This document shows, one piece after another, positions 1 through 64,000 of a DNA stretch of 64,000 nt. The translations under genes were made by a program, and so were the position numbers. The DNA is from Methylophaga marina. Lineage in GTDB: Bacteria; Pseudomonadota; Gammaproteobacteria; Nitrosococcales; Methylophagaceae. Each line of letters starts with the position of its first letter. Positions within the stretch are counted from its first letter, which is position 1. Below the pieces are notes generated by a model that searched no databases, was not told where the DNA came from, and worked only from the letters and a program-made list of their open reading frames with translations. The stretch covers positions 2,357,475-2,421,474 of the forward strand of contig NZ_AP027741.1 of the NCBI RefSeq assembly GCF_030296755.1, written 5' to 3'.

Positions 1-136
1 ATGGTAACAGGATTGTTACCCGTTGTAGGTGCCGCTGCCCCTGATCAGTTATGGGGGCACGTCAATGGTGACCCTGCTGGCAGGCTTCGGTATCCTGATG
101 TCTATTCATACTCACCGAAGGATGATGTCACCGTGA
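1..136 (+). CDS. rodA: RodA (SEDS peptidoglycan polymerase), C-terminal fragment with apparent frameshift
   Basis: This is the tail of rodA, cut by the window edge. Bases 1-30 in frame 1 read [10 protein letters not shown]. From base 32 in frame 2 the protein continues [12 protein letters not shown], then [13 protein letters not shown], and stops at 134-136. Both pieces match the conserved end of RodA, the SEDS glycosyltransferase that polymerises side-wall peptidoglycan in the inner membrane. The switch of frame at bases 30-32 looks like a two-base loss in a C-rich spot, because family members have V or A between VVG and PLPL. The stop overlaps the mltB start by four bases, as expected for a rodA-mltB operon. 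The family call is firm; whether the frameshift is real is open. Confidence 0.8.
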
Positions 137-1110
137 AAAAAACGCTATTCAGTTCTTTGCTGCTGCTTGCCAGTATCCATGTGCAAGCCAATGACCAATT
201 ACCAGGTGTCGATGCCTTTATCGATAAGATGGTAACTAAACACGGTTTCGATCGTGCTGAGTTAGACAATGTATTTGACCAGGTCGACGTCAAGGATGCC
301 ATTCTTAAGGCTATCTCAAGGCCGGCTGAAAAAAGTAAGTCTTGGTATGAATACCGAAATATATTTCTGACCGATTCACGTATCAATGGTGGCTACGAAT
401 TCTGGCAACATCATAAAGAAGCGCTGGAAGCCGCTGAAAAACAATATGGCGTGCCAGCAGAGATCATTATTTCAATATTGGGTGTGGAAACGCGTTATGG
501 TCAGCATATGGGGGGCTATCGTGTCATTGATGCTTTATCCACACTGGCTTTCCGTTATCCACCACGCAGTCCTTTTTTTACCAGTGAACTGGAAAAGTTT
601 TTAGTGCTAACAGAACAGGAAAAAATCTCTCGACTGGATCCTGTAGGTTCTTATGCAGGAGCGATGGGATTGGGACAGTTTATGCCAAGTAGCTATCTGG
701 CGTATGCGGTGGATTTTGATGGTAATGGCTATCGTGATATCTGGACGAATCCGACCGATGCTATTGGTAGTATCGCCAATTACCTGAAGTTACATGGTTG
801 GGTACCTGGTCAATCTATCGTGCATCGCACACAGGCGAGTAAACCACTTCCTGAAGCCATGTTAGCCAATGATCTCAAACCCGCATTCACTCGACAGCAG
901 CTAAAAGAAGCTGGCTTTTCACTCTCCCAAGTGCCAGCGGGTGATGATGTGTTATCTGTGGTTGGTTTGACACAAGCTGACGGTGAGGAATACTGGTTAG
1001 GCAGACAGAATTTTTATGCGATCACTCGCTATAATCATAGTCGTATGTATGCCATGGCTGTATATCAGCTTGCACAAGCTATTCGAGAAAAAATGGATAA
1101 GACCAAATGA
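133..1110 (+). CDS. mltB: Membrane-bound lytic murein transglycosylase B
   Basis: This lytic transglycosylase cleaves the MurNAc-GlcNAc bond of peptidoglycan to form 1,6-anhydromuropeptides in the periplasm. The GTG at 133 is preferred over the in-frame ATG at base 1, because upstream codons belong to rodA and translation from 133 gives a signal peptide ([19 protein letters not shown]). No lipobox cysteine is visible, unlike E. coli MltB, so the product is probably soluble or signal-anchored. The catalytic glutamate lies in GVETRYG (Glu119). The typical [14 protein letters not shown] segment and a calcium-loop-like [11 protein letters not shown] follow. At 325 residues it is slightly shorter than E. 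coli MltB. It overlaps rodA by four bases and rlpA by four, so the genes are probably co-translated. Confidence 0.93.
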
Positions 1111-1937
1111 GTTTGAGTTCACACCGATTAGCGTTGTTATTGCTAATCGGTTTTTTGACTTCATGTGGAGGTAAAGTTGGCGTTGTCGAGCAGGATAGTG
1201 CGCCCACACGCGTTCCGAATTTAAGTAATATTCCTGATGCAGTACCTAAAAATGAACCATTAAGTAAATATGGTAATCCCCGTCAATATAAAGTTTTAGG
1301 CAAAAACTATTACACCTTAAGTAGTGCTGAAGGGTATCGTGAAAAAGGGATTGCATCTTGGTACGGCACGAAGTTTCACGGTCGCAGAACGTCGAGCGGT
1401 GAAATTTACGATATGTACAAAATGACCGCTGCGCACAAGACATTACCTTTACCGACTTATGTGGAAGTGACTAACCTTGAAAACGGTAAAAAAGCCATTG
1501 TGAAGGTGAATGACCGCGGTCCGTTTCACGAAAACCGTGTGATTGATCTATCATATAGCGCAGCAACTAAGCTCGGGATTATTGCTAAAGGAACTGGTTT
1601 AGTGGAAGTACGAGCGCTAACCACACCAGGTAAAGCCACTGTGGCGCCTACAATCAAGGAAGCCGCACCTAAGGTGACCGCTTCGGTAAAGCCACTGAGC
1701 TCAGCAGAAATGTTCCTGCAAGTGGGGGCTTTCAGCAGCTTGAGTCGCGCTGAGCAAATAAAACGAAAATTACAGCATGAAGTCACTGGCGTCATTATTA
1801 TCACGCCATTTAAAAGTTCGCAGGGAACCCTATATCGTGTGCGTATAGGGCCAATAAGCAGCGTTGAACAAGGCGATAGCCTGGCGACGAAATTAGCTAA
1901 TCTTGGTTATCCCAATTCGCACATTGTTATTGATTAA
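1107..1937 (+). CDS. rlpA: RlpA septal ring lipoprotein, lytic transglycosylase with SPOR domain
   Basis: The N-terminus is a lipoprotein signal ending in the lipobox LTSC (Cys20). A double-psi beta-barrel RlpA domain follows (about residues 83-175), with GIASWYG, the SSGE and AAH segments and NDRGPF. These carry the E, H and D residues linked to activity in characterised RlpA. The C-terminus (about 198-276) is a SPOR domain (FLQVGAFSSLSRAEQIKRKL) that binds denuded septal glycan. Role by family: separation of daughter cells by cutting glycan strands without stem peptides. The ATG overlaps the mltB stop (ATGA), so it is in the same operon between mltB and dacA, a classical order. Confidence 0.94.
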   Translation: MSLSSHRLALLLLIGFLTSCGGKVGVVEQDSAPTRVPNLSNIPDAVPKNEPLSKYGNPRQYKVLGKNYYTLSSAEGYREKGIASWYGTKFHGRRTSSGEIYDMYKMTAAHKTLPLPTYVEVTNLENGKKAIVKVNDRGPFHENRVIDLSYSAATKLGIIAKGTGLVEVRALTTPGKATVAPTIKEAAPKVTASVKPLSSAEMFLQVGAFSSLSRAEQIKRKLQHEVTGVIIITPFKSSQGTLYRVRIGPISSVEQGDSLATKLANLGYPNSHIVID

Positions 1938-1961
1938 ACATTTAGATTCAGAGAGTTCAAT

Positions 1962-3110
1962 ATGCTGAAACACACGAAAGTTGTTTTATTTCTGTCCTTT
2001 TTATTCGCATTTACCCAGGTTTTTGCTGGTGCTATCACACCTCAACCTTCCGCGCCGAGCGTCGCGGCAAAATCATACATTTTAATGGATTATGACAGTG
2101 GTCGAATTCTGGCTGAAGAAAACGCGGACCAAAAATTACCCCCTGCGAGTATCACTAAACTAATGACATCTTATGTGGTGTCGCATGAACTGCATGCTGG
2201 CAACATTAAACTCGAAGATGAAGTGTTGATCAGTGAAAAAGCTTGGCGTATGCAAGGTTCACGCAGCTTTATGGAAGTAAACACCAAAGTCAGCCTTGAG
2301 TCTTTGATGCGAGGCATGATTGTACAGTCAGGTAATGATGCTGCAGTTGCACTAGCTGAGCATATTGCGGGTAGTGAAGAAACCTTTGCACAGATGATGA
2401 ATCAGTATGCGCAGCAGCTTGGTATGTACAACACAAACTACATGAACGCGACAGGCTTACCTGATCCTGATCACTACACAACCGCACATGATATTGCGAT
2501 TTTGTCGGCCGCCTTAATCCGTGACTTTCCTGAGCACTATGAATGGTATTCAGAAAAAGAATACACCTACAACGGCATCACACAGCACAACCGTAACAAA
2601 TTACTCTGGCGTGATAACAGTGTTGATGGTTTAAAAACAGGACATACGGAAGAAGCGGGATTCTGTCTTGCTGCCTCAGCAAAACGCGGCGATATGCGGT
2701 TGATTTCTGTGGTTTTAGGCACACGCAGCGAAAATGCACGTGCTCAAGAAACGCAAAAGTTGATGAACTACGGCTTCCGATTCTTTGAAACGCATCAGCT
2801 GTATAAAGCCAATACGGGTATTATCGATACCAAAGTATGGAAAGGGGCGACGGATCAACTCGCTTTAGGTCTGACTAAGCCATTGTCTGTAACAGTACCA
2901 CGTGGTCAATACGATCAACTAGAGGCGACAACCAATATTCAGCAACCCGTCATTGCGCCTGTTACAGCCGGTACTGTGTTAGGTGAAGTGGAGATTCGTC
3001 TTGGTGATGAAGTGGTCGCTAAACAAGAATTAGTGGCACTGAATGATGTTGAGCAAGGTAGCTGGTGGCGCCGTCTGATTGATGAAATCATGCTATGGAT
3101 CTGGGGCTAA
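1962..3110 (+). CDS. dacA: D-alanyl-D-alanine carboxypeptidase (PBP5/6 type)
   Basis: This low-molecular-weight penicillin-binding protein trims the terminal D-Ala from pentapeptide stems in the periplasm. All three serine-hydrolase motifs are present: SITK (Ser63, Lys66), SGN (123-125) and KTG (225-227). A signal peptide ends near residue 23 (FTQVFAG). The PBP5 C-terminal domain follows, and the extreme C-terminus (WWRRLIDEIMLWIWG) is an amphipathic helix of the kind that anchors these enzymes to the inner membrane. Length (382 aa) is typical. A purine-rich AGAGAG lies just upstream of the ATG. It is followed after six bases by the D-amino-acid aminotransferase gene, which fits a shared role in D-amino acid metabolism. 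Confidence 0.95.
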   Translation: MLKHTKVVLFLSFLFAFTQVFAGAITPQPSAPSVAAKSYILMDYDSGRILAEENADQKLPPASITKLMTSYVVSHELHAGNIKLEDEVLISEKAWRMQGSRSFMEVNTKVSLESLMRGMIVQSGNDAAVALAEHIAGSEETFAQMMNQYAQQLGMYNTNYMNATGLPDPDHYTTAHDIAILSAALIRDFPEHYEWYSEKEYTYNGITQHNRNKLLWRDNSVDGLKTGHTEEAGFCLAASAKRGDMRLISVVLGTRSENARAQETQKLMNYGFRFFETHQLYKANTGIIDTKVWKGATDQLALGLTKPLSVTVPRGQYDQLEATTNIQQPVIAPVTAGTVLGEVEIRLGDEVVAKQELVALNDVEQGSWWRRLIDEIMLWIWG

Positions 3111-3116
3111 GCAGTC

Positions 3117-3965
3117 ATGGCGACTGTCTTTCTGAACGATACGTTTTTGCCTGCTGAGCAGGCAAAAGTATCTGTTTACGATCGCGGTTTTTTATTCGGT
3201 GATGGGGTTTATGAAGTCATCCCTGTATACGGTCGCCAGCCTTTTCGTTTAAAAGCGCATTTATCCCGGCTGCAAAATAGTCTGGATGGGATTCATTTAA
3301 GTAATCCCTTCGACGATGCGCACTGGACACAGCTCATCACTCAGTTAATTGAACATAACGAGGGTGAAAATCAGGCCGTTTATCTACAGGTAACTCGAGG
3401 TGTGGCACCGCGTGAGCATGTATTTCCGCAAGGGGTTAAGCCGACTGTCTTTATGATGAGCAATCCGCTTAATGCTGTCCCAAGCTTATATAAGACACAA
3501 GGAATTAAAGCAATCACGGTCGATGATATTCGTTGGCAGCGTTGCGATATCAAAGCCATTGCTTTGTTACCCAATACCATGCTGAGACAGCAAGCGCACG
3601 AGCAGGGTGCTGGAGAAGCCATTTTGATTCGTGATGGTGTGATGACTGAAGGCTCTGCCAGTAATAGTTATGCGGTTTTTGATGGCGTTATTTATACCGC
3701 AGCAAAAGACAATACAGTGCTGTCCGGTATTACTCGTGATTTTGTTCTCGAACTGGCGGCTATGACCGGTATTCCAGTTAGAGAAGAATCGGTGACTGCA
3801 GATAGACTCACCCAGGCGGACGAGATTTGGATTAGCAGCTCAACGCGAGAGTTATTACCGGTGACGACTCTGGATGATAAGCCTGTTGGCCAAGGTCTAC
3901 CAGGCCCAATATGGCAGACAGTAAATGAACTATACCAACGTCATAAGTTGGAGATGAATGTATGA
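3117..3965 (+). CDS. dat: D-amino acid aminotransferase (class IV PLP enzyme)
   Basis: A fold-type IV PLP aminotransferase, probably D-alanine transaminase, making D-glutamate or D-alanine for cell wall. Signatures are DRGFLFGDGVYEV near the N-terminus, the PLP lysine in DIKAIALLPN (Lys146), and EGSASNSYAVFDG for phosphate binding. Length (282 aa) matches D-amino acid transaminases. Branched-chain aminotransferase and aminodeoxychorismate lyase share the fold, so substrate choice is inferred from resemblance and from its place between dacA and ybeD. The next gene overlaps its stop by four bases. Confidence 0.86.
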   Translation: MATVFLNDTFLPAEQAKVSVYDRGFLFGDGVYEVIPVYGRQPFRLKAHLSRLQNSLDGIHLSNPFDDAHWTQLITQLIEHNEGENQAVYLQVTRGVAPREHVFPQGVKPTVFMMSNPLNAVPSLYKTQGIKAITVDDIRWQRCDIKAIALLPNTMLRQQAHEQGAGEAILIRDGVMTEGSASNSYAVFDGVIYTAAKDNTVLSGITRDFVLELAAMTGIPVREESVTADRLTQADEIWISSSTRELLPVTTLDDKPVGQGLPGPIWQTVNELYQRHKLEMNV

Positions 3966-4237
3966 GTGAACAAGAACAATCTGAGACATTATTAGAGTTT
4001 CCCTGCGACTTTGCTATCAAGGCGATGGGAGAAGCGAGTGAGGAGCTCGATAGCATTGTTGTCGAAATTGTCCGGCGCCATGTCGATGATATTGCCGAGG
4101 GTGCAGTCAGTCAGAAGCATAGCTCCGGTGGTAAATTTACATCGGTCACGGTCACGATAAGAGCAACAAGTAAACCTCAGCTCGATGCTATTTACCAGGA
4201 TTTGAGTGATCACGACGCTATCAAATACGTGCTTTAA
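3962..4237 (+). CDS. ybeD: YbeD/DUF493 family protein
   Basis: A 91-residue protein of the YbeD (DUF493) family. It contains the FPCDFAIKAMGE opening and the SSGGKFTSVTVTI strand typical of this small ferredoxin-like fold. The biochemical role is unknown; it sits between dacA and lipB in many gammaproteobacteria, exactly as here. The ATG overlaps the stop of the aminotransferase gene (ATGA), and lipB begins six bases after its stop, so it belongs to the same transcript. Confidence 0.9.
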   Translation: MSEQEQSETLLEFPCDFAIKAMGEASEELDSIVVEIVRRHVDDIAEGAVSQKHSSGGKFTSVTVTIRATSKPQLDAIYQDLSDHDAIKYVL

Positions 4238-4242
4238 CGTTT

Positions 4243-4857
4243 ATGCAAATTAAAGATCTGGGGCTGGTGGACTACCAGTCTACAGTTAATGCCATGCAGT
4301 CATTCACGCTTGAACGTGATGCTGAGACTGAAGATGAATTATGGTTGCTTGAACATCATCCCGTGTTTACCCAAGGCGCAAATGGTGACCCATCTCATAT
4401 TTTGATGGACTCGACTATTCCCATTGTGACCACAGATCGTGGTGGACAAGTGACTTATCATGGTCCAGGACAATTAGTTGTGTATACCTTAGTGGATATA
4501 CGGCGAGCCAAGATGGGTGTCAGACAGATGGTTACGCATCTCGAACAAACAGTGACCAGCATCCTTGCTCATTATGATATCGATGCCTATGCCAGACCTG
4601 ACGCGCCTGGTGTCTATGTCGATGAACAAAAAATTGCCTCTCTGGGCTTACGTGTTAAACGTGGGGCTTGTTATCACGGCCTTAGCTTGAATATTGATAT
4701 GGATCTCTTACCTTTCAGTTACATTAATCCATGTGGTTATGCGGGTATGGAAGTGATTGATATGAGGTCGCTCGGTATTGATATATCAATGTCAGAAGCG
4801 AAACAACAATTTGTGTCTGCTTTTCAGCAACAGACACAATTAGGAATAAATGCATGA
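4243..4857 (+). CDS. lipB: Octanoyl-[acyl carrier protein]:protein N-octanoyltransferase LipB
   Basis: This enzyme transfers the octanoyl chain from acyl carrier protein to lipoyl domains of E2 and H proteins, the first step of lipoate synthesis. The active-site cysteine is in [10 protein letters not shown] (Cys164) and the catalytic lysine is in [12 protein letters not shown] (Lys130). The [14 protein letters not shown] substrate loop is intact. Length (204 aa) is normal. No good Shine-Dalgarno is visible before the ATG; coupling to ybeD, six bases upstream, probably supplies translation. lipA overlaps its stop by four bases. Confidence 0.95.
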
Positions 4858-5810
4858 GTGAATTAACAGACGGTAGACGTGACGTTCGCGCTTTAAAAGG
4901 CGAATCAAAGGTTTCCCGTATTCCCATTAAAATCGAGCCAAGCGAGCCAAAACGAAAACCAGAATGGATTCGGGCCAAATCGCATGGCAACCCTAAGGTT
5001 AAACATATTAAAGACATGCTTCGTGAGCACAAGCTGCACACGGTATGTGAAGAAGCGGCGTGCCCTAACTTAGGTGAATGTTTTTCCCATGGCACTGCGA
5101 CATTTCTGATTATGGGGAATATCTGTACTCGACGCTGCCCGTTTTGTGATGTCGCTCATGGGCGTCCTGATGCTTTGGATGAAAACGAGCCAGCGCATCT
5201 GGCAAAAACCATCGCTGCCATGCAGCTAAAGCATGTTGTGGTGACCTCTGTCGATCGTGATGATTTACGTGATGGTGGTGCGGCACATTTTGTCCGTTGT
5301 ATTGATGAAATTCGTCAACAATCACCGCAGACCAATATTGAAGTGCTGGTGCCAGATTTTCGCGGACGAATGGATGTCGCGCTCGATATTCTCAAACAAA
5401 GTCCGCCGGATATCTTCAATCACAATCTGGAAAGTATTCCCCGCTTATATAAAGCGGTCAGACCTGGCTCTGACTACCAGTGGTCTCTGGATTTAATCAA
5501 ACGATTTCAAGAGATGCATCCCGATGTGCCGACCAAATCCGGTTTGATGCTGGGCTTGGGTGAAACCATCGATGAAGTCAAACAAGTGATGCAAGATCTG
5601 CGAGACCATGGTTGTCGCATGCTGACATTAGGCCAATACCTGCAACCGAGCAGGCATCACTTACCGGTCGAACGTTTTATCACGCCAGCCGAATTTGATG
5701 ATCTTGCCGTGGCAGGCAAACAAATGGGCTTTGAACATGTCGCCAGTGGTCCGATGGTACGTTCTTCTTATCATGCCGATTTACAGGCACAGGGTGAGCA
5801 TGTTTCCTGA
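4854..5810 (+). CDS. lipA: Lipoyl synthase LipA (radical SAM)
   Basis: A radical-SAM enzyme that inserts two sulfurs into octanoyl-lysine to form lipoyl groups. The auxiliary cluster motif C-x4-C-x5-C is at Cys65, Cys70 and Cys76 ([12 protein letters not shown]). The SAM cluster motif C-x3-C-x2-C is at Cys91, Cys95 and Cys98 (CTRRCPFC). The conserved RSSYHAD near the C-terminus supplies the serine ligand. Length (318 aa) is standard. It overlaps lipB by four bases and is the last obvious member of the operon that starts upstream of rodA. Confidence 0.96.
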
Positions 5811-5828
5811 TTAGTGTGGAGAGTTATT

Positions 5829-7103
5829 ATGGCCATTAACCGTCGGCAACTGATAAAGACAGGGATAACAGTCTCAGCTTTGGCTGCATTTCCCAACATG
5901 AGTTCGGCCATAATAACGCCTTCGAAAAAATCACAACGTGTTGTGGTGGTGGGTGGTGGCTTTGCGGGTGCCACGGCTGCCAAATACTTACGCATGTGGT
6001 CGCCGGATCTTGAAGTGATTCTGATTGAGAAAAAAACGGCTTTTGTTTCCTGCCCACAAAGTAATCTCGTGTTAAGTGGTCATCGAACCCTACAACAATT
6101 AACCTTTGATTATCACGGTTTGAGTTCTCACTACGATGTAAAGATGATTCAGGCCACAGTCAATGCGGTGGATGTTGATAACAAAAATGTGCGTCTTGAT
6201 GATGGCACAGTGGTAGATTATGACCGCCTTATCATTGCGCCTGGCGTGGATTTTATTTATGACCAGCTGAGCATGCTGACACCTGAGATTGTTGAGACTA
6301 AAATTCCGCATGCCTGGAAAGCTGGACCGCAAACACAGTTGCTTCATGAACAATTAAAAGCGATGCCTAAAGGTGGTAAGGTGGTAATGACGATTCCGCA
6401 AGCTCCATTTCGTTGTCCCCCCGGCCCTTATGAACGTGCTTGCCAAATCGCTTTATTTTTAAAACAACATAATCCTACAGCCAAATTAATCATTCTGGAT
6501 GCCAATGGCGATATTGTGTCCAAAAAAGCGTTATTTAAAGGCGTTTGGGATGATCGCTATGCCGACATCATTGATTATCAACCCAGTAATGGCATAGAAA
6601 CAGTTGATGTTGATACGTTAACGGTTGAAGGTTTGTTCGATAAAGTCCAAGCTGACGTTCTGAATGTCATTCCACCGCAACGCGCAGGAAAAGTGGCTGA
6701 GTTGGCAGGTGTGATGAATGTCGATAAACGTTGGTGCGAGGTCGACTTCAGCACTTATGAGTCGACAGCTGTACCTGATGTACACGTGATAGGTGATGCC
6801 GTGGCATCCACCTTGCCCAAATCAGGCCATATTGCCAATGTGCAGGCAAAAGTCTGTGCCGCTGCAGTCATTGCTCTATTACACGAAGAGGAAGTTGAAC
6901 CTGAACCGGTGTTTGGCAATACCTGTTATAGTTTTACTGACGGCGAAAAAGCAGGCTTTGTCGCGGCCGTATTCAGATATGATCCAAAGACGGAAAAAAT
7001 GGCGGTGATGCCCGGCGGAGGAATAACCACCACCCCAACACTGCTGCAAGGGGAGTTTGCTGATGCCTGGGCACACAATATCTGGTCAGATATCTTGAGA
7101 TAA
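5829..7103 (+). CDS. Sulfide dehydrogenase flavoprotein subunit (FccB/SoxF-like), exported
   Basis: An FAD-dependent oxidoreductase of the flavocytochrome c sulfide dehydrogenase family, expected to oxidise sulfide in the periplasm. The ATG at 5829 is preferred to the GTG at 5814 because GGAGAG lies just before it. The N-terminus has a twin-arginine-like signal (NRRQLIKTG plus a hydrophobic run). Family features are VVVVGGGFAG for FAD, SCPQSN (the cysteine that binds FAD covalently in known FCSD), and the redox cysteines in FRCPPGPYERAC and NTCYSF. No cytochrome c subunit gene lies on either side, so the electron partner must be encoded elsewhere. It starts 18 bases after lipA and may be read through from that operon. 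Confidence 0.85.
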   Translation: MAINRRQLIKTGITVSALAAFPNMSSAIITPSKKSQRVVVVGGGFAGATAAKYLRMWSPDLEVILIEKKTAFVSCPQSNLVLSGHRTLQQLTFDYHGLSSHYDVKMIQATVNAVDVDNKNVRLDDGTVVDYDRLIIAPGVDFIYDQLSMLTPEIVETKIPHAWKAGPQTQLLHEQLKAMPKGGKVVMTIPQAPFRCPPGPYERACQIALFLKQHNPTAKLIILDANGDIVSKKALFKGVWDDRYADIIDYQPSNGIETVDVDTLTVEGLFDKVQADVLNVIPPQRAGKVAELAGVMNVDKRWCEVDFSTYESTAVPDVHVIGDAVASTLPKSGHIANVQAKVCAAAVIALLHEEEVEPEPVFGNTCYSFTDGEKAGFVAAVFRYDPKTEKMAVMPGGGITTTPTLLQGEFADAWAHNIWSDILR

Positions 7104-7158
7104 CTCCATAAAATCAGTAGCGAATAACATCGGAGATGCTGCTCTACCTGCAATGCAG

Positions 7159-7164
7159 TATAAT
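7159..7164 (+). promoter_or_regulatory. Candidate -10 element for gltA
   Basis: A perfect TATAAT lies 49 bases before the gltA start in the 110-base gap after the sulfide dehydrogenase gene. No convincing -35 hexamer is visible at 16-18 bases upstream, so this is only a candidate sigma-70 promoter. Confidence 0.35.
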
Positions 7165-7213
7165 GCCAGCTTTTCCGATAATCTCCACCATCAAGATAAT
7201 TATGAGGTTGTAG

Positions 7214-8371
7214 ATGAGTGATTTTTTACCAGGCCTGGAAGGTGTACCCGCAACAAAGTCAGCCATTTCATTTATTGATGGTGAAAAAGGCATACTGAGT
7301 TATCGAGGTTATCCTCTCGAAACTCTTGCTGAAAACAGTACATTCGAAGAGACCACACTGCTTTTGTTAGACGGTGAGTTACCGACTAAGAAAGCCTTAA
7401 ATGATTTTTCCCAACAGTTAAAAGACAACTACCGCATCAAATATCATATTCGTCAGATGATGCGTCATTTCCCCCATACCGGTCATCCCATGGATATGCT
7501 GCAAACAGCGGTATCCAGTCTGGGCATGTTCTACCCGGGTACGGAGTGTCTGACAGATGCCAATAGCTGTGAAGACCTTGATTACGTGCGTAATATGACG
7601 GTGAATATCATTGCGCAAATGGCACCGCTGGTGGCGATGTGGGAACACATCCGCAATGGTTGGGACCCTATTAATCCAAAACATGATCTGTCGGTCGCGG
7701 AAAACTTGTTATACATGTTTAACGGTGAAGAACCGGATCCACTCATGGCTAAGATCATGGATGTATGTTTGATTTTGCATGCAGAACACACCTTGAATGC
7801 TTCAACGTTTGCAGCATTGGTCGCGGGTTCGACACTGGCCACACCTTATAGCGTGATTTCAGCTGCCATCGGTACCTTATCTGGCCCGTTACATGGCGGC
7901 GCAAATCAACGCGTCGTTGGCATGTTACAAGAGATTGGTTCTCCGAAAAATGTCGAAAGCTGGGTTGACCAGAAACTAAAAAATAAAGAAGTTATCTGGG
8001 GAATGGGGCATCGCGAGTACAAGGTTAAAGACCCTCGTGCCACTATTTTGCACAAACTGGTAGAACAGTTAGTTGCAGAACGTGGTGGTCATCTGGATGA
8101 TATGTTCGTTACTGCCCTAAAACTGGAAGAAGTCTGTGCTGATCGCCTCGGCCATAAAGGCGTTTACCCGAATGTTGATTTCTATTCCGGCATTCTCTAC
8201 AGCGAAATGGGTATTCCTGAAGACGAGTTCACCGCGTTGTTTGCTGTAGCTCGTTCAGCGGGTTGGTTAGCGCATTGGCGTGAACAAATTTGTGATAATC
8301 GCATTTACAGACCAACACAAATCTATGTCGGTAGCGATATGCGTGACTACACACCGATTGATCAACGGTAA
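7214..8371 (+). CDS. gltA: Citrate synthase (short form)
   Basis: Condenses acetyl-CoA and oxaloacetate to citrate. The catalytic triad is intact: His227 in LHGGANQ, His266 in GMGHREY and Asp322 in PNVDFYSG. At 385 residues it is the short form, lacking the N-terminal extension of the hexameric, NADH-regulated E. coli enzyme, and it resembles the dimeric type shared with 2-methylcitrate synthases. No propionate (prp) genes are next to it, so citrate synthase is the better call. A GAGG Shine-Dalgarno-like sequence precedes the ATG. The gene ends tail to tail with epmB. Confidence 0.93.
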   Translation: MSDFLPGLEGVPATKSAISFIDGEKGILSYRGYPLETLAENSTFEETTLLLLDGELPTKKALNDFSQQLKDNYRIKYHIRQMMRHFPHTGHPMDMLQTAVSSLGMFYPGTECLTDANSCEDLDYVRNMTVNIIAQMAPLVAMWEHIRNGWDPINPKHDLSVAENLLYMFNGEEPDPLMAKIMDVCLILHAEHTLNASTFAALVAGSTLATPYSVISAAIGTLSGPLHGGANQRVVGMLQEIGSPKNVESWVDQKLKNKEVIWGMGHREYKVKDPRATILHKLVEQLVAERGGHLDDMFVTALKLEEVCADRLGHKGVYPNVDFYSGILYSEMGIPEDEFTALFAVARSAGWLAHWREQICDNRIYRPTQIYVGSDMRDYTPIDQR

Positions 8372-8389
8372 TTAGCTGATTACCGTTTT
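8364..8389. terminator. Bidirectional terminator between gltA and epmB
   Basis: A nine-base-pair inverted repeat AACGGTAAT / ATTACCGTT with a six-base loop overlaps both stop codons, and T-rich bases follow on the plus side. The two genes converge here with no spacer, so one hairpin can serve both. Confidence 0.6.
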
Positions 8390-9379
8390 ACTGGCTTCAC
8401 CTTGTAGCTCACGCACCAGACGGGGCACAAGGTAGCCAGGCAATTGTTGTCTCAAGTTTTCAATCAAACTCACTGCAAGTTCTTCTTCCACATCAAAGTG
8501 ATGTGCTCCGGCTACCTTGTCCAATAAATGCAGGTAATAAGGCTGCACATCCACTTCATTTAAACGCTCACTTAAACCCACAAGTGCGTCTACAGAATCG
8601 TTAATCCCTTTTAACAAAACGGTTTGATTCAGTAACTGCACACCAGCTTGCCTTAAGTCACTTAGCACTTGTGCTGCTTCTTCATCTATTTCATTGGCAT
8701 GATTAGCATGAATGACCATCACCACTTTCAGATGGGTGTTTTGCAGGTAATTTAATAATGATTCGGTGATGCGTTCTGGCAATACAACGGGCAGCCGGGT
8801 ATGAATTCTCAATCGTTTTAAATGTGTTATCTGATTAAGATCTTCAATAGCATTTGCCAGTTTCTCATCATTGAGGGATAAGGGATCTCCGCCGCTGAGA
8901 ATAACTTCAGTAATGGATTTATCAGCGTTTAAAGCATCAAGTGACTGCTGCCATTGACCGGCGAGTGGATTACTTTCTGAATAAGGGAAGTGACGACGAA
9001 AACAATATCGGCAATGAATAGCACAGGCACCTGTCATTAATAACAGTGCTCGTCCTTGATATTTTTGTAAGATACCGGGCGACTTAATGGCTAAATGATC
9101 ACCTACCGGATCAGCCTTATATCCATCGACTCTAAAACCCTCGTCAATGAGAGGGAATACCTGACGAAGCAGCGGATCTGAAGCATCGCCATAGCGCATT
9201 TTTTTAATGTAACTGCGTGGGACACGCACCGGAAACTGACGTATTTGTGCTTTATCGATTGCAGCTAACTGACCGGAAAGTCCCAATAAAGCTAATAATT
9301 CATCGGCACTATTTATAGCGTTGGCTAATGCGTGTTGCCAGTTTTGTTTTGTCTTTAGGCTAGTGGTTTGCGGTATCAT
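8372..9379 (-). CDS. epmB: EF-P (R)-beta-lysine 2,3-aminomutase EpmB
   Basis: A radical-SAM lysine 2,3-aminomutase that converts (S)-alpha-lysine to (R)-beta-lysine for modifying elongation factor P. The SAM cluster motif CAIHCRYC uses Cys119, Cys123 and Cys126. The ILSGGDPL segment and the PLP lysine region typical of the family are present. The start at 9379 ([10 protein letters not shown]) gives 335 residues, matching E. coli EpmB. The longer open frame back to 9538 would overlap efp and lacks family resemblance. It is divergent from efp with 51 bases between starts, so both genes probably share a control region. Confidence 0.93.
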
Positions 9380-9430
9380 AGTGGCTTTTATTTTGAAGCA
9401 AGCGAAGATCGTCCCCCAAAAGAGGTTAAG

Positions 9431-10000
9431 ATGGCAAGTTATAGTACAAATGAATTCAAATCCGGCCTGAAGTTTATGCTTGATGGTGACCCATGCAGCA
9501 TCATCGAAAATGAGTTTGTTAAACCGGGTAAAGGCCAAGCATTTAATCGTGTTAAGTTCCGTAACTTGAAAACTGGCCGAGTGAATGAGCGGACGTTTAA
9601 ATCTGGTGATACGGTTGAAAGTGCTGACGTTATCGAAACCGATCTGGAATATTCATATACCGATGGTGAGTTTTGGTATTTCATGGATCCAACTTCGTTT
9701 GAACAATATGGTGCCGATGCCAATGCCATCAGCGAAAGTAAAGATTGGCTGAAAGAGCAATATGTTTACACCGTGACATTATGGAATGGCACACCGTTAT
9801 TGGTGACTCCGCCTAACTTCGTTAATCTGGCAGTGGTTGAAACCGATCCGGGTGTACGTGGTGATACTTCAGGTGGTGGTGGTAAACCAGCCACACTGGA
9901 AACAGGTGCGGTTGTTCGTGTTCCTCTATTTATTGAAATCGGTGAAGTCCTGAGAGTCGATACCCGCTCTTCATCCTATGTTGAACGCGCAAAAGACTAA
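9431..10000 (+). CDS. efp: Elongation factor P
   Basis: A 189-residue translation factor that relieves ribosome stalling at proline runs. The KOW-like N-terminal domain contains KPGKGQ with Lys34, the residue that EpmA/EpmB modify with beta-lysine. The OB domains end with the typical [19 protein letters not shown]. The ATG at 9431 follows AGAGG and matches the family start; an in-frame ATG at 9368 gives an unrelated extension. Both modifying enzymes flank it, epmB divergently and epmA nine bases downstream. Confidence 0.97.
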
Positions 10001-10008
10001 TACCCACT

Positions 10009-10989
10009 ATGTACGATAAAGACTGGCAACCCTCTGCAAGTCTGGAAAATCTAAAACGACGGGCTCAGTTTCTGACTGAGATCCGTCGTTTTTTTTATCA
10101 GCGAGAGGTGCTGGAAGTCGACACACCCATTCTTTCTCATGCGGCCCCTACAGCACCTTACCTTGATAGCTTTACCACTGATTATATTGCTGCTGGTGGG
10201 CAGAAAAGCTCCTGTTATTTGCACACTTCACCCGAGTTTGCGATGAAACGTCTGTTAGCTGCTGGTCTGGGGGATATGTATCAGATAGCAAAAGTATTTC
10301 GTAATGGTGAGCAGGGCAGGCATCATTCTCCTGAGTTTACGATGCTGGAATGGTATCGCCCCAGCCTGAGTTATCATCAGCTTATGGCGGAAGTGGATGA
10401 TTTATTACAAACCGTGGTTGGCTTATCTCCCGCGGTCAAGATGAACTATCAAACACTGTTTTCACAGTACTTGTCGATTGATGTCACAGATGTTGAGCAA
10501 GATGAACTCAAACAATATGCGCTGTCCAGAATAAAAAGCCTCCCTCAAGACTGGCAAACAGACAAAGACGGTTGGCTGGAGCTATTGATGAGTGAGTTAA
10601 TTGAACCGCAATTAGCCTTGTCTGTTCACCCATATATTATTTATGATTTTCCTGCCTCGCAGGCACAACTGGCAAAACTGCACCGTTCAGAGGAAGGCCA
10701 TATTGTCTCTGCCAGATTTGAGGTCTATGCTCAAGGGCTTGAACTGGCAAATGGTTATGATGAATGCCTGGATGCAGATGAGTTAAGTCAACGATTTGTA
10801 GAAGATAATCTTATCCGACACCAGCAAGGTAAGTCTGCCATGCCGGTTGATAAACATTTACTAGCGGCTATGCAAGCTGGTTTGCCTGCCTGTTGCGGCG
10901 TAGCAATTGGGGTAGATAGATTACTGATGTTAAAACTCGGTGTGCAGCATATTGATGCTGTAAAAAGTTTTACATTTGAGCAGAGTTAA
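10009..10989 (+). CDS. epmA: EF-P--(R)-beta-lysine ligase EpmA
   Basis: A class II lysyl-tRNA synthetase paralogue lacking the anticodon-binding domain, 326 residues long. It attaches (R)-beta-lysine to Lys34 of EF-P using ATP. Class II motifs are visible: the motif 2 region FRNGEQGRHHSPEFTMLEWY and the motif 3 GVAIGVDRLLML. It begins eight bases after the efp stop and is surely co-transcribed with it. Confidence 0.95.
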   Translation: MYDKDWQPSASLENLKRRAQFLTEIRRFFYQREVLEVDTPILSHAAPTAPYLDSFTTDYIAAGGQKSSCYLHTSPEFAMKRLLAAGLGDMYQIAKVFRNGEQGRHHSPEFTMLEWYRPSLSYHQLMAEVDDLLQTVVGLSPAVKMNYQTLFSQYLSIDVTDVEQDELKQYALSRIKSLPQDWQTDKDGWLELLMSELIEPQLALSVHPYIIYDFPASQAQLAKLHRSEEGHIVSARFEVYAQGLELANGYDECLDADELSQRFVEDNLIRHQQGKSAMPVDKHLLAAMQAGLPACCGVAIGVDRLLMLKLGVQHIDAVKSFTFEQS

Positions 10990-11053
10990 CGCATGAATGT
11001 GAGTAACCCCATACTCAGAAATTAAACCTATTTTCGAATAGAGGGTCATTGAA

Positions 11054-11989
11054 ATGGCTGACGATAGAATGACATCCCAAGATTCAGGTGTTTACAAAAC
11101 ATTATTAGAATCGACTAAAGCTATTCCCTGGCGCATTGACTGGAAAACCATGTGTTTTACTTACATCGGACCACAAATAGAGAAGTTATTGGGGTGGTCG
11201 GTAGAAAGCTGGCAAACAGTTAATGAGTGGGCTGAAAGAATGCATCCAGAAGATCAGCAATCGGTGGTGGATTTCTGTGTGGCGCAATCCAAAGCCGGTG
11301 TTGATCACGAAGCTGATTATCGGGCACTGACAAAAGATGGTCACTATGTATGGATTCGAGATGTGGTACATGTCGTCAGAGACCAACAAGGCGAAGTCGA
11401 AGCGCTAATCGGTTTTATGTTCGATATTACTGAACGTAAAGAAACTGAACAAAAGTTACTGGATTTGCAAAAAGAGCTGGAAGAGCTTTCTTTTAAAGAT
11501 GGTCTGACTGGTGTACCTAACCGACGCATGTTAGACAAAGTATTCGAAGAAGAATGGATGACGGCCAGACGCCATCAGCAACCGCTTTCTTTGCTGGTCA
11601 TGGATATTGATTTTTTTAAACAATACAACGACTGCTATGGTCATATTCAGGGAGATGATTGTTTAAAACAGGTCGCCCAGGCACTCTCCTCGGCGGCAAC
11701 GCGTTCTAGAGACTTTTTTGCTCGTTTTGGCGGTGAGGAATTTGTGATGTTACTGCCAGAAACAGACGCTAGTGCCGCAATAAAAATTGCTGAACGCTGC
11801 CAGCAATTAATGATGAAATTACAAATCAGCCATCAGGATTCTGAGGTTTCACAACTGCTGACTATCAGTATAGGCCTAGGAACGATTGTTCCCAGCCCTA
11901 AAGATGAAATTGTCGACTTTGTAGAGCAAGTCGATCAGGCGCTTTATCGTGCAAAAGAGTGTGGTCGTAACCGTGTAAAGACAGCTTAA
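11054..11989 (+). CDS. PAS-GGDEF diguanylate cyclase
   Basis: A cytoplasmic sensor (311 aa) with an N-terminal PAS fold (about residues 15-135; it contains the PAS_3-type IGPQIEKLLGW and GFMFDITERK). A short linker helix and a GGDEF domain (about 145-310) follow. The active site is GGEEF (226-230). An RxxD inhibitory site (RSRD, 217-220) sits five residues upstream, so c-di-GMP product inhibition is likely. No membrane segment or signal peptide is seen. The signal sensed by the PAS domain is unknown. It stands alone: epmA ends 64 bases upstream and the TRAP genes converge on it. Confidence 0.92.
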   Translation: MADDRMTSQDSGVYKTLLESTKAIPWRIDWKTMCFTYIGPQIEKLLGWSVESWQTVNEWAERMHPEDQQSVVDFCVAQSKAGVDHEADYRALTKDGHYVWIRDVVHVVRDQQGEVEALIGFMFDITERKETEQKLLDLQKELEELSFKDGLTGVPNRRMLDKVFEEEWMTARRHQQPLSLLVMDIDFFKQYNDCYGHIQGDDCLKQVAQALSSAATRSRDFFARFGGEEFVMLLPETDASAAIKIAERCQQLMMKLQISHQDSEVSQLLTISIGLGTIVPSPKDEIVDFVEQVDQALYRAKECGRNRVKTA

Positions 11990-12055
11990 ACAAGCTCATC
12001 ATATAACGTGATTTTTAATTTGCTCAACAACTCCCCTAAAAAACATCAATCACAT

Positions 12056-13363
12056 TTACTTTGACATCATCTCAGGCAACCACAGGCTAATTTGCGGAAA
12101 GGCAATGATTAAGCCTAAAACAATCACTTGTATCACGACAAATGGCACGATACCGCGATAGATGGATTCCAGTTTTAAAGTGGGTGGTGCGCTGGCTTTC
12201 AAGTAAAACAGTGAAAAGCCGAATGGCGGTGTCAAAAAAGAGGTTTGTAAGTTCAATGCTATCAATAAAGCAAACCACAATGGATCAATGCCCATATGTA
12301 TGGCAACGGGGGCAATGACCGGGACGACAATAAAACAAATTTCAATAAAGTCCAGAAAAAAGCCTAAGAAGAAGATAAGCAACATACTGACTACAAGAAA
12401 GGTCCATTTCCCACCGGGTAACGCAGTAAAGAGGTCGAGAATGAGCTTATCACCACCCATACCGACAAAGACCAGACCGAATGCGGTCGCGCCTATAAAA
12501 ATAATAAATACCATGCTGGTTAGGCGAGTCGTGCGTTGAAGTGCTTCGCGTAAGTTATTCAGGTTCATACGTCGATGGATGGCGGCCAGTACAATCGCGC
12601 CTAACGCACCCACAGCAGCGGACTCAGTCGGCGATGCAATACCAAAGAAAATAGAGCCCAGCACGGCTAGAATTAATAATAGTGGTGGTACAAGGCTTTT
12701 AATGACACTGAAAAGTAAGTCTGGTGATTGATTAGCGAGGCTTTTGATGGCGGGCGCAGATTCAGGGTGGCGCCAAGCTGTCCAGACAACATAAAGAATG
12801 TAGGCCAAAATCAGCATCGCTCCCGGTACAGCCGCTGCCATAAATAGTTCACCCTCAGGCACACCAACAACATCACCTAACAGGATAAGAATAATACTAG
12901 GAGGAATAATCTGACCTAAGGTACCAGAAGCGGCAATAGTGCCACTGGCAAGCGCTGGTGAATAACCACGTTTAAGCATGGATGGCAAAGCAATAACCGT
13001 CATGGTGACGACTGAAGCGCCCACCACGCCAGTGGTGGCTGCAAGCAAAGCACCGACCACAACCACCGAAATAGCCAGGCCACCACGCAAGCTGCCAAAT
13101 AGCCTGCCCATAGTGTCCAGTAATTCTTCTGCTATACCTGATTTTTCCAGGATAACGCCCATGAATACGAATAACGGAACAGCCAATAAAGTGAAGTTCG
13201 TCATAATGCCCCAGATGCGGAGCGGTAGCAGGCTGAAAAATTCGATACCTAGGAAAACGGTACCAAAGCCAAGAGCAATGGCACCTAGAGTAAAAGCTAC
13301 CGGGTAGCCGATTAACAGCAGTAAAAATAAAACCAGAAACATGGCCAGAGCCCAATATTCCAT
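12056..13363 (-). CDS. dctM: TRAP transporter large permease subunit (DctM family)
   Basis: The large membrane subunit of a tripartite ATP-independent periplasmic transporter, 435 residues with about 12 hydrophobic segments. Family features include the GYPVAFTLGAIALGFG opening, the GVVGASVVTMTVIALPSM region and PPFGFSLFYLK near the end. It drives ion-coupled uptake of an organic acid or similar solute. The ATG shares one base with the stop of the small-subunit gene. No DctP binding protein gene is adjacent, so the substrate cannot be inferred from context. Confidence 0.9.
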   Translation of the reverse strand: MEYWALAMFLVLFLLLLIGYPVAFTLGAIALGFGTVFLGIEFFSLLPLRIWGIMTNFTLLAVPLFVFMGVILEKSGIAEELLDTMGRLFGSLRGGLAISVVVVGALLAATTGVVGASVVTMTVIALPSMLKRGYSPALASGTIAASGTLGQIIPPSIILILLGDVVGVPEGELFMAAAVPGAMLILAYILYVVWTAWRHPESAPAIKSLANQSPDLLFSVIKSLVPPLLLILAVLGSIFFGIASPTESAAVGALGAIVLAAIHRRMNLNNLREALQRTTRLTSMVFIIFIGATAFGLVFVGMGGDKLILDLFTALPGGKWTFLVVSMLLIFFLGFFLDFIEICFIVVPVIAPVAIHMGIDPLWFALLIALNLQTSFLTPPFGFSLFYLKASAPPTLKLESIYRGIVPFVVIQVIVLGLIIAFPQISLWLPEMMSK

Positions 13364-13911
13364 TATTTAGACTCCTTAAAGCAGATAAACTGTAAATTTT
13401 TCAATATTTCTGCAAGGCCTTGCATCATAATCAAGACAAACGCGGCTAATATCGCGCCTTTTAGAATAAACCGATAGGGTAGCCCTCCCGGGTCTGGTGA
13501 GCCTTCATTGTAAAAAAACGCATTCTCCGCAAAGGGCCATGCTGTCATCACAATCATGATGCTGAAGGGAAACAAAAATAGTAGGGTGCCGAGTAATGAT
13601 ATCCAAGCGCGGCCAGTGTCACTGATAAACCGGCTATGATAAAGAATATCGACGCGGACATGGGCGTCATGGCGAAGGGTATATGCACCACCCAGTAAAA
13701 AAACCAGAGCAAACAGATGCCACTCCAATTCTTGCAGTGCGACAGAGCCATAGTTGAACAAATAGCGCATGGCGACGTCATAACAGATGAGAATGACCAT
13801 AGCTAACACCAGCCATGAAACCATCCGGCCGGTCAGATCAATAAAGTTTTCAATCGCGTTAATGACGGGCTCAATGAGTGTCTTCATGTTGATTTTATCT
13901 ATCTTTGCCAC
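13363..13911 (-). CDS. dctQ: TRAP transporter small permease subunit (DctQ family)
   Basis: A 182-residue, four-segment membrane protein of the DctQ type. It has the usual VSWLVLAMVILICYDVAMRY first helix and the WHLFALVFLLGGAYTLRHDAHVRVDI block. It is translated from a GTG at 13911; an ATG at 13887 (MKTLIEP) is an equally possible start, since neither has a clear ribosome site. It is coupled to dctM downstream. A periplasmic DctP partner is not encoded in this window. Confidence 0.85.
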   Translation of the reverse strand: MAKIDKINMKTLIEPVINAIENFIDLTGRMVSWLVLAMVILICYDVAMRYLFNYGSVALQELEWHLFALVFLLGGAYTLRHDAHVRVDILYHSRFISDTGRAWISLLGTLLFLFPFSIMIVMTAWPFAENAFFYNEGSPDPGGLPYRFILKGAILAAFVLIMMQGLAEILKNLQFICFKESK

Positions 13912-14036
13912 AATTAAATAAGTGTCCCATAAATCACGTTTGAGCTCTAGTTGTCTCTAATAATGTGAAAATGCGTTCACCAGATAAAAGCGGAAGTGAT
14001 AAAGTTAAATGTGAACTGATACCAAGGAGAGAAGAT

Positions 14037-14357
14037 ATGGATAATGAACAACTTAAAGAAAATATGAGTAACAAAAATCAATGGACACGCATCATTTACA
14101 TGGTGCTGTTTGCCATTATTTTGTATTTAAGCATGATGGTTGTCTGGCTTGTTGTGCTGGTTCAGTTGCTGTTTGCCCTCATCACAGGTAAGCCGAATCA
14201 GGATATCGCTGATTTTGCAGCTGATCTATCTCAATATGTGTATCGTGTGGTGGCATTTTTAACCTACACCAGTGAACACCGTCCTTTTCCATTTAATGAC
14301 TGGAAAAGTAATGCGTTTCAACCTGAGGTGAGACCTGATAAAGATGACACCCTCTAA
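14037..14357 (+). CDS. DUF4389 membrane protein
   Basis: A small protein (106 aa) with two hydrophobic stretches (about residues 20-52), resembling DUF4389 proteins, whose function is unknown. The ATG at 14037 is chosen over the in-frame ATG at 13965 because AAGGAGAG lies at ideal spacing before it. The segment GKPNQDIADFAADLSQYVYR followed by FLTYTSEHRPFPF is typical of the family. It is divergent from the TRAP genes and 47 bases ahead of yaaA. Confidence 0.72.
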   Translation: MDNEQLKENMSNKNQWTRIIYMVLFAIILYLSMMVVWLVVLVQLLFALITGKPNQDIADFAADLSQYVYRVVAFLTYTSEHRPFPFNDWKSNAFQPEVRPDKDDTL

Positions 14358-14404
14358 CTCGCTGACATTTTTAACTTAATTATTTGAATTGATCAGGAAA
14401 ATTT

Positions 14405-15175
14405 ATGCTGACCGTTATTTCTCCGGCAAAAACCTTAGATTTTGATACGCCACCCACAACACAAAAACACTCACAACCCCGATTTTTATCTCACTCACAA
14501 GAACTGATTGACACCTTGCGTCAAATGAGTACAGCAGATATTGCCAGTCTGATGAAACTCAGTGATAAGCTAGCCGGGTTGAATGTAGCAAGATATGAGA
14601 CCTGGCAAACGCCTTTTAGTCTTGATAATGCAAAACAGGCCGTACTGGCTTTTCAAGGGGATGTTTATACCGGTCTCGATGCAGAAACGCTTGATGAAAA
14701 GCAGCTGACATTTGCACAAAAGCATCTCAGAATTTTGTCTGGTTTATACGGTGTATTGAAACCTTTGGACCTGATTCAGCCTTATCGTCTTGAGATGGGG
14801 ACTAAATTAGACAATGCAAAAGGTAAAGATCTCTATGCTTTTTGGGGTAGTGACATTCGTCAATCATTACAAGCTGAAGATGCCATGCAGGATGAGGTGC
14901 TGATTAATCTCGCTTCGAATGAATACTTTAAAGCAGTTGAAGCAAAAAAATTAAAGGCTCGAATCATTACACCCGTGTTTAAAGACTGGAAAAATGGTCA
15001 GTACAAAATGATCAGTTTTTATGCAAAAAAAGCACGAGGTATGATGAGTCGTTACATCATTGAGCATGAGTTACAAGATCCTTATAGAATTAAGGATTTT
15101 GACACTGATGGCTATCGTTTCAGTGCCGATATGTCAAAAAAAGATGAATGGGTATTTATTCGACACCAAGAATAA
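14405..15175 (+). CDS. yaaA: Peroxide stress protein YaaA
   Basis: A YaaA (DUF328/UPF0246) family protein of normal length (256 aa). It opens with [13 protein letters not shown] and contains [22 protein letters not shown] and the K-rich [11 protein letters not shown] segment of the family. In E. coli YaaA lowers free intracellular iron during peroxide stress and binds DNA; the same role is inferred here. A weak AGGAAAA ribosome site precedes the ATG. The next gene, a membrane diguanylate cyclase, starts 41 bases later and may be on the same transcript. Confidence 0.93.
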
Positions 15176-15216
15176 ATTGACATGTGAGTTAAATGATAGC
15201 GTCAAGGAAGATAAAA

Positions 15217-16620
15217 ATGCGCTTGCAGTATGTATTGTTATTTGGGTGTTTCATATTACTGCAGGCGCCGGTTAATGCTCAGTCTGAACTCATATTAACG
15301 CAGACTGAGCAGAATTTTATTGACTCAATAGATGAAATTCATCTGTGCACCGACCCCGACTGGATGCCTTATGAGGGGATCGATAAAAACGGCCAGTACA
15401 CAGGCATCATGTCCAGCTTTCATGAATTATGGTCTCAAATGATGGGCAAACCCGTTGTTTTGATTCACACAGATAGCTGGGAACAATCCCTCGCGTTTAT
15501 TAAACAAAAAAAGTGTGATGTTTTATCCAGCGCTCAGGACTTGGCTGAAAGACGCGACTATCTAACCGTTACTAAACCTCATATTCAGTATTCACTAGCT
15601 CTAGCCACTCATCCTGATATTCCTTTCATCATTAACCTTGCTCAGGTCAAAGACAAAAAATTTGTCATGGTGAAAGATTATGCAGCGATTAAATTAATCG
15701 AAAATAATTATCCAGACTTAACTATTATTGAAGTCAATAATGCAGGTGAGGGGCTTAAATTAGTTGAGAAAGGTATGGCGTTTGCCTTTATCGATACTGT
15801 ACCGAGTATCAATTATCAAATGCTGGCTTACGGCGTTTCACATTTAAAAATAAGTGGTGTGCTTGATGAGCACTACGATATGTCGGTGGGAATAAGACGC
15901 GATTTACCTGAACTGTTATCCATTTATAACAAAGCCATTGACGCAACAAATGAGTCTCAGCGTCAGCAGATTATGAATCAATGGTTATCTGTGACGGTGC
16001 AATATGATGCAGATTATAGTTTGGTGTGGAAGCTACTCGCTGGCTTGCTGATTATTCTGGCACTGTCCTTGTATCGCTACCGCGTCATTCACCGTCATAA
16101 TCACGAGCTTCAAGCCGTAAATAAAAAACTGGTCCGTATGTCACAAAATGACCAGTTAACTGGCTTACCTAACCGATACTATTTACACGAAGCATTTGAA
16201 AAAGCCCTACAAACATATCACCGCTATCAGCATCAATTTTCTGTGATCATCATAGATATCGATCATTTCAAAAAAGTGAATGACACATATGGGCATACTG
16301 TTGGCGATGAAGTTATCAAGAAGATTGCTGATATGTTGTCTGATAATTTAAGAGATACTGATATTGTTGGCCGGTGGGGCGGTGAGGAATTTTTAATTGT
16401 CTGTCCTGAAACCGATAATGTGGGGGCAAGAGCGGTAGCGGAGCATATGAGAGAGTTTATTGCGGGTACCGACTTTGGTTTGGAGGCTATACACATCACG
16501 GCAAGCTTCGGTGTCACTGAATATAATGAAAATGAAGCGGTTGATGAATGTATTAAACGTGCCGATATGGCTTTATATCGAGCAAAAGAGCAAGGCAGAA
16601 ATCAAACCATTGTGTTTTGA
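15217..16620 (+). CDS. Membrane diguanylate cyclase with periplasmic SBP_bac_3 sensor
   Basis: The ATG at 15217 is chosen over 15193 because AAGGAAG lies at good spacing before it. This leaves a signal peptide (about residues 1-22), then a periplasmic solute-binding domain of the SBP_bac_3 type (about 28-260; it contains LCTDPDWMPYEGID). One transmembrane helix follows (about 272-290), then a GGDEF domain. The active site is GGEEF (388-392), with an RxxD inhibitory site (RDTD) five residues upstream. It should make c-di-GMP in response to a periplasmic ligand, perhaps an amino acid-like solute. The ligand is not predictable from sequence. Confidence 0.9.
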   Translation: MRLQYVLLFGCFILLQAPVNAQSELILTQTEQNFIDSIDEIHLCTDPDWMPYEGIDKNGQYTGIMSSFHELWSQMMGKPVVLIHTDSWEQSLAFIKQKKCDVLSSAQDLAERRDYLTVTKPHIQYSLALATHPDIPFIINLAQVKDKKFVMVKDYAAIKLIENNYPDLTIIEVNNAGEGLKLVEKGMAFAFIDTVPSINYQMLAYGVSHLKISGVLDEHYDMSVGIRRDLPELLSIYNKAIDATNESQRQQIMNQWLSVTVQYDADYSLVWKLLAGLLIILALSLYRYRVIHRHNHELQAVNKKLVRMSQNDQLTGLPNRYYLHEAFEKALQTYHRYQHQFSVIIIDIDHFKKVNDTYGHTVGDEVIKKIADMLSDNLRDTDIVGRWGGEEFLIVCPETDNVGARAVAEHMREFIAGTDFGLEAIHITASFGVTEYNENEAVDECIKRADMALYRAKEQGRNQTIVF

Positions 16621-16630
16621 TTGAACAATA

Positions 16631-17146
16631 GTGCGACGTTTATTTTTTGCATTATGGCCAGATGAGCTCACCAGAACGAGACTCAAGTTGTTATCTCAAC
16701 AGTGTGATCAGCTTGGGTTGAGAAAATTAAAGCCAAGTAATTTTCACATGACATTGTTTTTTATTGGCAATGTCGAAGAACGACTTGTCACCATTTTGCT
16801 TGAGCGAGCCAAAAATATTCGAGTAACGCCAATATCACTTGAGTTTAACGAGCTGGATTATTGGCCGAAACCAAAAGTATTGTGCCTGACCTGTCAAAGA
16901 CAACCCATGTCTTTATATAACTTGGTGAATGCATTAAATCTGATGATGGCAGATCTACCTATAAGACAGGAAGCTCGTCCATTTCGTGCCCACATCACGC
17001 TAGCAAGAAAAGCAAAAAAACGGCCTCGCATCACATTTAAACCCGTGTCATTAGCAGCTGAATCTTTTGCACTGGTTGAGTCTATATCCACTGAAGATGG
17101 TATCCAGTATCAGGTTATAGAGAGTTGGCCACTTCGTGAGGGATAA
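16631..17146 (+). CDS. thpR: RNA 2',3'-cyclic phosphodiesterase (LigT/ThpR)
   Basis: A 2H-phosphoesterase of 171 residues with both HxTx catalytic motifs, FHMTLFFIG (about residue 38) and AHITLARK (about residue 119). Such enzymes hydrolyse RNA 2',3'-cyclic phosphates and can ligate tRNA halves in vitro. It starts with GTG ten bases after the preceding cyclase stop and ends tail to tail with the tetR-like gene, two bases apart. Confidence 0.9.
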   Translation: MRRLFFALWPDELTRTRLKLLSQQCDQLGLRKLKPSNFHMTLFFIGNVEERLVTILLERAKNIRVTPISLEFNELDYWPKPKVLCLTCQRQPMSLYNLVNALNLMMADLPIRQEARPFRAHITLARKAKKRPRITFKPVSLAAESFALVESISTEDGIQYQVIESWPLREG

Positions 17147-17148
17147 TT

Positions 17149-17796
17149 TTATTTACTTAATGTCGGCTCAGATTGCCAGGTAGCCGATTCAGCAAACCAG
17201 AATTCTTCTTTCACCCCAAGTAAACGATACAAGCCCTCAGGCAGATCTTTTCTCACGGTCGAGATATCAGGCTGAAGATGAGAAAAACTCATCACACCGT
17301 GAATGTAGTTATACATCATCCGGCCTAAGCTTTCTGGTTCTGTTTTATAGTGTAAATAACCCGCAGAGTCCAGTGCTCTAACAAGTGCAATATCATAGTT
17401 AATAGCGGTTTGTGATAGAGAGCGTAAGGCCTCTAACACCATTTCATCATCTGTTCCAATTTGAGCACCCGCATTAAAAAAAGGGCAACCTGGTATGCGT
17501 TTGTTTGGAGTATTGATTTTAGATTTGAAAACGAATTCGATGAGATTTTCGAGTTGTTGAAGTGGGGTGTATAGAGGAGAAAAAACCGCGTCCAGATCAG
17601 CTCTTATCACTTGCCAGTAATAACTTGCTGCTTCACAAAACAAAGAGGCTTTAGACTCGAAGTGGTGATAGAACGCACCTTTAGTGACGCCTGCCTGACG
17701 ACAGATATCATTGACGCCCACACAGTTGTAATTGCTTTGCCAGATCAGCTCCAGTGCTGTGGCTAATAGTCTTTCTCGAGTCTCTGTAACAGACAT
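17149..17796 (-). CDS. TetR-family repressor of the adjacent RND efflux operon
   Basis: A TetR-type regulator (215 aa from the ATG at 17796; the open frame continues upstream to 17892 without family resemblance). The N-terminal helix-turn-helix is typical: VNDICRQAGVTKGAFYHHFESK. The C-terminal ligand domain has no close assignment. The gene is divergent from the efflux operon at 18080. A perfect palindrome with TetR-operator form lies in the pump promoter, so repression of the pump, relieved by a toxic ligand, is the natural inference. Confidence 0.9.
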   Translation of the reverse strand: MSVTETRERLLATALELIWQSNYNCVGVNDICRQAGVTKGAFYHHFESKASLFCEAASYYWQVIRADLDAVFSPLYTPLQQLENLIEFVFKSKINTPNKRIPGCPFFNAGAQIGTDDEMVLEALRSLSQTAINYDIALVRALDSAGYLHYKTEPESLGRMMYNYIHGVMSFSHLQPDISTVRKDLPEGLYRLLGVKEEFWFAESATWQSEPTLSK

Positions 17797-17978
17797 ATAT
17801 GTATAAACCGTTCGTTTAATTGGATAGTATAAATACCGCTTGGTTTGTGTGACAAGAAAAATGGCTGAATAAATCCCTCCTGTTTTTGTCATCAGACATA
17901 TTACATCTACCTTTTTAAGGGGTATGTGGTTGTTTTATATAAAACTTAGTGAAAAGTTGACTATTTTTATCAGCCATA

Positions 17979-18008
17979 TTGACTAGCATACCGGTCGGTA
18001 TGTATTCT
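17979..18008 (+). promoter_or_regulatory. Efflux operon promoter with TetR operator in its spacer
   Basis: TTGACT (17979-17984) and TATTCT (18003-18008) form a sigma-70-like promoter with an 18-base spacer. A perfect palindrome, CATACCG-GT-CGGTATG, fills 17987-18002 inside that spacer. A bound TetR dimer there would block RNA polymerase directly. The element lies between the divergent tetR and adaptor genes. Confidence 0.72.
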
Positions 18009-18079
18009 ATTGCGATTTATCCTGCCAAGGATAGTTTTTATAGGGACCTGCCAGAGCTGTCTGGCTCACGGAGATTTTC

Positions 18080-19270
18080 ATGTCTGAATTATCATCAAAT
18101 CATCAAAACCGTGGCTGGTTAAAGCTGATTCTGTTTATTTTTGTTTGTATTGCTGCTGGCGCAGCGTATATGTCTTACGCAAATGAAGGTGAAGAGCCGG
18201 CTCAAGCGGCAGCGCCCAACACGCCGCCACCGCCTGTGGCAGAAGTCATTACACTTCAACCTGAAGAAGTCCGTATCTGGACACGCTTCTCAGGTCGTCT
18301 CAGTGCGGTTGATAAAGCGGATATCAAACCTTTGGTGGGTGGTGAACTTCAAAAAGTATTGTTTGATGATGGTCAATTAGTGGAGAAGAATGAACTGCTG
18401 TTTGTTATTGACCCACGTCCATATAAAGCCGCTTTAGCCAGCGCTGAGGCACAACTGGCATCCGCTAAATCAAGAGCGACATTAGCGAAAGATGAGTTAG
18501 CTCGTGCGGAAAGATTAGTTAAAGATAAATTAGTCTCAGACAGTGTGTTTGATGCAGCAAAAAATGAGAGTCAGGTTTCTGTGGCTGCCATACGTGAGGC
18601 GGAAAGTGCTGTTTCTCAAGCGAAACTGAACCTGAATTATTGCTATATCCGTGCGCCGTTTGCCGGGCGAGTCAGCCGCGCTGAATTAACGGTAGGTAAT
18701 ATTATTGAGACGGCGCCAAGTTCACCTGTTTTGACTACCATCGTGGCCAATGATCGTTTTTATGCTGAGTTTGATATAGATGAGCAAACCTATATCAAAA
18801 TGATGAGAAATAATCATACCAAGCAGAAAATGCCAGTCGATATGACATTGGCAGCAGATGAAAGTGTGGTCTATCACGGTGAAATCCATTCTCTAGATAA
18901 CCAGTTAGATATTGCCAGCGGTACCATCCGCGCACGTGCCATTTTTGATAACAAAGATGGGGCGCTAACACCCGGTATGTATGCCAATGTCAGAGTTGGG
19001 GCCGCAGAGAAACAACAGGCTTTATTGATTCCAAATCGGGCTATCGGCACCAACCAAGATAAGAAATTTGTTTTTGTTATCAACGCTGAAAATCAGGCTG
19101 TGTATAAGGAAGTGCAGTTAGGCGGACATCATCAAGGTAAACGCTTGGTGTTATCAGGATTAAATACGGGTGACCGAGTCGTGGTGAATGGCTTGTCTCA
19201 TATCCGTGCGAATATGGTGGTGTCGCCCAAATCCGTGGCTGAAACAGATGAAGCCGCCACGACAGAATAA
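18080..19270 (+). CDS. RND efflux periplasmic adaptor (MexE/AcrA family)
   Basis: The membrane-fusion subunit of a tripartite pump, 396 residues. An N-terminal hydrophobic anchor (about residues 14-33) is followed by a proline-rich linker, a biotinyl-lipoyl-like half, and an alpha-helical hairpin (about 110-170, AEAQLASAKSRATLAKDELA). The second lipoyl half contains NYCYIRAPFAGRVSRAELTVG, and a beta-barrel domain completes it. No lipobox cysteine is evident, so anchoring is probably by the uncleaved helix. It is followed by the pump gene after 46 bases. No outer-membrane TolC-type gene is present nearby. Confidence 0.93.
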   Translation: MSELSSNHQNRGWLKLILFIFVCIAAGAAYMSYANEGEEPAQAAAPNTPPPPVAEVITLQPEEVRIWTRFSGRLSAVDKADIKPLVGGELQKVLFDDGQLVEKNELLFVIDPRPYKAALASAEAQLASAKSRATLAKDELARAERLVKDKLVSDSVFDAAKNESQVSVAAIREAESAVSQAKLNLNYCYIRAPFAGRVSRAELTVGNIIETAPSSPVLTTIVANDRFYAEFDIDEQTYIKMMRNNHTKQKMPVDMTLAADESVVYHGEIHSLDNQLDIASGTIRARAIFDNKDGALTPGMYANVRVGAAEKQQALLIPNRAIGTNQDKKFVFVINAENQAVYKEVQLGGHHQGKRLVLSGLNTGDRVVVNGLSHIRANMVVSPKSVAETDEAATTE

Positions 19271-19316
19271 TGCTGCCAGTCAGTTAAATCGCTTTGTAGC
19301 GTAACGAAGGAACGCA

Positions 19317-22300
19317 ATGAATATTTCAAAGTTTTTTGTGGACAGACCCATTTTCGCGGGTGTTTTATCCATTCTTATTTTTATTGCCGGTTTACTGTCA
19401 ATGTTTCAGTTACCGATTTCAGAATACCCGGAAGTCTCACCGCCATCTGTTGTCGTTAATGCTCAGTTCCCAGGTGCTAACCCAAAAGTCATCGCTGAAA
19501 CCGTGGCTCGTCCATTGGAAGAACAACTGAGTGGTGTAGAAAACATGATTTATATGTTTTCTCAGGCTACCTCAGATGGTCGTATGACACTGACGGTCAC
19601 GTTCAAAATTGGTACCGATCCTGACCTTGCTCAACAGATGGTGCAAAACCGTGTCACTCAGGCCACACCAAGGTTGCCAGAAGTCACGCGTCAGCTTGGT
19701 GTAACAGTAGTGAAAAGTGCACCTGATCTGACGATGGTGGTGCATTTAACATCTCCAGATAAGCAGTATGATGAGTTATATCTGCGTAACTATGCCGTGC
19801 TGCATGTTAAAGATGAATTAGCCAAAGTAGAAGGTGTGGGGCAGGTGCGTCTGTTTGGTTCAGGTGACTACGCGATGCGTATCTGGCTGAACCCTGAAAA
19901 AGTGGCCGAACGTGGTCTGACAGCCATGGATGTGATTGCTGCCATCAGAGAACAAAACGTTCAGGTGGCTGCAGGTATCATTGGTGGTTCGCCGATGACG
20001 GATCCGGTTGATGTGCAATTGCCCATCAATGCCAAAGGCCGGCTGGAGTCACCGGAAGAGTTCGAAAATATTATTATCCGTGCGGGTAGTGATGGTCAGG
20101 TGACGCGTCTAAAAGATGTCGCGAGAGTTGAGCTGCAAGCGGCTGAATTCAGCCTGAATTCGATGCTGGATAACCAACCTGCTGTCGCGATTCCTATTTT
20201 CCAATCACCCGGCGCAAACGCGATTAATATCTCTGATAATATTCGTAGCACCATGGCGAAGTTAAAAAACAACTTCCCGGAAGGCGTTGATTACAGCGTT
20301 GTATATGACCCGACAGTGTTTGTTCGTGATTCGATTAAGGCGGTTATCAAAACCTTATTAGAAGCGCTTGTTTTAGTCGTCATCGTGGTGGTGGTGTTCT
20401 TACAGACCTGGCGTGCATCTTTAATTCCGTTGTTGGCTGTCCCTGTATCGATTATCGGCACATTCGCCTTAATGCATGTGTTTGGTTTTTCCATTAATAC
20501 GTTGTCTTTATTCGGACTGGTTCTAGCGATTGGTATCGTGGTGGATGACGCCATCGTGGTAGTGGAAAACGTGGAGCGGAACATTGAAAACGGCTTATCA
20601 CCGTTAGAAGCCAGTTATCAGGCTATGCGCGAGGTCAGCGGGCCGATTGTAGCGATATCCCTGACCTTGGTGGCCGTGTTCGTGCCAATCGCTTTTGTCA
20701 GTGGTTTAACCGGGCAGTTTTATCAGCAGTTCGCCTTAACGATCGCTATTTCAACCGTCATTTCTGCTGTTAACTCTTTAACATTGAGCCCGGCATTGTC
20801 GGCACTGTTACTGAAAGGGCATGATGCACCGAAAGATAAGCTGACGCGAATTATGGACTTTCTGTTTGGCTGGTTCTTTAACATCTTTAATAAGACCTTT
20901 AAAAAAGCGTCGAATGGCTACTCGAGCTCAGTAGGTGGCCTGCTTAAACATAAAGTCTTAATGTCATTTTTGTATATCATCCTGCTGGGAATGACAGTTT
21001 ACGGACTAAATGGTTTACCCAAAGGCTTTGTCCCTGCACAGGATAAGCAATATTTAATCAGTTTTGCCCAGCTGCCCGATGGCGCTTCTTTAGCTCGTAC
21101 TCAGGAAGTGATTAAGGAGATGGGACGACTGGCACTGGAAGAACCAGGCGTGCAGAGCGCCGTTCAGTTTCCTGGGCTTTCGGTAAATGGTTTTACCAAT
21201 AGTCCAAGTGCTGGGATTGTGTTTGTGACCTTGGAATCATTTGATAAACGGCATTCACCTGATTTATCTGCTGCTGCGATTGCTGGCCGCTTGCAGGCAA
21301 AATATGCGCAGGTGGAAGAGGCCTTTATCGCCATATTCCCACCACCACCTGTACGTGGTCTAGGGACGACGGGTGGCTTCAAACTTCAGATTGAGGATCG
21401 TGCTGATTTGGGCTATGAGAAACTGGCTGAAGTCGTTGGGCAAGTCCAAGGTCAAGCCTGGCAGAGTCCGGCACTGACCAGTGTGTACTCAAACTATAAA
21501 ATCAATGTGCCACAGCTTTATGCTGATTTGGACAGAACAAAAGCGAAACAGCTCGGCTTAAACATCAAAGATATTTTTGACACCATGCAGATTTATCTGG
21601 GGTCGCTTTATATCAATGACTTTAACCAGTTTGGTCGTACCTATCAGGTTATTGCTCAGGCTGATTCAGATTATCGTAATGCGCCCGATGATGCGTTGAA
21701 TTTAAAAGTACGTAATAGCAATGGTGATATGGTGCCATTAGGAAGCGTACTTGAGATGAAAGAGAGTTATGGGCCGGAAAGTGCCGCTCACTACAATGGT
21801 TATCTCGCGGCAGATTTAAATGGTAATGCGGCGCCTGGCTATTCCAGTGGACAAGCACAGGATGCCATTAGCGAAATTCTGGAGAAAACCCTACCTTCAG
21901 GCATGGAGTTTGAATGGACTGACTTAACCTATCAACAAGTCATTAGTGGGAATACTGCCTTATTTATTTTCCCATTGTGTTTGTTACTGGTGTTCTTAGT
22001 TTTAGCGGCACAATATGAGAGTTTAATCTTGCCATTGGTCGTTATCACCATTGTGCCATTATCGATTCTGGCTGCAGTAACGGGTGTCTGGTTAACCGAT
22101 GGGGATAGTAATATCTTTACCCAGATCAGTTTCTTTGTGTTGGCGGGGCTGGCCAGTAAAAATGCCATATTGATTGTTGAGTTTGCCCGAGAACTTGAAA
22201 TCGATGGCATGGAAACGGTAAAAGCGGCTATCAAAGCCAGCCGTATGCGTTTAAGACCAATTTTAATGACATCATTCGCCTTCATTATGGGCGTGGTACC

Positions 22301-22481
22301 GATGGTTTTATCTACCGGTGCCGGTTCCGAAATGCGTAATGATATTGGTGTCACTGTATTCTCAGGCATGCTCGGGGTCACATTCTTCGGCTTGTTCTTT
22401 ACCCCGGTTTTCTATGTGATGTTAAGAAAACTGGAAGGTAAACGCCGTTACCATAGTCACAATCATGTGGTAATGAAATAA
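19317..22481 (+). CDS. RND multidrug efflux pump (HAE1; MexF-like)
   Basis: The inner-membrane proton/drug antiporter of the operon, 1054 residues. It has the HAE1 opening NISKFFVDRPIFAGVLSI, two large periplasmic loops and twelve membrane segments. The proton-relay aspartate pair is in GIVVDDAIVVVENVER, and the second-half repeat FVLAGLASKNAILIVEFARE is present. Overall it is closest in style to MexF/BpeF pumps. It probably exports hydrophobic drugs or solvents with an outer-membrane channel encoded elsewhere. A purine-rich GAAGGAA precedes the ATG. Confidence 0.95.
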   Translation: MNISKFFVDRPIFAGVLSILIFIAGLLSMFQLPISEYPEVSPPSVVVNAQFPGANPKVIAETVARPLEEQLSGVENMIYMFSQATSDGRMTLTVTFKIGTDPDLAQQMVQNRVTQATPRLPEVTRQLGVTVVKSAPDLTMVVHLTSPDKQYDELYLRNYAVLHVKDELAKVEGVGQVRLFGSGDYAMRIWLNPEKVAERGLTAMDVIAAIREQNVQVAAGIIGGSPMTDPVDVQLPINAKGRLESPEEFENIIIRAGSDGQVTRLKDVARVELQAAEFSLNSMLDNQPAVAIPIFQSPGANAINISDNIRSTMAKLKNNFPEGVDYSVVYDPTVFVRDSIKAVIKTLLEALVLVVIVVVVFLQTWRASLIPLLAVPVSIIGTFALMHVFGFSINTLSLFGLVLAIGIVVDDAIVVVENVERNIENGLSPLEASYQAMREVSGPIVAISLTLVAVFVPIAFVSGLTGQFYQQFALTIAISTVISAVNSLTLSPALSALLLKGHDAPKDKLTRIMDFLFGWFFNIFNKTFKKASNGYSSSVGGLLKHKVLMSFLYIILLGMTVYGLNGLPKGFVPAQDKQYLISFAQLPDGASLARTQEVIKEMGRLALEEPGVQSAVQFPGLSVNGFTNSPSAGIVFVTLESFDKRHSPDLSAAAIAGRLQAKYAQVEEAFIAIFPPPPVRGLGTTGGFKLQIEDRADLGYEKLAEVVGQVQGQAWQSPALTSVYSNYKINVPQLYADLDRTKAKQLGLNIKDIFDTMQIYLGSLYINDFNQFGRTYQVIAQADSDYRNAPDDALNLKVRNSNGDMVPLGSVLEMKESYGPESAAHYNGYLAADLNGNAAPGYSSGQAQDAISEILEKTLPSGMEFEWTDLTYQQVISGNTALFIFPLCLLLVFLVLAAQYESLILPLVVITIVPLSILAAVTGVWLTDGDSNIFTQISFFVLAGLASKNAILIVEFARELEIDGMETVKAAIKASRMRLRPILMTSFAFIMGVVPMVLSTGAGSEMRNDIGVTVFSGMLGVTFFGLFFTPVFYVMLRKLEGKRRYHSHNHVVMK

Positions 22482-22493
22482 AGCCCGGCTTTA

Positions 22494-23798
22494 TCAGCGA
22501 CGGGCGGTAATCGTCCGCCCGTCTGCTGTTTTCAATACTAATGCACCATTAATGCTGATATCCAGCGACTCAACATCGGCTAAGGTCGTCAAAAATACCT
22601 TTTCCTGATTCATGATGGCCACCGGACAAACTTTCTGTGTAGTGATGGCAGAAGCAATGTCCAGCCGTTCATTGAACTCATAAGCTGTGCTGTACTGATT
22701 ACAAGAGGTAAAGCCTGATAAGCGGCCTTGATCATCGAAGGTCATGGTCAGACGTGAAAAATCAATAATGCCTTGCTGATTGATATCCTGAACAATCCAC
22801 TCTTGCCCAACCAATAAGTCACGGCTGTGCCCTCCACATCCCTGAAAATCGAGATTATCTAAACGGACACTGACCTGATAAGGGTAGGGTAGTCCCGACA
22901 TATCGTCACGGCATAGCGTTGCTAACGTTTCAACTTTGATATAACGAGTGTCTGAATAGGCTTTCAATTCAAAACCAGCATGGTAAATATGCAATTCAGT
23001 TTCGCCGAGGACGCTCTGTTTCTGTCCACCATCCCATGTCATGATGACCTGGTCGTATGTGGCTGAAAGAGACCATTCTGGTTCGTGTCCCTGAGCGCGA
23101 AATGGGAGTTGTTCGACTTGATCCTGGTTCACAGCAGTGCAGTGACTCCAACTCATATCAGCAATCGTCAAAATGCCCTGATGCCCTTTATTCCAGAAGC
23201 TGACTAATTTGTCTTTAGACTGATATTTGCTTCCTGAGGCGCTGGGTACTTGAAACAGCATATACAAATCATCATTCATTTTGAGCTGCATGGATTCATT
23301 CTCAATAACGGTGGTGATCTGCTGCTCGCCACATTGAAACATGACCGTATGACTGTTTTGATGTTCAGGTGGCTGGAAAGAGATCAAATTGAGCACACCC
23401 AGTGACACTTCATGCGTGTCAGTGGGAATCAGATTCAGCTCATCTGTGGTCCAGATTAATTCCCCTTCTTTATTCTGAATAGAAGCACGAAGTGCATAAT
23501 TTTCATCAGCATTGAGTTGGTCTTTGAATACCTGTAGCTGAAAATCAATAGGCACTTGGCGGTTGCCGAGAGAGATGGTTTTTTCAGCCACCACTTCCCC
23601 ATTTTTTTGGGCGCTGGTGATGTTTTCGAGTTTGATGATGAGTTTGGAATGCTTGGGTAACGCGATACGTTCGCGATAGCTTATTTTGCCACTTATCGTT
23701 AGCTGTTGTTGTTTGAGTGTTTGTTGAGCAGAGTCTGAATCACATCCGAGTAATGTCAGACTCAGTAACACCAATATGAACAAACGGTACAAGGGCAT
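22494..23798 (-). CDS. Four-domain lipoprotein: YbaY, MliC, COG3650-like and META/HslJ
   Basis: A 434-residue lipoprotein (lipobox LLGC, Cys19) that strings together four periplasmic modules. Residues about 32-138 resemble YbaY/YscW pilotin-like beta-sandwiches. Residues about 151-222 carry the MliC lysozyme-inhibitor pattern (SGSKYQSKDKLVSFWNKG). Residues about 231-322 match the COG3650 type (FRAQGHEPEWSL, CRDDMSG, QGCGG). Residues about 330-432 form a META/HslJ domain (FTSCNQYSTAYE). Each is usually a separate small protein. Likely site is the periplasmic face of the outer membrane, perhaps in envelope stress and lysozyme resistance. The domain calls are pattern-based; the combined function is inferred. 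Confidence 0.82.
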   Translation of the reverse strand: MPLYRLFILVLLSLTLLGCDSDSAQQTLKQQQLTISGKISYRERIALPKHSKLIIKLENITSAQKNGEVVAEKTISLGNRQVPIDFQLQVFKDQLNADENYALRASIQNKEGELIWTTDELNLIPTDTHEVSLGVLNLISFQPPEHQNSHTVMFQCGEQQITTVIENESMQLKMNDDLYMLFQVPSASGSKYQSKDKLVSFWNKGHQGILTIADMSWSHCTAVNQDQVEQLPFRAQGHEPEWSLSATYDQVIMTWDGGQKQSVLGETELHIYHAGFELKAYSDTRYIKVETLATLCRDDMSGLPYPYQVSVRLDNLDFQGCGGHSRDLLVGQEWIVQDINQQGIIDFSRLTMTFDDQGRLSGFTSCNQYSTAYEFNERLDIASAITTQKVCPVAIMNQEKVFLTTLADVESLDISINGALVLKTADGRTITARR

Positions 23799-23896
23799 AA
23801 TATGTCATCCTGAATCTAGTCCTGAGTATTCATCATAAATGTAACCTGTACAGCCAAGCTATAACATCAAGTCGTCATCCATGACGTATCTTAGAT

Positions 23897-25771
23897 TCAG
23901 ACTTTGAACTGAGTGATGAGTTTTTGCAAGTCTGCCGCTAATCCGGCAAGGCCCTGACTGGTTTCCGTTGTTTGTGAAGTGCTTTCTGCATTTTCTTCTG
24001 CTACTTGGGCGATATGATTCACATTGCGGTTGATGTCTTCAGCCACAGCGCTTTGCTCTTCAGCTGCACTGGCAATATGCGTATTCATATCCATAATAGA
24101 GCGGACTTTTTCAGAGATGGTGGTCAGGCTTTCACCCGCCGCTCCCACTTTGGTGACAGTGGCTTCGACATACTCTTTACCCTTCAAGGTAGCAGCGACA
24201 CACTGATTTGCTTCGTTTTGTAGACGTTCGATAATGGTTTTAATTTCTTCGGTAGACTCTTTACTACGTTGCGCAAGGGTTCTGACTTCATCAGCAACAA
24301 CAGCAAAACCTCGGCCGGATTCACCGGCGCGGGCAGCTTCAATCGCGGCATTCAAGGCTAATAAATTAGTTTGTTCAGCAATACCTTGTATAACGGTCAG
24401 GACCGTACCAATGTTTTCACTTTCAGCTTGTAAGTTTTTAATTGCATCGGCATTGGTTGAGCTTTGGTCGGCTAACTGCTTGATAGAGCTGATGGTGTCT
24501 TTAACTAACAACTGACCTTGGCTGGTTTCACTATCTGAGCTTTTAGATAAATTCGCCGCTTCTGCAGCGTATCGAGCCACTTCCTGAACAGTTGCCGTCA
24601 TTTCATTCATGGCCGTAGCCACTTGTTCACTACTGCTTTGTTGATTGATAACACCTTTTTTGGTCTGTTCAGCGACCACGGATAATTCTTCTGCTGCGGC
24701 ACTTACAGTGAGAGCAGAAGTCATGACTTGCTGAATTAATTTTTGAAAGGATGCGGTCATCAGATTGAATGAACGTGCCATTTCAGCAATTTCATCTTTG
24801 CCGCTATCATCAACACGTAAACTTAAATCACGATTTTTTTCGACTTCTTGCATGGTTTCAGAAAGCTGATGAAGTGGAATAATAATACTTTGGCTTATTA
24901 GCCTGATAAGCCATAGAATCAGAGCAGCCAGTGTTAAAGCAATTACAAACACAGTAATTTTTGCATTTTTAACGGCAGTGGGTATTTCATTATTGATATG
25001 TTGCTCAAGCGCATCAAGTGCGCTTTCGCTTTGATGAATGGTGCTGCGTAACTCACCCAGTAAGCCTGACTCAGCATTCATGCCACGGGTTTCGTAGCCT
25101 TTCACTAAAGACAGAAAATCAGCACGATACGATTCTATTTCACTACGGACTTGGTTTTTTACATTATTACTCAGGTAGCTGTTATCCAGACGGCGATTGA
25201 AGTCGATAAACCCATCTTCAAATTTACTGACATATTTTTTATCAGAGCGAAGCATAAAGTCTTTTTCATGTCTTCTGAGCATTAACATAGCCGCTAATAA
25301 ACTATCGTCATCGTATGTGTTAATGGTTTCTTCAACCTGATGCACGGCACTACGTAACTTGCCATAAAGGCCATCAGTCGGTGTTAAGCCAATGGTTTGC
25401 TCAATATTCACTATCTGATCAAATTTGTCGCCATATTCAACAAGTACATCATGGAGACGATTTTCTGATTCATGTGATTGGTTCAGCCGATCGAGACGCT
25501 GTCCAAGTTGATCGAGGTTGGTAAGGAAGAGCTGGTGAGATTGATGGAACTCATTTTGATATTTCAGATCATGTCGGTTAAGAAAATCTTTCTCATGCCG
25601 ACGCAGCATCAGCATATTTGTTTCTAGTTTCACTGTCTGAATTGATGCTTCTTCCAGACGAATAATTTTAGATAAGAAAACCTGACCTAGAATAATCATC
25701 ACCAGTATCGTTACGCCAACGAGGACTGACAAAATGAAGAGCTTCTTTTTCACAGTGAGTTGATTGAGCAT
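23897..25771 (-). CDS. Methyl-accepting chemotaxis protein with HBM sensor domain
   Basis: A chemoreceptor of 624 residues from the ATG at 25771, which has AAGGAAAA before it; an upstream TTG/ATG pair is less likely. It has a membrane helix (about 10-32) and a periplasmic helical-bimodular (HBM) domain. In that domain the [10 protein letters not shown] signature occurs twice, as expected for its two four-helix modules. A second helix, a HAMP domain and the signalling tip [20 protein letters not shown] follow. HBM receptors such as McpS sense TCA intermediates or other organic acids; the ligand here is unknown. No che genes are adjacent. Confidence 0.93.
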
Positions 25772-25871
25772 GGGGTTTTCCTTGAAAAACATCAACAGGT
25801 CATATTAATTGACAGCGCTAATCAACTTAGCGGTCAGGTTCTTCATTTCCTTAGCCTTTTTCACTGTTTTT

Positions 25872-26753
25872 TTAGATGATTTTTTTCTTAACTTGGCAGA
25901 GTTGCCAATTCGTTAAAGCCCACTGCCAGATATGGGCTATCGGCATAGCTGAAGATAGGGCGGACGCATCCAAGCCAAGGAAAAAAAGAGCATTGATGAG
26001 TTGTTCAGATGCATCATGGATGGCGATAGCTGGCGCAGCAGTTTGCTTGCTCAATTTCTCACCATGCGTATTTGTTACCAGAGGAATATGAGCATAGCTC
26101 GGTGATATCGCCTCTATTTGTTGCTGTAGATAAACCTGACGGCTGGTAGAGTTTAATAAATCGGCACCACGAACAATGTGATTGATACCTTGTTCTGCAT
26201 CATCAACAACAACGGCTAATTGATAAGCAAAAAGACCATCAGCACGTTTTAAAACAAAGTCACCAAAATCTGTTTGTAAATGATGCTGAATATCACCATA
26301 CACTCGGTCATTAAATATCAGATTGTCGCTATCCACGCGTAGCCGCCAGGCTATCTGTGTGCGATTTGATGATAGGCCATGTCGGCAAGAGCCAGGGTAA
26401 ACCGGGCCTTCTATGCCAGCGTGTGCAATATCTGCTACTTCGCGACGACTACAGTTACAGGGGTAAACACATTGTTTATCTTTTAGCTTTTCAAGATAGG
26501 ATTGATACAGCTCACTGCGTTCACTTTGGTAAATGACCTCACCATCCCATTCAAAGCCATAACCGTCGAGCGTGCGTAATATATCGTCTGCTGCGCCTGG
26601 CATTTCTCTGGGTTTATCCAGATCTTCCATGCGTAATAACCACTTGCCAGACTGCGTTTTGGCATCAAGATAGCTTGCGACAGCGGTTACCAATGAACCA
26701 AAATGTAATGGTCCGGTAGGAGAGGGGGCATAGCGTCCGATGTAGTCAGTCAT
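25872..26753 (-). CDS. gluQRS: Glutamyl-Q tRNA(Asp) synthetase
   Basis: A shortened glutamyl-tRNA synthetase paralogue (293 aa) without the anticodon-binding domain. It attaches glutamate to queuosine in tRNA-Asp. The adenylate motif is PSPTGPLHFGSL and the KMSKS-like motif is KLSKQT. Zinc ligands lie in CNCSRREV and YPGSC. It is the last gene of a minus-strand run that starts with the EEP gene. It is not next to dksA, its common neighbour in other genomes. Confidence 0.93.
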   Translation of the reverse strand: MTDYIGRYAPSPTGPLHFGSLVTAVASYLDAKTQSGKWLLRMEDLDKPREMPGAADDILRTLDGYGFEWDGEVIYQSERSELYQSYLEKLKDKQCVYPCNCSRREVADIAHAGIEGPVYPGSCRHGLSSNRTQIAWRLRVDSDNLIFNDRVYGDIQHHLQTDFGDFVLKRADGLFAYQLAVVVDDAEQGINHIVRGADLLNSTSRQVYLQQQIEAISPSYAHIPLVTNTHGEKLSKQTAAPAIAIHDASEQLINALFFLGLDASALSSAMPIAHIWQWALTNWQLCQVKKKII

Positions 26754-26778
26754 GATGATCGTGATGGTTGTCGAGCTA

Positions 26779-27057
26779 CTATTTTTGCCACTCAGACTCA
26801 GGTATACGTTGCAGGTGAATGTGTGAAGCTAAACGTAAAGTCGGACGTAATAGAAATTGAAAACTCCCAATAATAAACAGCCATATCGCAGTTTTTTCAT
26901 AGACGGGATACAAAAATAAAATACTACCAATCAAAAACCAGATAGCAATCAGAAAGTCATTAAGAATACTGAGCACTTCATAGCGTCGACGAATCTGTAG
27001 TTGTTCGTGGCCTATTGTGAATGTTAATGGACTATCGAGTTTTTTTGACTCAGACAT
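26779..27057 (-). CDS. YrhK-like small membrane protein
   Basis: A 92-residue protein with two hydrophobic segments (about residues 32-50 and 56-76), resembling YrhK domain proteins: RRRYEVLSILNDFLIAIWFLIGS and the FIIGSFQFLLRP turn. Function unknown. The ATG at 27057 is preferred over an upstream GTG at 27063 because TGAGGTG sits before it. It lies 25 bases upstream of gluQRS. Confidence 0.72.
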   Translation of the reverse strand: MSESKKLDSPLTFTIGHEQLQIRRRYEVLSILNDFLIAIWFLIGSILFLYPVYEKTAIWLFIIGSFQFLLRPTLRLASHIHLQRIPESEWQK

Positions 27058-27165
27058 GTTCACCTCAGATATAGACGGATTTTTCAGATGACATTACACA
27101 CGGCCTGTGTAACTCAAAGCAGTACATTAAATGAAAATTACTTTATGTCTGCAAGTCAGCAGAGC

Positions 27166-27561
27166 TTAGACACTGCCTGTGAAGCTGGGCCAAATAAGAT
27201 AAATAAGCCAAGCCGTCAGCACACACCACAACAAGATAATTGCCCACATGACCCAACGGTTTTCGGGAAGCTGAATAGGGTTTTCCTTCGCTTTTAGCTT
27301 GCAATCGAACCAGACCTCGTCAGACATAAATTGGATAGCCAGCCAGCAGCCAATGGGTAACAGCAGCAGTTCATCCAACCATCCCAATACAGGAATAAAG
27401 TCCGGAATCAGATCGATTGGGCTAACGGCATAAGCAATGACAAGACTGATAATCATTTTACTGATGAGTGGTACATCAGGACGCTGGTAGGCGATATATA
27501 AAGCCGATATTTGAGTTTTTAGTGCCTTAGCCCAATCTTTGAGCTGCCCAAAAATGTTCAT
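27166..27561 (-). CDS. YkvA/DUF1232 membrane protein
   Basis: A 131-residue membrane protein with the DUF1232 core YAVSPIDLIPDFIPVLGWLDE followed by a second hydrophobic segment and a C-terminal helix (about 107-126). DUF1232 proteins are common and uncharacterised. The gene lies 18 bases downstream of the EEP gene on the same strand and is probably co-transcribed with it. Confidence 0.85.
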   Translation of the reverse strand: MNIFGQLKDWAKALKTQISALYIAYQRPDVPLISKMIISLVIAYAVSPIDLIPDFIPVLGWLDELLLLPIGCWLAIQFMSDEVWFDCKLKAKENPIQLPENRWVMWAIILLWCVLTAWLIYLIWPSFTGSV

Positions 27562-27579
27562 TCGCAGAGCTATGAGCAG

Positions 27580-28335
27580 TCAGGGTAGATCAAAAGCAGC
27601 AATAAGCGGGGCATGATCTGACAGCTGATTCCATGATGAATGAGGTGGTCTGCCGCACAACGTTGGCTCCATGCCCCGATAATAAATGCGATCCATTTTT
27701 AACATAGGCATCCATGAGGGCCAGGTGCGTGCATAACGGTTATGCAAAGTGCGGTACGCTTCTTTTAGATGTAAACGCTGTGCCAGACGTTTTTCAGCTT
27801 GCCCGGTCCAATCATTAAAGTCACCAGCAATAATCAGTGGTGCACTGTCTGGTACATGTGCCTGAATGCGATCACATAACAAACTAAATTGTTTGCGTCG
27901 CTCAATGCCGGTGAGTCCAAGGTGTATACAAATGATATGCAAAATATCGTCTGACCAGGGCAATTGTACTTCACCATGCAACAGGCTACGGCTGGCCCAG
28001 GTGAAAGGAGACACATTGATATTTTCCCAGCTGATGAGTGGGAATTTACTCAGAATGGCATTGCCATGATGACCCACTTCGTAAATCGCATTTTTGCCAT
28101 AGGCATGATGCGGCCACACATCTTTGGCTAAAAATTCAGAATGCAGACCTTCCGGCCAGGTGTCATGAATCAAACCATGCTTGCTGTGCTCGCCCTGAAT
28201 TTCCTGCAATAGCATGATATCGGCATTGGTCTCCACCAAGGCATCTCGAATGGGATGCAACGTGAATTGGCGATTGCTGGTGTTAAAGCCTTTATGCAGA
28301 TTGTAGGTCAGAATGCGGAGCTGGTTTTTCGACAT
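27580..28335 (-). CDS. Endonuclease/exonuclease/phosphatase family protein (YbhP-like)
   Basis: A 251-residue EEP-fold hydrolase without a signal peptide. The fold's landmarks are in order: TYNLHKG, MLLQEIQG (metal-binding Glu), HHGNAILSKF, IAGDFNDW and the C-terminal LSDHAPL with the catalytic His. Related proteins include DNases, sphingomyelinases and lipid phosphatases, so the substrate is not predictable; YbhP-like is the closest label. It heads a minus-strand run (EEP, YkvA, YrhK, gluQRS) and is divergent from htpG. Confidence 0.85.
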   Translation of the reverse strand: MSKNQLRILTYNLHKGFNTSNRQFTLHPIRDALVETNADIMLLQEIQGEHSKHGLIHDTWPEGLHSEFLAKDVWPHHAYGKNAIYEVGHHGNAILSKFPLISWENINVSPFTWASRSLLHGEVQLPWSDDILHIICIHLGLTGIERRKQFSLLCDRIQAHVPDSAPLIIAGDFNDWTGQAEKRLAQRLHLKEAYRTLHNRYARTWPSWMPMLKMDRIYYRGMEPTLCGRPPHSSWNQLSDHAPLIAAFDLP

Positions 28336-28449
28336 GTATTTAAATCCAATGTACTTGTGTCAACCGAGCACTATCCGGCTTGAGAAAATGAATCTCTATT
28401 ATGGTTGGCCTGAAAGAAAAATCCAAGTCACAGTTATTGATGGATTGCT

Positions 28450-28478
28450 CTTGATTTTAAAAAGCGCCGTCCCCATCT
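28450..28478 (+). promoter_or_regulatory. Sigma-32 heat-shock promoter of htpG
   Basis: CTTGATT (28450-28456), a 14-base spacer, and CCCCATCT (28471-28478) match the sigma-32 consensus CTTGAAA-N13-15-CCCCATNT. The -10 element is perfect. The predicted transcript starts about 38 bases before the htpG ATG. Confidence 0.8.
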
Positions 28479-28522
28479 GCTTCCCATGTTCAAACAAATA
28501 GCCATACGGAGGCATTTTTTCA

Positions 28523-30430
28523 ATGAGTGTTGATGCACATAAGGAAACGCTAGGTTTTCAAACTGAAGTCAAACAGCTATTGAATCTGATGATTCACTCT
28601 TTGTACTCGAATAAAGAGATTTTTTTACGTGAATTAGTTTCAAACGCGGCCGATGCAGCTGATAAATTGCGTTTCGAAGCGTTATCAGACGATGCACTTT
28701 ATGAAGATGACGCGGAATTAAAGATTCGTGTTGAGTTTGATAAAGACAAAAATACCGTCACGATCAGTGATAACGGTATTGGTATGACACGTGAAGAAGT
28801 GATCGAAAACATCGGTACCATTGCACGCAGTGGTACACGTAAGTTTTTTGATAACTTAACCGGTGACCAAACCAAAGACTCACAATTAATCGGCCAGTTT
28901 GGTGTCGGTTTCTACTCTGCCTTTATTGTGGCTGACAAAGTGACACTAAAAACACGTCGTGCTGGTTTGACGGCTGAGCATGGCGTGCAGTGGGAATCGG
29001 CTGGTGAAGGTGAGTTCACCATTGAAACCATCGAAAAGCCTCAGCGTGGCACAGAAATTACGCTACATCTTCGCGAAGGTGAAGAAGAATTCGCAAATGG
29101 CTGGCGCCTACGTAACATCATCACTAAATACTCTGATCACATCAATCTACCGATTCTGATGGCAAAAGAGCCATTGCCAAATGAAGATGGCGAAATTGAT
29201 GAAGCTGATAAAGGTGATGAAACCATCAATAAAGCCACCGCTTTATGGACCCTGTCAAAAAACGACATCACTGAAGATCAGTACAAAGAATTCTATAAAC
29301 AAATTGCCCACGACTACCAAGACCCCATGCTGTGGAGTCACAACAAAGTCGAAGGCAATATTGAATATACCTCTCTGCTGTATATTCCATCTAAAGCGCC
29401 GTTTGATATGTGGGATCGCGACCGCATGCACGGTATCAAGCTTTATGTAAAACGTGTCTTTATCATGGAAGACAGCGAACAATTAATGCCACGTTATCTG
29501 CGTTTCGTTCGTGGTGTGATTGATACCAATGATTTACCACTGAATGTATCACGTGAAATTCTGCAAAGCAGCAAAACGATTGATACCATTCGTGCGGCAT
29601 CAGTAAAAAAAGTGCTGAGTGAAATCAGTAAACTGGCGAAAAATGAGCCTGAGCAATATGCTGAATTCTGGAAAGAATTTGGTCAGGTCCTAAAAGAAGG
29701 CCCAGGCGAAGACTTTGCTAACAAAGAAACATTAGCGAAACTGTTCCGTTTTGCTACCACAGAATCAGGCTCGTCAGACCAAACCGTGTCTCTGGAAGAC
29801 TACGTCAGCCGGATGAAAGACAAGCAAGAGAAGATTTACTACATCACCGCAGAAAGCTACGCTGCGGCGAAAAACAGCCCACACCTGGAAGTCTTCCGTA
29901 AGAAAGGTATCGAAGTCTTATTGCTGACTGACCGTGTCGATGAATGGCTAGTAAATTCTCTGACTGAGTTTGATGATAAACACCTGCAATCTGTCGCAAA
30001 AGGTGACTTAGACTTAGGTGAACTGGAAGACGAAGAAGAGAAAAAAGCGCAGGAAGAAACCGATAAAAACTTCGAAGACTTAGTCGAAAGAGTCAAAAAA
30101 TCACTGGAAGACAAAGTCAAAGACGTGCGTATCACGCATCGTTTAACAGACTCTCCAGCCTGTTTAGTCGCCGATAACTACGATATGAGTATGAATCTTG
30201 AGCGTATGTTAAAAGCGGCCGGCCAGGATGTGGCAGGGACTAAACCGATTATGGAGCTGAACCCTGAGCATCCAATGGTGGTAAAACTGAAAGATGAATC
30301 AGATGAAAGTCGCTTTACCGACTGGACATCGATTCTGTTTGATCAGGCACTACTGGCAGAAGGTGGACAATTGGAAGACCCAGCCACTTATGTCAAACGT
30401 ATCAACGAAATTTTGTTGGAGATTGCTTAG
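28523..30430 (+). CDS. htpG: Chaperone HtpG (Hsp90)
   Basis: The bacterial Hsp90, 635 residues. The GHKL ATP-binding motifs are intact: [27 protein letters not shown] and [11 protein letters not shown]. The middle and C-terminal domains are full length, and the [15 protein letters not shown] region is conserved. It helps fold client proteins under heat stress. GGAGGCA precedes the ATG. It is transcribed alone from a sigma-32-type promoter and ends at a strong terminator before hslO. Confidence 0.97.
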
Positions 30431-30455
30431 TTAAAACACGCATATGCGATAGAAT

Positions 30456-30485
30456 AGCCGGGCAAGTAGTTGTCCGGCTTTTTTA
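30456..30485 (+). terminator. Terminator after htpG
   Basis: A ten-pair stem (AGCCGGGCAA / TTGTCCGGCT, one G-T pair) with a GTAG loop runs into six T residues. It lies 26 bases after the htpG stop. Confidence 0.88.
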
Positions 30486-30572
30486 TTGGGTGAAAGAAAT
30501 GTGGTGATTTCTTATCTCCTGATTTGCTAAAAAACGCTCACTCCCAAACTCAAAGAAATAGGTATCACAGCA

Positions 30573-31460
30573 GTGAAATCAGATTGTTTACAACGTTTTA
30601 TTTTTGATAATGCAGCGATTCGTGGTGAATGGGTCAATTTGCAGGAAAGTTGGCAGGAAGTCCTAAAGCGTCGTGACTACCCTCAAGCCTTACGCAATGT
30701 CTTAGGTGAGATGATGGGAGCGGCAGCACTGTTAGCTGCCACAGTCAAAATTACTGGCCGACTGGTTTTACAAGTGCGTTCTGAAGGTCCGGTCTCATTA
30801 ATGATGGTGGAATGTACCAGCCAAAATACCTTACGTGGTCTGGCTCAGTGGGATGATGATATTGCCGACGATGCCAGCCTGACTGACATGATGGGCGGCG
30901 GTACTTTAGCCATCACCATCGAACAAGAAGGCGCTAAACAACCTTACCAGGGCGTGGTTAGTTTACACGGTGACAATCTGTCAGAAACGCTGGAAAGCTA
31001 TTTTGAAAACTCAGAACAATTAGCCACCAAAATCTGGTTATCAGCGAATGAACATAATGTGGCTGGCTTATTCTTGCAGCAACTACCCAGCGAAGAAAAC
31101 CAACGAGAAGATGCCCAGGAAGACTGGTTCCGTATCAGCCAACTGGCAAGCACCATTACCGATGAAGAGTTGCTGACCCTGGAGTCAGAAACCTTATTAC
31201 ATCGTTTGTTTCATGAAGAACAAGTCAGATTGTTTGAGCCAACAGATTTACGTTTTTCCTGTACCTGCTCACGTCAGCGCGTTGAAGAAACCATCGCTAT
31301 GTTAGGGCAGGAAGAGGCCGATGACATTATCGCTACCGAAGGTGAAATTGAAGTCGCCTGTGAGTTTTGCAACCAGCATTACACCTTTGACAAAGTTGAT
31401 GTTGCCAAGTTGTTTAATGACACCATCGCTTCTGCAAGCGATCCAAATACCTTGCATTAA
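30573..31460 (+). CDS. hslO: Hsp33 redox-regulated chaperone
   Basis: A holdase chaperone activated by oxidative unfolding, 295 residues, read from GTG at 30573. The C-terminal zinc redox switch is complete: CTC (near residue 230) and CEFC (near residue 264) give the CxC...CxxC arrangement. It sits directly after htpG but behind a terminator, so it probably has its own promoter; no clear heat-shock promoter could be read in the 87 bases before it. Confidence 0.95.
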   Translation: MKSDCLQRFIFDNAAIRGEWVNLQESWQEVLKRRDYPQALRNVLGEMMGAAALLAATVKITGRLVLQVRSEGPVSLMMVECTSQNTLRGLAQWDDDIADDASLTDMMGGGTLAITIEQEGAKQPYQGVVSLHGDNLSETLESYFENSEQLATKIWLSANEHNVAGLFLQQLPSEENQREDAQEDWFRISQLASTITDEELLTLESETLLHRLFHEEQVRLFEPTDLRFSCTCSRQRVEETIAMLGQEEADDIIATEGEIEVACEFCNQHYTFDKVDVAKLFNDTIASASDPNTLH

Positions 31461-31484
31461 CAATAACAATTAGTAGAAATAAAA

Positions 31485-31516
31485 GAGGGAGTTAGCGGAT
31501 GCTGACTCCCTTTTTT
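31485..31516 (+). terminator. Terminator after hslO
   Basis: A stem GGGAGTTAGC / GCTGACTCCC with a GGAT loop is followed by six T residues, 25 bases after the hslO stop. The convergent DUF1294 gene ends three bases further on. Confidence 0.88.
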
Positions 31517-31518
31517 GT

Positions 31519-32136
31519 TTACACGCCTAGACTCTGTAAAAATACGCTTCCTGATGAAGTATGAAGCCAAAATAAACCAGCAACATTCAAGATGACGGTT
31601 AACCAAAAGACCATACGAAAAGCTTTCTTTTTGGATTTATGCCGTAATAGCATTTGACCAAGAATAGCGCCGGGCCAGCCACCAACCAAAGCCAATAAAT
31701 GCAATGTGTTTTCTTGCGTTCGCCAGCGTCCATTTTCAGCCGCTGACTTATCAATAGCATAAGCGATAAAGGTAATGACACTCATCACGAGATAAACAAG
31801 TGGAATAGCTAAAGGCAACTTTCCTGTTAAAACTGATATCACGAGTCCAATACTAAAAAGTAGTATTAAAACGCCACCAAATGATCGGTTTTTCTTGCTA
31901 GCTTGTGGTTTGTTTTTTTGTCTTGAATCACGAGCAAAACGAATATTTTCAGCTCGATAGCGCTTGTCTTTATCTTGCAATAAATCATAGATGATAACGT
32001 CACCATTGATTGGTCGGCGTGTTCTGGGGTTAAAAGCTTTGATATGAACAAAGGCGCGTTCTCCGCCTCCATTGGGTTCAACAAAACCAAAGCCTTTATC
32101 ATCATTCCAGTTTGAGATTTTGCCTTGAAACTGCAT
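31519..32136 (-). CDS. Cold-shock domain / DUF1294 membrane protein
   Basis: A 205-residue fusion. The N-terminus (about 1-65) is a cold-shock nucleic-acid-binding domain with GFGFVEPNGGGERAFVHI in place of the usual RNP motifs. A basic linker and two hydrophobic helices follow. The C-terminus (about 118-200) is DUF1294, with the NTLHLLALVGGWPGAILGQ and RHKSKKKAFR segments. Such fusions are widespread; the function is unknown, possibly RNA-related at the membrane. It converges on hslO. Confidence 0.88.
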   Translation of the reverse strand: MQFQGKISNWNDDKGFGFVEPNGGGERAFVHIKAFNPRTRRPINGDVIIYDLLQDKDKRYRAENIRFARDSRQKNKPQASKKNRSFGGVLILLFSIGLVISVLTGKLPLAIPLVYLVMSVITFIAYAIDKSAAENGRWRTQENTLHLLALVGGWPGAILGQMLLRHKSKKKAFRMVFWLTVILNVAGLFWLHTSSGSVFLQSLGV

Positions 32137-32166
32137 TTTCTTCCTTGAATTCTTGGGTGTCGATAC

Positions 32167-32473
32167 TAAGTTGGGTTGAGTAACGAAACCTAACGGATAG
32201 TTTCTTATTTTAAATCACACGCTGCCGCGAGGCGTTCATTTATTTTGATTCGTGACATCCATGTCACTCACCCTTCGGGCGTCTGGCGTCCAAATTCGTT
32301 CCAGACGAATTTGTGCATACCAAAATAAACGAACCAAACAAAAGGGCACCCGATATTGCCTTTGATCCAAAAATTAGCCTTGTTTGATGGCGTGGTCGAT
32401 AACTCCCTTCGGTCAGACACTCGACCACTTAATCCATCAACCAAACCTAATTTTTGGCGGCAATAAACGGGAG
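32167..32473 (+). repeat. 310-bp structured repeat, copy 1
   Basis: The first of two direct copies that flank hsp20. The left 190 bases include a GTTGGGTT / AACCTAAC hairpin, an ACGAATTT-type palindrome (AAATTCGT-TCCAG-ACGAATTT) and GGGCACCCGATATTG. They are almost identical to copy 2. The right part folds on itself as one long hairpin: TATTGCC/GGCAATA (32354-32360 with 32459-32465), CCAAAAATTAG/CTAATTTTTGG (32367-32377 with 32447-32457), TTGATGG/CCATCAA (32384-32390 with 32434-32440) and GTGGTCGA/TCGACCAC (32392-32399 with 32421-32428). No convincing gene is present in the 530 bases between the DUF1294 gene and hsp20. Confidence 0.85.
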
Positions 32474-32557
32474 AATGGAAGCTTTTCATATCCTCGTTTG
32501 TGCTGATAAGTACATTGCCATTTTCATATTGTCCAGATAAAAAATTTCATAAAACGA

Positions 32558-32586
32558 CTTGAAATCTGCTGAGTCAAACCCTATTA
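32558..32586 (+). promoter_or_regulatory. Sigma-32 heat-shock promoter of hsp20
   Basis: A perfect CTTGAAA (32558-32564), a 14-base spacer, and CCCTATTA (32579-32586) resemble the sigma-32 consensus; the -35 is exact and the -10 keeps CCC-AT-T. The start of transcription would fall near 32593, leaving a leader of about 76 bases. Confidence 0.72.
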
Positions 32587-32592
32587 AAAATA

Positions 32593-32668
32593 ACGTGAGA
32601 GGTTGTCATGAAGGGGCCCTCACCATTGATTGTTTTTGTTTTATATTGCTTCTAACGGAGGATATACC
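32593..32668 (+). promoter_or_regulatory. ROSE-like RNA thermometer in the hsp20 leader
   Basis: The leader can form two hairpins. The first pairs GTGAG (32595-32599) with CTCAC (32619-32623). The second (32643-32665) pairs ATAT with ATAT and CTTC with GGAG around a UAAC loop, and so buries the GGAGG ribosome site. The left arm contains TTGCT, the hallmark of ROSE thermometers, whose unpaired G faces a G in the Shine-Dalgarno sequence. ROSE elements melt at heat-shock temperature and release translation of small heat-shock genes. The pairing is read from sequence; temperature response is inferred. Confidence 0.72.
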
Positions 32669-33151
32669 ATGAATGCAATTGACCTAACCCCTCTTTATCG
32701 TAGTAGTGTTGGTTTTGATCGTTTGGGATCACTGATTAACCATGCACTTACTGCAGACTCCACTTCCAGTGGATACCCTCCCTACAATATTGAGCTCATC
32801 GAGGACAACCGCTATGCCATCACGCTAGCCGTTGCCGGCTTCACCCAAGAGGAGCTTGATATTCAGGTTGAAAATGGTGTGCTGACTGTACGAGGTGAAA
32901 AAGCGGCTAAAGAAGAGCGTAAATACCTCCATCAAGGCATTGCTTATCGTTCATTTGAACGTAAGTTCAACCTTGCTGATTACGTCGAAGTGACTGGCGC
33001 CGATCTTTCCAATGGCTTACTGACTATCAGCCTTGTGAAAGAAATTCCTGAAGCGATGAAGCCTAAATCGATTCCGATTAGCCAAACGGCTAACAAAGCT
33101 TTGGAACATGATGTGGAAGATAAAAACGCTGACACTTCTAAAGCAGCCTAA
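32669..33151 (+). CDS. Small heat-shock protein Hsp20 (IbpA-like)
   Basis: An alpha-crystallin-domain holdase of 160 residues that binds aggregating proteins in the cytoplasm. The start at 32669 (MNAIDLTPLYRSSVGFDRL) matches IbpA-type proteins; the open frame to 32630 upstream reads through the thermometer hairpin and is not coding. The crystallin domain spans about residues 38-130 (YNIELIEDNRYAITLAVAGF; GLLTISLVKEIPE). The tail is longer than in E. coli IbpA. It is flanked on both sides by the 310-bp repeats. Confidence 0.94.
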   Translation: MNAIDLTPLYRSSVGFDRLGSLINHALTADSTSSGYPPYNIELIEDNRYAITLAVAGFTQEELDIQVENGVLTVRGEKAAKEERKYLHQGIAYRSFERKFNLADYVEVTGADLSNGLLTISLVKEIPEAMKPKSIPISQTANKALEHDVEDKNADTSKAA

Positions 33152-33159
33152 CTCATCCG

Positions 33160-33185
33160 GGGTGCGCGTAAGCGCACCCTTCTTT
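33160..33185 (+). terminator. Terminator after hsp20
   Basis: A perfect eight-pair stem (GGGTGCGC / GCGCACCC) with a GTAA tetraloop is followed by TTCTTT, nine bases after the hsp20 stop. Confidence 0.85.
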
Positions 33186-33251
33186 AAACTATAAGAGAAT
33201 ATTTTAAGTTGTATAACGAATTGATTTTTATAGAAAAAACGATTGGTTATG

Positions 33252-33563
33252 TAGGTTGGGTAGAGGAACGAAACCCAACGGATAGTTTCTTTTGTTAAAT
33301 CACACGCTGCCGCGAGGCGTTCATTTAATTTGATTCGTGACATCCATGTCACTCACCCTTCTTCGGGCGCCTTTGGCGTCCAAATTCGTTCCAGACGAAT
33401 TTGTGCATACCAAAATAAACGAACCAAACAAAAGGGCACCCGATATTGTCTTATCCCTAAAAAATTACTGTATTTTATGGCGTGAACACCAACTCGCTTC
33501 GCTCAAACACTTGTCCACTTAATCCATAAAGTACAGTAAATTTTTAGCGGCAATAGACGAGAG
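33252..33563 (+). repeat. 310-bp structured repeat, copy 2
   Basis: Second direct copy. The left part matches copy 1 apart from small indels. The right part has a different sequence but the same fold: TATTGTC/GGCAATA (33444-33450 with 33549-33555), a 16-base arm pair with one mismatch (33457-33472 with 33532-33547), TTTATGG/CCATAAA (33474-33480 with 33524-33530) and GTGAACA/TGTCCAC (33482-33488 with 33512-33518, one mismatch). Paired changes between copies (G-C in copy 1 at 32386/32438, T-A here at 33476/33528) show that the structure is kept. Nothing gene-like is seen between it and the terminator at 33719. Confidence 0.85.
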
Positions 33564-33718
33564 ATACGAACTTTTAAACCTCCAGTTGATTAGACAAGTT
33601 CAGCTTAATTCTAATGGCTTTTTAATATACAAGAGTGTTTGGTTCTTAATGTTGGTCGGTATTTTTCTTCAAAATAAACCGCTCTAACCCTATTAATTAT
33701 ATGAGTTAATCTGTACCC

Positions 33719-33749
33719 AAAAAAAGCCAGCCCCTTGAGTGCTGGCTTT
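33719..33749 (-). terminator. Terminator of the PEP-CTERM gene
   Basis: On the minus strand AAAGCCAGC / GCTGGCTTT (nine pairs, nine-base loop) runs into a string of T residues. It lies about 40 bases past the stop of the PEP-CTERM protein gene. Confidence 0.8.
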
Positions 33750-33787
33750 CACTGACATTTAAGCAATGCCGCATGTGAGATAAACGT

Positions 33788-34369
33788 TTACTTTTTTAAG
33801 TTAGAACGTCTTCTCATTGCAGTAAATCCCATTAAACCAGAAGCAAATAACCAAGCTGCAGCTGGTACTGGTACTTCAGAAACGCTAGGTGTATAGGTGA
33901 AATTGTCAGCATATACAGAATTCTTGTAGAAGCCTCCTATCGTGCCAAAAATAGCATAACTAATGTCATCAAAAGCAAGCGACAATGTGACCATTGTGCT
34001 GCTGGTACAGCAATTAACTGATGTTGTTCCCAATAAATTATTGGCGATGTCATAGACGGATAAAAAGATATTGTCGAGGTCATTACCATAGTCACCTAGG
34101 TCAACAGACACTGATTTGGCACCACCAGCAATAACAGCCTTAAAGGGATCATCACTTGAAAAAGAAGTACCACTTAAACCTCTGGAGCCAGTTGGTGTTC
34201 TATCTGTAGAAATATTTGCACTTCCCTTTGAAAAAGTCACACCTTGCGTTGTGTAGCTACTGACATTAGAAAATGATAGTGAATTAAAATTAATCGCCAC
34301 AGGAGCGGCGTGAGCGATTGCGATAAAACTGGAAAATAAAATGATCGCAGTCTTTAAGATTTTTTTCAT
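33788..34369 (-). CDS. PEP-CTERM sorting-domain protein
   Basis: A secreted protein of 193 residues from the ATG at 34369. A signal peptide (KKILKTAIILFSSFIAIAHA) leads a beta-rich middle part with no recognised domain. The C-terminal sorting signal, about residues 166-193, is VPVPAAAW, a hydrophobic stretch and the basic tail AMRRRSNLKK. Such tails are cut by an exosortase and the proteins reach the cell surface or biofilm matrix. Two adjacent cysteines (NCCTSS) may form a disulfide. No exosortase or EPS gene is in this window. Flanking genes appear unrelated. Confidence 0.82.
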   Translation of the reverse strand: MKKILKTAIILFSSFIAIAHAAPVAINFNSLSFSNVSSYTTQGVTFSKGSANISTDRTPTGSRGLSGTSFSSDDPFKAVIAGGAKSVSVDLGDYGNDLDNIFLSVYDIANNLLGTTSVNCCTSSTMVTLSLAFDDISYAIFGTIGGFYKNSVYADNFTYTPSVSEVPVPAAAWLFASGLMGFTAMRRRSNLKK

Positions 34370-34519
34370 ATTACATTGCCCTTGCATATATGCAGCCCGA
34401 CTACCTACATGAGGCTCGTGGCTTTCCGTAGCATGATTCGCATCATGGTTGGCAAGTTAGATAAAGGTTGGGGTGAAGAGAACCTCTTCGAGAATAGATT
34501 ATTTAAACGAACTGAAGCT

Positions 34520-34547
34520 TGTCTATTGTACTTTAGTACAATAGACA
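34520..34547. repeat. Perfect 12-bp inverted repeat
   Basis: TGTCTATTGTAC and GTACAATAGACA are exact inverted copies around a TTTA loop. It sits in the 294-base gap between the PEP-CTERM gene and the AI-2E permease gene, which both run on the minus strand. No T-run follows on the minus strand, so it is not a standard terminator for the permease; a protein-binding site or mRNA structure is possible. Nothing else is recognised in this gap. Confidence 0.6.
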
Positions 34548-34663
34548 GAAAAAAGATTAACACCCTGATAATGTTATCAAAATAAGAGGGGAAACCAGCT
34601 TGATCCAGATTTGCATGACTTTCAGTGAACAATAAACTTTTAGCAGACTGACTCAACAGATTC

Positions 34664-35839
34664 TTAGGTTTCTGTGTCGGCATTTTCTGGATGAAAGTTT
34701 TCACTACCTCTTGCCGAGAGAAAAGTACCAAATGCCTGCAAGCTGGGGATATGTTCACAAAAGGTACGAACAGCAACCAATAATGGCACTGCTACTAACA
34801 TACCCACAATCGACCATAACCAGGCCCATAATGCGACCGAGAGAAAAATCACGACGGGGTTCATTTCTAAGCGCCGACCAACGAAATAAGGCGTGGCAAG
34901 TTGCCCTTCAATAATCGTTAACGTCAAATAGGCTAGGGCGGGCAGCAGCGCGGTAACGGTATGGTCAAAGGTAAGCAAACCTACGAGGGCCGCGATCACA
35001 ACGCCTACGATAGCACCAAGATACGGTACAAAATTCAAGGCGAACGCTAACACACCAAATAGGATGGCATTTGGCATGCCCAGCAGCCACATTGATACGC
35101 CAACCGCTATACCAAGCACAGCATTAATAAGGGTGATAGTGAATAAGTAATTCGATAACTTGCGTTCGATGTCATAGCTAATTCTGACCGCATTACGCTT
35201 ATCTTTAAACGTCGGCATAATGTGAACTAGCTTTTCGTAAAACATATCACCTGAGGCCAGCAGAAAGAACAGCAACACTAGGGTAAATACCATTTGCGCC
35301 AGAATTTCAGGCACCGAAGTAGCGAGTTTGACAAGCACTCCTGGCTCGCGTGGTGAGACTTTCTGTACTTGCTCTGTCTCGTTTTCCAGCGAGGCGATCC
35401 GCTCAATCTGTTTGCCAGCATCAATGACTTCTTTCGCTGACTGGTTGGCACCACGCAATTTCTGTTCAATTTTAAAGCCGATGGTGGGGGCTTCTTTAAT
35501 CCAACTCTGCACAGGATCTGCGAGGGTGCTTAAGCCCAAGCCTATTAATGTCATCAGTCCACTGACAATAATAAACGCGGAGATAGCTGGTGGTAGCCGT
35601 CTGCGCTCAAGGAAACGTCGCACCGGACTAAACACTAGTGCCAGTAACACGCCAAGCGCTACCGGCACGAGAAAATCACGAGCGTGAGCAACACTGCCCA
35701 GTAATAGCAGTAAAAATATACCGACTATTGCCCAGTGTGAACTTGACTTAAATATGTTGGTGGCAGGCATATTGTTTGACACTAACTCGGGGCTGGCATC
35801 TGCTGGCATGGTGTGGTTATTTTGTATATCGTCTGACAT
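34664..35839 (-). CDS. AI-2E family transporter (PerM/YdiK-like permease)
   Basis: An inner-membrane permease of the AI-2 exporter superfamily, 391 residues from the ATG at 35839, which has AAGG upstream; an ATG at 35875 is also in frame. Eight hydrophobic segments in the usual 3+5 arrangement surround an amphipathic stretch (about 120-190). The family block FALNFVPYLGAIVGVVIAAL and the EGQLATPYFVGRRLEMNP segment are present. The substrate is uncertain; some members export autoinducer 2, others are Na+/H+ antiporters. Confidence 0.88.
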   Translation of the reverse strand: MSDDIQNNHTMPADASPELVSNNMPATNIFKSSSHWAIVGIFLLLLLGSVAHARDFLVPVALGVLLALVFSPVRRFLERRRLPPAISAFIIVSGLMTLIGLGLSTLADPVQSWIKEAPTIGFKIEQKLRGANQSAKEVIDAGKQIERIASLENETEQVQKVSPREPGVLVKLATSVPEILAQMVFTLVLLFFLLASGDMFYEKLVHIMPTFKDKRNAVRISYDIERKLSNYLFTITLINAVLGIAVGVSMWLLGMPNAILFGVLAFALNFVPYLGAIVGVVIAALVGLLTFDHTVTALLPALAYLTLTIIEGQLATPYFVGRRLEMNPVVIFLSVALWAWLWSIVGMLVAVPLLVAVRTFCEHIPSLQAFGTFLSARGSENFHPENADTET

Positions 35840-36075
35840 CTCAGCCTTGCCTCTAGTCGAAACCAATTGGGTCATTGTGTTTGATATTTTGTCTAGATTT
35901 CATATAACTCTTTTCTGTTCAATATTTCTATTTTTAGTTGATACGTAGCATGCCAGATTTTTAAATGTATTTGGAAAAAATAGAATCACTCTTTTCATCT
36001 CAGGAAACTCTCAAACTTACTCACTTGATTGAATTAGGAGACTGAATGCCAGTGTTTTCATATTAGTTGTTAAAT

Positions 36076-36094
36076 AATAATGATTTGTATTTAG
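36076..36094 (+). promoter_or_regulatory. Possible Fur box before the TonB receptor gene
   Basis: AATAATGATTTGTATTTAG matches 11 of 19 positions of the Fur consensus, with the left half nearly exact. It lies about 60 bases upstream of the receptor gene in an AT-rich, 313-base non-coding stretch (35840-36152) that otherwise shows nothing clear. Iron control is the expected regulation for such receptors, but the match is weak. Confidence 0.35.
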
Positions 36095-36152
36095 ATTTTA
36101 TGATCTGTAAAGTGCTGTCATTTTTTAAATAACAAATCATGAGATAAGACAT

Positions 36153-38240
36153 ATGAAACGGAGCACACGATATGCCATTAGCTTGTCATTGGTCTCGCTG
36201 TATAGCGGCTTAGCTAATGCGGAGCCAGTTGAACAAGTATCTGAGTCTAGCGAAGTGATTAGTCTGGATTCATTGCGCATTTATGGCGAACCAGAGGAAA
36301 CCAAATCAGCAACAAAACTGGATTTAACCATCTTTGAAACGCCTCAGATTGTCTCGGTTATTTCACAAGATCAGATTGAAGATTTTGCCTTAAATGAGGT
36401 GAATGACTTACTGAAATATGTGCCGGGTGTGACGGTGGAGCAGGTAGAAACGGGTCGAACGTACTACACCGCACGTGGTTTTGATATCGTTAACTTTCAG
36501 TATGACGGCATTGGTGTGCCTTTTTCATATGGTTTGACACAAGGTCACGATGACACCGCGATGTATGAAAAAGTGGAGGTCATTAAAGGGGCGAGTGGTC
36601 TGATTACTGGTTTAGCTAATCCTTCGGCCACCATCAATTTTGTGCGTAAACGCCCCACTGATGAATTTCAGGCATCAGCTAAAGCCTCTTATGGTTCATG
36701 GAATACTCGTCGTGTTGATGCCGATATTTCCGGGCCTATTAATGATCGCGTTCGTGGTCGCTTAGTCGTTGCCAAAGAAAAAGGAGATTCATACCTTGAT
36801 CGCTACTCCACAGACCGTGATGTCTTTTACGGCATTGTTTCAGCAGATCTGACGGACAGCACTGAGCTAACTTTTTCTCACAGTGTGAACGACCATCATA
36901 GTGATGGTAACTCATCAGGAGCATTACCACTTTTCTATAGTGATGGCACATTGACCGATTACGATGAGTCAACCAATACGGCGCCTAGCTGGGCTCAGCA
37001 AGATGTGAAACAAACTCGAAGTTTCATCGAGTTGGAACAAAGAATAGGTGATGATTGGGCAATCAAAGCCATGTACACCCAAAACAAACAAGAAAAGCAA
37101 TGGAACTCACTGTATTTAGCCGGCAATCCTGATCCAATTACAGAGTCAGGTTTGACTGCTCAGGCCAGTGATTACAAAGCGCAGGACAAAGAAAAAATAT
37201 TTGATTTATATGTGAGCGGTAAGTTTGAGTTAGCTGGCAGAGAGCAAGAAGTGGTTGCAGGGATTAATGTCGCAGATATCCAGCTGACTGGACGTTCAGT
37301 TTATTCAAGTACATGGAATTATGATCCCATTGGTGGCAACTGGTCAGCTGGGTTGACACCAAAACCAGTATTTGATGTTTATGATGCCTCCCAACAATCT
37401 ACCGATATCGATCAAGAACAAGATTCCGCTTACTTTTCAACTCGCCTGCGACCAACTGACAGACTGTCTGTATTGCTAGGAGCACGCACCGTGAAGATTG
37501 ATCAGGATGGGATAAGTTATGGTGCACCTCAAAAAGTGTCCGATACTGAAACCGTGCCTTATGCGGGGTTAACGTATGAAGTGATTGATGGCACGATGCT
37601 TTATGGTAGCTACAGTGAAGTATTTAAAGCACAAACTTGGGTTGATGCCAGTCTGGCACCACTGGGTCCTGTAAAAGGGGAAAGCCGTGAGTTTGGTGTT
37701 AAACAGGAGTTTAATGATGGCAATGCTGTATTGACCCTTGCACGCTTTGAATCTGAACAAGAAAACTTTGGTGAATATGTGACACGTAACGTGGCAACAG
37801 GCCTGAATATTTATCGTGGTATTGAGTTACAGAGTAAAGGTTATGAGATCGAGTTATCTGGAGAGGTTATTGATCGACTGAATATGAGTGCAGGTTATAC
37901 CTATCTCAATATGGAAGATGAAAACGGTGATGACACGCGTGTGTTTATTCCAACCAAACAATTCAAGTTAGCAGCCAGCTATCAAGTGCCTCATGTTAAC
38001 GGATTAAACATAGGCGGTGGTGTTCGTTGGCAGAATGAAATTTACTATGGTGATACCGAAGTGCAGGGAAGTTATGCTTTAGTCGACTTATTTGCTCAAT
38101 ATCAACTAAATAAAAATGTCTCTTTAGCCCTCAACTTATACAACGTCGGTGATGAAAAGTACCTGGAAAGTCCTCAATGGGGACAAGCGAATTATGGGGC
38201 ACCGAGAAGTGCCATCGGTTCAGTCACCTGGACGTATTAA
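36153..38240 (+). CDS. TonB-dependent siderophore receptor
   Basis: An outer-membrane receptor of 695 residues resembling ferric-siderophore receptors of the FhuE/FoxA type. The signal peptide ends near residue 23 (SGLANA). A plug domain follows (about 55-165), with ETPQIVSVISQDQIEDF and YEKVEVIKGASGLITGLANPS. A 22-strand barrel ends in the aromatic residue typical of outer-membrane proteins (GSVTWTY). It imports ferric chelates using TonB energy. No siderophore synthesis or ABC genes are next to it; a weak Fur-like box is upstream. Confidence 0.93.
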   Translation: MKRSTRYAISLSLVSLYSGLANAEPVEQVSESSEVISLDSLRIYGEPEETKSATKLDLTIFETPQIVSVISQDQIEDFALNEVNDLLKYVPGVTVEQVETGRTYYTARGFDIVNFQYDGIGVPFSYGLTQGHDDTAMYEKVEVIKGASGLITGLANPSATINFVRKRPTDEFQASAKASYGSWNTRRVDADISGPINDRVRGRLVVAKEKGDSYLDRYSTDRDVFYGIVSADLTDSTELTFSHSVNDHHSDGNSSGALPLFYSDGTLTDYDESTNTAPSWAQQDVKQTRSFIELEQRIGDDWAIKAMYTQNKQEKQWNSLYLAGNPDPITESGLTAQASDYKAQDKEKIFDLYVSGKFELAGREQEVVAGINVADIQLTGRSVYSSTWNYDPIGGNWSAGLTPKPVFDVYDASQQSTDIDQEQDSAYFSTRLRPTDRLSVLLGARTVKIDQDGISYGAPQKVSDTETVPYAGLTYEVIDGTMLYGSYSEVFKAQTWVDASLAPLGPVKGESREFGVKQEFNDGNAVLTLARFESEQENFGEYVTRNVATGLNIYRGIELQSKGYEIELSGEVIDRLNMSAGYTYLNMEDENGDDTRVFIPTKQFKLAASYQVPHVNGLNIGGGVRWQNEIYYGDTEVQGSYALVDLFAQYQLNKNVSLALNLYNVGDEKYLESPQWGQANYGAPRSAIGSVTWTY

Positions 38241-38244
38241 TCTT

Positions 38245-38275
38245 TAAAAACAGGGCATCATTTGATGCCCTGTTT
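38245..38275. terminator. Bidirectional terminator between TonB receptor and msrBA genes
   Basis: A perfect 13-pair stem, AAACAGGGCATCA / TGATGCCCTGTTT, with flanking A and T runs lies between the convergent genes, seven bases after the receptor stop. Confidence 0.88.
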
Positions 38276-38287
38276 GATTGAGGCGGT

Positions 38288-39256
38288 TTATTTTTTCAAC
38301 TTCCAGTCTTTACGAATCCAATGACAGGTATAGCCATTGGGGTAATGTTGTAAATAGTCCTGATGTTCGGGTTCGGCTTCGTAAAATGGACCGGCTTTAG
38401 TGACTTCGGTGGTGATAGGGCCGGGGAGAATGCCGCTGGCATCCAGTTCTTTTATTAACTCATCAGCGACTTTGGCTTGTTCACTGTTTTCCACAAAAAT
38501 AGCCGAGCGATAACTGTCACCGATATCATTTCCTTGGCGGTTTTTGGTGGTGGCGTCATGCACCATAAAGAAAAACTCCAGGATGTCACGGTAGCTGGTT
38601 TGTGAAGAATCAAACATCACTTCAATCGCCTCAGCATGACCAGTATCGCCTTGTTTTACATCTTTATAAGTGACATCAGGCACATGACCGCCAGTGTAGC
38701 CAACACGGGTATTAATCACGCCGGGTTGGTGACGGAACAGTTCTTCCATTCCCCAGAAACAACCACCGGCTAAGATGGCAGTTTCAATGGTGTCGGTGTC
38801 CGTCGATTCATCATGATCAAATAAGGGCAGATAGTCACCATAGCCCTCTGCTGCGAGCTGGTCTTGTGGGATAAACCGCAAGCTGGCCGAGTTAATACAG
38901 TAACGCAAACCTCCATGTTCCTCTGGCCCATCAGGGAAGACATGACCCAGGTGCGAGTCACCATATTTTGAACGCACTTCGGTTCTGACCATGCCTAGCG
39001 TGTCATCACTATGCTCAGTGATATTGTTGGCATCGAGTGGGCGGGTAAAACTAGGCCAGCCAGACATCGAGTCGTATTTATCTAACGAGGTAAATAAAGG
39101 CTCGCCAGACACTACATCTACATATAAACCCGGTTCTTTATTATCCCAATAGGCATTGTTAAAAGGGGGCTCGGTGCCACATTGCTGAGTGACGTGATAT
39201 TGCAGTTCATCAAGCTCAGAAATGGCCGCGTCATTTTTATGGTATATCTTCGTCAT
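38288..39256 (-). CDS. msrBA: Bifunctional methionine sulfoxide reductase MsrB-MsrA
   Basis: A fusion of both methionine sulfoxide reductases in the order B then A. From the ATG at 39256 (AAAGG before it) the protein has 322 residues. The MsrB part (about 1-140) contains [20 protein letters not shown] and the catalytic [11 protein letters not shown]. The MsrA part (about 155-315) contains the catalytic GGCFWGMEE and GYTGG. Together they repair both S and R sulfoxides. No signal peptide is visible, so it should act in the cytoplasm. The zinc CxxC pairs found in some MsrB proteins are absent. Confidence 0.93.
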
Positions 39257-39326
39257 ATTCATCCTTTGATTGTTATGCTCTGCGTGTATTGACACATAAA
39301 TGTTGTGAAAGTGGCATAAACAAAAT

Positions 39327-40154
39327 TTACTTGAACGTGTTTATTTCCATTAACAACTCCGGCCAGTGTTCCGCCCAGCAACAGTGATGAGTCATGCCAG
39401 TAATCACTCTGACTTCAGGCTGTTGCGCGTCAGGAAAATGTTGCTGATACGATCTGGCAACTGCCTCAGGCATGATCTTGTCTTCACTACCAACAAAGTG
39501 AATTTGTGGCACATCGGTGAGTTTTTGCCACGCATCTGCCGGGTTGAGTGAGTCTGTTAACGCTGAAATATGCTGCATTTCTGTCCAGGCTGTTGTATCA
39601 AGATTACCTGTCACGGTGACCAGTTGGTCGACATCATTTCGTTCAGCTGCCAAGAGAGTAGCGATGGCACCACCACCTGAGTAACCAATTAGGCGTAGCG
39701 ATGAAGCCTGAAACTGATTTTTGAGTTCAGTCACAGCTTGATTCATGGATTCTACAACCTCGGTTGAAAATCGAGCTGAGGTCCATAGCTTTTTGTCACA
39801 ACGGTCTGACTTCACATACTGACAAGGGCGAGCCAGATAGACCGCTTGTTTATCTTGAACTGCGAGTTTGAGTACCAGCGGATCGACCGGGGTGGGATCA
39901 GAAGATATTTTTCGACGATTTAACCAGGCTAAACCATCACCTTCGATATAAATTGTTAAACGTTTTGATGGTTTGCTGTTTTTAGGACCAAAGCTTTGCA
40001 ACTGAAATGAAGACGTGGTGAGGATTTGTGATTGCCAGCCCTGGCTGTTAGCCAAGTGTAATGCCTTATCCGAGCGGTTTTGTGTCGTCGGTATCGAGGA
40101 GCATGCCTGAAGCAGCAATAAAAAAGTGAACCAAACAATATGTCGAGAATTCAA
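39327..40154 (-). CDS. Alpha/beta-hydrolase lipoprotein
   Basis: A 275-residue lipoprotein (lipobox LLQAC, Cys18) with an alpha/beta-hydrolase fold. The nucleophile elbow is GYSGGGA (about 158-164). A likely acid lies in VGSEDKIMP and the catalytic His in GMTHHCCW. The oxyanion region is YIEGDGLAW. Substrate unknown; it could be an esterase or lipase facing the periplasm. It stands alone, 71 bases upstream of the msrBA start on the same strand. Confidence 0.8.
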
Positions 40155-40253
40155 AACTGGCCTCTTTCTGACACTGAAATAGTGAGTGAGACACTAACAT
40201 ACCTAATCAGAATGGTGGTTGCTTTAACAAGCGTTTTATCAGCTCAAAAATAA

Positions 40254-40303
40254 TTTAGGGCCAGTGCATTCACGCCATATTAAGTGTTTACACTGACCCT
40301 AAA
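40254..40303. terminator. Imperfect inverted repeat after the VPLPA protein gene
   Basis: TTTAGGGCCAGTG and CACTGACCCTAAA pair with one mismatch around a loop of about 24 bases. It follows the minus-strand VPLPA gene (stop at 40329) and precedes the hydrolase gene start region. The flanking A/T runs suit a terminator, but the loop is long. Confidence 0.5.
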
Positions 40304-40328
40304 CTCAGGTCTTTAAATGACATCCAAA

Positions 40329-41813
40329 TTAGGCTGCTTTAGCACCTCTCAGACGTGAGCGGCCAGCCCACATACCTACTAAACCAAAAGCAAACAGAGG
40401 CAGTGCTGCTGGTAATGGTACGGCGCTTGGGTTAGAGAACTGGCTAGCAAGATACTCAGTAGAGAACATGCCATCACCACCGAAGCCCCATGATGAGAAG
40501 TTTTTGAACTTGCCTGATAACAGTTCGCCACTATCCACACCTAATGATAAGTAGACGAGGGCATCTGAAATCTCAAATGACAAAATATCTGACAGCTCGA
40601 AATCATTGAAGAAAATGCTGTTGATACCTTCACCACCGTCAAAAATGCCTGTGCTTAATAAGCCTGATGTGGAAGTCAGTCCATCAACAACGACTTTATC
40701 GTCACCACCACCAAATATCACATCGCCTGCAATTTCACTGTTGCCAGTCAGTGTCAGGCTGCTGTTGCCTTGGTTTGGCGCAAATTGGATAGCGGTGCCT
40801 GAGCGACCGACTAAAGTGCCACTGTTTGTTACCGTCACTTCAGATGTAGCGGCTTCGTCTGCACCAATAGCGTGGACACCTTCGATGTAACCTTCATTGA
40901 CGATAGTCAGGGGACCTGCGACACGGTCATCACCTTTGGTCGGTTCGAATAAAGGATCGATGTCGATGCCGTTGCCACCATTGAGTGAGTCACTGGCTGT
41001 GCCGGTAGAAACGATGACGCCTGTAGCATGGTTATGTACTTTACCTTCGTCAATATCAATACCGTCGTCCGTGCCCAGAATGACACCGTAGTTATCTGCT
41101 GTACCACCGGCAAACTGCACACCGTCTTCATCATCCGTCGCACCAGCATTTGTCCATGTTTGAGTGCCTGCATCCCATGACAAACCATTCAGAGCGATAG
41201 TGCCGTGATTTTCAAGTGTGAAGTCTTCACGTGCTTCGATGACTTCTTCATCACCACGTAATGTGCCGAAGTTCACGACTGTTGTGCCTGGACCACGGCT
41301 TTGAATAGCACGTCCCTTTTCACTTTCAATAAGGCCGTAATTGGTGATGCTGGCATTTTCCAATTCGGCATCGTTATCTAATCTGACGGCCTGATTCTCA
41401 GCTGAAATAATGCCTGTTTCACGGTTAATTAAAGTGAAGTTGTCAGCATCGTCTTGTAGACGAATGCCACGGTCACCACCAATAATGGTGCCTGAGTTAT
41501 CAACGGTCAGATTGGCGCCTTTACCGCGAATCGCATCATCATCGCCGCTTTCGATAAGGCCATAATTGACGATAGATTGGTTTGCACCTTCCAGTTGCAC
41601 TGGACGATCATTGGCATCAACCAGCTCTACACCGTTTTCAACGGTCACAGATAAATTGTCGCGGTCGTCATCAATATTATTGCTGTCTGTCGCAGTACAT
41701 AGCAGAGTGGGTGAGCCGCTTGTGCCACCTTCAACACAATCCGCCGCCATAGCCGGTGCGTTGTAGAGTGCTGCTAGCATCGAAACAAAAAGTAGTTTAT
41801 GTGTATTTTTCAC
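40329..41813 (-). CDS. VPLPA-CTERM beta-helix surface protein
   Basis: A secreted protein of 494 residues read from GTG at 41813, with a GGAGG ribosome site. After a signal peptide (about 1-23), residues 60-380 consist of many short repeats of the type N-x-G-x-I, predicted to wind as a right-handed beta-helix. The sequence is acidic (DDGIDIDEG, GGGDDKVVVDG). The C-terminus (about 465-494), VPLPAALPLFAFGLVGMW plus a basic tail, is a VPLPA-type sorting signal for exosortase. Probably an adhesin-like or matrix protein at the surface; no autotransporter barrel is present. Confidence 0.85.
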   Translation of the reverse strand: MKNTHKLLFVSMLAALYNAPAMAADCVEGGTSGSPTLLCTATDSNNIDDDRDNLSVTVENGVELVDANDRPVQLEGANQSIVNYGLIESGDDDAIRGKGANLTVDNSGTIIGGDRGIRLQDDADNFTLINRETGIISAENQAVRLDNDAELENASITNYGLIESEKGRAIQSRGPGTTVVNFGTLRGDEEVIEAREDFTLENHGTIALNGLSWDAGTQTWTNAGATDDEDGVQFAGGTADNYGVILGTDDGIDIDEGKVHNHATGVIVSTGTASDSLNGGNGIDIDPLFEPTKGDDRVAGPLTIVNEGYIEGVHAIGADEAATSEVTVTNSGTLVGRSGTAIQFAPNQGNSSLTLTGNSEIAGDVIFGGGDDKVVVDGLTSTSGLLSTGIFDGGEGINSIFFNDFELSDILSFEISDALVYLSLGVDSGELLSGKFKNFSSWGFGGDGMFSTEYLASQFSNPSAVPLPAALPLFAFGLVGMWAGRSRLRGAKAA

Positions 41814-42074
41814 GTTACCTCCAGGTCAGATAATGGATATCGATGGCTAGAGTAGTGATGCTTTATGACAATGTTATGAATTTTGGAATTAATGTGAGTT
41901 ATGACACAAATGAGAAAAATAAAATATGCTAGCGAATATAAATTTTAAGTGTGTATCAATGATGCTTTTGTCGAAAACAATACGATAAGACCAAGTTAAG
42001 CAAAGAATCAGAAAAGCAGTTTGTTTCAACTGCAACATCCCGTAATATGTGGCTTTTGACGTGAAGGAATCCAC

Positions 42075-42791
42075 ATGCTGAAGATTGTGTACAGTAATGA
42101 CAGCAGACATCTTGCTGCCTGGCTTGCTGAACAACTTCAGTCTGAACCCCTCAGCCCGTTTGAGCAGGAAAATATTATTGTGCAAAGTAACGAGCTGGCG
42201 CGCTGGTTGTCGTTATTTATCGCCAATGAACAAGGCATTGCTGCCAATACCGAGTTCCCTTTTCCTTCGGCCTATATCTGGCGTTTGTTTCGGCAAATCT
42301 GGCCCGATATTCCTTTACATTCTCCCTATGCTAAAGCGCCGATTAGCTGGCGTTTATTTGCCATGCTGCCTGAGTTAGCCAATGAGCCCGAGTTTGAGGC
42401 GATTGCAGCGTACTTAGGTGAACAAGCCGATGAGTTAAAGCGTTTCCAGTTAGCCGAACGGTTGGCCGATACCTATGACCAATATCTGATGTATCGACCG
42501 GACTGGATAGCTGAGTGGGAGCAGGGAGAAAGCGCAAACTGGCAAGGGCATCTATGGCAGAAAATAACGGCTGACGATGCTGAACCCATGCATCGGGCCA
42601 GATTGTTAAACCAGCTCAATCAGCTTTTACAAACAGCCACAGAAAAGCCTGCAGGTCTGCCAGAACGACTCAGTATTTTTGGTATTTCTTCGCTGCCACC
42701 TGTCTATTTACAGACCTTTGCCCTGATGGCGAAGTTTGTCGATATCACCTTGTTTTATTTATCACCCAGTCAGCATTATTGGGGGATTTGA
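42075..42791 (+). CDS. recC: RecC, N-terminal fragment (frameshifted)
   Basis: The first 238 codons of recC, the Chi-recognition and structural subunit of the RecBCD helicase-nuclease. It opens MLKIVYSNDSRHLAAWLAEQ and runs in good register with the family to SPSQHYWG. There the frame breaks: the sequence has five G residues at 42781-42785 where six would continue YWGDLIDP. The remainder is encoded in the next frame from 42779. Together the parts would give about 1075 residues, normal for RecC. The break may be a sequencing error in the G run, or a real mutation. Confidence 0.85.
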   Translation: MLKIVYSNDSRHLAAWLAEQLQSEPLSPFEQENIIVQSNELARWLSLFIANEQGIAANTEFPFPSAYIWRLFRQIWPDIPLHSPYAKAPISWRLFAMLPELANEPEFEAIAAYLGEQADELKRFQLAERLADTYDQYLMYRPDWIAEWEQGESANWQGHLWQKITADDAEPMHRARLLNQLNQLLQTATEKPAGLPERLSIFGISSLPPVYLQTFALMAKFVDITLFYLSPSQHYWGI

Positions 42792-45301
42792 TCGACCCCA
42801 AACAGCAACAACGTCAGCAGTTGGAATTGATGCTGGACGACCCCGAACCAGAATTGAATGCGGATGTGGGTCACCCTTTATTGGCAAGCTTAGGCAAACA
42901 AGGTCAGGAGTTTTTTCGCCAATGTCAGGACTTGCCTCATGAAGCTGAGACCTGTTTTGTTGAGCCCATACCAGACACCATGCTTGGCATGTTGAAAAGC
43001 GATATGTTTGAGCTGGAGGTCGGTGAGCAGCAAGTGGCGAGTGCTGACGATAACTCTATTCTGATTCAGGTCTGTCATAGCCCGATGCGGGAAATGGAAA
43101 TTTTGCAGGATCAATTGCTGGCTTTATTTGAACAGCACCCTGATTTATCACCCACCGATATTGTGGTGATGACGCCGGATATTGATGTGTATGCACCGTG
43201 GATTGAAGCTGTATTCGGAGCAGCTGATCCTGCCCACGCTATTCCCTTTAGTATTGCTGATAGCAGCGGCCAGCAGGAGAGTATTTTACTCAACGCCTGG
43301 TTTAGTATTCTGGCTTTGCCACAGTCGCGGTTTGATGTGGAAAGTGTGTTGGCATTACTGGAATGTCCTGCCATCCAGCAACGGTTCCAGCTCGATGAAA
43401 ATGCCTTATTATGGCTGCGGGAATGGTGTCAGCAAACCCGAATTCGGTGGGGCCATGATGCCAAAGATAAAATGGCATTGGATTTACCTGCTAATGACGC
43501 TAACACCTGGCGTGCCGGATTAGACCGTTTATTACTCGGCTATGCGATGCCGCTGACAGAGCAGGGTGAGCCATGGCGTTTGTTTGACGGCCAACTGGCG
43601 ATGGATGGCATTAGTGGCGATAAAGCCAGAATTGTGGCATCAGTTTCGCAGTTTATTGCGGCACTGGATAACTGGCGACAATGGTTAGCTCAGCCTCGTA
43701 CACCACAGGATTGGCAACAGCAGCTTAATCTGTGCCTGGATAGTTTTTTTGATGCCGAACATCTGGATGATCCACTGGCAGAACGCGAGCTGATTTCTAT
43801 TCGTACCCAGCTCGATCGTATGATTGAAAGTACTGAACTGGCCGGATTTGATGAGCCACTTGGCATCAACGTGATCTTAAGCTGGCAGCAATCTCACCTG
43901 GAACCGTTGGATAACAGTCATCGTTTTATGGGACATGGTGTCACCTTCTGCGGCATGGTGCCGATGCGTAGCATACCTTTTGATGTGGTCTGCCTGATTG
44001 GAATGAACGATGATGTTTTCCCACGCCGTCAACCGAGTTTGGGATTTGATTTACTGGCACATCATCATCGTGAAGGTGATCGTTCTCGCCGTGATGATGA
44101 TCGGTATCTGTTCCTCGAAGCTTTATTATCAGCTCAGCAAACACTTTATATCAGTTATATCGGTGCCAGCATTACTGATAATGCCGAGATTCCACCATCT
44201 GTGTTGATTAGTGATTTACTGGATTATCTGGACGAGCGGTTTATCGATGAGCATGGCCAGTCGGTAATAAATCAGTTAGTGACTCACCACCCATTACAGG
44301 CATTTAGCCGTCGTTATTTTGATCCGCAACATAACAAACTGTTTAGTTTTAATGCCTTGCAATGTCCGGTTTCTCAGGCAATAACAGCACCTCAAGACTG
44401 GTTTGCAGAGCCGTTGCCAGAAGCGGATGAGTCATGGCGTGATATTAATTTGATGCAACTGAATCAGTTTTTTATGCATCCGGCCCGGTTTCTTTGCCGT
44501 GAACGACTGGGTGTCAGATTGGAACTGGATGAAGATGAACTCAGCAGTCGGGAACCCTTTGAATTAAATGGGCTGGAAGTCTGGCAACTGCGGCAGTGGT
44601 TATTAGAAAACAAACTGAGTGACACGCCTGATCTGAATATCTCTGAGCTGGTGCAGGCAACGGGCATGTTACCGCAAGGTGAGTTTGGTGATGAGTGGTT
44701 GCAACAAGAGGAGCAGAAAGTCGAAGCGTTTCTTGATTCTTTAACGCCATATTTAACTGAGCAGCGTCTTCCTGCTGTGCCATTTGAATTAGAGATTGGC
44801 AAATTCACGCTAAGTGGTCAGCTCGATAAGCTGAGTTCATCAGGATTATTACGATACCGTTTATCACGTAAAAAAGGCCGCGATCTGATTAACGGCTGGT
44901 TGGAGCATTTGATTCTCAATATTGTTAAACCCGAAGGCGTCACACTGGAAACACAACTGGTGTTTGAAGACGAAGAGATTACCTTTACCCCAGTCATCGA
45001 TGCTCAGTTTTTATTAGAACATTATCTGAACTTATATTGGCAAGGCTGTCAGCAACCACTGCCTTTGTTTGATAAAACCAGTCTGGCTTATGCCAAACAG
45101 GCCTTGAGTGACAAACCGGAAAAAGCCCAGAAAGCCGCTGAACGAACCTGGTCTCCAGCCGGTGAATTTGTGATGGCTGAGCAGGATGATGCCTATTATC
45201 AATGCTGTTTTCCTGCTAATCCTCTGGATGAACGCTTTGCCGAAATTGCTTTGCAAGTGTACGAGCCGATTCAACAACACATTGAGGGAGGGCAATTATG
45301 A
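42779..45301 (+). CDS. recC: RecC, main C-terminal fragment (frameshifted)
   Basis: The remaining 840 codons of recC. The first residues after the break (DLIDPKQQQRQQ, then DVGHPLLASLGKQGQEF) continue the family sequence directly. The helicase-like and nuclease-like inactive domains follow, including FCGMVPMRSIPFDVVCLIGMND. The ATG at 42779 overlaps the end of the first fragment but has no ribosome site, so independent translation is unlikely. The stop overlaps the recB start by four bases. If the frameshift is real, Chi-dependent recombination would be lost or depend on slippage at the G run. Confidence 0.85.
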   Translation: MGDLIDPKQQQRQQLELMLDDPEPELNADVGHPLLASLGKQGQEFFRQCQDLPHEAETCFVEPIPDTMLGMLKSDMFELEVGEQQVASADDNSILIQVCHSPMREMEILQDQLLALFEQHPDLSPTDIVVMTPDIDVYAPWIEAVFGAADPAHAIPFSIADSSGQQESILLNAWFSILALPQSRFDVESVLALLECPAIQQRFQLDENALLWLREWCQQTRIRWGHDAKDKMALDLPANDANTWRAGLDRLLLGYAMPLTEQGEPWRLFDGQLAMDGISGDKARIVASVSQFIAALDNWRQWLAQPRTPQDWQQQLNLCLDSFFDAEHLDDPLAERELISIRTQLDRMIESTELAGFDEPLGINVILSWQQSHLEPLDNSHRFMGHGVTFCGMVPMRSIPFDVVCLIGMNDDVFPRRQPSLGFDLLAHHHREGDRSRRDDDRYLFLEALLSAQQTLYISYIGASITDNAEIPPSVLISDLLDYLDERFIDEHGQSVINQLVTHHPLQAFSRRYFDPQHNKLFSFNALQCPVSQAITAPQDWFAEPLPEADESWRDINLMQLNQFFMHPARFLCRERLGVRLELDEDELSSREPFELNGLEVWQLRQWLLENKLSDTPDLNISELVQATGMLPQGEFGDEWLQQEEQKVEAFLDSLTPYLTEQRLPAVPFELEIGKFTLSGQLDKLSSSGLLRYRLSRKKGRDLINGWLEHLILNIVKPEGVTLETQLVFEDEEITFTPVIDAQFLLEHYLNLYWQGCQQPLPLFDKTSLAYAKQALSDKPEKAQKAAERTWSPAGEFVMAEQDDAYYQCCFPANPLDERFAEIALQVYEPIQQHIEGGQL

Positions 45302-48300
45302 GCGCCCAATTTGATGTGAATACGGTTGAACTCAAAGGCATTAATCTGATTGAAGCCAGTGCTGGCACGGGCAAAACGTTTACGCTGGCAGAGCTTTATT
45401 GCCGACTGGTGGTACAACAAAAACTGGAGGTCAGCCAGATTTTGGTAGTGACCTATACCCGTGCAGCGACCGAAGAGTTACGAGGACGTTTACGGGCAAG
45501 ATTGGTGAGTGAGCGTAAACAGCTTAGCCAACAACAACAGGCGGACCCTCAGGCGATAAAACGTTTGCAACTGGCGATTCAAAGTTTTGATGAAGCCGCT
45601 ATCTACACCATTCATGGATTTTGTCAGCGAGCCCTACAGGATTTTGCATTTGAGAGCGGCCATTTTTTTGATATGGAAATGGTGGCTGATGAACAAGAGC
45701 TTCGACAAGCGGTAGCTGATGATTTCTGGCGTCGCCATATCAGCTCAGCTGATAAAGCCTTTGCTCGATATTTATTACAAAACCGCCAAAATCCGGAAAG
45801 CTTATTGCAGTCGGTGAGCAGTGTGATCGGCAAGCCTTATCTTGAAGTCATCCCATTACCTGAGATGGCAACCGAACCATTACAAAGCTTATTTAATGAG
45901 CAATTCGATCATGTTCAGTCGCTGTGGTGGCTACAGCGTGAACAAGCTATTGCTGTATTGCAGGACAAAAATTTACTTAACGGTAATAAATATCGTACTG
46001 CCAGTGTCAGCAGCTGGATTGCTGAAATGGATAATCTGATGCAGGCCGGAAAACAGGCGGGCTTGTTTGAGAAATTTGCCAAGTTTGGTCATGCCGAACT
46101 GACTCAGGCATTAAAAAAAGGTCAGGAGTTACCTGAACTGAGTTTATGGCGGGCATGTGATGCTTTGCTTGATACGGATCAACAATTGCAAACAGCCCGT
46201 TTATTACAGCTGCAACAACTACGTCAGCAGTTAGCGGAATATCTGGCGAGTGAGCTACCAAAACGCAAGCAGCAATTAAAACTGCAGGCTTTTGATGATC
46301 TGCTGCTTAATTTGCAACAGGCGCTTCACGGACCGCAGGCAGATAAGCTGATTGCTAAAATTCGTGAACAGTTTCAAGCAGCATTGATTGATGAGTTTCA
46401 GGATACCGATCCGATTCAATACGATTGTTTTCACACGATTTTTGCAAATACCGAACAGCCCGTGTTTTTTGTCGGCGATCCTAAACAGGCGATTTATAGC
46501 TTTCGTGGCGCTGATATTTTTACCTATCTGCAAGCCAAACATGCTGCTAGTAATGAGTTTAATCTGGATACTAACTGGCGATCTCATCCACGTTTAGTGC
46601 AGGCCGTTAATCATCTGTTCGAACGCGTGCCACAGCCTTTTTTATATGAAGACATTCCGTTTCTACCGGTCAAGGCTGCACGTCCTGATGAAGCGTGTTT
46701 AACCATCACTGGACAAGCCGTGTCGCCCTTATCGTGGGTATGGATGGCATCTGACAAGCCATTTAATGTCAGTGATATGATGCAATACGCGGCAGATATT
46801 TCAGCTGATCAGATAGCTGATTTATTAAATCAATCTGCTGCTGGTGAGGTCATGCTGACCGATAAAGATGGCAGTCAGCGTCGCTTGAATGGTGGTGATA
46901 TTGCTATCTTAGTCAGAAGTCACAAACAAGCGACAACGATTCAACAAGCATTACGTGCTCGTGGTGTGAACAGTGTGCAACAGTCGCGTGACAGTGTGTT
47001 TGAAACCCATCAGGCAATAATGTTGGAGCGGGTGTTAATGGCGATTGCTCAACCGAGCAATGATAGTTTGATTGCCACGGCTTTAGCCACGCCACTATTT
47101 GCCAAAACGGCGTTGGATATCTATCAGTTACAACAAGACGAACAGCTTTGGTTACAACAAACCGATTTCTTTGTTTCTCTGCATGAGCAGTGGCAGCAAG
47201 CCGGATTTATTGTGATGTTTCGTGCCTTAATTGCTGCACTGGATGTGCAGCGTCGCTGGTTAGCGTTGGCGGATGGTGAACGGCAATTAACTAACTTATT
47301 GCATTTAGCCGAACTGATTCAGGCGTATGCGACCCGCCGCAATAATACGATGGAAGCCATTTTGATGTGGTTAGCTTCACAGCGTCAGGCGGCGGATAAA
47401 AGTGGCGATGCAGCTCAGATTCGTCTGGAAAGTGATGAGCAACTGGTCAAAGTCATTACCATCCACACCAGTAAGGGGCTGGAATACCCCATTGTGTTTT
47501 GTCCCTTCCTTTGGCATCAGAGCCAGTTCAATCAGTCACCGACCGTCATGACCTTTCACCGTGAAGACGATAATCAAGCTTGTGTGGCATTTGGTGAACC
47601 TGGTTTCTCTGAAGCTCAACCGATTGTGGCTGAAGAACAGCAAGCCGAGGATTTACGCTTACTCTATGTGGCATTGACTCGTGCTCGTGAGCGCTGTGTG
47701 ATTGTCTGGGCACCAGTGAAAAATGTGCAGCAGAGTGCGTTGTTTCAGCTACTTCATCCCGAGTTAGAGAGTGTTGATGCGGGTCAGATGCAGCAAGATT
47801 TGCAAGACATGGTCAACGCACAAAACACGAATATGGATAGGGTGAACTGGGATCTGGAAGCAGCGCCTATCGTCAAACAAGCTGAAACGACAGCAGAGAC
47901 ATTACAGGCCCGAGAGTTTCAGGGACAGATTCAGACACCATGGCATATCGGCAGTTTTACTGGCCTGAGTCATGGCCAGCATATGGAGTTACCAGATCAT
48001 GACGCACCCTTGCTGCCAGTGGAAACGCCTAGCAGTGAACCACGCCAGGATCGTTTTGGTTTTCCGAAAGGCGCGAATGCGGGGACCTGTTTACATAGCT
48101 TATTTGAGCACTGGGATTTCCAGCAGCAGAATGAAGAACTTAGCTTGCTGGTGGATAAAACATTAGGCCAGTTTGGCATTGACACAGAATGGTCTGTCAC
48201 TGTGTCATCTTGGTTAGAGGCCGTTGTCACCACGTCATTAGATAAGCAAAGCGGATTGACCTTACGTGATATTCAGCCACATCAGCGTTTAGATGAAATG

Positions 48301-48783
48301 GCATTTTTCTTTCCAGTGACGCATTTAACAACAAAACGTTTAAAAGACACCTTACTGCCATTTGTGGCTGATTATCCAATTCTCAATCCTATCGTGAAGT
48401 CATTACATTTCGCTGATTTAAGTGGCTTTATGAAAGGCTTTATCGATCTGGTGTTTGTGCAGGATGGTCGCTTTTATATTGCCGACTATAAATCCAATTG
48501 GTTAGGGACGCAGGCAGAAAACTACCAACAAGGGCCATTGGATGAGGCGATGGTGGCACATAGTTATCCATTGCAATATCTGATTTACAGCCTGGCTTTG
48601 CATCGTTATTTAAAAACACGATTGCCTGACTATAACCCTGAACAGCATTTTGGTGGAGTGTATTACTTATTCATTCGTGGCATGCATCCTGATTGGGGAC
48701 AAGCGGGTGTGTATTTTGAGCGGCCATCTTCAGCATTACTTGAGGCACTTGATCTGTGCATGTCTGAGGTAGGCGATGTCTGA
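45298..48783 (+). CDS. recB: RecB, helicase-nuclease subunit of RecBCD
   Basis: The 3'-5' helicase and nuclease subunit, 1161 residues, acting on double-strand DNA ends. The Walker A motif is SAGTGKTFT (Lys26). Walker B is IDEFQDTDPIQ. Later helicase motifs include VITIHTSKGLEYPIVF and LLYVALTRARERC. The C-terminal nuclease has the GRFYIADYKSNW motif, with Asp1063 and Lys1065 equivalent to the catalytic pair of E. coli RecB. It overlaps recC by four bases and recD by eight, so the operon is recC-recB-recD. ptrA, found in E. coli between recC and recB, is absent. Confidence 0.96.
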   Translation: MSAQFDVNTVELKGINLIEASAGTGKTFTLAELYCRLVVQQKLEVSQILVVTYTRAATEELRGRLRARLVSERKQLSQQQQADPQAIKRLQLAIQSFDEAAIYTIHGFCQRALQDFAFESGHFFDMEMVADEQELRQAVADDFWRRHISSADKAFARYLLQNRQNPESLLQSVSSVIGKPYLEVIPLPEMATEPLQSLFNEQFDHVQSLWWLQREQAIAVLQDKNLLNGNKYRTASVSSWIAEMDNLMQAGKQAGLFEKFAKFGHAELTQALKKGQELPELSLWRACDALLDTDQQLQTARLLQLQQLRQQLAEYLASELPKRKQQLKLQAFDDLLLNLQQALHGPQADKLIAKIREQFQAALIDEFQDTDPIQYDCFHTIFANTEQPVFFVGDPKQAIYSFRGADIFTYLQAKHAASNEFNLDTNWRSHPRLVQAVNHLFERVPQPFLYEDIPFLPVKAARPDEACLTITGQAVSPLSWVWMASDKPFNVSDMMQYAADISADQIADLLNQSAAGEVMLTDKDGSQRRLNGGDIAILVRSHKQATTIQQALRARGVNSVQQSRDSVFETHQAIMLERVLMAIAQPSNDSLIATALATPLFAKTALDIYQLQQDEQLWLQQTDFFVSLHEQWQQAGFIVMFRALIAALDVQRRWLALADGERQLTNLLHLAELIQAYATRRNNTMEAILMWLASQRQAADKSGDAAQIRLESDEQLVKVITIHTSKGLEYPIVFCPFLWHQSQFNQSPTVMTFHREDDNQACVAFGEPGFSEAQPIVAEEQQAEDLRLLYVALTRARERCVIVWAPVKNVQQSALFQLLHPELESVDAGQMQQDLQDMVNAQNTNMDRVNWDLEAAPIVKQAETTAETLQAREFQGQIQTPWHIGSFTGLSHGQHMELPDHDAPLLPVETPSSEPRQDRFGFPKGANAGTCLHSLFEHWDFQQQNEELSLLVDKTLGQFGIDTEWSVTVSSWLEAVVTTSLDKQSGLTLRDIQPHQRLDEMAFFFPVTHLTTKRLKDTLLPFVADYPILNPIVKSLHFADLSGFMKGFIDLVFVQDGRFYIADYKSNWLGTQAENYQQGPLDEAMVAHSYPLQYLIYSLALHRYLKTRLPDYNPEQHFGGVYYLFIRGMHPDWGQAGVYFERPSSALLEALDLCMSEVGDV

Positions 48784-50524
48784 TTTGCTGAAGTTATTGC
48801 GCCAGCACGGTTTAAGCGAATTAGCTTGCCAGTTTGCCGCTTATATTGATCGTAAAGAGCAGGGCATGCGTCCAGTGGTGAGTATCACGGCAGCATTATT
48901 ATCAGAAGCGATTGCCGAAGGTCATGTTTGTCTGAATTTGCAGCAATTACCGACATTTTGTCAACCACTGAAATCGGTATTACCTGAAAGCGTTGATGAC
49001 TGGATGGAAATCTTGTCATTAGCCAAAACAGTCGGGCAACCCGGTGATTACACACCGCTGATTTTGACAGAGCAGGGCTTGCTTTACCTTTATCGTTATT
49101 ATCGTGATGAGCAGGATGTTGCCAGTCTGATTCAACAACGTTTACAGCCTGTGAAGGATATTGATCTTGAACAGCTCAATGAAGATTTAGGCCGATGGAC
49201 CAGTGTGATTGAAGGTCCAGACTGGCAAAAAATCGCTGTAGCGGTGGCATTAAGCAGACAGTTTGCTGTTATTTCCGGTGGTCCTGGCACGGGTAAAACC
49301 ACGATAGTATTAAGCATGCTCAATAGTTTGCAGCAGCAATCTCCCGAGCTGCATATTGGTTTGGCTGCACCGACAGGTAAAGCGGCTGCCAGATTGCAGC
49401 AATCCATTAGTACGCAGCATGCTTATGAGGTCAAAACGCTGCACCGTTTATTGGGCATTACCGAGCATAACGATCAGGGCCGTTACCATGCTGAACGACC
49501 GCTGCCTTTAGATGTGTTAATTATCGATGAAGCCTCAATGATTGATATCAGCTTGATGGCCAAATTAATGCGAGCTTTATCGCCGTCAGCCAGACTGATT
49601 TTATTAGGTGACAGTCAGCAACTAGCTTCAGTTGAGTCGGGTGCAGTGCTGGCAAATTTAAGTGAAGGTAAACAAGGGCAGTTCACCGCTGAATTTAGTG
49701 AGCAGTTTCCTGAGCTGGAGATTCCAGTGACCGAAACATCAGCGTCATCCACATTGCTTAATAGCTTTGTGCGTCTGCAACACAGTTACCGTTTTGATAA
49801 AGACAGTACTATCGGGCAATTAGCTAAACAGGTAAATGAAGGCGATGTGTTAGCGTCACTCGCTTTATTGAATCCAGCAGCTAATGACATTTGGTATGAC
49901 ACGGATGAAAGCCGGCAACAATCACAATTTATAACAGGTTACCAAGCCTTTATCGACGCGGTTGAGTCTAAGCAAACTCCGCAAACGGTCGTAAAAGCGT
50001 TTGATTCATTCAGAATTTTGGCCGCCTTAAAACAAGGGCCACAATCGGTGTTATCGGTTAATCGCTTGTTGATGAGATTGTTAGCCCAACGCGGCTGGCG
50101 AACCAGCTTACCGTTTTATGCTGGCAGACCGATCATGATCACCCAAAACGATTACCGGCAACGGCTGTTTAATGGCGATACCGGTATTATTTTGTATGAC
50201 GATAGCGGCCAGCTCCGCGCCTGTTTTTGTTTTGATGAGGAAGTGCGTTGGGTCCCGATTAACCGTCTTCCAGCTCATGAAACCGCATTTGCCATGACGG
50301 TGCATAAAAGCCAGGGCTCAGAGTTTGATAGCGTCAGTATTTTATTACCGGATGAAATCAGCCCTATTCTTAACCGTGAACTGCTGTACACCGCCATTAC
50401 CCGAGCCAAACAACAGGTGTTTATTCTGAGTAAAGAAGGCACGCTGCGTCACACCATTCAAATCAGACATCAGCGCGAGAGTGGTTTAAATAAACAATTA
50501 AAGCATGCTGATGATGGCGTTTAG
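48776..50524 (+). CDS. recD: RecD, 5'-3' helicase subunit of RecBCD
   Basis: The fast helicase subunit, 582 residues. The Walker A motif is GGPGTGKTT (Lys174). Walker B is LIIDEASMID. Motif III is LLGDSQQLASVESG, and the C-terminal FAMTVHKSQGSEF and YTAITRAKQQVFI complete a superfamily 1B helicase. The start overlaps the recB end by eight bases. A convergent Crp/Fnr gene ends 41 bases beyond the stop; no clear terminator is seen between them. Confidence 0.95.
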   Translation: MSDLLKLLRQHGLSELACQFAAYIDRKEQGMRPVVSITAALLSEAIAEGHVCLNLQQLPTFCQPLKSVLPESVDDWMEILSLAKTVGQPGDYTPLILTEQGLLYLYRYYRDEQDVASLIQQRLQPVKDIDLEQLNEDLGRWTSVIEGPDWQKIAVAVALSRQFAVISGGPGTGKTTIVLSMLNSLQQQSPELHIGLAAPTGKAAARLQQSISTQHAYEVKTLHRLLGITEHNDQGRYHAERPLPLDVLIIDEASMIDISLMAKLMRALSPSARLILLGDSQQLASVESGAVLANLSEGKQGQFTAEFSEQFPELEIPVTETSASSTLLNSFVRLQHSYRFDKDSTIGQLAKQVNEGDVLASLALLNPAANDIWYDTDESRQQSQFITGYQAFIDAVESKQTPQTVVKAFDSFRILAALKQGPQSVLSVNRLLMRLLAQRGWRTSLPFYAGRPIMITQNDYRQRLFNGDTGIILYDDSGQLRACFCFDEEVRWVPINRLPAHETAFAMTVHKSQGSEFDSVSILLPDEISPILNRELLYTAITRAKQQVFILSKEGTLRHTIQIRHQRESGLNKQLKHADDGV

Positions 50525-50565
50525 AAAATGCGTGCTTCAATGCTGTTCTGGTTGGTGTTAGCTAC

Positions 50566-51294
50566 TTATTTCCACTCAGGTGACGTTTCCAGATAGCCAC
50601 TATCAAAACTTGATAATTTTATCAGGCCATCAAGGTCATTTATCACTATATGACCCTGTTTATTATCAATTAATCCTAAATCACGTAAGTGTTTTAAGGT
50701 ACGGCTGACATGAACAGAGGAGATACCGAGCGTGTCGCCAATCAGACTTTGATTAATGGGCAGATGAAAATCACAAGCACATGATCCCAGCCGCATTTTC
50801 ATTTCCACCAGAAAATGAGCCAGACGCTCAGGTGCATTTCGCCTGCTGATATTGACGATTCTTTCAATTAACATGGCTTGCTCTCTGGCCATGATGGTGA
50901 AGAAAATTTTAGCCAGCTTAGGCGATTGTTCAAAAATTTTCATCAGTGATTGTTTAGGAAATGGATGCGCTTTCAGCCTCGTTAACGCACGAAACTCTGT
51001 GAATGAGTTTTTCAACCCAATTTCTTGTAAGCCGATAATTTGTCCTGGCAGGAAAATGTCCAACACCTGTCTTTGTCCATCAGCCAGGGTTTTGATAGCA
51101 CATGCCAGACCTGACTGGAGTGTATAGAAATAATTGTTGTACTTACCTTTACGTGTCAGTTCTTCACCGGCTTGAAATTCACGTTCATTATTTTCTAGTG
51201 TCATCAGTAAGTTGACTTCATCTTCCGTTAAATCAACCACCCGTTCAAATTGATGAACGATACAACTCCGTACATTACCAAAAGCTAGATCCAT
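50566..51294 (-). CDS. Crp/Fnr-family transcription regulator
   Basis: A 242-residue regulator with an N-terminal cyclic-nucleotide-binding-like domain (about 20-145) and a C-terminal winged helix (about 165-235; QSLIGDTLGISSVHVSRTLK). It lacks the cysteine cluster of Fnr and does not show the full cAMP-contact set of Crp, so the effector is unknown. The LSRR-like NISRRNAPERLAHFL hinge is typical of the family. It is divergent from the LysM-FecR gene, with 450 bases between them. Confidence 0.9.
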   Translation of the reverse strand: MDLAFGNVRSCIVHQFERVVDLTEDEVNLLMTLENNEREFQAGEELTRKGKYNNYFYTLQSGLACAIKTLADGQRQVLDIFLPGQIIGLQEIGLKNSFTEFRALTRLKAHPFPKQSLMKIFEQSPKLAKIFFTIMAREQAMLIERIVNISRRNAPERLAHFLVEMKMRLGSCACDFHLPINQSLIGDTLGISSVHVSRTLKHLRDLGLIDNKQGHIVINDLDGLIKLSSFDSGYLETSPEWK

Positions 51295-51456
51295 TAAAAC
51301 TCACATGAAAAATGTTAAATGAAAGCACTACTTCCCTCGGAAATGGGGGAAAGCATGTCTCCTATAATTATCATTCATAAATTGCTAAGCGTTTTAGATG
51401 AACGATGAAATAAATATCAATCATCAAAAATTCACACCAACCTTGGGGTAAAGTGA

Positions 51457-51470
51457 CTGATGATTATCAA
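51457..51470 (+). promoter_or_regulatory. FNR-like box in the crp/fnr to LysM-FecR gap
   Basis: CTGAT-GATT-ATCAA differs from the FNR consensus TTGAT-N4-ATCAA at one base. It lies in the AT-rich, 448-base gap between the Crp/Fnr gene (start 51294) and the LysM-FecR gene (start 51743). It may be a binding site for this or another Crp/Fnr regulator. Nothing else firm is seen in the gap; single matches of this kind occur by chance. Confidence 0.3.
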
Positions 51471-51742
51471 GGACGCCAAGATATGGCTATTTGAATGCTC
51501 CGTCTTTAACAATTGTTAAATTGATAGAAAATTGTTGAAAAAATCGGAAATTATCTGTGAGATGCAGGGCATTTTATCTTTACAGACAGAGATGAGACCT
51601 AGTCACGCAAAGGCTTAAGCTCAGTTCATCATCTCGTTTTATAAGACACACCTGATTTTTTTAGGAAAACAGTGTTTTTGTATTTAAGCAGAGTGCTAGT
51701 ATATAGTTCAAAAGACAAATCTATTTGAACTTGGGACTCTCG

Positions 51743-53395
51743 ATGAAACAGTCATGTCTTAGTGTTTACCGCTTTATCTGTTTAACCATTATCTGGTTGC
51801 TGTGTTCAAGTAGTGCTTATGCTCAGGATTGGATTTATACCGTTGTTGACGGTGACAACCTCTGGAATCTAAGCGAACAACATCTTGATAAAGTCACCCG
51901 GTTTGAACAGTTACGCAAACTGAATAATATTGAGAATCCCAAACATTTACAGCCTGGCACCAGGATCCGTGTGCCACTAGCCTGGATTCGCAGCAATCCG
52001 GTTGCTGCAAAAATTATCTCCATTAACGGCAGCGCTGAAATTCAACGTGCCAGAAGCTCGACAACGGAGCCAGCAAAAGTCGGATCGTTAATGCAGCTTG
52101 GTGATCAGCTATCGACAGAGGATGACAGTAGTGTGGCTATCGAGTTTGCCGATAAGTCAGTGTTGTCACTTCATGAGAATAGTCTTGTGCATTTTGATCA
52201 TTTAAGTGCTCATGGTGTCACCGGCATGGTCGACTCCAGATTGAACTTGTTAAAAGGCCGTATGGACACAAAAGTCACGCCTGCTGTGGGGCCTGGTTCA
52301 CGATTTGAAATTGAAACACCCTCTGCTATTAGTGCTGTTCGAGGTACGGTTTACCGAGCATTGGTGATGGATAATGGCGATAAGTCGAATATAGAAGTCT
52401 TACACGGGAAGGTCGCTGTTTCAGGCGCCAACAAGCAATTACTGGTGAACAAAGGTTATGGAACCCAAGTCGCCACTGGTCAACCACCTTTGCCGCCAAA
52501 AGCACTTTTACCTGCCCCCATTTTTGAGCCAATTCCTGACACCATCACTGAAATCAATTGGCGATTAGCCTGGTCAGAAGTTGCTGGGGCAAAAGCCTAT
52601 CGAGTTGAAGTGGCGACAGAAAATGATTTTGACACCTTGGTTTGGGAAGGCATCACTGAATACAATCGTGCTGCTTTTCCCGATCTGCTCGATGGCCACT
52701 ACGCTGTCCGCGTTCGTGCCATTGACTCACTGGGGCTTGAGGGCATTAATCAGCAGGCCATGATTCAGCTTAATGCTCAGCCACAACCACCGATTGCATT
52801 GAAACCTGTAGATCATCAGGTTTTCCGTGAGCAGCCGCCCAGCTTACAATGGACAGCAGCGGATAATGCTAAAGCCTATCGCCTTGAAATCGCAGCCGAT
52901 GACAAGTTCACCCAGCCGCTATTGGACAAAACGCTCACTGATTCAGAATTTGATGCTGCCTCTTTATCAGCATTGGGTCATTACTACTGGCGTTTATCCA
53001 GTATTGCTAGTGACGGTGAAGTTGGGCCTGTCGGACCAGCACGTTCGTATCAAATCAAACCGATTCCTGAAAAAGTTGAAGCGGCTGTCTCGGCAGAAGA
53101 GAGTGGTCAGTTAGTCGCTAGCTGGAATGTTGGGATGGGCCAACCCAATTATCGTGTGCAAATTGCAAATGATAAGGCATTCAATGACATCATTATTGAT
53201 GAAACAATTGATAAAGCTGAATATGCATTTGAACCGTTTGAGGGGGATGAACGCTATCTTCGTGTCAAGAGTATTGAGCAGGATGGCTACGAAGGACCAT
53301 GGGGTTCGACACAAACTATCCAGCCTCTACCTGAAGAACCAGTGAACTACTGGCCTTTGGGTTTGTGGACTATCTTTACCATTATTCTTATCTAA
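51743..53395 (+). CDS. LysM-FecR domain protein with fibronectin-like repeats
   Basis: A periplasmic protein (550 aa from the ATG at 51743; a TTG at 51725 is also in frame). A signal peptide (about 1-28) is followed by a LysM glycan-binding domain (about 30-80; YTVVDGDNLWNLSEQHL). A FecR domain follows (about 95-235; TPSAISAVRGTVYRALV), then at least three fibronectin-III-like beta repeats (WSEVAGAKAYRVEVA; WTAADNAKAYRLEIA). A hydrophobic tail (YWPLGLWTIFTIILI) may be a membrane anchor. FecR domains usually pass periplasmic signals. The next gene is a CHASE2-EAL phosphodiesterase, so this protein may feed its sensor. Confidence 0.83.
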   Translation: MKQSCLSVYRFICLTIIWLLCSSSAYAQDWIYTVVDGDNLWNLSEQHLDKVTRFEQLRKLNNIENPKHLQPGTRIRVPLAWIRSNPVAAKIISINGSAEIQRARSSTTEPAKVGSLMQLGDQLSTEDDSSVAIEFADKSVLSLHENSLVHFDHLSAHGVTGMVDSRLNLLKGRMDTKVTPAVGPGSRFEIETPSAISAVRGTVYRALVMDNGDKSNIEVLHGKVAVSGANKQLLVNKGYGTQVATGQPPLPPKALLPAPIFEPIPDTITEINWRLAWSEVAGAKAYRVEVATENDFDTLVWEGITEYNRAAFPDLLDGHYAVRVRAIDSLGLEGINQQAMIQLNAQPQPPIALKPVDHQVFREQPPSLQWTAADNAKAYRLEIAADDKFTQPLLDKTLTDSEFDAASLSALGHYYWRLSSIASDGEVGPVGPARSYQIKPIPEKVEAAVSAEESGQLVASWNVGMGQPNYRVQIANDKAFNDIIIDETIDKAEYAFEPFEGDERYLRVKSIEQDGYEGPWGSTQTIQPLPEEPVNYWPLGLWTIFTIILI

Positions 53396-53425
53396 TATTG
53401 TGAGGCTTTCTGACTCTCATCGTAG

Positions 53426-55858
53426 TTGGATTATTGGCTCATTTTTAGTTCTTTTTTTGTTGCAGCAGGGTTTTTCTTATCTGAGAAAAAAACACTGCAA
53501 CGATTAGACTTGCTGATTTACGACGTGATGCTGCCTTTGCATTCACCGAAAATGAGTGAGCAAATTGTGATTATTGCTATTGATGATGCCAGCATACGGG
53601 CATTAGGAAGGTGGCCTTGGTCGCGTCACCAGCATGCGAAATTACTCCAAGAACTTCAAAAAATGTCGCCAAAAGCTATTGGCATTGATTTGATCTTTTC
53701 TGAGCCTGAAATCAATAGTAATGCTGATCAGTCTCTCGCTCAGGCTATGCTTCAGAATCAACACACGGTGCTAGTGGTGGCGCCCATCAAAGAAACCTCT
53801 GATTCTCTGATTGTTGAACGTTTACCCATTCCCTTATTAGCGTCAGCCGCAGCGGCTCTGGGCCATGTTGATGTGGAATTAGATATTGATGGTACTAATC
53901 GTCATTTTTATTTATATGCAGGATTGGGTAATCCCCACTGGCCCAATGTTGCGTTGGCTATGCTTAAAGTAGGGGAGGATGCGGGTGATTATGGTTCACC
54001 AAGTCAGCCCCTGAGTGAGTACTCGGTAGCAGGTTGGGTACGAAGCCATAAAATGATGTTGTCATTTACTTCCGCTGACAATCTCGCCAAACGTATTTCT
54101 TTCAAAGATGTGCTGGAGGGGCGTGTCGACCCAGAGCTTATCAGGGGCAAGTATGTATTAATTGGCGCAACATCAGCAGGCATCGGTGACATGATTTCAA
54201 CACCAGCCAGTCGTTCTCATCAACGTATGCCAGGGGTTGAGATTATTTCTCAGGAGATGAATACACTTTTACAAGATTCACACTTGTATGAGTTATCCTC
54301 CTCCATGCAGTCCGGCTTAACCATACTGCTGATTATAGTAAGTGTGGGTGCTATCGTCCTGTCACCACTACGATATTCATTGATAACAGCCGTTTGTAGC
54401 CTCATCTTTATTCTCAGTTGTTCCTTGTTTTTATTGTTGGTTTACAAACTATGGTTTGCTCCAGCGACAGCATTCATTTTGACAGCCATCGCCTGGCCGT
54501 TATGGACTGTCTGGCAAAACCGTATGTCGGATCGTTTTATTGAAAAACTGATTGTTCAGTTAGATGCACAAGCTAGACAGCATATTATTACCGGCTTACC
54601 CAATCACATTACGTTGCAGGAAGAGCTATACAAACTAGGCACGCTCGACCAACCGGCCAAATTAACCGCTTTGATCATTATTCATGTGAATAAGCATGAA
54701 TCAGCGATAAGTGTGATTCACCGTGCAATTGGTGACTCCTTACTGGTAGTAATAGCCGACCGTATTAAAGCGGCTGTAGGAGATGATGTCTTTGTAGCGC
54801 ATTTAGAAGAAGACGATTTTGCAATTTTACTCTCTGGACAAAGCGATCTTGCCTCTATTCAACAATCAGCGAATGCTTTATTAGCTCAAATTCAAACCCC
54901 TTTTCATTACCTGGATGAAGAAATTGTGCTGTCGCCGAATATGGGTATCAGTGTCTGGCCAATGGATAGCAGAGATAGCTCGGAACTACTTCGCAAAGCC
55001 TTCACTGCGATGTTTAAATCCAGAATGGATGAGTCTTTACCGATTTGTCTCTACACGGCCGATATCGGTGAAGAAATACAAGCCCGAGTCGAGCTGGAAA
55101 AAGCGATGACAGGGGCATTAGAGAGGAACGAATTCCAACTCTGCTATCAACCCCAAGTGGAAGCCAGCTCAGGAAAGATAATCGGAGCAGAAGCCTTACT
55201 ACGCTGGCATAGTCCAGACTTAGGACCAATTGGACCTGAGACTTTTATACCGGTTGCAGAACAGTCAGGATTGATTAATTCGCTGGGTGAATTCGTCCTT
55301 AGAAAAGCCTGTGACGATCTTAAGCTGATGAAAGAAGCCGGACTGGAACATATACGCATTGCTGTGAATTTATCACCATTACAGTTTGCCAATATGTCGC
55401 TTGCTGATGATATTGCCGAGATATTAAAAAGCAGCCATATTGAGCCCTCAAGACTGGAGCTTGAAGTCACTGAAAGCACGCTGATGCGAAATATGAATAC
55501 CGCTGTAGAAGCGATGATGAATATTAAAAAACATGGTATGAGTTTGGCGATTGATGACTTTGGTACAGGTTACTCGTCACTCAAACACCTACAACTGTTT
55601 CCTCTGGACTGCTTGAAAATCGACAAGTGTTTCACTCGTGATATTGAAGATAAAAGTTCACTTGAAATTACCTTGTCGGTTATTGACCTGGCTAAACGGC
55701 TCAATCTTCGCATTATTGCTGAAGGGGTTGAGACAGATGCCCAGGCAAAATTCTTCCGTCTGCATCGCTGTGATGAGTTGCAAGGCTATTTATTCAGTAA
55801 ACCGATTCCGGCGCAAGCGTTGATTGAACTGATGAAAGAGCAAGCTGAGGTTGCTTAG
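53426..55858 (+). CDS. CHASE2-GGDEF-EAL c-di-GMP phosphodiesterase
   Basis: A membrane signalling protein of about 810 residues. A periplasmic CHASE2 sensor (about 15-285) is followed by three membrane helices (about 293-372). The GGDEF domain is degenerate (EEDDF at 461-465), so it should not make c-di-GMP. The EAL domain is complete (EAL at 589-591, DDFGTGYSS from 710, and AEGVET), so it should hydrolyse c-di-GMP. The start is uncertain: TTG at 53426 has no ribosome site. A frame starting at GTG 53400 encodes a better first helix but needs one more A in the run of seven A residues near 53486-53492. Confidence 0.85.
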   Translation: MDYWLIFSSFFVAAGFFLSEKKTLQRLDLLIYDVMLPLHSPKMSEQIVIIAIDDASIRALGRWPWSRHQHAKLLQELQKMSPKAIGIDLIFSEPEINSNADQSLAQAMLQNQHTVLVVAPIKETSDSLIVERLPIPLLASAAAALGHVDVELDIDGTNRHFYLYAGLGNPHWPNVALAMLKVGEDAGDYGSPSQPLSEYSVAGWVRSHKMMLSFTSADNLAKRISFKDVLEGRVDPELIRGKYVLIGATSAGIGDMISTPASRSHQRMPGVEIISQEMNTLLQDSHLYELSSSMQSGLTILLIIVSVGAIVLSPLRYSLITAVCSLIFILSCSLFLLLVYKLWFAPATAFILTAIAWPLWTVWQNRMSDRFIEKLIVQLDAQARQHIITGLPNHITLQEELYKLGTLDQPAKLTALIIIHVNKHESAISVIHRAIGDSLLVVIADRIKAAVGDDVFVAHLEEDDFAILLSGQSDLASIQQSANALLAQIQTPFHYLDEEIVLSPNMGISVWPMDSRDSSELLRKAFTAMFKSRMDESLPICLYTADIGEEIQARVELEKAMTGALERNEFQLCYQPQVEASSGKIIGAEALLRWHSPDLGPIGPETFIPVAEQSGLINSLGEFVLRKACDDLKLMKEAGLEHIRIAVNLSPLQFANMSLADDIAEILKSSHIEPSRLELEVTESTLMRNMNTAVEAMMNIKKHGMSLAIDDFGTGYSSLKHLQLFPLDCLKIDKCFTRDIEDKSSLEITLSVIDLAKRLNLRIIAEGVETDAQAKFFRLHRCDELQGYLFSKPIPAQALIELMKEQAEVA

Positions 55859-56039
55859 TCAGACAGAGGTGTTTTAAGCGACTCCATATGTTTTGTAGTC
55901 CATGATTTTATGGATATGTTCGGCGTTTGTTTTGATTTCTATGCTCACTTCTTTTTTCCTCTGAACCATTCTGATTTCTTCCTGTCACTTAACTGATTGT
56001 GCTAATACAAGCATTTTGGCACTATCTAATAGGTTGAAT

Positions 56040-56073
56040 ATAAAGCTGAAACACAAAACTGTTTTAGCTTTAT
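56040..56073 (+). repeat. 14-bp near-perfect inverted repeat upstream of 56127 gene
   Basis: ATAAAGCTGAAACA and TGTTTTAGCTTTAT pair completely (one G-T pair) around a CAAAAC loop. It lies 180 bases past the phosphodiesterase stop and 54 bases before the next start. Only a weak T-rich stretch follows, so it could be a poor terminator or a 5' leader structure. Confidence 0.5.
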
Positions 56074-56126
56074 TTCAATTCAAGAGAGAGAAATTTTATT
56101 AACTATAACAAGAGGAAAAGTGTTGC

Positions 56127-56678
56127 ATGTCTAATGAAAACAACAAGACTTCACTGCCACACTGGGCAAGTATCCTCGGTGTTGTCGCGATTATGCTCGG
56201 TGTCTTTCTGACGGCTGTGCATGGTAATGAGGCGATGAAACAGGCCGTGGTGACCAGCAATATGCCAGCAGATGGTGTGATGCCGGCAGCTGACTGTCCA
56301 GAGGAAGAGCTGGAAGAGGAGGGGATTACCATCGCTGAATGTGAATACCTCATTGAGCATGTCAAAGGCGTGGCTTTAGCAGCGCCAGACTGGTTCCCGA
56401 ATGTGCAAATGACACTGGCTGGTATTGGGGCTGTGTTGGCATTTATTTCTGTCATCATCGGTGGCGCCTTAGTGAATTACACGCCATGGGCATCGAAAGC
56501 GGCGATGGTCGTCTTTAGTGGTCTCGCAGCCGTTGATTTATTGCAGTTTGCTGCTGTAGTCAATACAGGACCAACGCTACGTGAAGTGTATCTGGGCGGT
56601 ATTTTGCTCTGGTTCATTCTGCATTTAATGTTAGTCGTGGGTACATTAGCTGGCAGACACAGTGAAGCCAATGCTTAA
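56127..56678 (+). CDS. Four-helix membrane protein of unknown function
   Basis: A 183-residue inner-membrane protein with hydrophobic segments near 12-32, 98-118, 128-146 and 157-176. Between the first two lies a periplasmic or cytoplasmic loop with an acidic patch and two cysteines (ADCPEEELEEEGITIAEC). No family was recognised. It is followed after 38 bases by a cytochrome b561 gene, so a role in membrane electron transfer is possible but unproven. AAGAGG lies before the ATG. Confidence 0.7.
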   Translation: MSNENNKTSLPHWASILGVVAIMLGVFLTAVHGNEAMKQAVVTSNMPADGVMPAADCPEEELEEEGITIAECEYLIEHVKGVALAAPDWFPNVQMTLAGIGAVLAFISVIIGGALVNYTPWASKAAMVVFSGLAAVDLLQFAAVVNTGPTLREVYLGGILLWFILHLMLVVGTLAGRHSEANA

Positions 56679-56716
56679 TCTCCCACATTTGCAACGAAAT
56701 ATAAACGGAAGCTGTT

Positions 56717-57259
56717 ATGCAAAGACAAGGTTTTAGTAGAACGGCGGTAATCCTGCATTGGTTGCTGGCTGTTTCAATTTTCTTTTTATTTATCTCAAGC
56801 TGGTGGATGATGGGCTTACCTTTGCCATCACCGGAATTACAATTCCGGGCATTTCCATTTCAGTTACATAAAAACATCGGTATCACATTAGTGATCATTA
56901 TTCTGATGCTGCTGTATGTCCGTCTCAGGCATCGACCTACACCACCAGACTCAACGGATATGGCACCCTGGATGCACTGGTCTGCCATTGCTGCACATGT
57001 GGCAATATATGGTTTAGTGCTTGCGGTCTGTTTGACTGGCTATCTGTCATCAGCCCATACCCGTTGGGACACCGTGTTCTGGTGGTCGATTGAGTTCCCT
57101 CGCATTGCTGCACCTGATGAGGAAATGAACGAGTTCTGGGGTGAGCTGCATATGTGGACAGCATGGGCGCTACTCGGCATTATTGCCGTGCACGTCAGTG
57201 GTGCCATTTATCATGCCTTCCGTAATGATGGCATCGTCAGACGTATGATGCGTTGGTAA
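56717..57259 (+). CDS. Cytochrome b561 family protein
   Basis: A four-helix diheme membrane cytochrome of the prokaryotic b561 (YodB/CybB) type, 180 residues. Likely heme ligands are the histidines in VILHWLLA (His14), FQLHKNIG (about 52), the ELHMWTAWALLG segment and IIAVHVSGAIYH. Such proteins move electrons between quinol and periplasmic acceptors or quench superoxide. It is downstream of the unknown membrane protein and ends at a strong bidirectional terminator. Confidence 0.9.
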   Translation: MQRQGFSRTAVILHWLLAVSIFFLFISSWWMMGLPLPSPELQFRAFPFQLHKNIGITLVIIILMLLYVRLRHRPTPPDSTDMAPWMHWSAIAAHVAIYGLVLAVCLTGYLSSAHTRWDTVFWWSIEFPRIAAPDEEMNEFWGELHMWTAWALLGIIAVHVSGAIYHAFRNDGIVRRMMRW

Positions 57260-57281
57260 AAGTAGACGTGTTTCAATAAAT

Positions 57282-57310
57282 AAAAATGGGGCCTTACCGG
57301 CCCCATTTTT
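57282..57310. terminator. Bidirectional terminator between cytochrome b561 and nickel permease
   Basis: A perfect 12-pair stem, AAAAATGGGGCC / GGCCCCATTTTT, with a TTACC loop. It serves both the plus-strand cytochrome gene and the minus-strand permease gene that converge here. Confidence 0.92.
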
Positions 57311-57319
57311 ATTGTGGTG

Positions 57320-57991
57320 TTAAAAAGTCCCTTTTAGCCAGACAAAGCCGAGTAAAGCTGTTGCCAGACCTAAAATACCTTTGGCATAACGGAACAGCGT
57401 TTCACTGCGGTCATACAACAGTGATTGAGCAAATCCTAATAGTAAACCAAAGCACAACATGCTCAGTAATACCCCGATTGAAAACAGGACGACATATAGA
57501 ATGCCTAGGCTGGAAGATTTGGCAATCAATGCTGGCAAAACGGCCAGTAATGGGCCACTACCAGCAACCCCATGCACAATGCCAACGGATACTGGCAAGT
57601 GAGAGCGATGAGGTTTAGATACTTCAACAATATGAGTGTGCTTGGTGCCATCGGCATGCTGATGAGTCGTTATTTTCAATCCAGCGTTCGGATGAATAAA
57701 CCGATAAGCTAAAAATAAACCAACAGAGAGTAAAAGCACGCCAATAAATCGTTCTGCCCATAGACTGGCTTGTTCACTAAGATGCCAGTCAAAAGCGATA
57801 AATAAAATGGCGAGTAACATCACGGTTGCCCCATGACCCAGTGCCCAGCGGCCACAAAAGAAGGCTATTTGGCGAGGTGAGGAGCGTTTTGCTGAAAGGC
57901 TGGTCACAGCCATAATATGATCCGCATCAAAGGCATGTAACATGCCTAAACTGAGGCCGGTAAACATAAGTGTTAGACTAGAAATATCCAT
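57320..57991 (-). CDS. NiCoT-type nickel/cobalt permease (UreH-like)
   Basis: A six-to-seven-helix membrane protein of 223 residues. Helix I/II carries the NiCoT signature H-x4-D-H in LHAFDADHIMAV (His19, Asp24, His25). A histidine-rich loop follows (THQHADGTKHTH). It should import nickel, or less likely cobalt. It lies 64 bases downstream of amiR on the same strand, probably in the amiC-amiR operon, and close to the urea transporter. Supplying nickel to urease is therefore the natural role, though urease genes are outside the window. Confidence 0.83.
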   Translation of the reverse strand: MDISSLTLMFTGLSLGMLHAFDADHIMAVTSLSAKRSSPRQIAFFCGRWALGHGATVMLLAILFIAFDWHLSEQASLWAERFIGVLLLSVGLFLAYRFIHPNAGLKITTHQHADGTKHTHIVEVSKPHRSHLPVSVGIVHGVAGSGPLLAVLPALIAKSSSLGILYVVLFSIGVLLSMLCFGLLLGFAQSLLYDRSETLFRYAKGILGLATALLGFVWLKGTF

Positions 57992-58055
57992 TAATTTTTA
58001 CCTATGATGTTTGACTAAAATCAAACTGAAATAAGAGAAGCCTGTTAATAGCTGT

Positions 58056-58688
58056 TTATGTTTTTTCATTGGAAAATGACTGTTTTGCAATAATTTCTTT
58101 TGCTAACTCACCTACTGGCATACGTTGTTCCATCGCCTGTTTTCGCAATAATTTATAGGCTGCTTCAAGACTAATATTTTGTTTTTCACTGATAAAATGC
58201 TTGGCGTTTTCAATATGTTGACTGGCATTGAGTTTGGATTCTAGGTTACGAATTGTCTTTAACATAGAGCGAGTTTGTTTAAACTCTTGCAAACCCAGCA
58301 GTAAGTTACTGAGTACACCCAAAGGGTGAAATGGAAGACCAATAATCGCTTGCGCATTCAAACTTAATGAATATTGCAAAACCAGTGGGTTTTCATAGTC
58401 CACCACCAACACTAAAGCGGCCGGTGGGTTGCTGACATCCCAGTGAAAGTCATAATTATTCTCAATAATAGGGGTAAGCCCCAGCATCACCACCTGATAA
58501 TTAGATGAAAAGTCCTCAGGTGGTGGCCATTCCGTTTTTAATGGAAAGCCAATGCGCCGGATCTGTTGTTCGATTTTTTTACGATTCTCACCTTCTGGCA
58601 TGATCAGCAAGATTTCATGCTGGCGTAAGTTTTTAACTAAGGTGGAGAGCTCCAGAGGCTGCTGAACAGCAGTTAAGCGCTTACTCAT
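58056..58688 (-). CDS. amiR: AmiR-like ANTAR antitermination regulator
   Basis: A 210-residue protein with an N-terminal receiver-like domain (about 22-135) that lacks a clear phosphorylation pocket. A coiled coil follows (about 138-160), then a C-terminal ANTAR RNA-binding domain (about 160-200; AAYKLLRKQAMEQRMPVGELA). In Pseudomonas AmiR is held by AmiC and, when amides bind, prevents termination in the amidase leader. Here its gene overlaps that of an AmiC-like protein by four bases. The divergent urt leader has a terminator preceded by paired hairpins, its likely target. Confidence 0.9.
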   Translation of the reverse strand: MSKRLTAVQQPLELSTLVKNLRQHEILLIMPEGENRKKIEQQIRRIGFPLKTEWPPPEDFSSNYQVVMLGLTPIIENNYDFHWDVSNPPAALVLVVDYENPLVLQYSLSLNAQAIIGLPFHPLGVLSNLLLGLQEFKQTRSMLKTIRNLESKLNASQHIENAKHFISEKQNISLEAAYKLLRKQAMEQRMPVGELAKEIIAKQSFSNEKT

Positions 58689-59836
58689 AACGACTCTCTG
58701 CTGGCTGTTTCCAGAGGGCTCGTCGAATATGAGACTAAGTAGGGATCAGGTTTCAACGCCGTGTCGGAAGTCACTAATATATCGAATTGACCTTGTTGAT
58801 TGACTCGACCTATGCGTGACCATAAAAAACAATGATTATTATCAGGATCAATTTTTACCGGACCCTGTGGTGCCGAATGTCGAATATCGGCTATTTTTTC
58901 CATCACCTTATCAGCATGGAATGACTCAGCCAGCTTGACCGCTTTGATAGCCAGATGAACCTGGAAATACGCCGCTTCCCAGCACATTGTGGTTACTTCA
59001 TCCTGGCCATAGGTGGCCTTATATTCCTTGACGATTTCCTGGTTTATCTGGGTTTCAACTGACTGGAAATAAGGTGCTGCGGTGTAGTGTCCAAAACCTG
59101 CCTTAATTCCCATCGCCTGAATTTCTGTTTCGGTCGTTGTCAAGCTGGCAATAGGAATAGGTTTATCGGCATTTAATTCCAGCATGGCTTGATAAAAATA
59201 CTCAATGCTTTTGCCGACAAAGTTAGAGAAGACAAACTCGGGATGCTGTGAACTGACGTGCCTGGCAACCTCATAGACAGCTTCTTTGTTGGTTTCTAAT
59301 GGCAGAAACATTTCTGATATGACGTCACCATCTGATGTTTCGATGAGTTCACGCATGATGCGGTTAATCTCACGAGGCCAGATATAATCGGAGCCAACCA
59401 TGCAGACGCGTTTACCGACGTTTTGAAGCATGTATTGGGCAAGCTGAACACAACCTTGATTTGGTGCCGCACCGGTATAAACGACATTCGGTGCATACTC
59501 AAATCCCTCATATTGCGTTGGGTAAAAAAGTAAAACATCGTAACGCCCGATAATCGGTAGCATGGCTTTGCGGCTAGCCGAAGTGTATCCACCGAAGATG
59601 AGTTTGACGTTATCTTCAACGATTAACTTTTGTGTGAGCGGGCCATAATTTTCTGGAACAGATTGAGGATCAACACAAATAGGATGGAGTTGCTGACCAT
59701 TGATGCCACCCTGACGATTGATCCTATCAATTGCCAGCAGGGTTGACCTGAGCATGGTCTGTTCTGGATTAGCTGTGACACCTGTCTGAGAAAAAATGAC
59801 ACCAACAGGGATTGCAGCGGGATACGTATTAGACAT
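58685..59836 (-). CDS. amiC: AmiC-like amide/urea sensor, negative regulator of AmiR
   Basis: A cytoplasmic type I periplasmic-binding-protein fold without signal peptide (383 aa from the ATG at 59836, which has GAGG upstream). It is paralogous to UrtA in this same window: both contain GGYTSASRKAMLP and similar flanks. In Pseudomonas, AmiC binds short amides and releases AmiR. Here the neighbourhood suggests urea or a short amide as ligand. The stop overlaps the amiR start by four bases (ATGA), which supports a tight stoichiometric pair. Confidence 0.9.
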   Translation of the reverse strand: MSNTYPAAIPVGVIFSQTGVTANPEQTMLRSTLLAIDRINRQGGINGQQLHPICVDPQSVPENYGPLTQKLIVEDNVKLIFGGYTSASRKAMLPIIGRYDVLLFYPTQYEGFEYAPNVVYTGAAPNQGCVQLAQYMLQNVGKRVCMVGSDYIWPREINRIMRELIETSDGDVISEMFLPLETNKEAVYEVARHVSSQHPEFVFSNFVGKSIEYFYQAMLELNADKPIPIASLTTTETEIQAMGIKAGFGHYTAAPYFQSVETQINQEIVKEYKATYGQDEVTTMCWEAAYFQVHLAIKAVKLAESFHADKVMEKIADIRHSAPQGPVKIDPDNNHCFLWSRIGRVNQQGQFDILVTSDTALKPDPYLVSYSTSPLETASRESL

Positions 59837-59881
59837 TAAAAACCTCATGTAATATCAGGCATAGAGCCATAAATGTTATTC

Positions 59882-59921
59882 ATTCTGCGTTTTTGCAGAA
59901 TCAGTACCCATAATTCGGGTA
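59882..59921 (-). promoter_or_regulatory. Two hairpins in the amiC leader
   Basis: Read on the minus strand, TACCC/GGGTA with a seven-base loop is followed by ATTCTGC/GCAGAAT with the six-base loop AAAAAC. The second resembles the hairpins in the urt leader in size and A-rich loop. No T-run follows, so there is no terminator here. Possible autoregulatory site for the amiC-amiR transcript; alternative reading is operator palindromes. Confidence 0.4.
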
Positions 59922-60138
59922 GATAAACAGCAATTGATAATGAGTTTCTAAATGTCTATTTCAGTGGACCATACCGCTTTGTTGTTGTCAATTCGCTTCT
60001 GAATATTAAACAAACGATTCGGATGACACGCAAAAATGGTGCGATGTTTATGATCTTTGCACCAAAATTAAACAATCTTTTTACAAAAATAAAAGTCAAT
60101 TTTTGTAACTTGTTGTTTATTTTGTGATATTTGTCTTT

Positions 60139-60152
60139 GGCATAAATTGTGC
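60139..60152 (+). promoter_or_regulatory. Sigma-54 promoter of the urt operon
   Basis: TTTGGCATAAATTGTGC keeps the invariant GG (60139-60140) and GC (60151-60152) with exactly ten bases between, and TGGCA matches the -24 box. The -12 box is less perfect. Transcription would start near 60164. GGTGC (60038-60042) and TGCACC (60058-60063) upstream may be NtrC half-sites but are not in the usual spacing. Nitrogen limitation is the expected trigger. Confidence 0.7.
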
Positions 60153-60191
60153 GTAAACCCTAAGTGAGGATTGATAGTTATTCTGCATGAG

Positions 60192-60265
60192 ATAACTGCC
60201 CGCAAAAGCGCGTTCAGTTATATATTCATCATCCAGAATCTCCAAAAGCGGAGTGTGATTATCTG
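60192..60265 (+). promoter_or_regulatory. Dual-hairpin ANTAR antitermination site in the urt leader
   Basis: Hairpin 1 (60192-60221) has ATAACTG/CAGTTAT, a CC/TT internal loop, CGC/GCG and a six-base loop AAAAGC. Hairpin 2 (60234-60265) has CAGA/TCTG, an internal loop, CTCC/GGAG and the same loop AAAAGC. Thirty bases later comes a strong terminator. Two small stems with matching six-base loops ahead of a terminator is the layout bound by ANTAR proteins such as NasR and AmiR. The amiR gene is divergent from this leader. The exact loop consensus should be compared with known targets. Confidence 0.72.
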
Positions 60266-60294
60266 TCTCTAAATGTCATGTTATTTTTCGAGCG

Positions 60295-60328
60295 AAAGGG
60301 CTCCCTAATTTATTAGGGGGCCCTTTTT
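60295..60328 (+). terminator. Intrinsic terminator inside the urtA leader (attenuator)
   Basis: AAAGGGCTCCCTAAT pairs along its whole length with the following arm (60312-60326, one G-T pair) and runs into five T residues. It stands only 21 bases before the urtA start codon and about 130 bases after the predicted promoter start. It can only make sense as a regulated terminator, most likely overcome by AmiR. Confidence 0.9.
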
Positions 60329-60349
60329 GCGTTTTAAGGGGAAGCATTA

Positions 60350-61582
60350 ATGAAATTACTAAAAAATCTTAAGGCAACTATTGCGGTTGTTGCCTTTAGT
60401 TTACCGTTTATCGGGCAAGCGAGTGCGGCCGATGAAATTAAAGTGGGCGTACTTTTTTCACTAACGGGTGGCTTGTCTATTGTAGAAAAGTCTCTGTCTG
60501 ATGCCACCTTAATGGCAATTGATGAAATCAATGCCAATGGTGGTGTTGACGGTAAGATGATCAAACCCATCGTAGAAGATGGGGCGAGTGATCCTAAAAC
60601 ATTTAATGAAAAAACAAGCAAACTAGTGATTCGTGATCGTGTCGTTACCGTCTTTGGTGGTTACACTTCAGCTAGTCGAAAAGCGATGCTACCTGTTATC
60701 GAAAAACGTAAAAATCTATTGTTTTATCCTACTTTTTACGAAGGATATGAGTGCTCAAAAAATGTCATTTATACCGGCTCTGTTCCTAACCAGCAGTTGA
60801 ATAATTACATTCCTTATTTGGTTAATAAGTTAGGTAAGAAGAAGTTCTTCATTGTTGGCTCTAACTACTTATTTCCAAAAGAAATGGCAAAAGTGGCTAA
60901 AAAGTTAATTGAAGCTAATGGTGCTGAATGGGTGGCAGATGAATACCTAGAGCTAGGTCATTCTGAATGGGGCTCAATGGTCAAAAAAATCAAAGACAGT
61001 GGTGCTGATGTTGTGCTGTCTAATGTGGTAGGTGACTCTGTCATTTCTTTCTATCGTGAATATTTCAACCAGGGTATTTCACAAAAAGATATTCCTATTG
61101 CCTCAACTGTGACCTCTGAAATTGAGGTGGCGGCATTAGGTGGTAAATATGCTGCCGGTAGTTATACCTCATTCCCTTATTTCCAAGCTATTGATACCAA
61201 AGAAAATCACGACTTCATCAAACGTTATCGTGCTTATGTTAACGATCCGAATGCTGTCACACACGTCACTATGGTTGCAGCATATGAGAGTGTTTACGAG
61301 TGGGCTAAAGCGGTAGAAAAATCGGGTAAAACCAAACCACGAGACATCATGGAAGCGGCAAAAGGGGTATCTATAGATGGACCTATGGGCGTGATGACAG
61401 TAAGTCCTGAAAACCTTCATAACTCGATGACGCCTCGTATTGCTCAATGGCAAGAAGATGGTCAGGGCAAAATCGTCGATGAATATGATGTGCCATTACA
61501 GCCATTACCTTATTCCGCCTACGGTGAAACAGCTGACAATCTGTTCTGCACCGTGTCCGGTTTGGACAGTTCTAAATTGTAA
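60350..61582 (+). CDS. urtA: Urea ABC transporter substrate-binding protein
   Basis: A periplasmic binding protein of the FmdD/UrtA type, 410 residues. A signal peptide ends near residue 27 (IGQASA). The branched-chain-amino-acid-type fold has KVGVLFSLTGGLSIVEKSL and GGYTSASRKAMLPV, also seen in the neighbouring AmiC-like sensor. It binds urea or a short amide for UrtBC. The start has an AAGGGG ribosome site. Expression is predicted to need a sigma-54 promoter and antitermination in the leader. A strong hairpin separates it from urtB. Confidence 0.93.
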   Translation: MKLLKNLKATIAVVAFSLPFIGQASAADEIKVGVLFSLTGGLSIVEKSLSDATLMAIDEINANGGVDGKMIKPIVEDGASDPKTFNEKTSKLVIRDRVVTVFGGYTSASRKAMLPVIEKRKNLLFYPTFYEGYECSKNVIYTGSVPNQQLNNYIPYLVNKLGKKKFFIVGSNYLFPKEMAKVAKKLIEANGAEWVADEYLELGHSEWGSMVKKIKDSGADVVLSNVVGDSVISFYREYFNQGISQKDIPIASTVTSEIEVAALGGKYAAGSYTSFPYFQAIDTKENHDFIKRYRAYVNDPNAVTHVTMVAAYESVYEWAKAVEKSGKTKPRDIMEAAKGVSIDGPMGVMTVSPENLHNSMTPRIAQWQEDGQGKIVDEYDVPLQPLPYSAYGETADNLFCTVSGLDSSKL

Positions 61583-61597
61583 TTATTTATATCCTTA

Positions 61598-61626
61598 CGG
61601 CCTGTCACCTCAAGGTGAACAGGCCG
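61598..61626 (+). promoter_or_regulatory. Intercistronic hairpin between urtA and urtB
   Basis: CGGCCTGT/ACAGGCCG (eight pairs) continues after a one-by-two internal loop into ACCT/AGGT with a CA loop. No T-run follows. Such hairpins after a binding-protein gene usually protect its mRNA and raise its level over the permease genes. Confidence 0.65.
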
Positions 61627-61645
61627 GTAAGAGGAGAATTTTAAT

Positions 61646-62539
61646 ATGTTAGATACTGTATTCATTGGGCTAAGTATTGGCTCTATCTTGCTATTGGTCG
61701 CATTGGGTTTATCCATAGTCTATGGCTCGATGGGGGTCATTAATATGGCTCATGGTGAATTAGTCATGATGGGTGCCTATACCACCGTACTGGCTCAAAC
61801 CTATTTAGGTTTTAATCTGTTTGCAGCTATTCCTTTAGCTTTTCTCGTCTGTGCTGGTTTGGGGTTACTCATTGAAAAGCTGGTGATTCGTCGCTTATAT
61901 AGCCGGCTGTTTGATACTTTGCTGGCGACATGGGGGGTGGCTATTTTACTACAGCAAGCTATTCGTCTTGAATTTGGTTTGTCTTTTTTCGGCATCCATA
62001 TCGATGGCCTTGGACCAGGGCTACAGTCTGTGACTCTGCCCGAGATCATGACAGAGTCATTTACTGTAGGTGAGTTTGTTATTCAGCCTTATAGAACATT
62101 TATCATTTTAGTGTCTGCACTGTTGGCATTGTTGACGTGGTTTGTGATGTATCGCACCCGAATAGGTCAACAAGTAAGAGCAATCATGCGTAATCCTGAT
62201 ATGGCAGCGGCCTGTGGCATCGATGTCAAAAAAGTGAATGCCTTAACCTTTGCTTATGGTGCCGGATTGGCTGGTGTCGCTGGTGTCATGATGTCTGGGT
62301 TTAAAACCGTTATGCCTGATATGGGCAGCTCACTGGTTGTCGATGGCTTTTTAGTGGTTGTTGTTGGCGGTGTTGGCAGCTTAGTGGGGTCGATTGTCGC
62401 CTCTGGCATTCTTGGTCAGTTAAACGGCGTGGTTGCTTTCTTTAGTAACGATATTATTGCTAGGGCAGTTGTTTTTGCGGCTGTTATCGCCATCATTATC
62501 TGGCGTCCCCGTGGCTTATTTAACTACAAGGGGCGTTAA
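61646..62539 (+). CDS. urtB: Urea ABC transporter permease UrtB
   Basis: A branched-chain-amino-acid-type ABC permease (LivH family) of 297 residues with about eight membrane segments. Family features include the opening GLSIGSILLLVALGLSIVYG and the INMAHGELVMMGAYTT segment. The EAA-like region is around RNPDMAAACGIDVKKVNAL, followed by GGVGSLVGSIVASGILGQ. It lacks the long N-terminal extension of some UrtB proteins. GAGGAGA precedes the ATG. The stop overlaps urtC by one base. Confidence 0.92.
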   Translation: MLDTVFIGLSIGSILLLVALGLSIVYGSMGVINMAHGELVMMGAYTTVLAQTYLGFNLFAAIPLAFLVCAGLGLLIEKLVIRRLYSRLFDTLLATWGVAILLQQAIRLEFGLSFFGIHIDGLGPGLQSVTLPEIMTESFTVGEFVIQPYRTFIILVSALLALLTWFVMYRTRIGQQVRAIMRNPDMAAACGIDVKKVNALTFAYGAGLAGVAGVMMSGFKTVMPDMGSSLVVDGFLVVVVGGVGSLVGSIVASGILGQLNGVVAFFSNDIIARAVVFAAVIAIIIWRPRGLFNYKGR

Positions 62540-63654
62540 TGATGAAATTGACATATTCACACCTGAAAATAATGGTTTACGCCATATTTATCGCGATCAT
62601 CCTGTCTCTGCCTTTATTTTTAGATGAGTTCTGGCTAAACCGCACAGCAAAATATTTAATTTACGGCATGTTAGGTGTCGCTATTTCATTGAGTTGGGGC
62701 TATGCCGGCATTTTGAATTTAGGGCAGGGCCTGTTCTTTGGCGCTGGGGCATACATGTTAGGCATGAGTCTGAAGTTAGCCAGTCCCACCAGTATGGAAC
62801 AAGGTGGGCAGACACCAATTCCTGACTTTATGATGTGGAATGCGGAGCCTGATGCGGTGATTGATCTCTGCTGCATCAATGATGTCTCATTCTTATGGAT
62901 GCCATTTCAATCACAAAGCTTTGGCATCTTTATGGCTATCGCCTTACCTGTCCTTGTTGCCTGGCTGATAGGCACGATCATTTTCCGTAAAGGCATTGCG
63001 GGTGTTTTCATTTCGATTATTACATTAGCCATGGTGTTATTGGCTCGCCTGTTAGTCGTTGATGCACAGTCTTTTACCGGCGGTTTTAACGGCTTAACGG
63101 ATCTGGCCTGGTTTAAGATAAATGGTTATGAGTTTGATCCCTATACGGTCAGTACTTATTACCTGGTTGCCATCTCACTAGTGATTGTCTTGCTTATCAC
63201 TCGAGTATTAATCAATAGTCGGGCAGGCTTGATATTACAAGCTATTCGCGACGATCAGAATCGAGCTAAATACCTGGGTTTTGATGCTGCATCGTATCAG
63301 ACCTTTTTCTTTTGCGTGTCAGCGGCTATCTCTGGATTTGCAGGGATGTTGTATGTCATTACCGCAGAGTTTGCATCACCTACATTTATGGATTTGTCCT
63401 TCAGTATCGCCATTGTGATCTGGGCAGCAGTGGGTGGACGTGCTTCTATCTTAGGTGCCTGTATAGGTGCCATTTCTATCTCGATGTTAGGGGCCTCGGT
63501 GAGTGAAAGCGAGCTGTTTGTTGAATCGTGGCAAGCCATTCTGGGGTTATTTTTTGTTTTGGTGGTGTTGTATATGCCAAAAGGCTTGGCCGGTATTGCT
63601 CATGGGATTTGTAGAAAACTAACTGTAAACCGGGGGAAGGCTGATGAAAGCTAA
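62539..63654 (+). CDS. urtC: Urea ABC transporter permease UrtC
   Basis: The second membrane subunit (LivM family), 371 residues and about nine helices. Characteristic parts are SWGYAGILNLGQGLFFGAGA near the N-terminus and a UrtC-type insertion between helices (about 75-120, with DLCCIND). AIRDDQNRAKYLGFDAASYQ is the ATPase-contact region. It starts at the last base of urtB and overlaps urtD by eleven bases, so the permease and ATPase genes are translationally coupled. Confidence 0.92.
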   Translation: MMKLTYSHLKIMVYAIFIAIILSLPLFLDEFWLNRTAKYLIYGMLGVAISLSWGYAGILNLGQGLFFGAGAYMLGMSLKLASPTSMEQGGQTPIPDFMMWNAEPDAVIDLCCINDVSFLWMPFQSQSFGIFMAIALPVLVAWLIGTIIFRKGIAGVFISIITLAMVLLARLLVVDAQSFTGGFNGLTDLAWFKINGYEFDPYTVSTYYLVAISLVIVLLITRVLINSRAGLILQAIRDDQNRAKYLGFDAASYQTFFFCVSAAISGFAGMLYVITAEFASPTFMDLSFSIAIVIWAAVGGRASILGACIGAISISMLGASVSESELFVESWQAILGLFFVLVVLYMPKGLAGIAHGICRKLTVNRGKADES

Positions 63655-64000
63655 AAATCGTGATCTTTATATCGATGGCTTAGGAGTTAACTTCAGTGGC
63701 TTCCAGGCAGTAAATAATTTCAGCATGGTCGTAAAACACGGTGAAATGCGTGTGCTTTTAGGCGCTAATGGTGCGGGTAAAACGACATTGATGGATATGA
63801 TATGCGGTAAAACCCAGTCAACGGCGGGCAGAATTTTTCTTGGTGATAAGGAGATCACCAATAAACCACCACATTTAATTGCTCGCTTGGGGATAGGGCG
63901 TAAATTTCAGATCCCCAGCGTTTTTAAAGAGCTTTCTGTCTTGCAGAATCTGTCAGTGGCAGCAATGCAGGAAAGTACAGTACTTGCCAATTTAGGCTCA
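63644..64000 (+). CDS. urtD: Urea ABC transporter ATP-binding protein UrtD (partial, cut by window end)
   Basis: The first 119 codons of an ABC ATPase of the LivG/UrtD type; the gene runs off the window. The ATG at 63644 follows GGGGGAAGG and overlaps urtC. Walker A is GANGAGKTT (about residues 45-53) and the Q-loop is GRKFQIPSVFKELSVLQNL, typical of UrtD. It should be followed by urtE and possibly urease genes outside the window. Confidence 0.92.
   Translation, partial: MKAKNRDLYIDGLGVNFSGFQAVNNFSMVVKHGEMRVLLGANGAGKTTLMDMICGKTQSTAGRIFLGDKEITNKPPHLIARLGIGRKFQIPSVFKELSVLQNLSVAAMQESTVLANLGS

Follow-up and report, generated by a model that had tools for sequence, protein, structure and literature searches.

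In the parts available of the papers on the eut and nas attenuators, the known ANTAR leaders contain a second hairpin (P2) that overlaps the terminator (PMC3369931, PMC3369936). SELEX with NasR and work on EutV, as given in the accessible text, converge on a rule for the hexanucleotide loops, with A at position 1 and G at position 4 (A1/G4) and a C-G closing pair (PMC7496416, PMC8934654). According to the excerpted EutV study, the RNA is contacted by Tyr164, Arg168, Met172, Asn173, Arg175, and Arg177, a single hexaloop constitutes the minimal site, and a linker longer by 20 nt abolished antitermination (PMC8934654). Published searches for ANTAR targets rely on A1/G4 and on two closely spaced hairpins, and predicted ANTAR leaders ahead of urea transporters are already published, such transporters being among the genes listed behind them in the available sections of Ramesh 2012 (PMC3369931). 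Moreover, a 2026 paper, available in part, describes a plasmid amiE-amiC-amiR set with an ABC transporter. Among the matches listed on AmiR/ANTAR regulation of urea transport, available as partial texts, no publication on AmiR control of a urt-urease operon, or on a loop with G at position 5 (G5), was found. The urtA leader described here seems to represent a switch type that is already known, with hexaloop marks that appear to depart from the textbook rule, and it probably functions as an AmiC/AmiR-controlled transcription attenuator of a urt-urease operon.

The window, that is, the whole stretch of 64,000 nucleotides analyzed, lies in a genome of the genus Methylophaga assembled as a single contig of 3.1 Mb. 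On its minus strand, amiR (58056..58688) encodes an antiterminator protein with an AmiR_N pseudo-receiver and a C-terminal ANTAR domain, both above cut-off (PF21332, E 8.9e-21; PF03861, E 3.2e-12), which matches P. aeruginosa AmiR (1qo0, E 1.7e-16) and EutV (6wsh, E 2.1e-6) in the PDB. The adjoining amiC (58685..59848, minus strand) overlaps the start of amiR by four bases and encodes a ligand sensor of periplasmic-binding fold (PF13433, Peripla_BP_5, E 9.4e-128), with no signal peptide visible by eye and with AmiC (1pea, E 4.6e-81) as its best PDB match. Both genes are divergent from the urt operon, and the AmiC-like sensor and ANTAR protein named in the first-pass annotation are indeed there. 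On the plus strand, urtA (60350..61582) encodes a substrate-binding protein (PF13433, E 2.4e-136) whose signal peptide was read by eye, and is followed by urtB, urtC, and the beginning of urtD (61646..64000; open reading frames and domain matches). Past the window end stand urtE, ureE, ureF, a fused ureAB, ureC, ureG, and ureD, the urease genes being assigned by eye. In the window's assembly, ureF is split over two frames (L033 14019-14737, G000:C1; 1.5-2.3 kb beyond the window end), whereas G012, G014, G020, and a same-species MAG have it in a single frame; the split may be either a genuine break or an assembly error. The same genome contains a second urt-urease cluster with formamidase-like genes (L171, G000:C1:184000-196000; by eye), beside which no AmiC or AmiR was noticed, and a second ANTAR protein (L037 5314-5937) adjoining a nitrate-sensor-like gene (by eye). 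Elsewhere in the window, a c-di-GMP-I riboswitch lies on the minus strand (34388-34463; 40.5 bits, gathering threshold 35), and the open reading frame directly behind it (33788-34387) has a C-terminus that resembles a sorting anchor (by eye).

The urtA leader holds two hairpins with the identical loop AAAAGC, as the first-pass annotation had claimed. Both hexaloops are closed by C-G, in HP1 (60192..60221, plus strand; ATAACTG..CGC[AAAAGC]GCG..CAGTTAT; pair probability 0.92) and in HP2 (60240..60253, plus strand; CTCC[AAAAGC]GGAG; 0.88-0.90). The 15-pair intrinsic terminator of the same annotation was also located (60294..60328, plus strand), with its stem at 60294-60327, a loop of 4, a short U-tract (TTTTTGCGTTTT), and 21 bases (60329-60349) between it and the urtA ATG at 60350; the U-tract is too short for a detector requiring 6 T in 8, and the terminator is missed by that rule. 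The leader folds with a z of -3.79, and none of 200 shuffles folds as well. When two hexaloop hairpins with stems of at least 3 pairs and the same loop were sought in dinucleotide shuffles of 60168-60289, C-G-closed pairs appeared in 0/20000, against 2/20000 for the G020 leader, whereas 111/20000 and 99/20000, respectively, qualified when any closing pair was allowed.

Neither HP1 nor HP2 overlaps the terminator. Its 5' arm is overlapped by a third hexaloop hairpin (60290..60303, plus strand; GAGC[GAAAGG]GCTC), a candidate P2-like antiterminator which, together with the promoter and the downstream urease genes discussed here, goes beyond the first-pass annotation. This hairpin has a pair probability of 0.97-0.99 when the transcript ends behind it (0.89-0.90 in G020) and of 0.0 in the full leader, in whose computed fold HP1 and HP2 persist and the third hairpin is gone; in these computed folds, the third hairpin and the terminator are mutually exclusive, which is how the eut and nas attenuators are described to work in the available text (PMC3369931, PMC3369936). 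Thus, of the paired-hairpin ANTAR switch proposed earlier, the hexaloop hairpins before a terminator hold, but HP1 and HP2 would not be the whole switch, the likely antiterminator being the overlapping third hairpin. A mechanism in which HP1 and HP2, or just HP1, are the sole AmiR sites, termination being blocked through RNA sequestering or polymerase contact and the third hairpin being a chance by-product, is unlikely. Such a mechanism would agree with the identical, conserved HP1 and HP2 loops beside a third loop that varies (GAAAGG in the window, ATAAGG in G020), with the gap from HP2 to the third hairpin (36 nt in the window, 64 nt in G020), with the single-hexaloop EutV site reported in the available text (PMC8934654), and with similar shapes at other terminator-like sites (30/105 with stems of at least 3; 13/105 with stems of at least 4, at least 6 of these 13 being AmiR leaders). 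However, the 5' arm GAGC (60290-60293) lies outside the terminator stem and yet is kept in G020, an overlapping P2 is used by known ANTAR leaders as far as the accessible parts describe them (PMC3369931, PMC3369936), and a terminator-overlapping hairpin occurs in 22 distinct loci among the leaders compared below.

Within the genus, AmiR orthologues were found in G012, G014, and G020, plus the same-species G784; the gene matches M. aminisulfidivorans, M. sulfidovorans, M. muralis, and one Methylophaga MAG at 76-99%, and the G020 protein is 74-76% identical. Over the final 190 bases ahead of urtA, the window and a same-species MAG (L069) are identical, and G012 and G014 are nearly so, which leaves only two independent Methylophaga leader sequences. 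The G020 leader is strongly diverged, yet it keeps CGC[AAAAGC]GCG, and its HP2 reads GGGC[AAAAGC]GCTC against CTCC[AAAAGC]GGAG in the window, with the loop unchanged and the stem and spacing altered; a C-G pair closes all three hairpins in both. With stems of at least 3, the hairpin pair stands at urtA in 5/5 AmiR-carrying Methylophaga genomes and in 0/19 others (24 genomes in all; 7 of the 19 AmiR-less ones are under 90% complete, at 55-89%), and the backward control of the loop-pair pattern matched 1/24 genomes. Other CAAAAGCG pairs (in G011, G019, G021, G016, and G017, and an extra one in G012) were set aside, having flanking stems of just 1-2 pairs. In ten of the 19 genomes lacking AmiR, UrtA is a different protein (38-43% identical), and in the window's genome a paralogue of that kind sits in the formamidase-urt-urease cluster (by eye). 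No AmiE homologue was found in the 24 Methylophaga genomes by a search run without a positive control.

Upstream of the hairpins, a sequence at 60137..60153 (plus strand; GG-N10-GC at 60139-60152) is presumably a sigma-54-type promoter; G020 has CTGGCATACCCTATGCA in the same position, and the window's genome encodes a sigma-54 factor. The inverted repeat GGTGC-N16-GCACC (60038..60063), kept in G020, has half sites that we take to be NtrC-like. In addition, a repeat recognized by its sequence conservation, TYTCTAAATGTC, has one copy at 59945..59956 (plus strand) and a second at 60266-60277, within the conserved 13-mer GTCTCTAAATGTC (60265..60277, plus strand); all five AmiR-carrying Methylophaga genomes have two same-strand copies, 321-352 bases apart, and away from this locus the repeat is about as frequent as its backward control. 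An amiCR mRNA begun upstream of the first copy would include 10 bases complementary to the urtA leader. A nearer hexaloop that would involve the 13-mer, AAATG[TCATGT]TATTT, can form in the window and was rejected, 1/5 of its pairs being broken in G020. Ahead of amiC, on the minus strand, ATTCTGC[AAAAAC]GCAGAAT (59882-59901) forms a 7-pair hexaloop hairpin, a possible autoregulation site, which is largely kept in G012 and G014 and absent from G020. At the gathering threshold, Rfam 15 has no family in the urtA leader, nor in five loci with AmiR-linked leaders, and at a relaxed E-value the nine sub-threshold matches for the leader include none that is ANTAR-like. The unexplained TYTCTAAATGTC, which is as conserved as the hairpins and has a copy next to amiC besides that in the leader, and the lack of a thresholded Rfam family in the leader would suit a terminator controlled otherwise, through translation of a short leader peptide, a ligand that binds the RNA, or a small RNA, with the AAAAGC hairpins as structural or RNA-stability elements. 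This is very improbable, given that the stemmed pair in the genus is found only with AmiR and that a near-identical loop occurs in amiE leaders before amiC-amiR.

The genome-wide scan for AmiR relatives returned just four Methylophaga loci, because its automatic patterns were too specific, and a wider survey was made by family. AmiR_N scored above cut-off in 27/398 genomes of the phylum and 6/369 of the class. Matches above cut-off in G209 and G108 (open reading frames of 727 and 534 aa) were left out of the class survey; of 33 places above cut-off in the phylum, 30 were taken, the window's own place and those in G691 and G420 (661 and 672 aa) being left aside, and G694, below cut-off, was also taken in. 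Among the 49 loci taken for AmiR matches, a set that contains near-duplicates, 38 have a BLAST-recognized AmiR, 30 both AmiC-like and UrtA-like proteins, and 29 all three; other genomes, too, have AmiR next to a urt-type transporter.

Near-identical loops stand in leaders of amidase genes. Across 120 genomes of one gammaproteobacterial family, eight amiE genes (L183-L190) were found, all eight followed by amiC and amiR; their P1 loops are AACAGC in seven and AACAGA in one, and the loops overlapping the terminator are AAAAAA or AAGAAA. The G083 amiE leader (L063) has AACAGC and an overlapping AATAAA, and that of G746 has two AACAGC hairpins and then an overlapping third, a layout as in Methylophaga. 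AAAAGC and AACAGC are equal at 5/6 positions. Three hexaloops in a row also occur in Rhizobium-type AmiR leaders (L144, L145, L146, L148); these precede a nitrilase-urt operon, and some of their loops are without G4. In those other AmiR leaders that yielded a first hairpin, the distance from it to the overlapping one is 6-13 nt; by rule, none was found in L073 and L081, and the Klebsiella leader (L074) showed clearly just the overlapping loop, AATAGA. A second family (f108) yielded 20 amiE loci, with an overlapping hairpin in G584 only, 18 being without a terminator by rule and one without an AmiE start. From the AmiE matches on plasmids, two stretches were taken and then set aside, one without annotation and the other with no amiC or amiR annotated. 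Among amiE or urt leaders that the tool labels as gammaproteobacterial, G584 (AAAGCT), G765 (AGTGCT), and G642 (L149, AGGGCT) keep G4; therefore, G5 marks some lineages and not the class. Overall, P1 loops of other AmiR leaders are A1/G4 in 12/23 and A1/G5 in 5/23, and P2 loops have G4 in 13/25, A4 in 10/25, and A1/G4 in 3/25, tallies that contain register errors (L183, L186) and surplus rows (L079, L141, L146) and do not include the window and G020, whose U-tracts escape the terminator detector. The stems of eight hairpins, hand-picked as distinct examples, covary (score 0.776 against a shuffled mean of 0.211, reached by 0/500; slid versions at most 0.205), and on a weaker measure, the number of pairs altered in both arms, 42/500 shuffles did as well. 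Tentatively, and with somewhat less than even confidence, a gammaproteobacterial AmiR branch may read AA(A/C)AGC, with A4-G5 and not G4, and may chain three hexaloop hairpins; in Methylophaga, it would have been recruited for a urea uptake and urease operon, with sensor and binding protein sharing an amide-type pocket.

Antitermination by a variant of the AmiR-type switch is the most likely role of the leader. Transcription would start near 60164 from the sigma-54 promoter, probably driven by NtrC under nitrogen shortage. Without AmiR, HP1 and HP2 would form, followed by the terminator, and the polymerase would halt ahead of urtA. Once urea or a short amide occupies AmiC as its small ligand, AmiR would be freed, which could read the HP1 and HP2 hexaloops and then hold the third hairpin; since the 3' arm of this hairpin is the 5' arm of the terminator, the latter could not close, and transcription would continue through urtABCDE into the urease genes, presumably as a single urt-ure transcript. 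Urea breakdown would then be controlled too, since the urease genes lie behind urtABCDE. The proposal builds on observed anatomy, on the exclusive fold of third hairpin and terminator, on conservation, and on co-occurrence with AmiR. The same-loop pair absent from the 20000 shuffles, the loops kept by G020 on an altered HP2 stem, the 5/5 versus 0/19 distribution, the AACAGC/AACAGA amiE leaders with amiC-amiR in 8/8, the amiE leader with two AACAGC hairpins before an overlapping third, the stem covariation, and the hexaloop pairs of Aminobacter and Ancylobacter, in which the second member overlaps the terminator, count in its favor. On the other hand, the missing G4 in all three loops, the 36-nt gap, the short U-tract, residues E187 and P191 of AmiR, the existence of only two independent Methylophaga sequences, and the frequency of third-hairpin-like shapes at terminators (30/105 and 13/105, as above) count against it.

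As regards the ligand, the available part of PMC10392092 reports Trp120, Ser122, Tyr141, Gln144, Glu146, Tyr190, Asn246, and Ser274 as strictly conserved urea contacts. In an alignment that uses 7s6e in place of the P. marinus protein for numbering, the urtA product is changed at 4/8 of these contacts as published there (W120Y, Q144F, N246V, and S274V, residue 246 being read from the motif LSNVVGDS versus INTLNGDQ), and AmiC has Y, V, and T at three of these four sites and keeps Q144; P. aeruginosa AmiC has the same three changes plus P at Q144. The UrtA of the second cluster (L171) keeps W120 and has F at Q144. By sequence, the urease genes would argue for urea, and the pockets would suit amides or a wider set of ligands. 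It is conceivable, though with clearly less than even confidence, that the switch depends on AmiR and that a short amide, or a mix, is what the transporter imports and AmiC detects, a reading compatible with the attenuator proposed above in which the ligand alone is disputed. The Y, F, V, and V of UrtA and the P. aeruginosa-like Y, V, and T of AmiC agree with it, whereas the urease genes behind urtE, the lack of AmiE matches among the 24 genomes, and the Q144 kept by AmiC point the other way. The earlier suggestion that AmiR switches on urea uptake instead of an amidase is thus borne out as regards an attenuated urt operon beside AmiC/AmiR, hairpins that track AmiR, and no AmiE found, but it has to be widened to the urease genes downstream and qualified by the altered urea pockets; as a whole, the first-pass interpretation is partly supported.

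With respect to the A1/G4 class, the leader has tandem short hexaloop hairpins ahead of an intrinsic terminator, and A is at loop position 1 in HP1 and HP2, the third hairpin having G in the window and A in G020. The fit to conserved ANTAR hexaloops assumed earlier fails at position 4: AAAAGC, AAAAGC, and GAAAGG all have A there and G at 5, outside the NasR and EutV rule, and G4 is likewise absent from the amiE leaders L183-L190 and L063. The terminator 5' arm is overlapped by the third hairpin and not by HP2, and the 36 nt between these two (64 in G020) contrast with 6-13 elsewhere. In the alignment of AmiR with the EutV contacts given in the available text (PMC8934654), Tyr164, Arg168, Met172, and Arg175 are kept as Y178, R182, M186, and R189, and Asn173 and Arg177 are replaced by E187 and P191. 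Given the absent G4 and the long gap, the leader is not assigned to the A1/G4 dual-hexaloop class; it seems to work like that class and to group by loop with the AACAGC-type amiE leaders. Should G5 loops and additional hairpins be in use in some AmiR leaders, searches based on A1/G4 and two closely spaced hairpins would miss these leaders; matched AmiR/loop pairs would offer a direct test of loop choice by ANTAR domains, and an amide-sensor pair would become a regulator of urea use in methylotrophs.

Compared with the P. aeruginosa AmiC-AmiR/amiE system, the Methylophaga locus shares both protein families (best PDB matches 1pea and 1qo0) and, as proposed, leader antitermination with small hairpins ahead of a terminator, but its target would be a divergent urt-urease operon and not an amidase operon, and its loops have G5, whereas amiE is reported as A1/G4 in the accessible published descriptions (PMC3369931, PMC3369936). 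K. oxytoca nasF/NasR would be alike as a nitrogen operon with Ntr control and ANTAR antitermination, according to the available text (PMC5424462), and unlike in its one-component nitrate sensor and A1/G4 loops. The ANTAR regulons of Ramesh 2012 include urea transporters, but their seed, in the sections available, has A1 and G4 in both loops (PMC3369931). In the alphaproteobacterial plasmid amiCR-urtABCDE clusters (Ancylobacter, Aminobacter, Shinella, and Agrobacterium), amiC-amiR also stands beside urt, UrtA is 53-67% identical, and a hairpin overlaps a terminator, with urease genes behind urtABCDE in those of Ancylobacter and Aminobacter; however, amiCR is upstream of urtA and co-directional there, divergent in Methylophaga, and the loops found keep G4 (Ancylobacter AGTGCT/TAGGTA, Aminobacter AATGTG/TATGTA), the hairpins GAC[AGTGCT]GTC and GAC[AATGTG]GTC, respectively, lying ten bases before the terminator-overlapping hairpin and near the A1/G4 canon. 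The amiE leaders L183-L190 and L063 resemble the Methylophaga leader in AACAGC versus AAAAGC, in the C-G closing pair, and in the overlapping third hairpin with an A-rich loop, whereas they control amiE and their nearest hairpin stands about 7-11 nt before the antiterminator, compared with 36 in the window.
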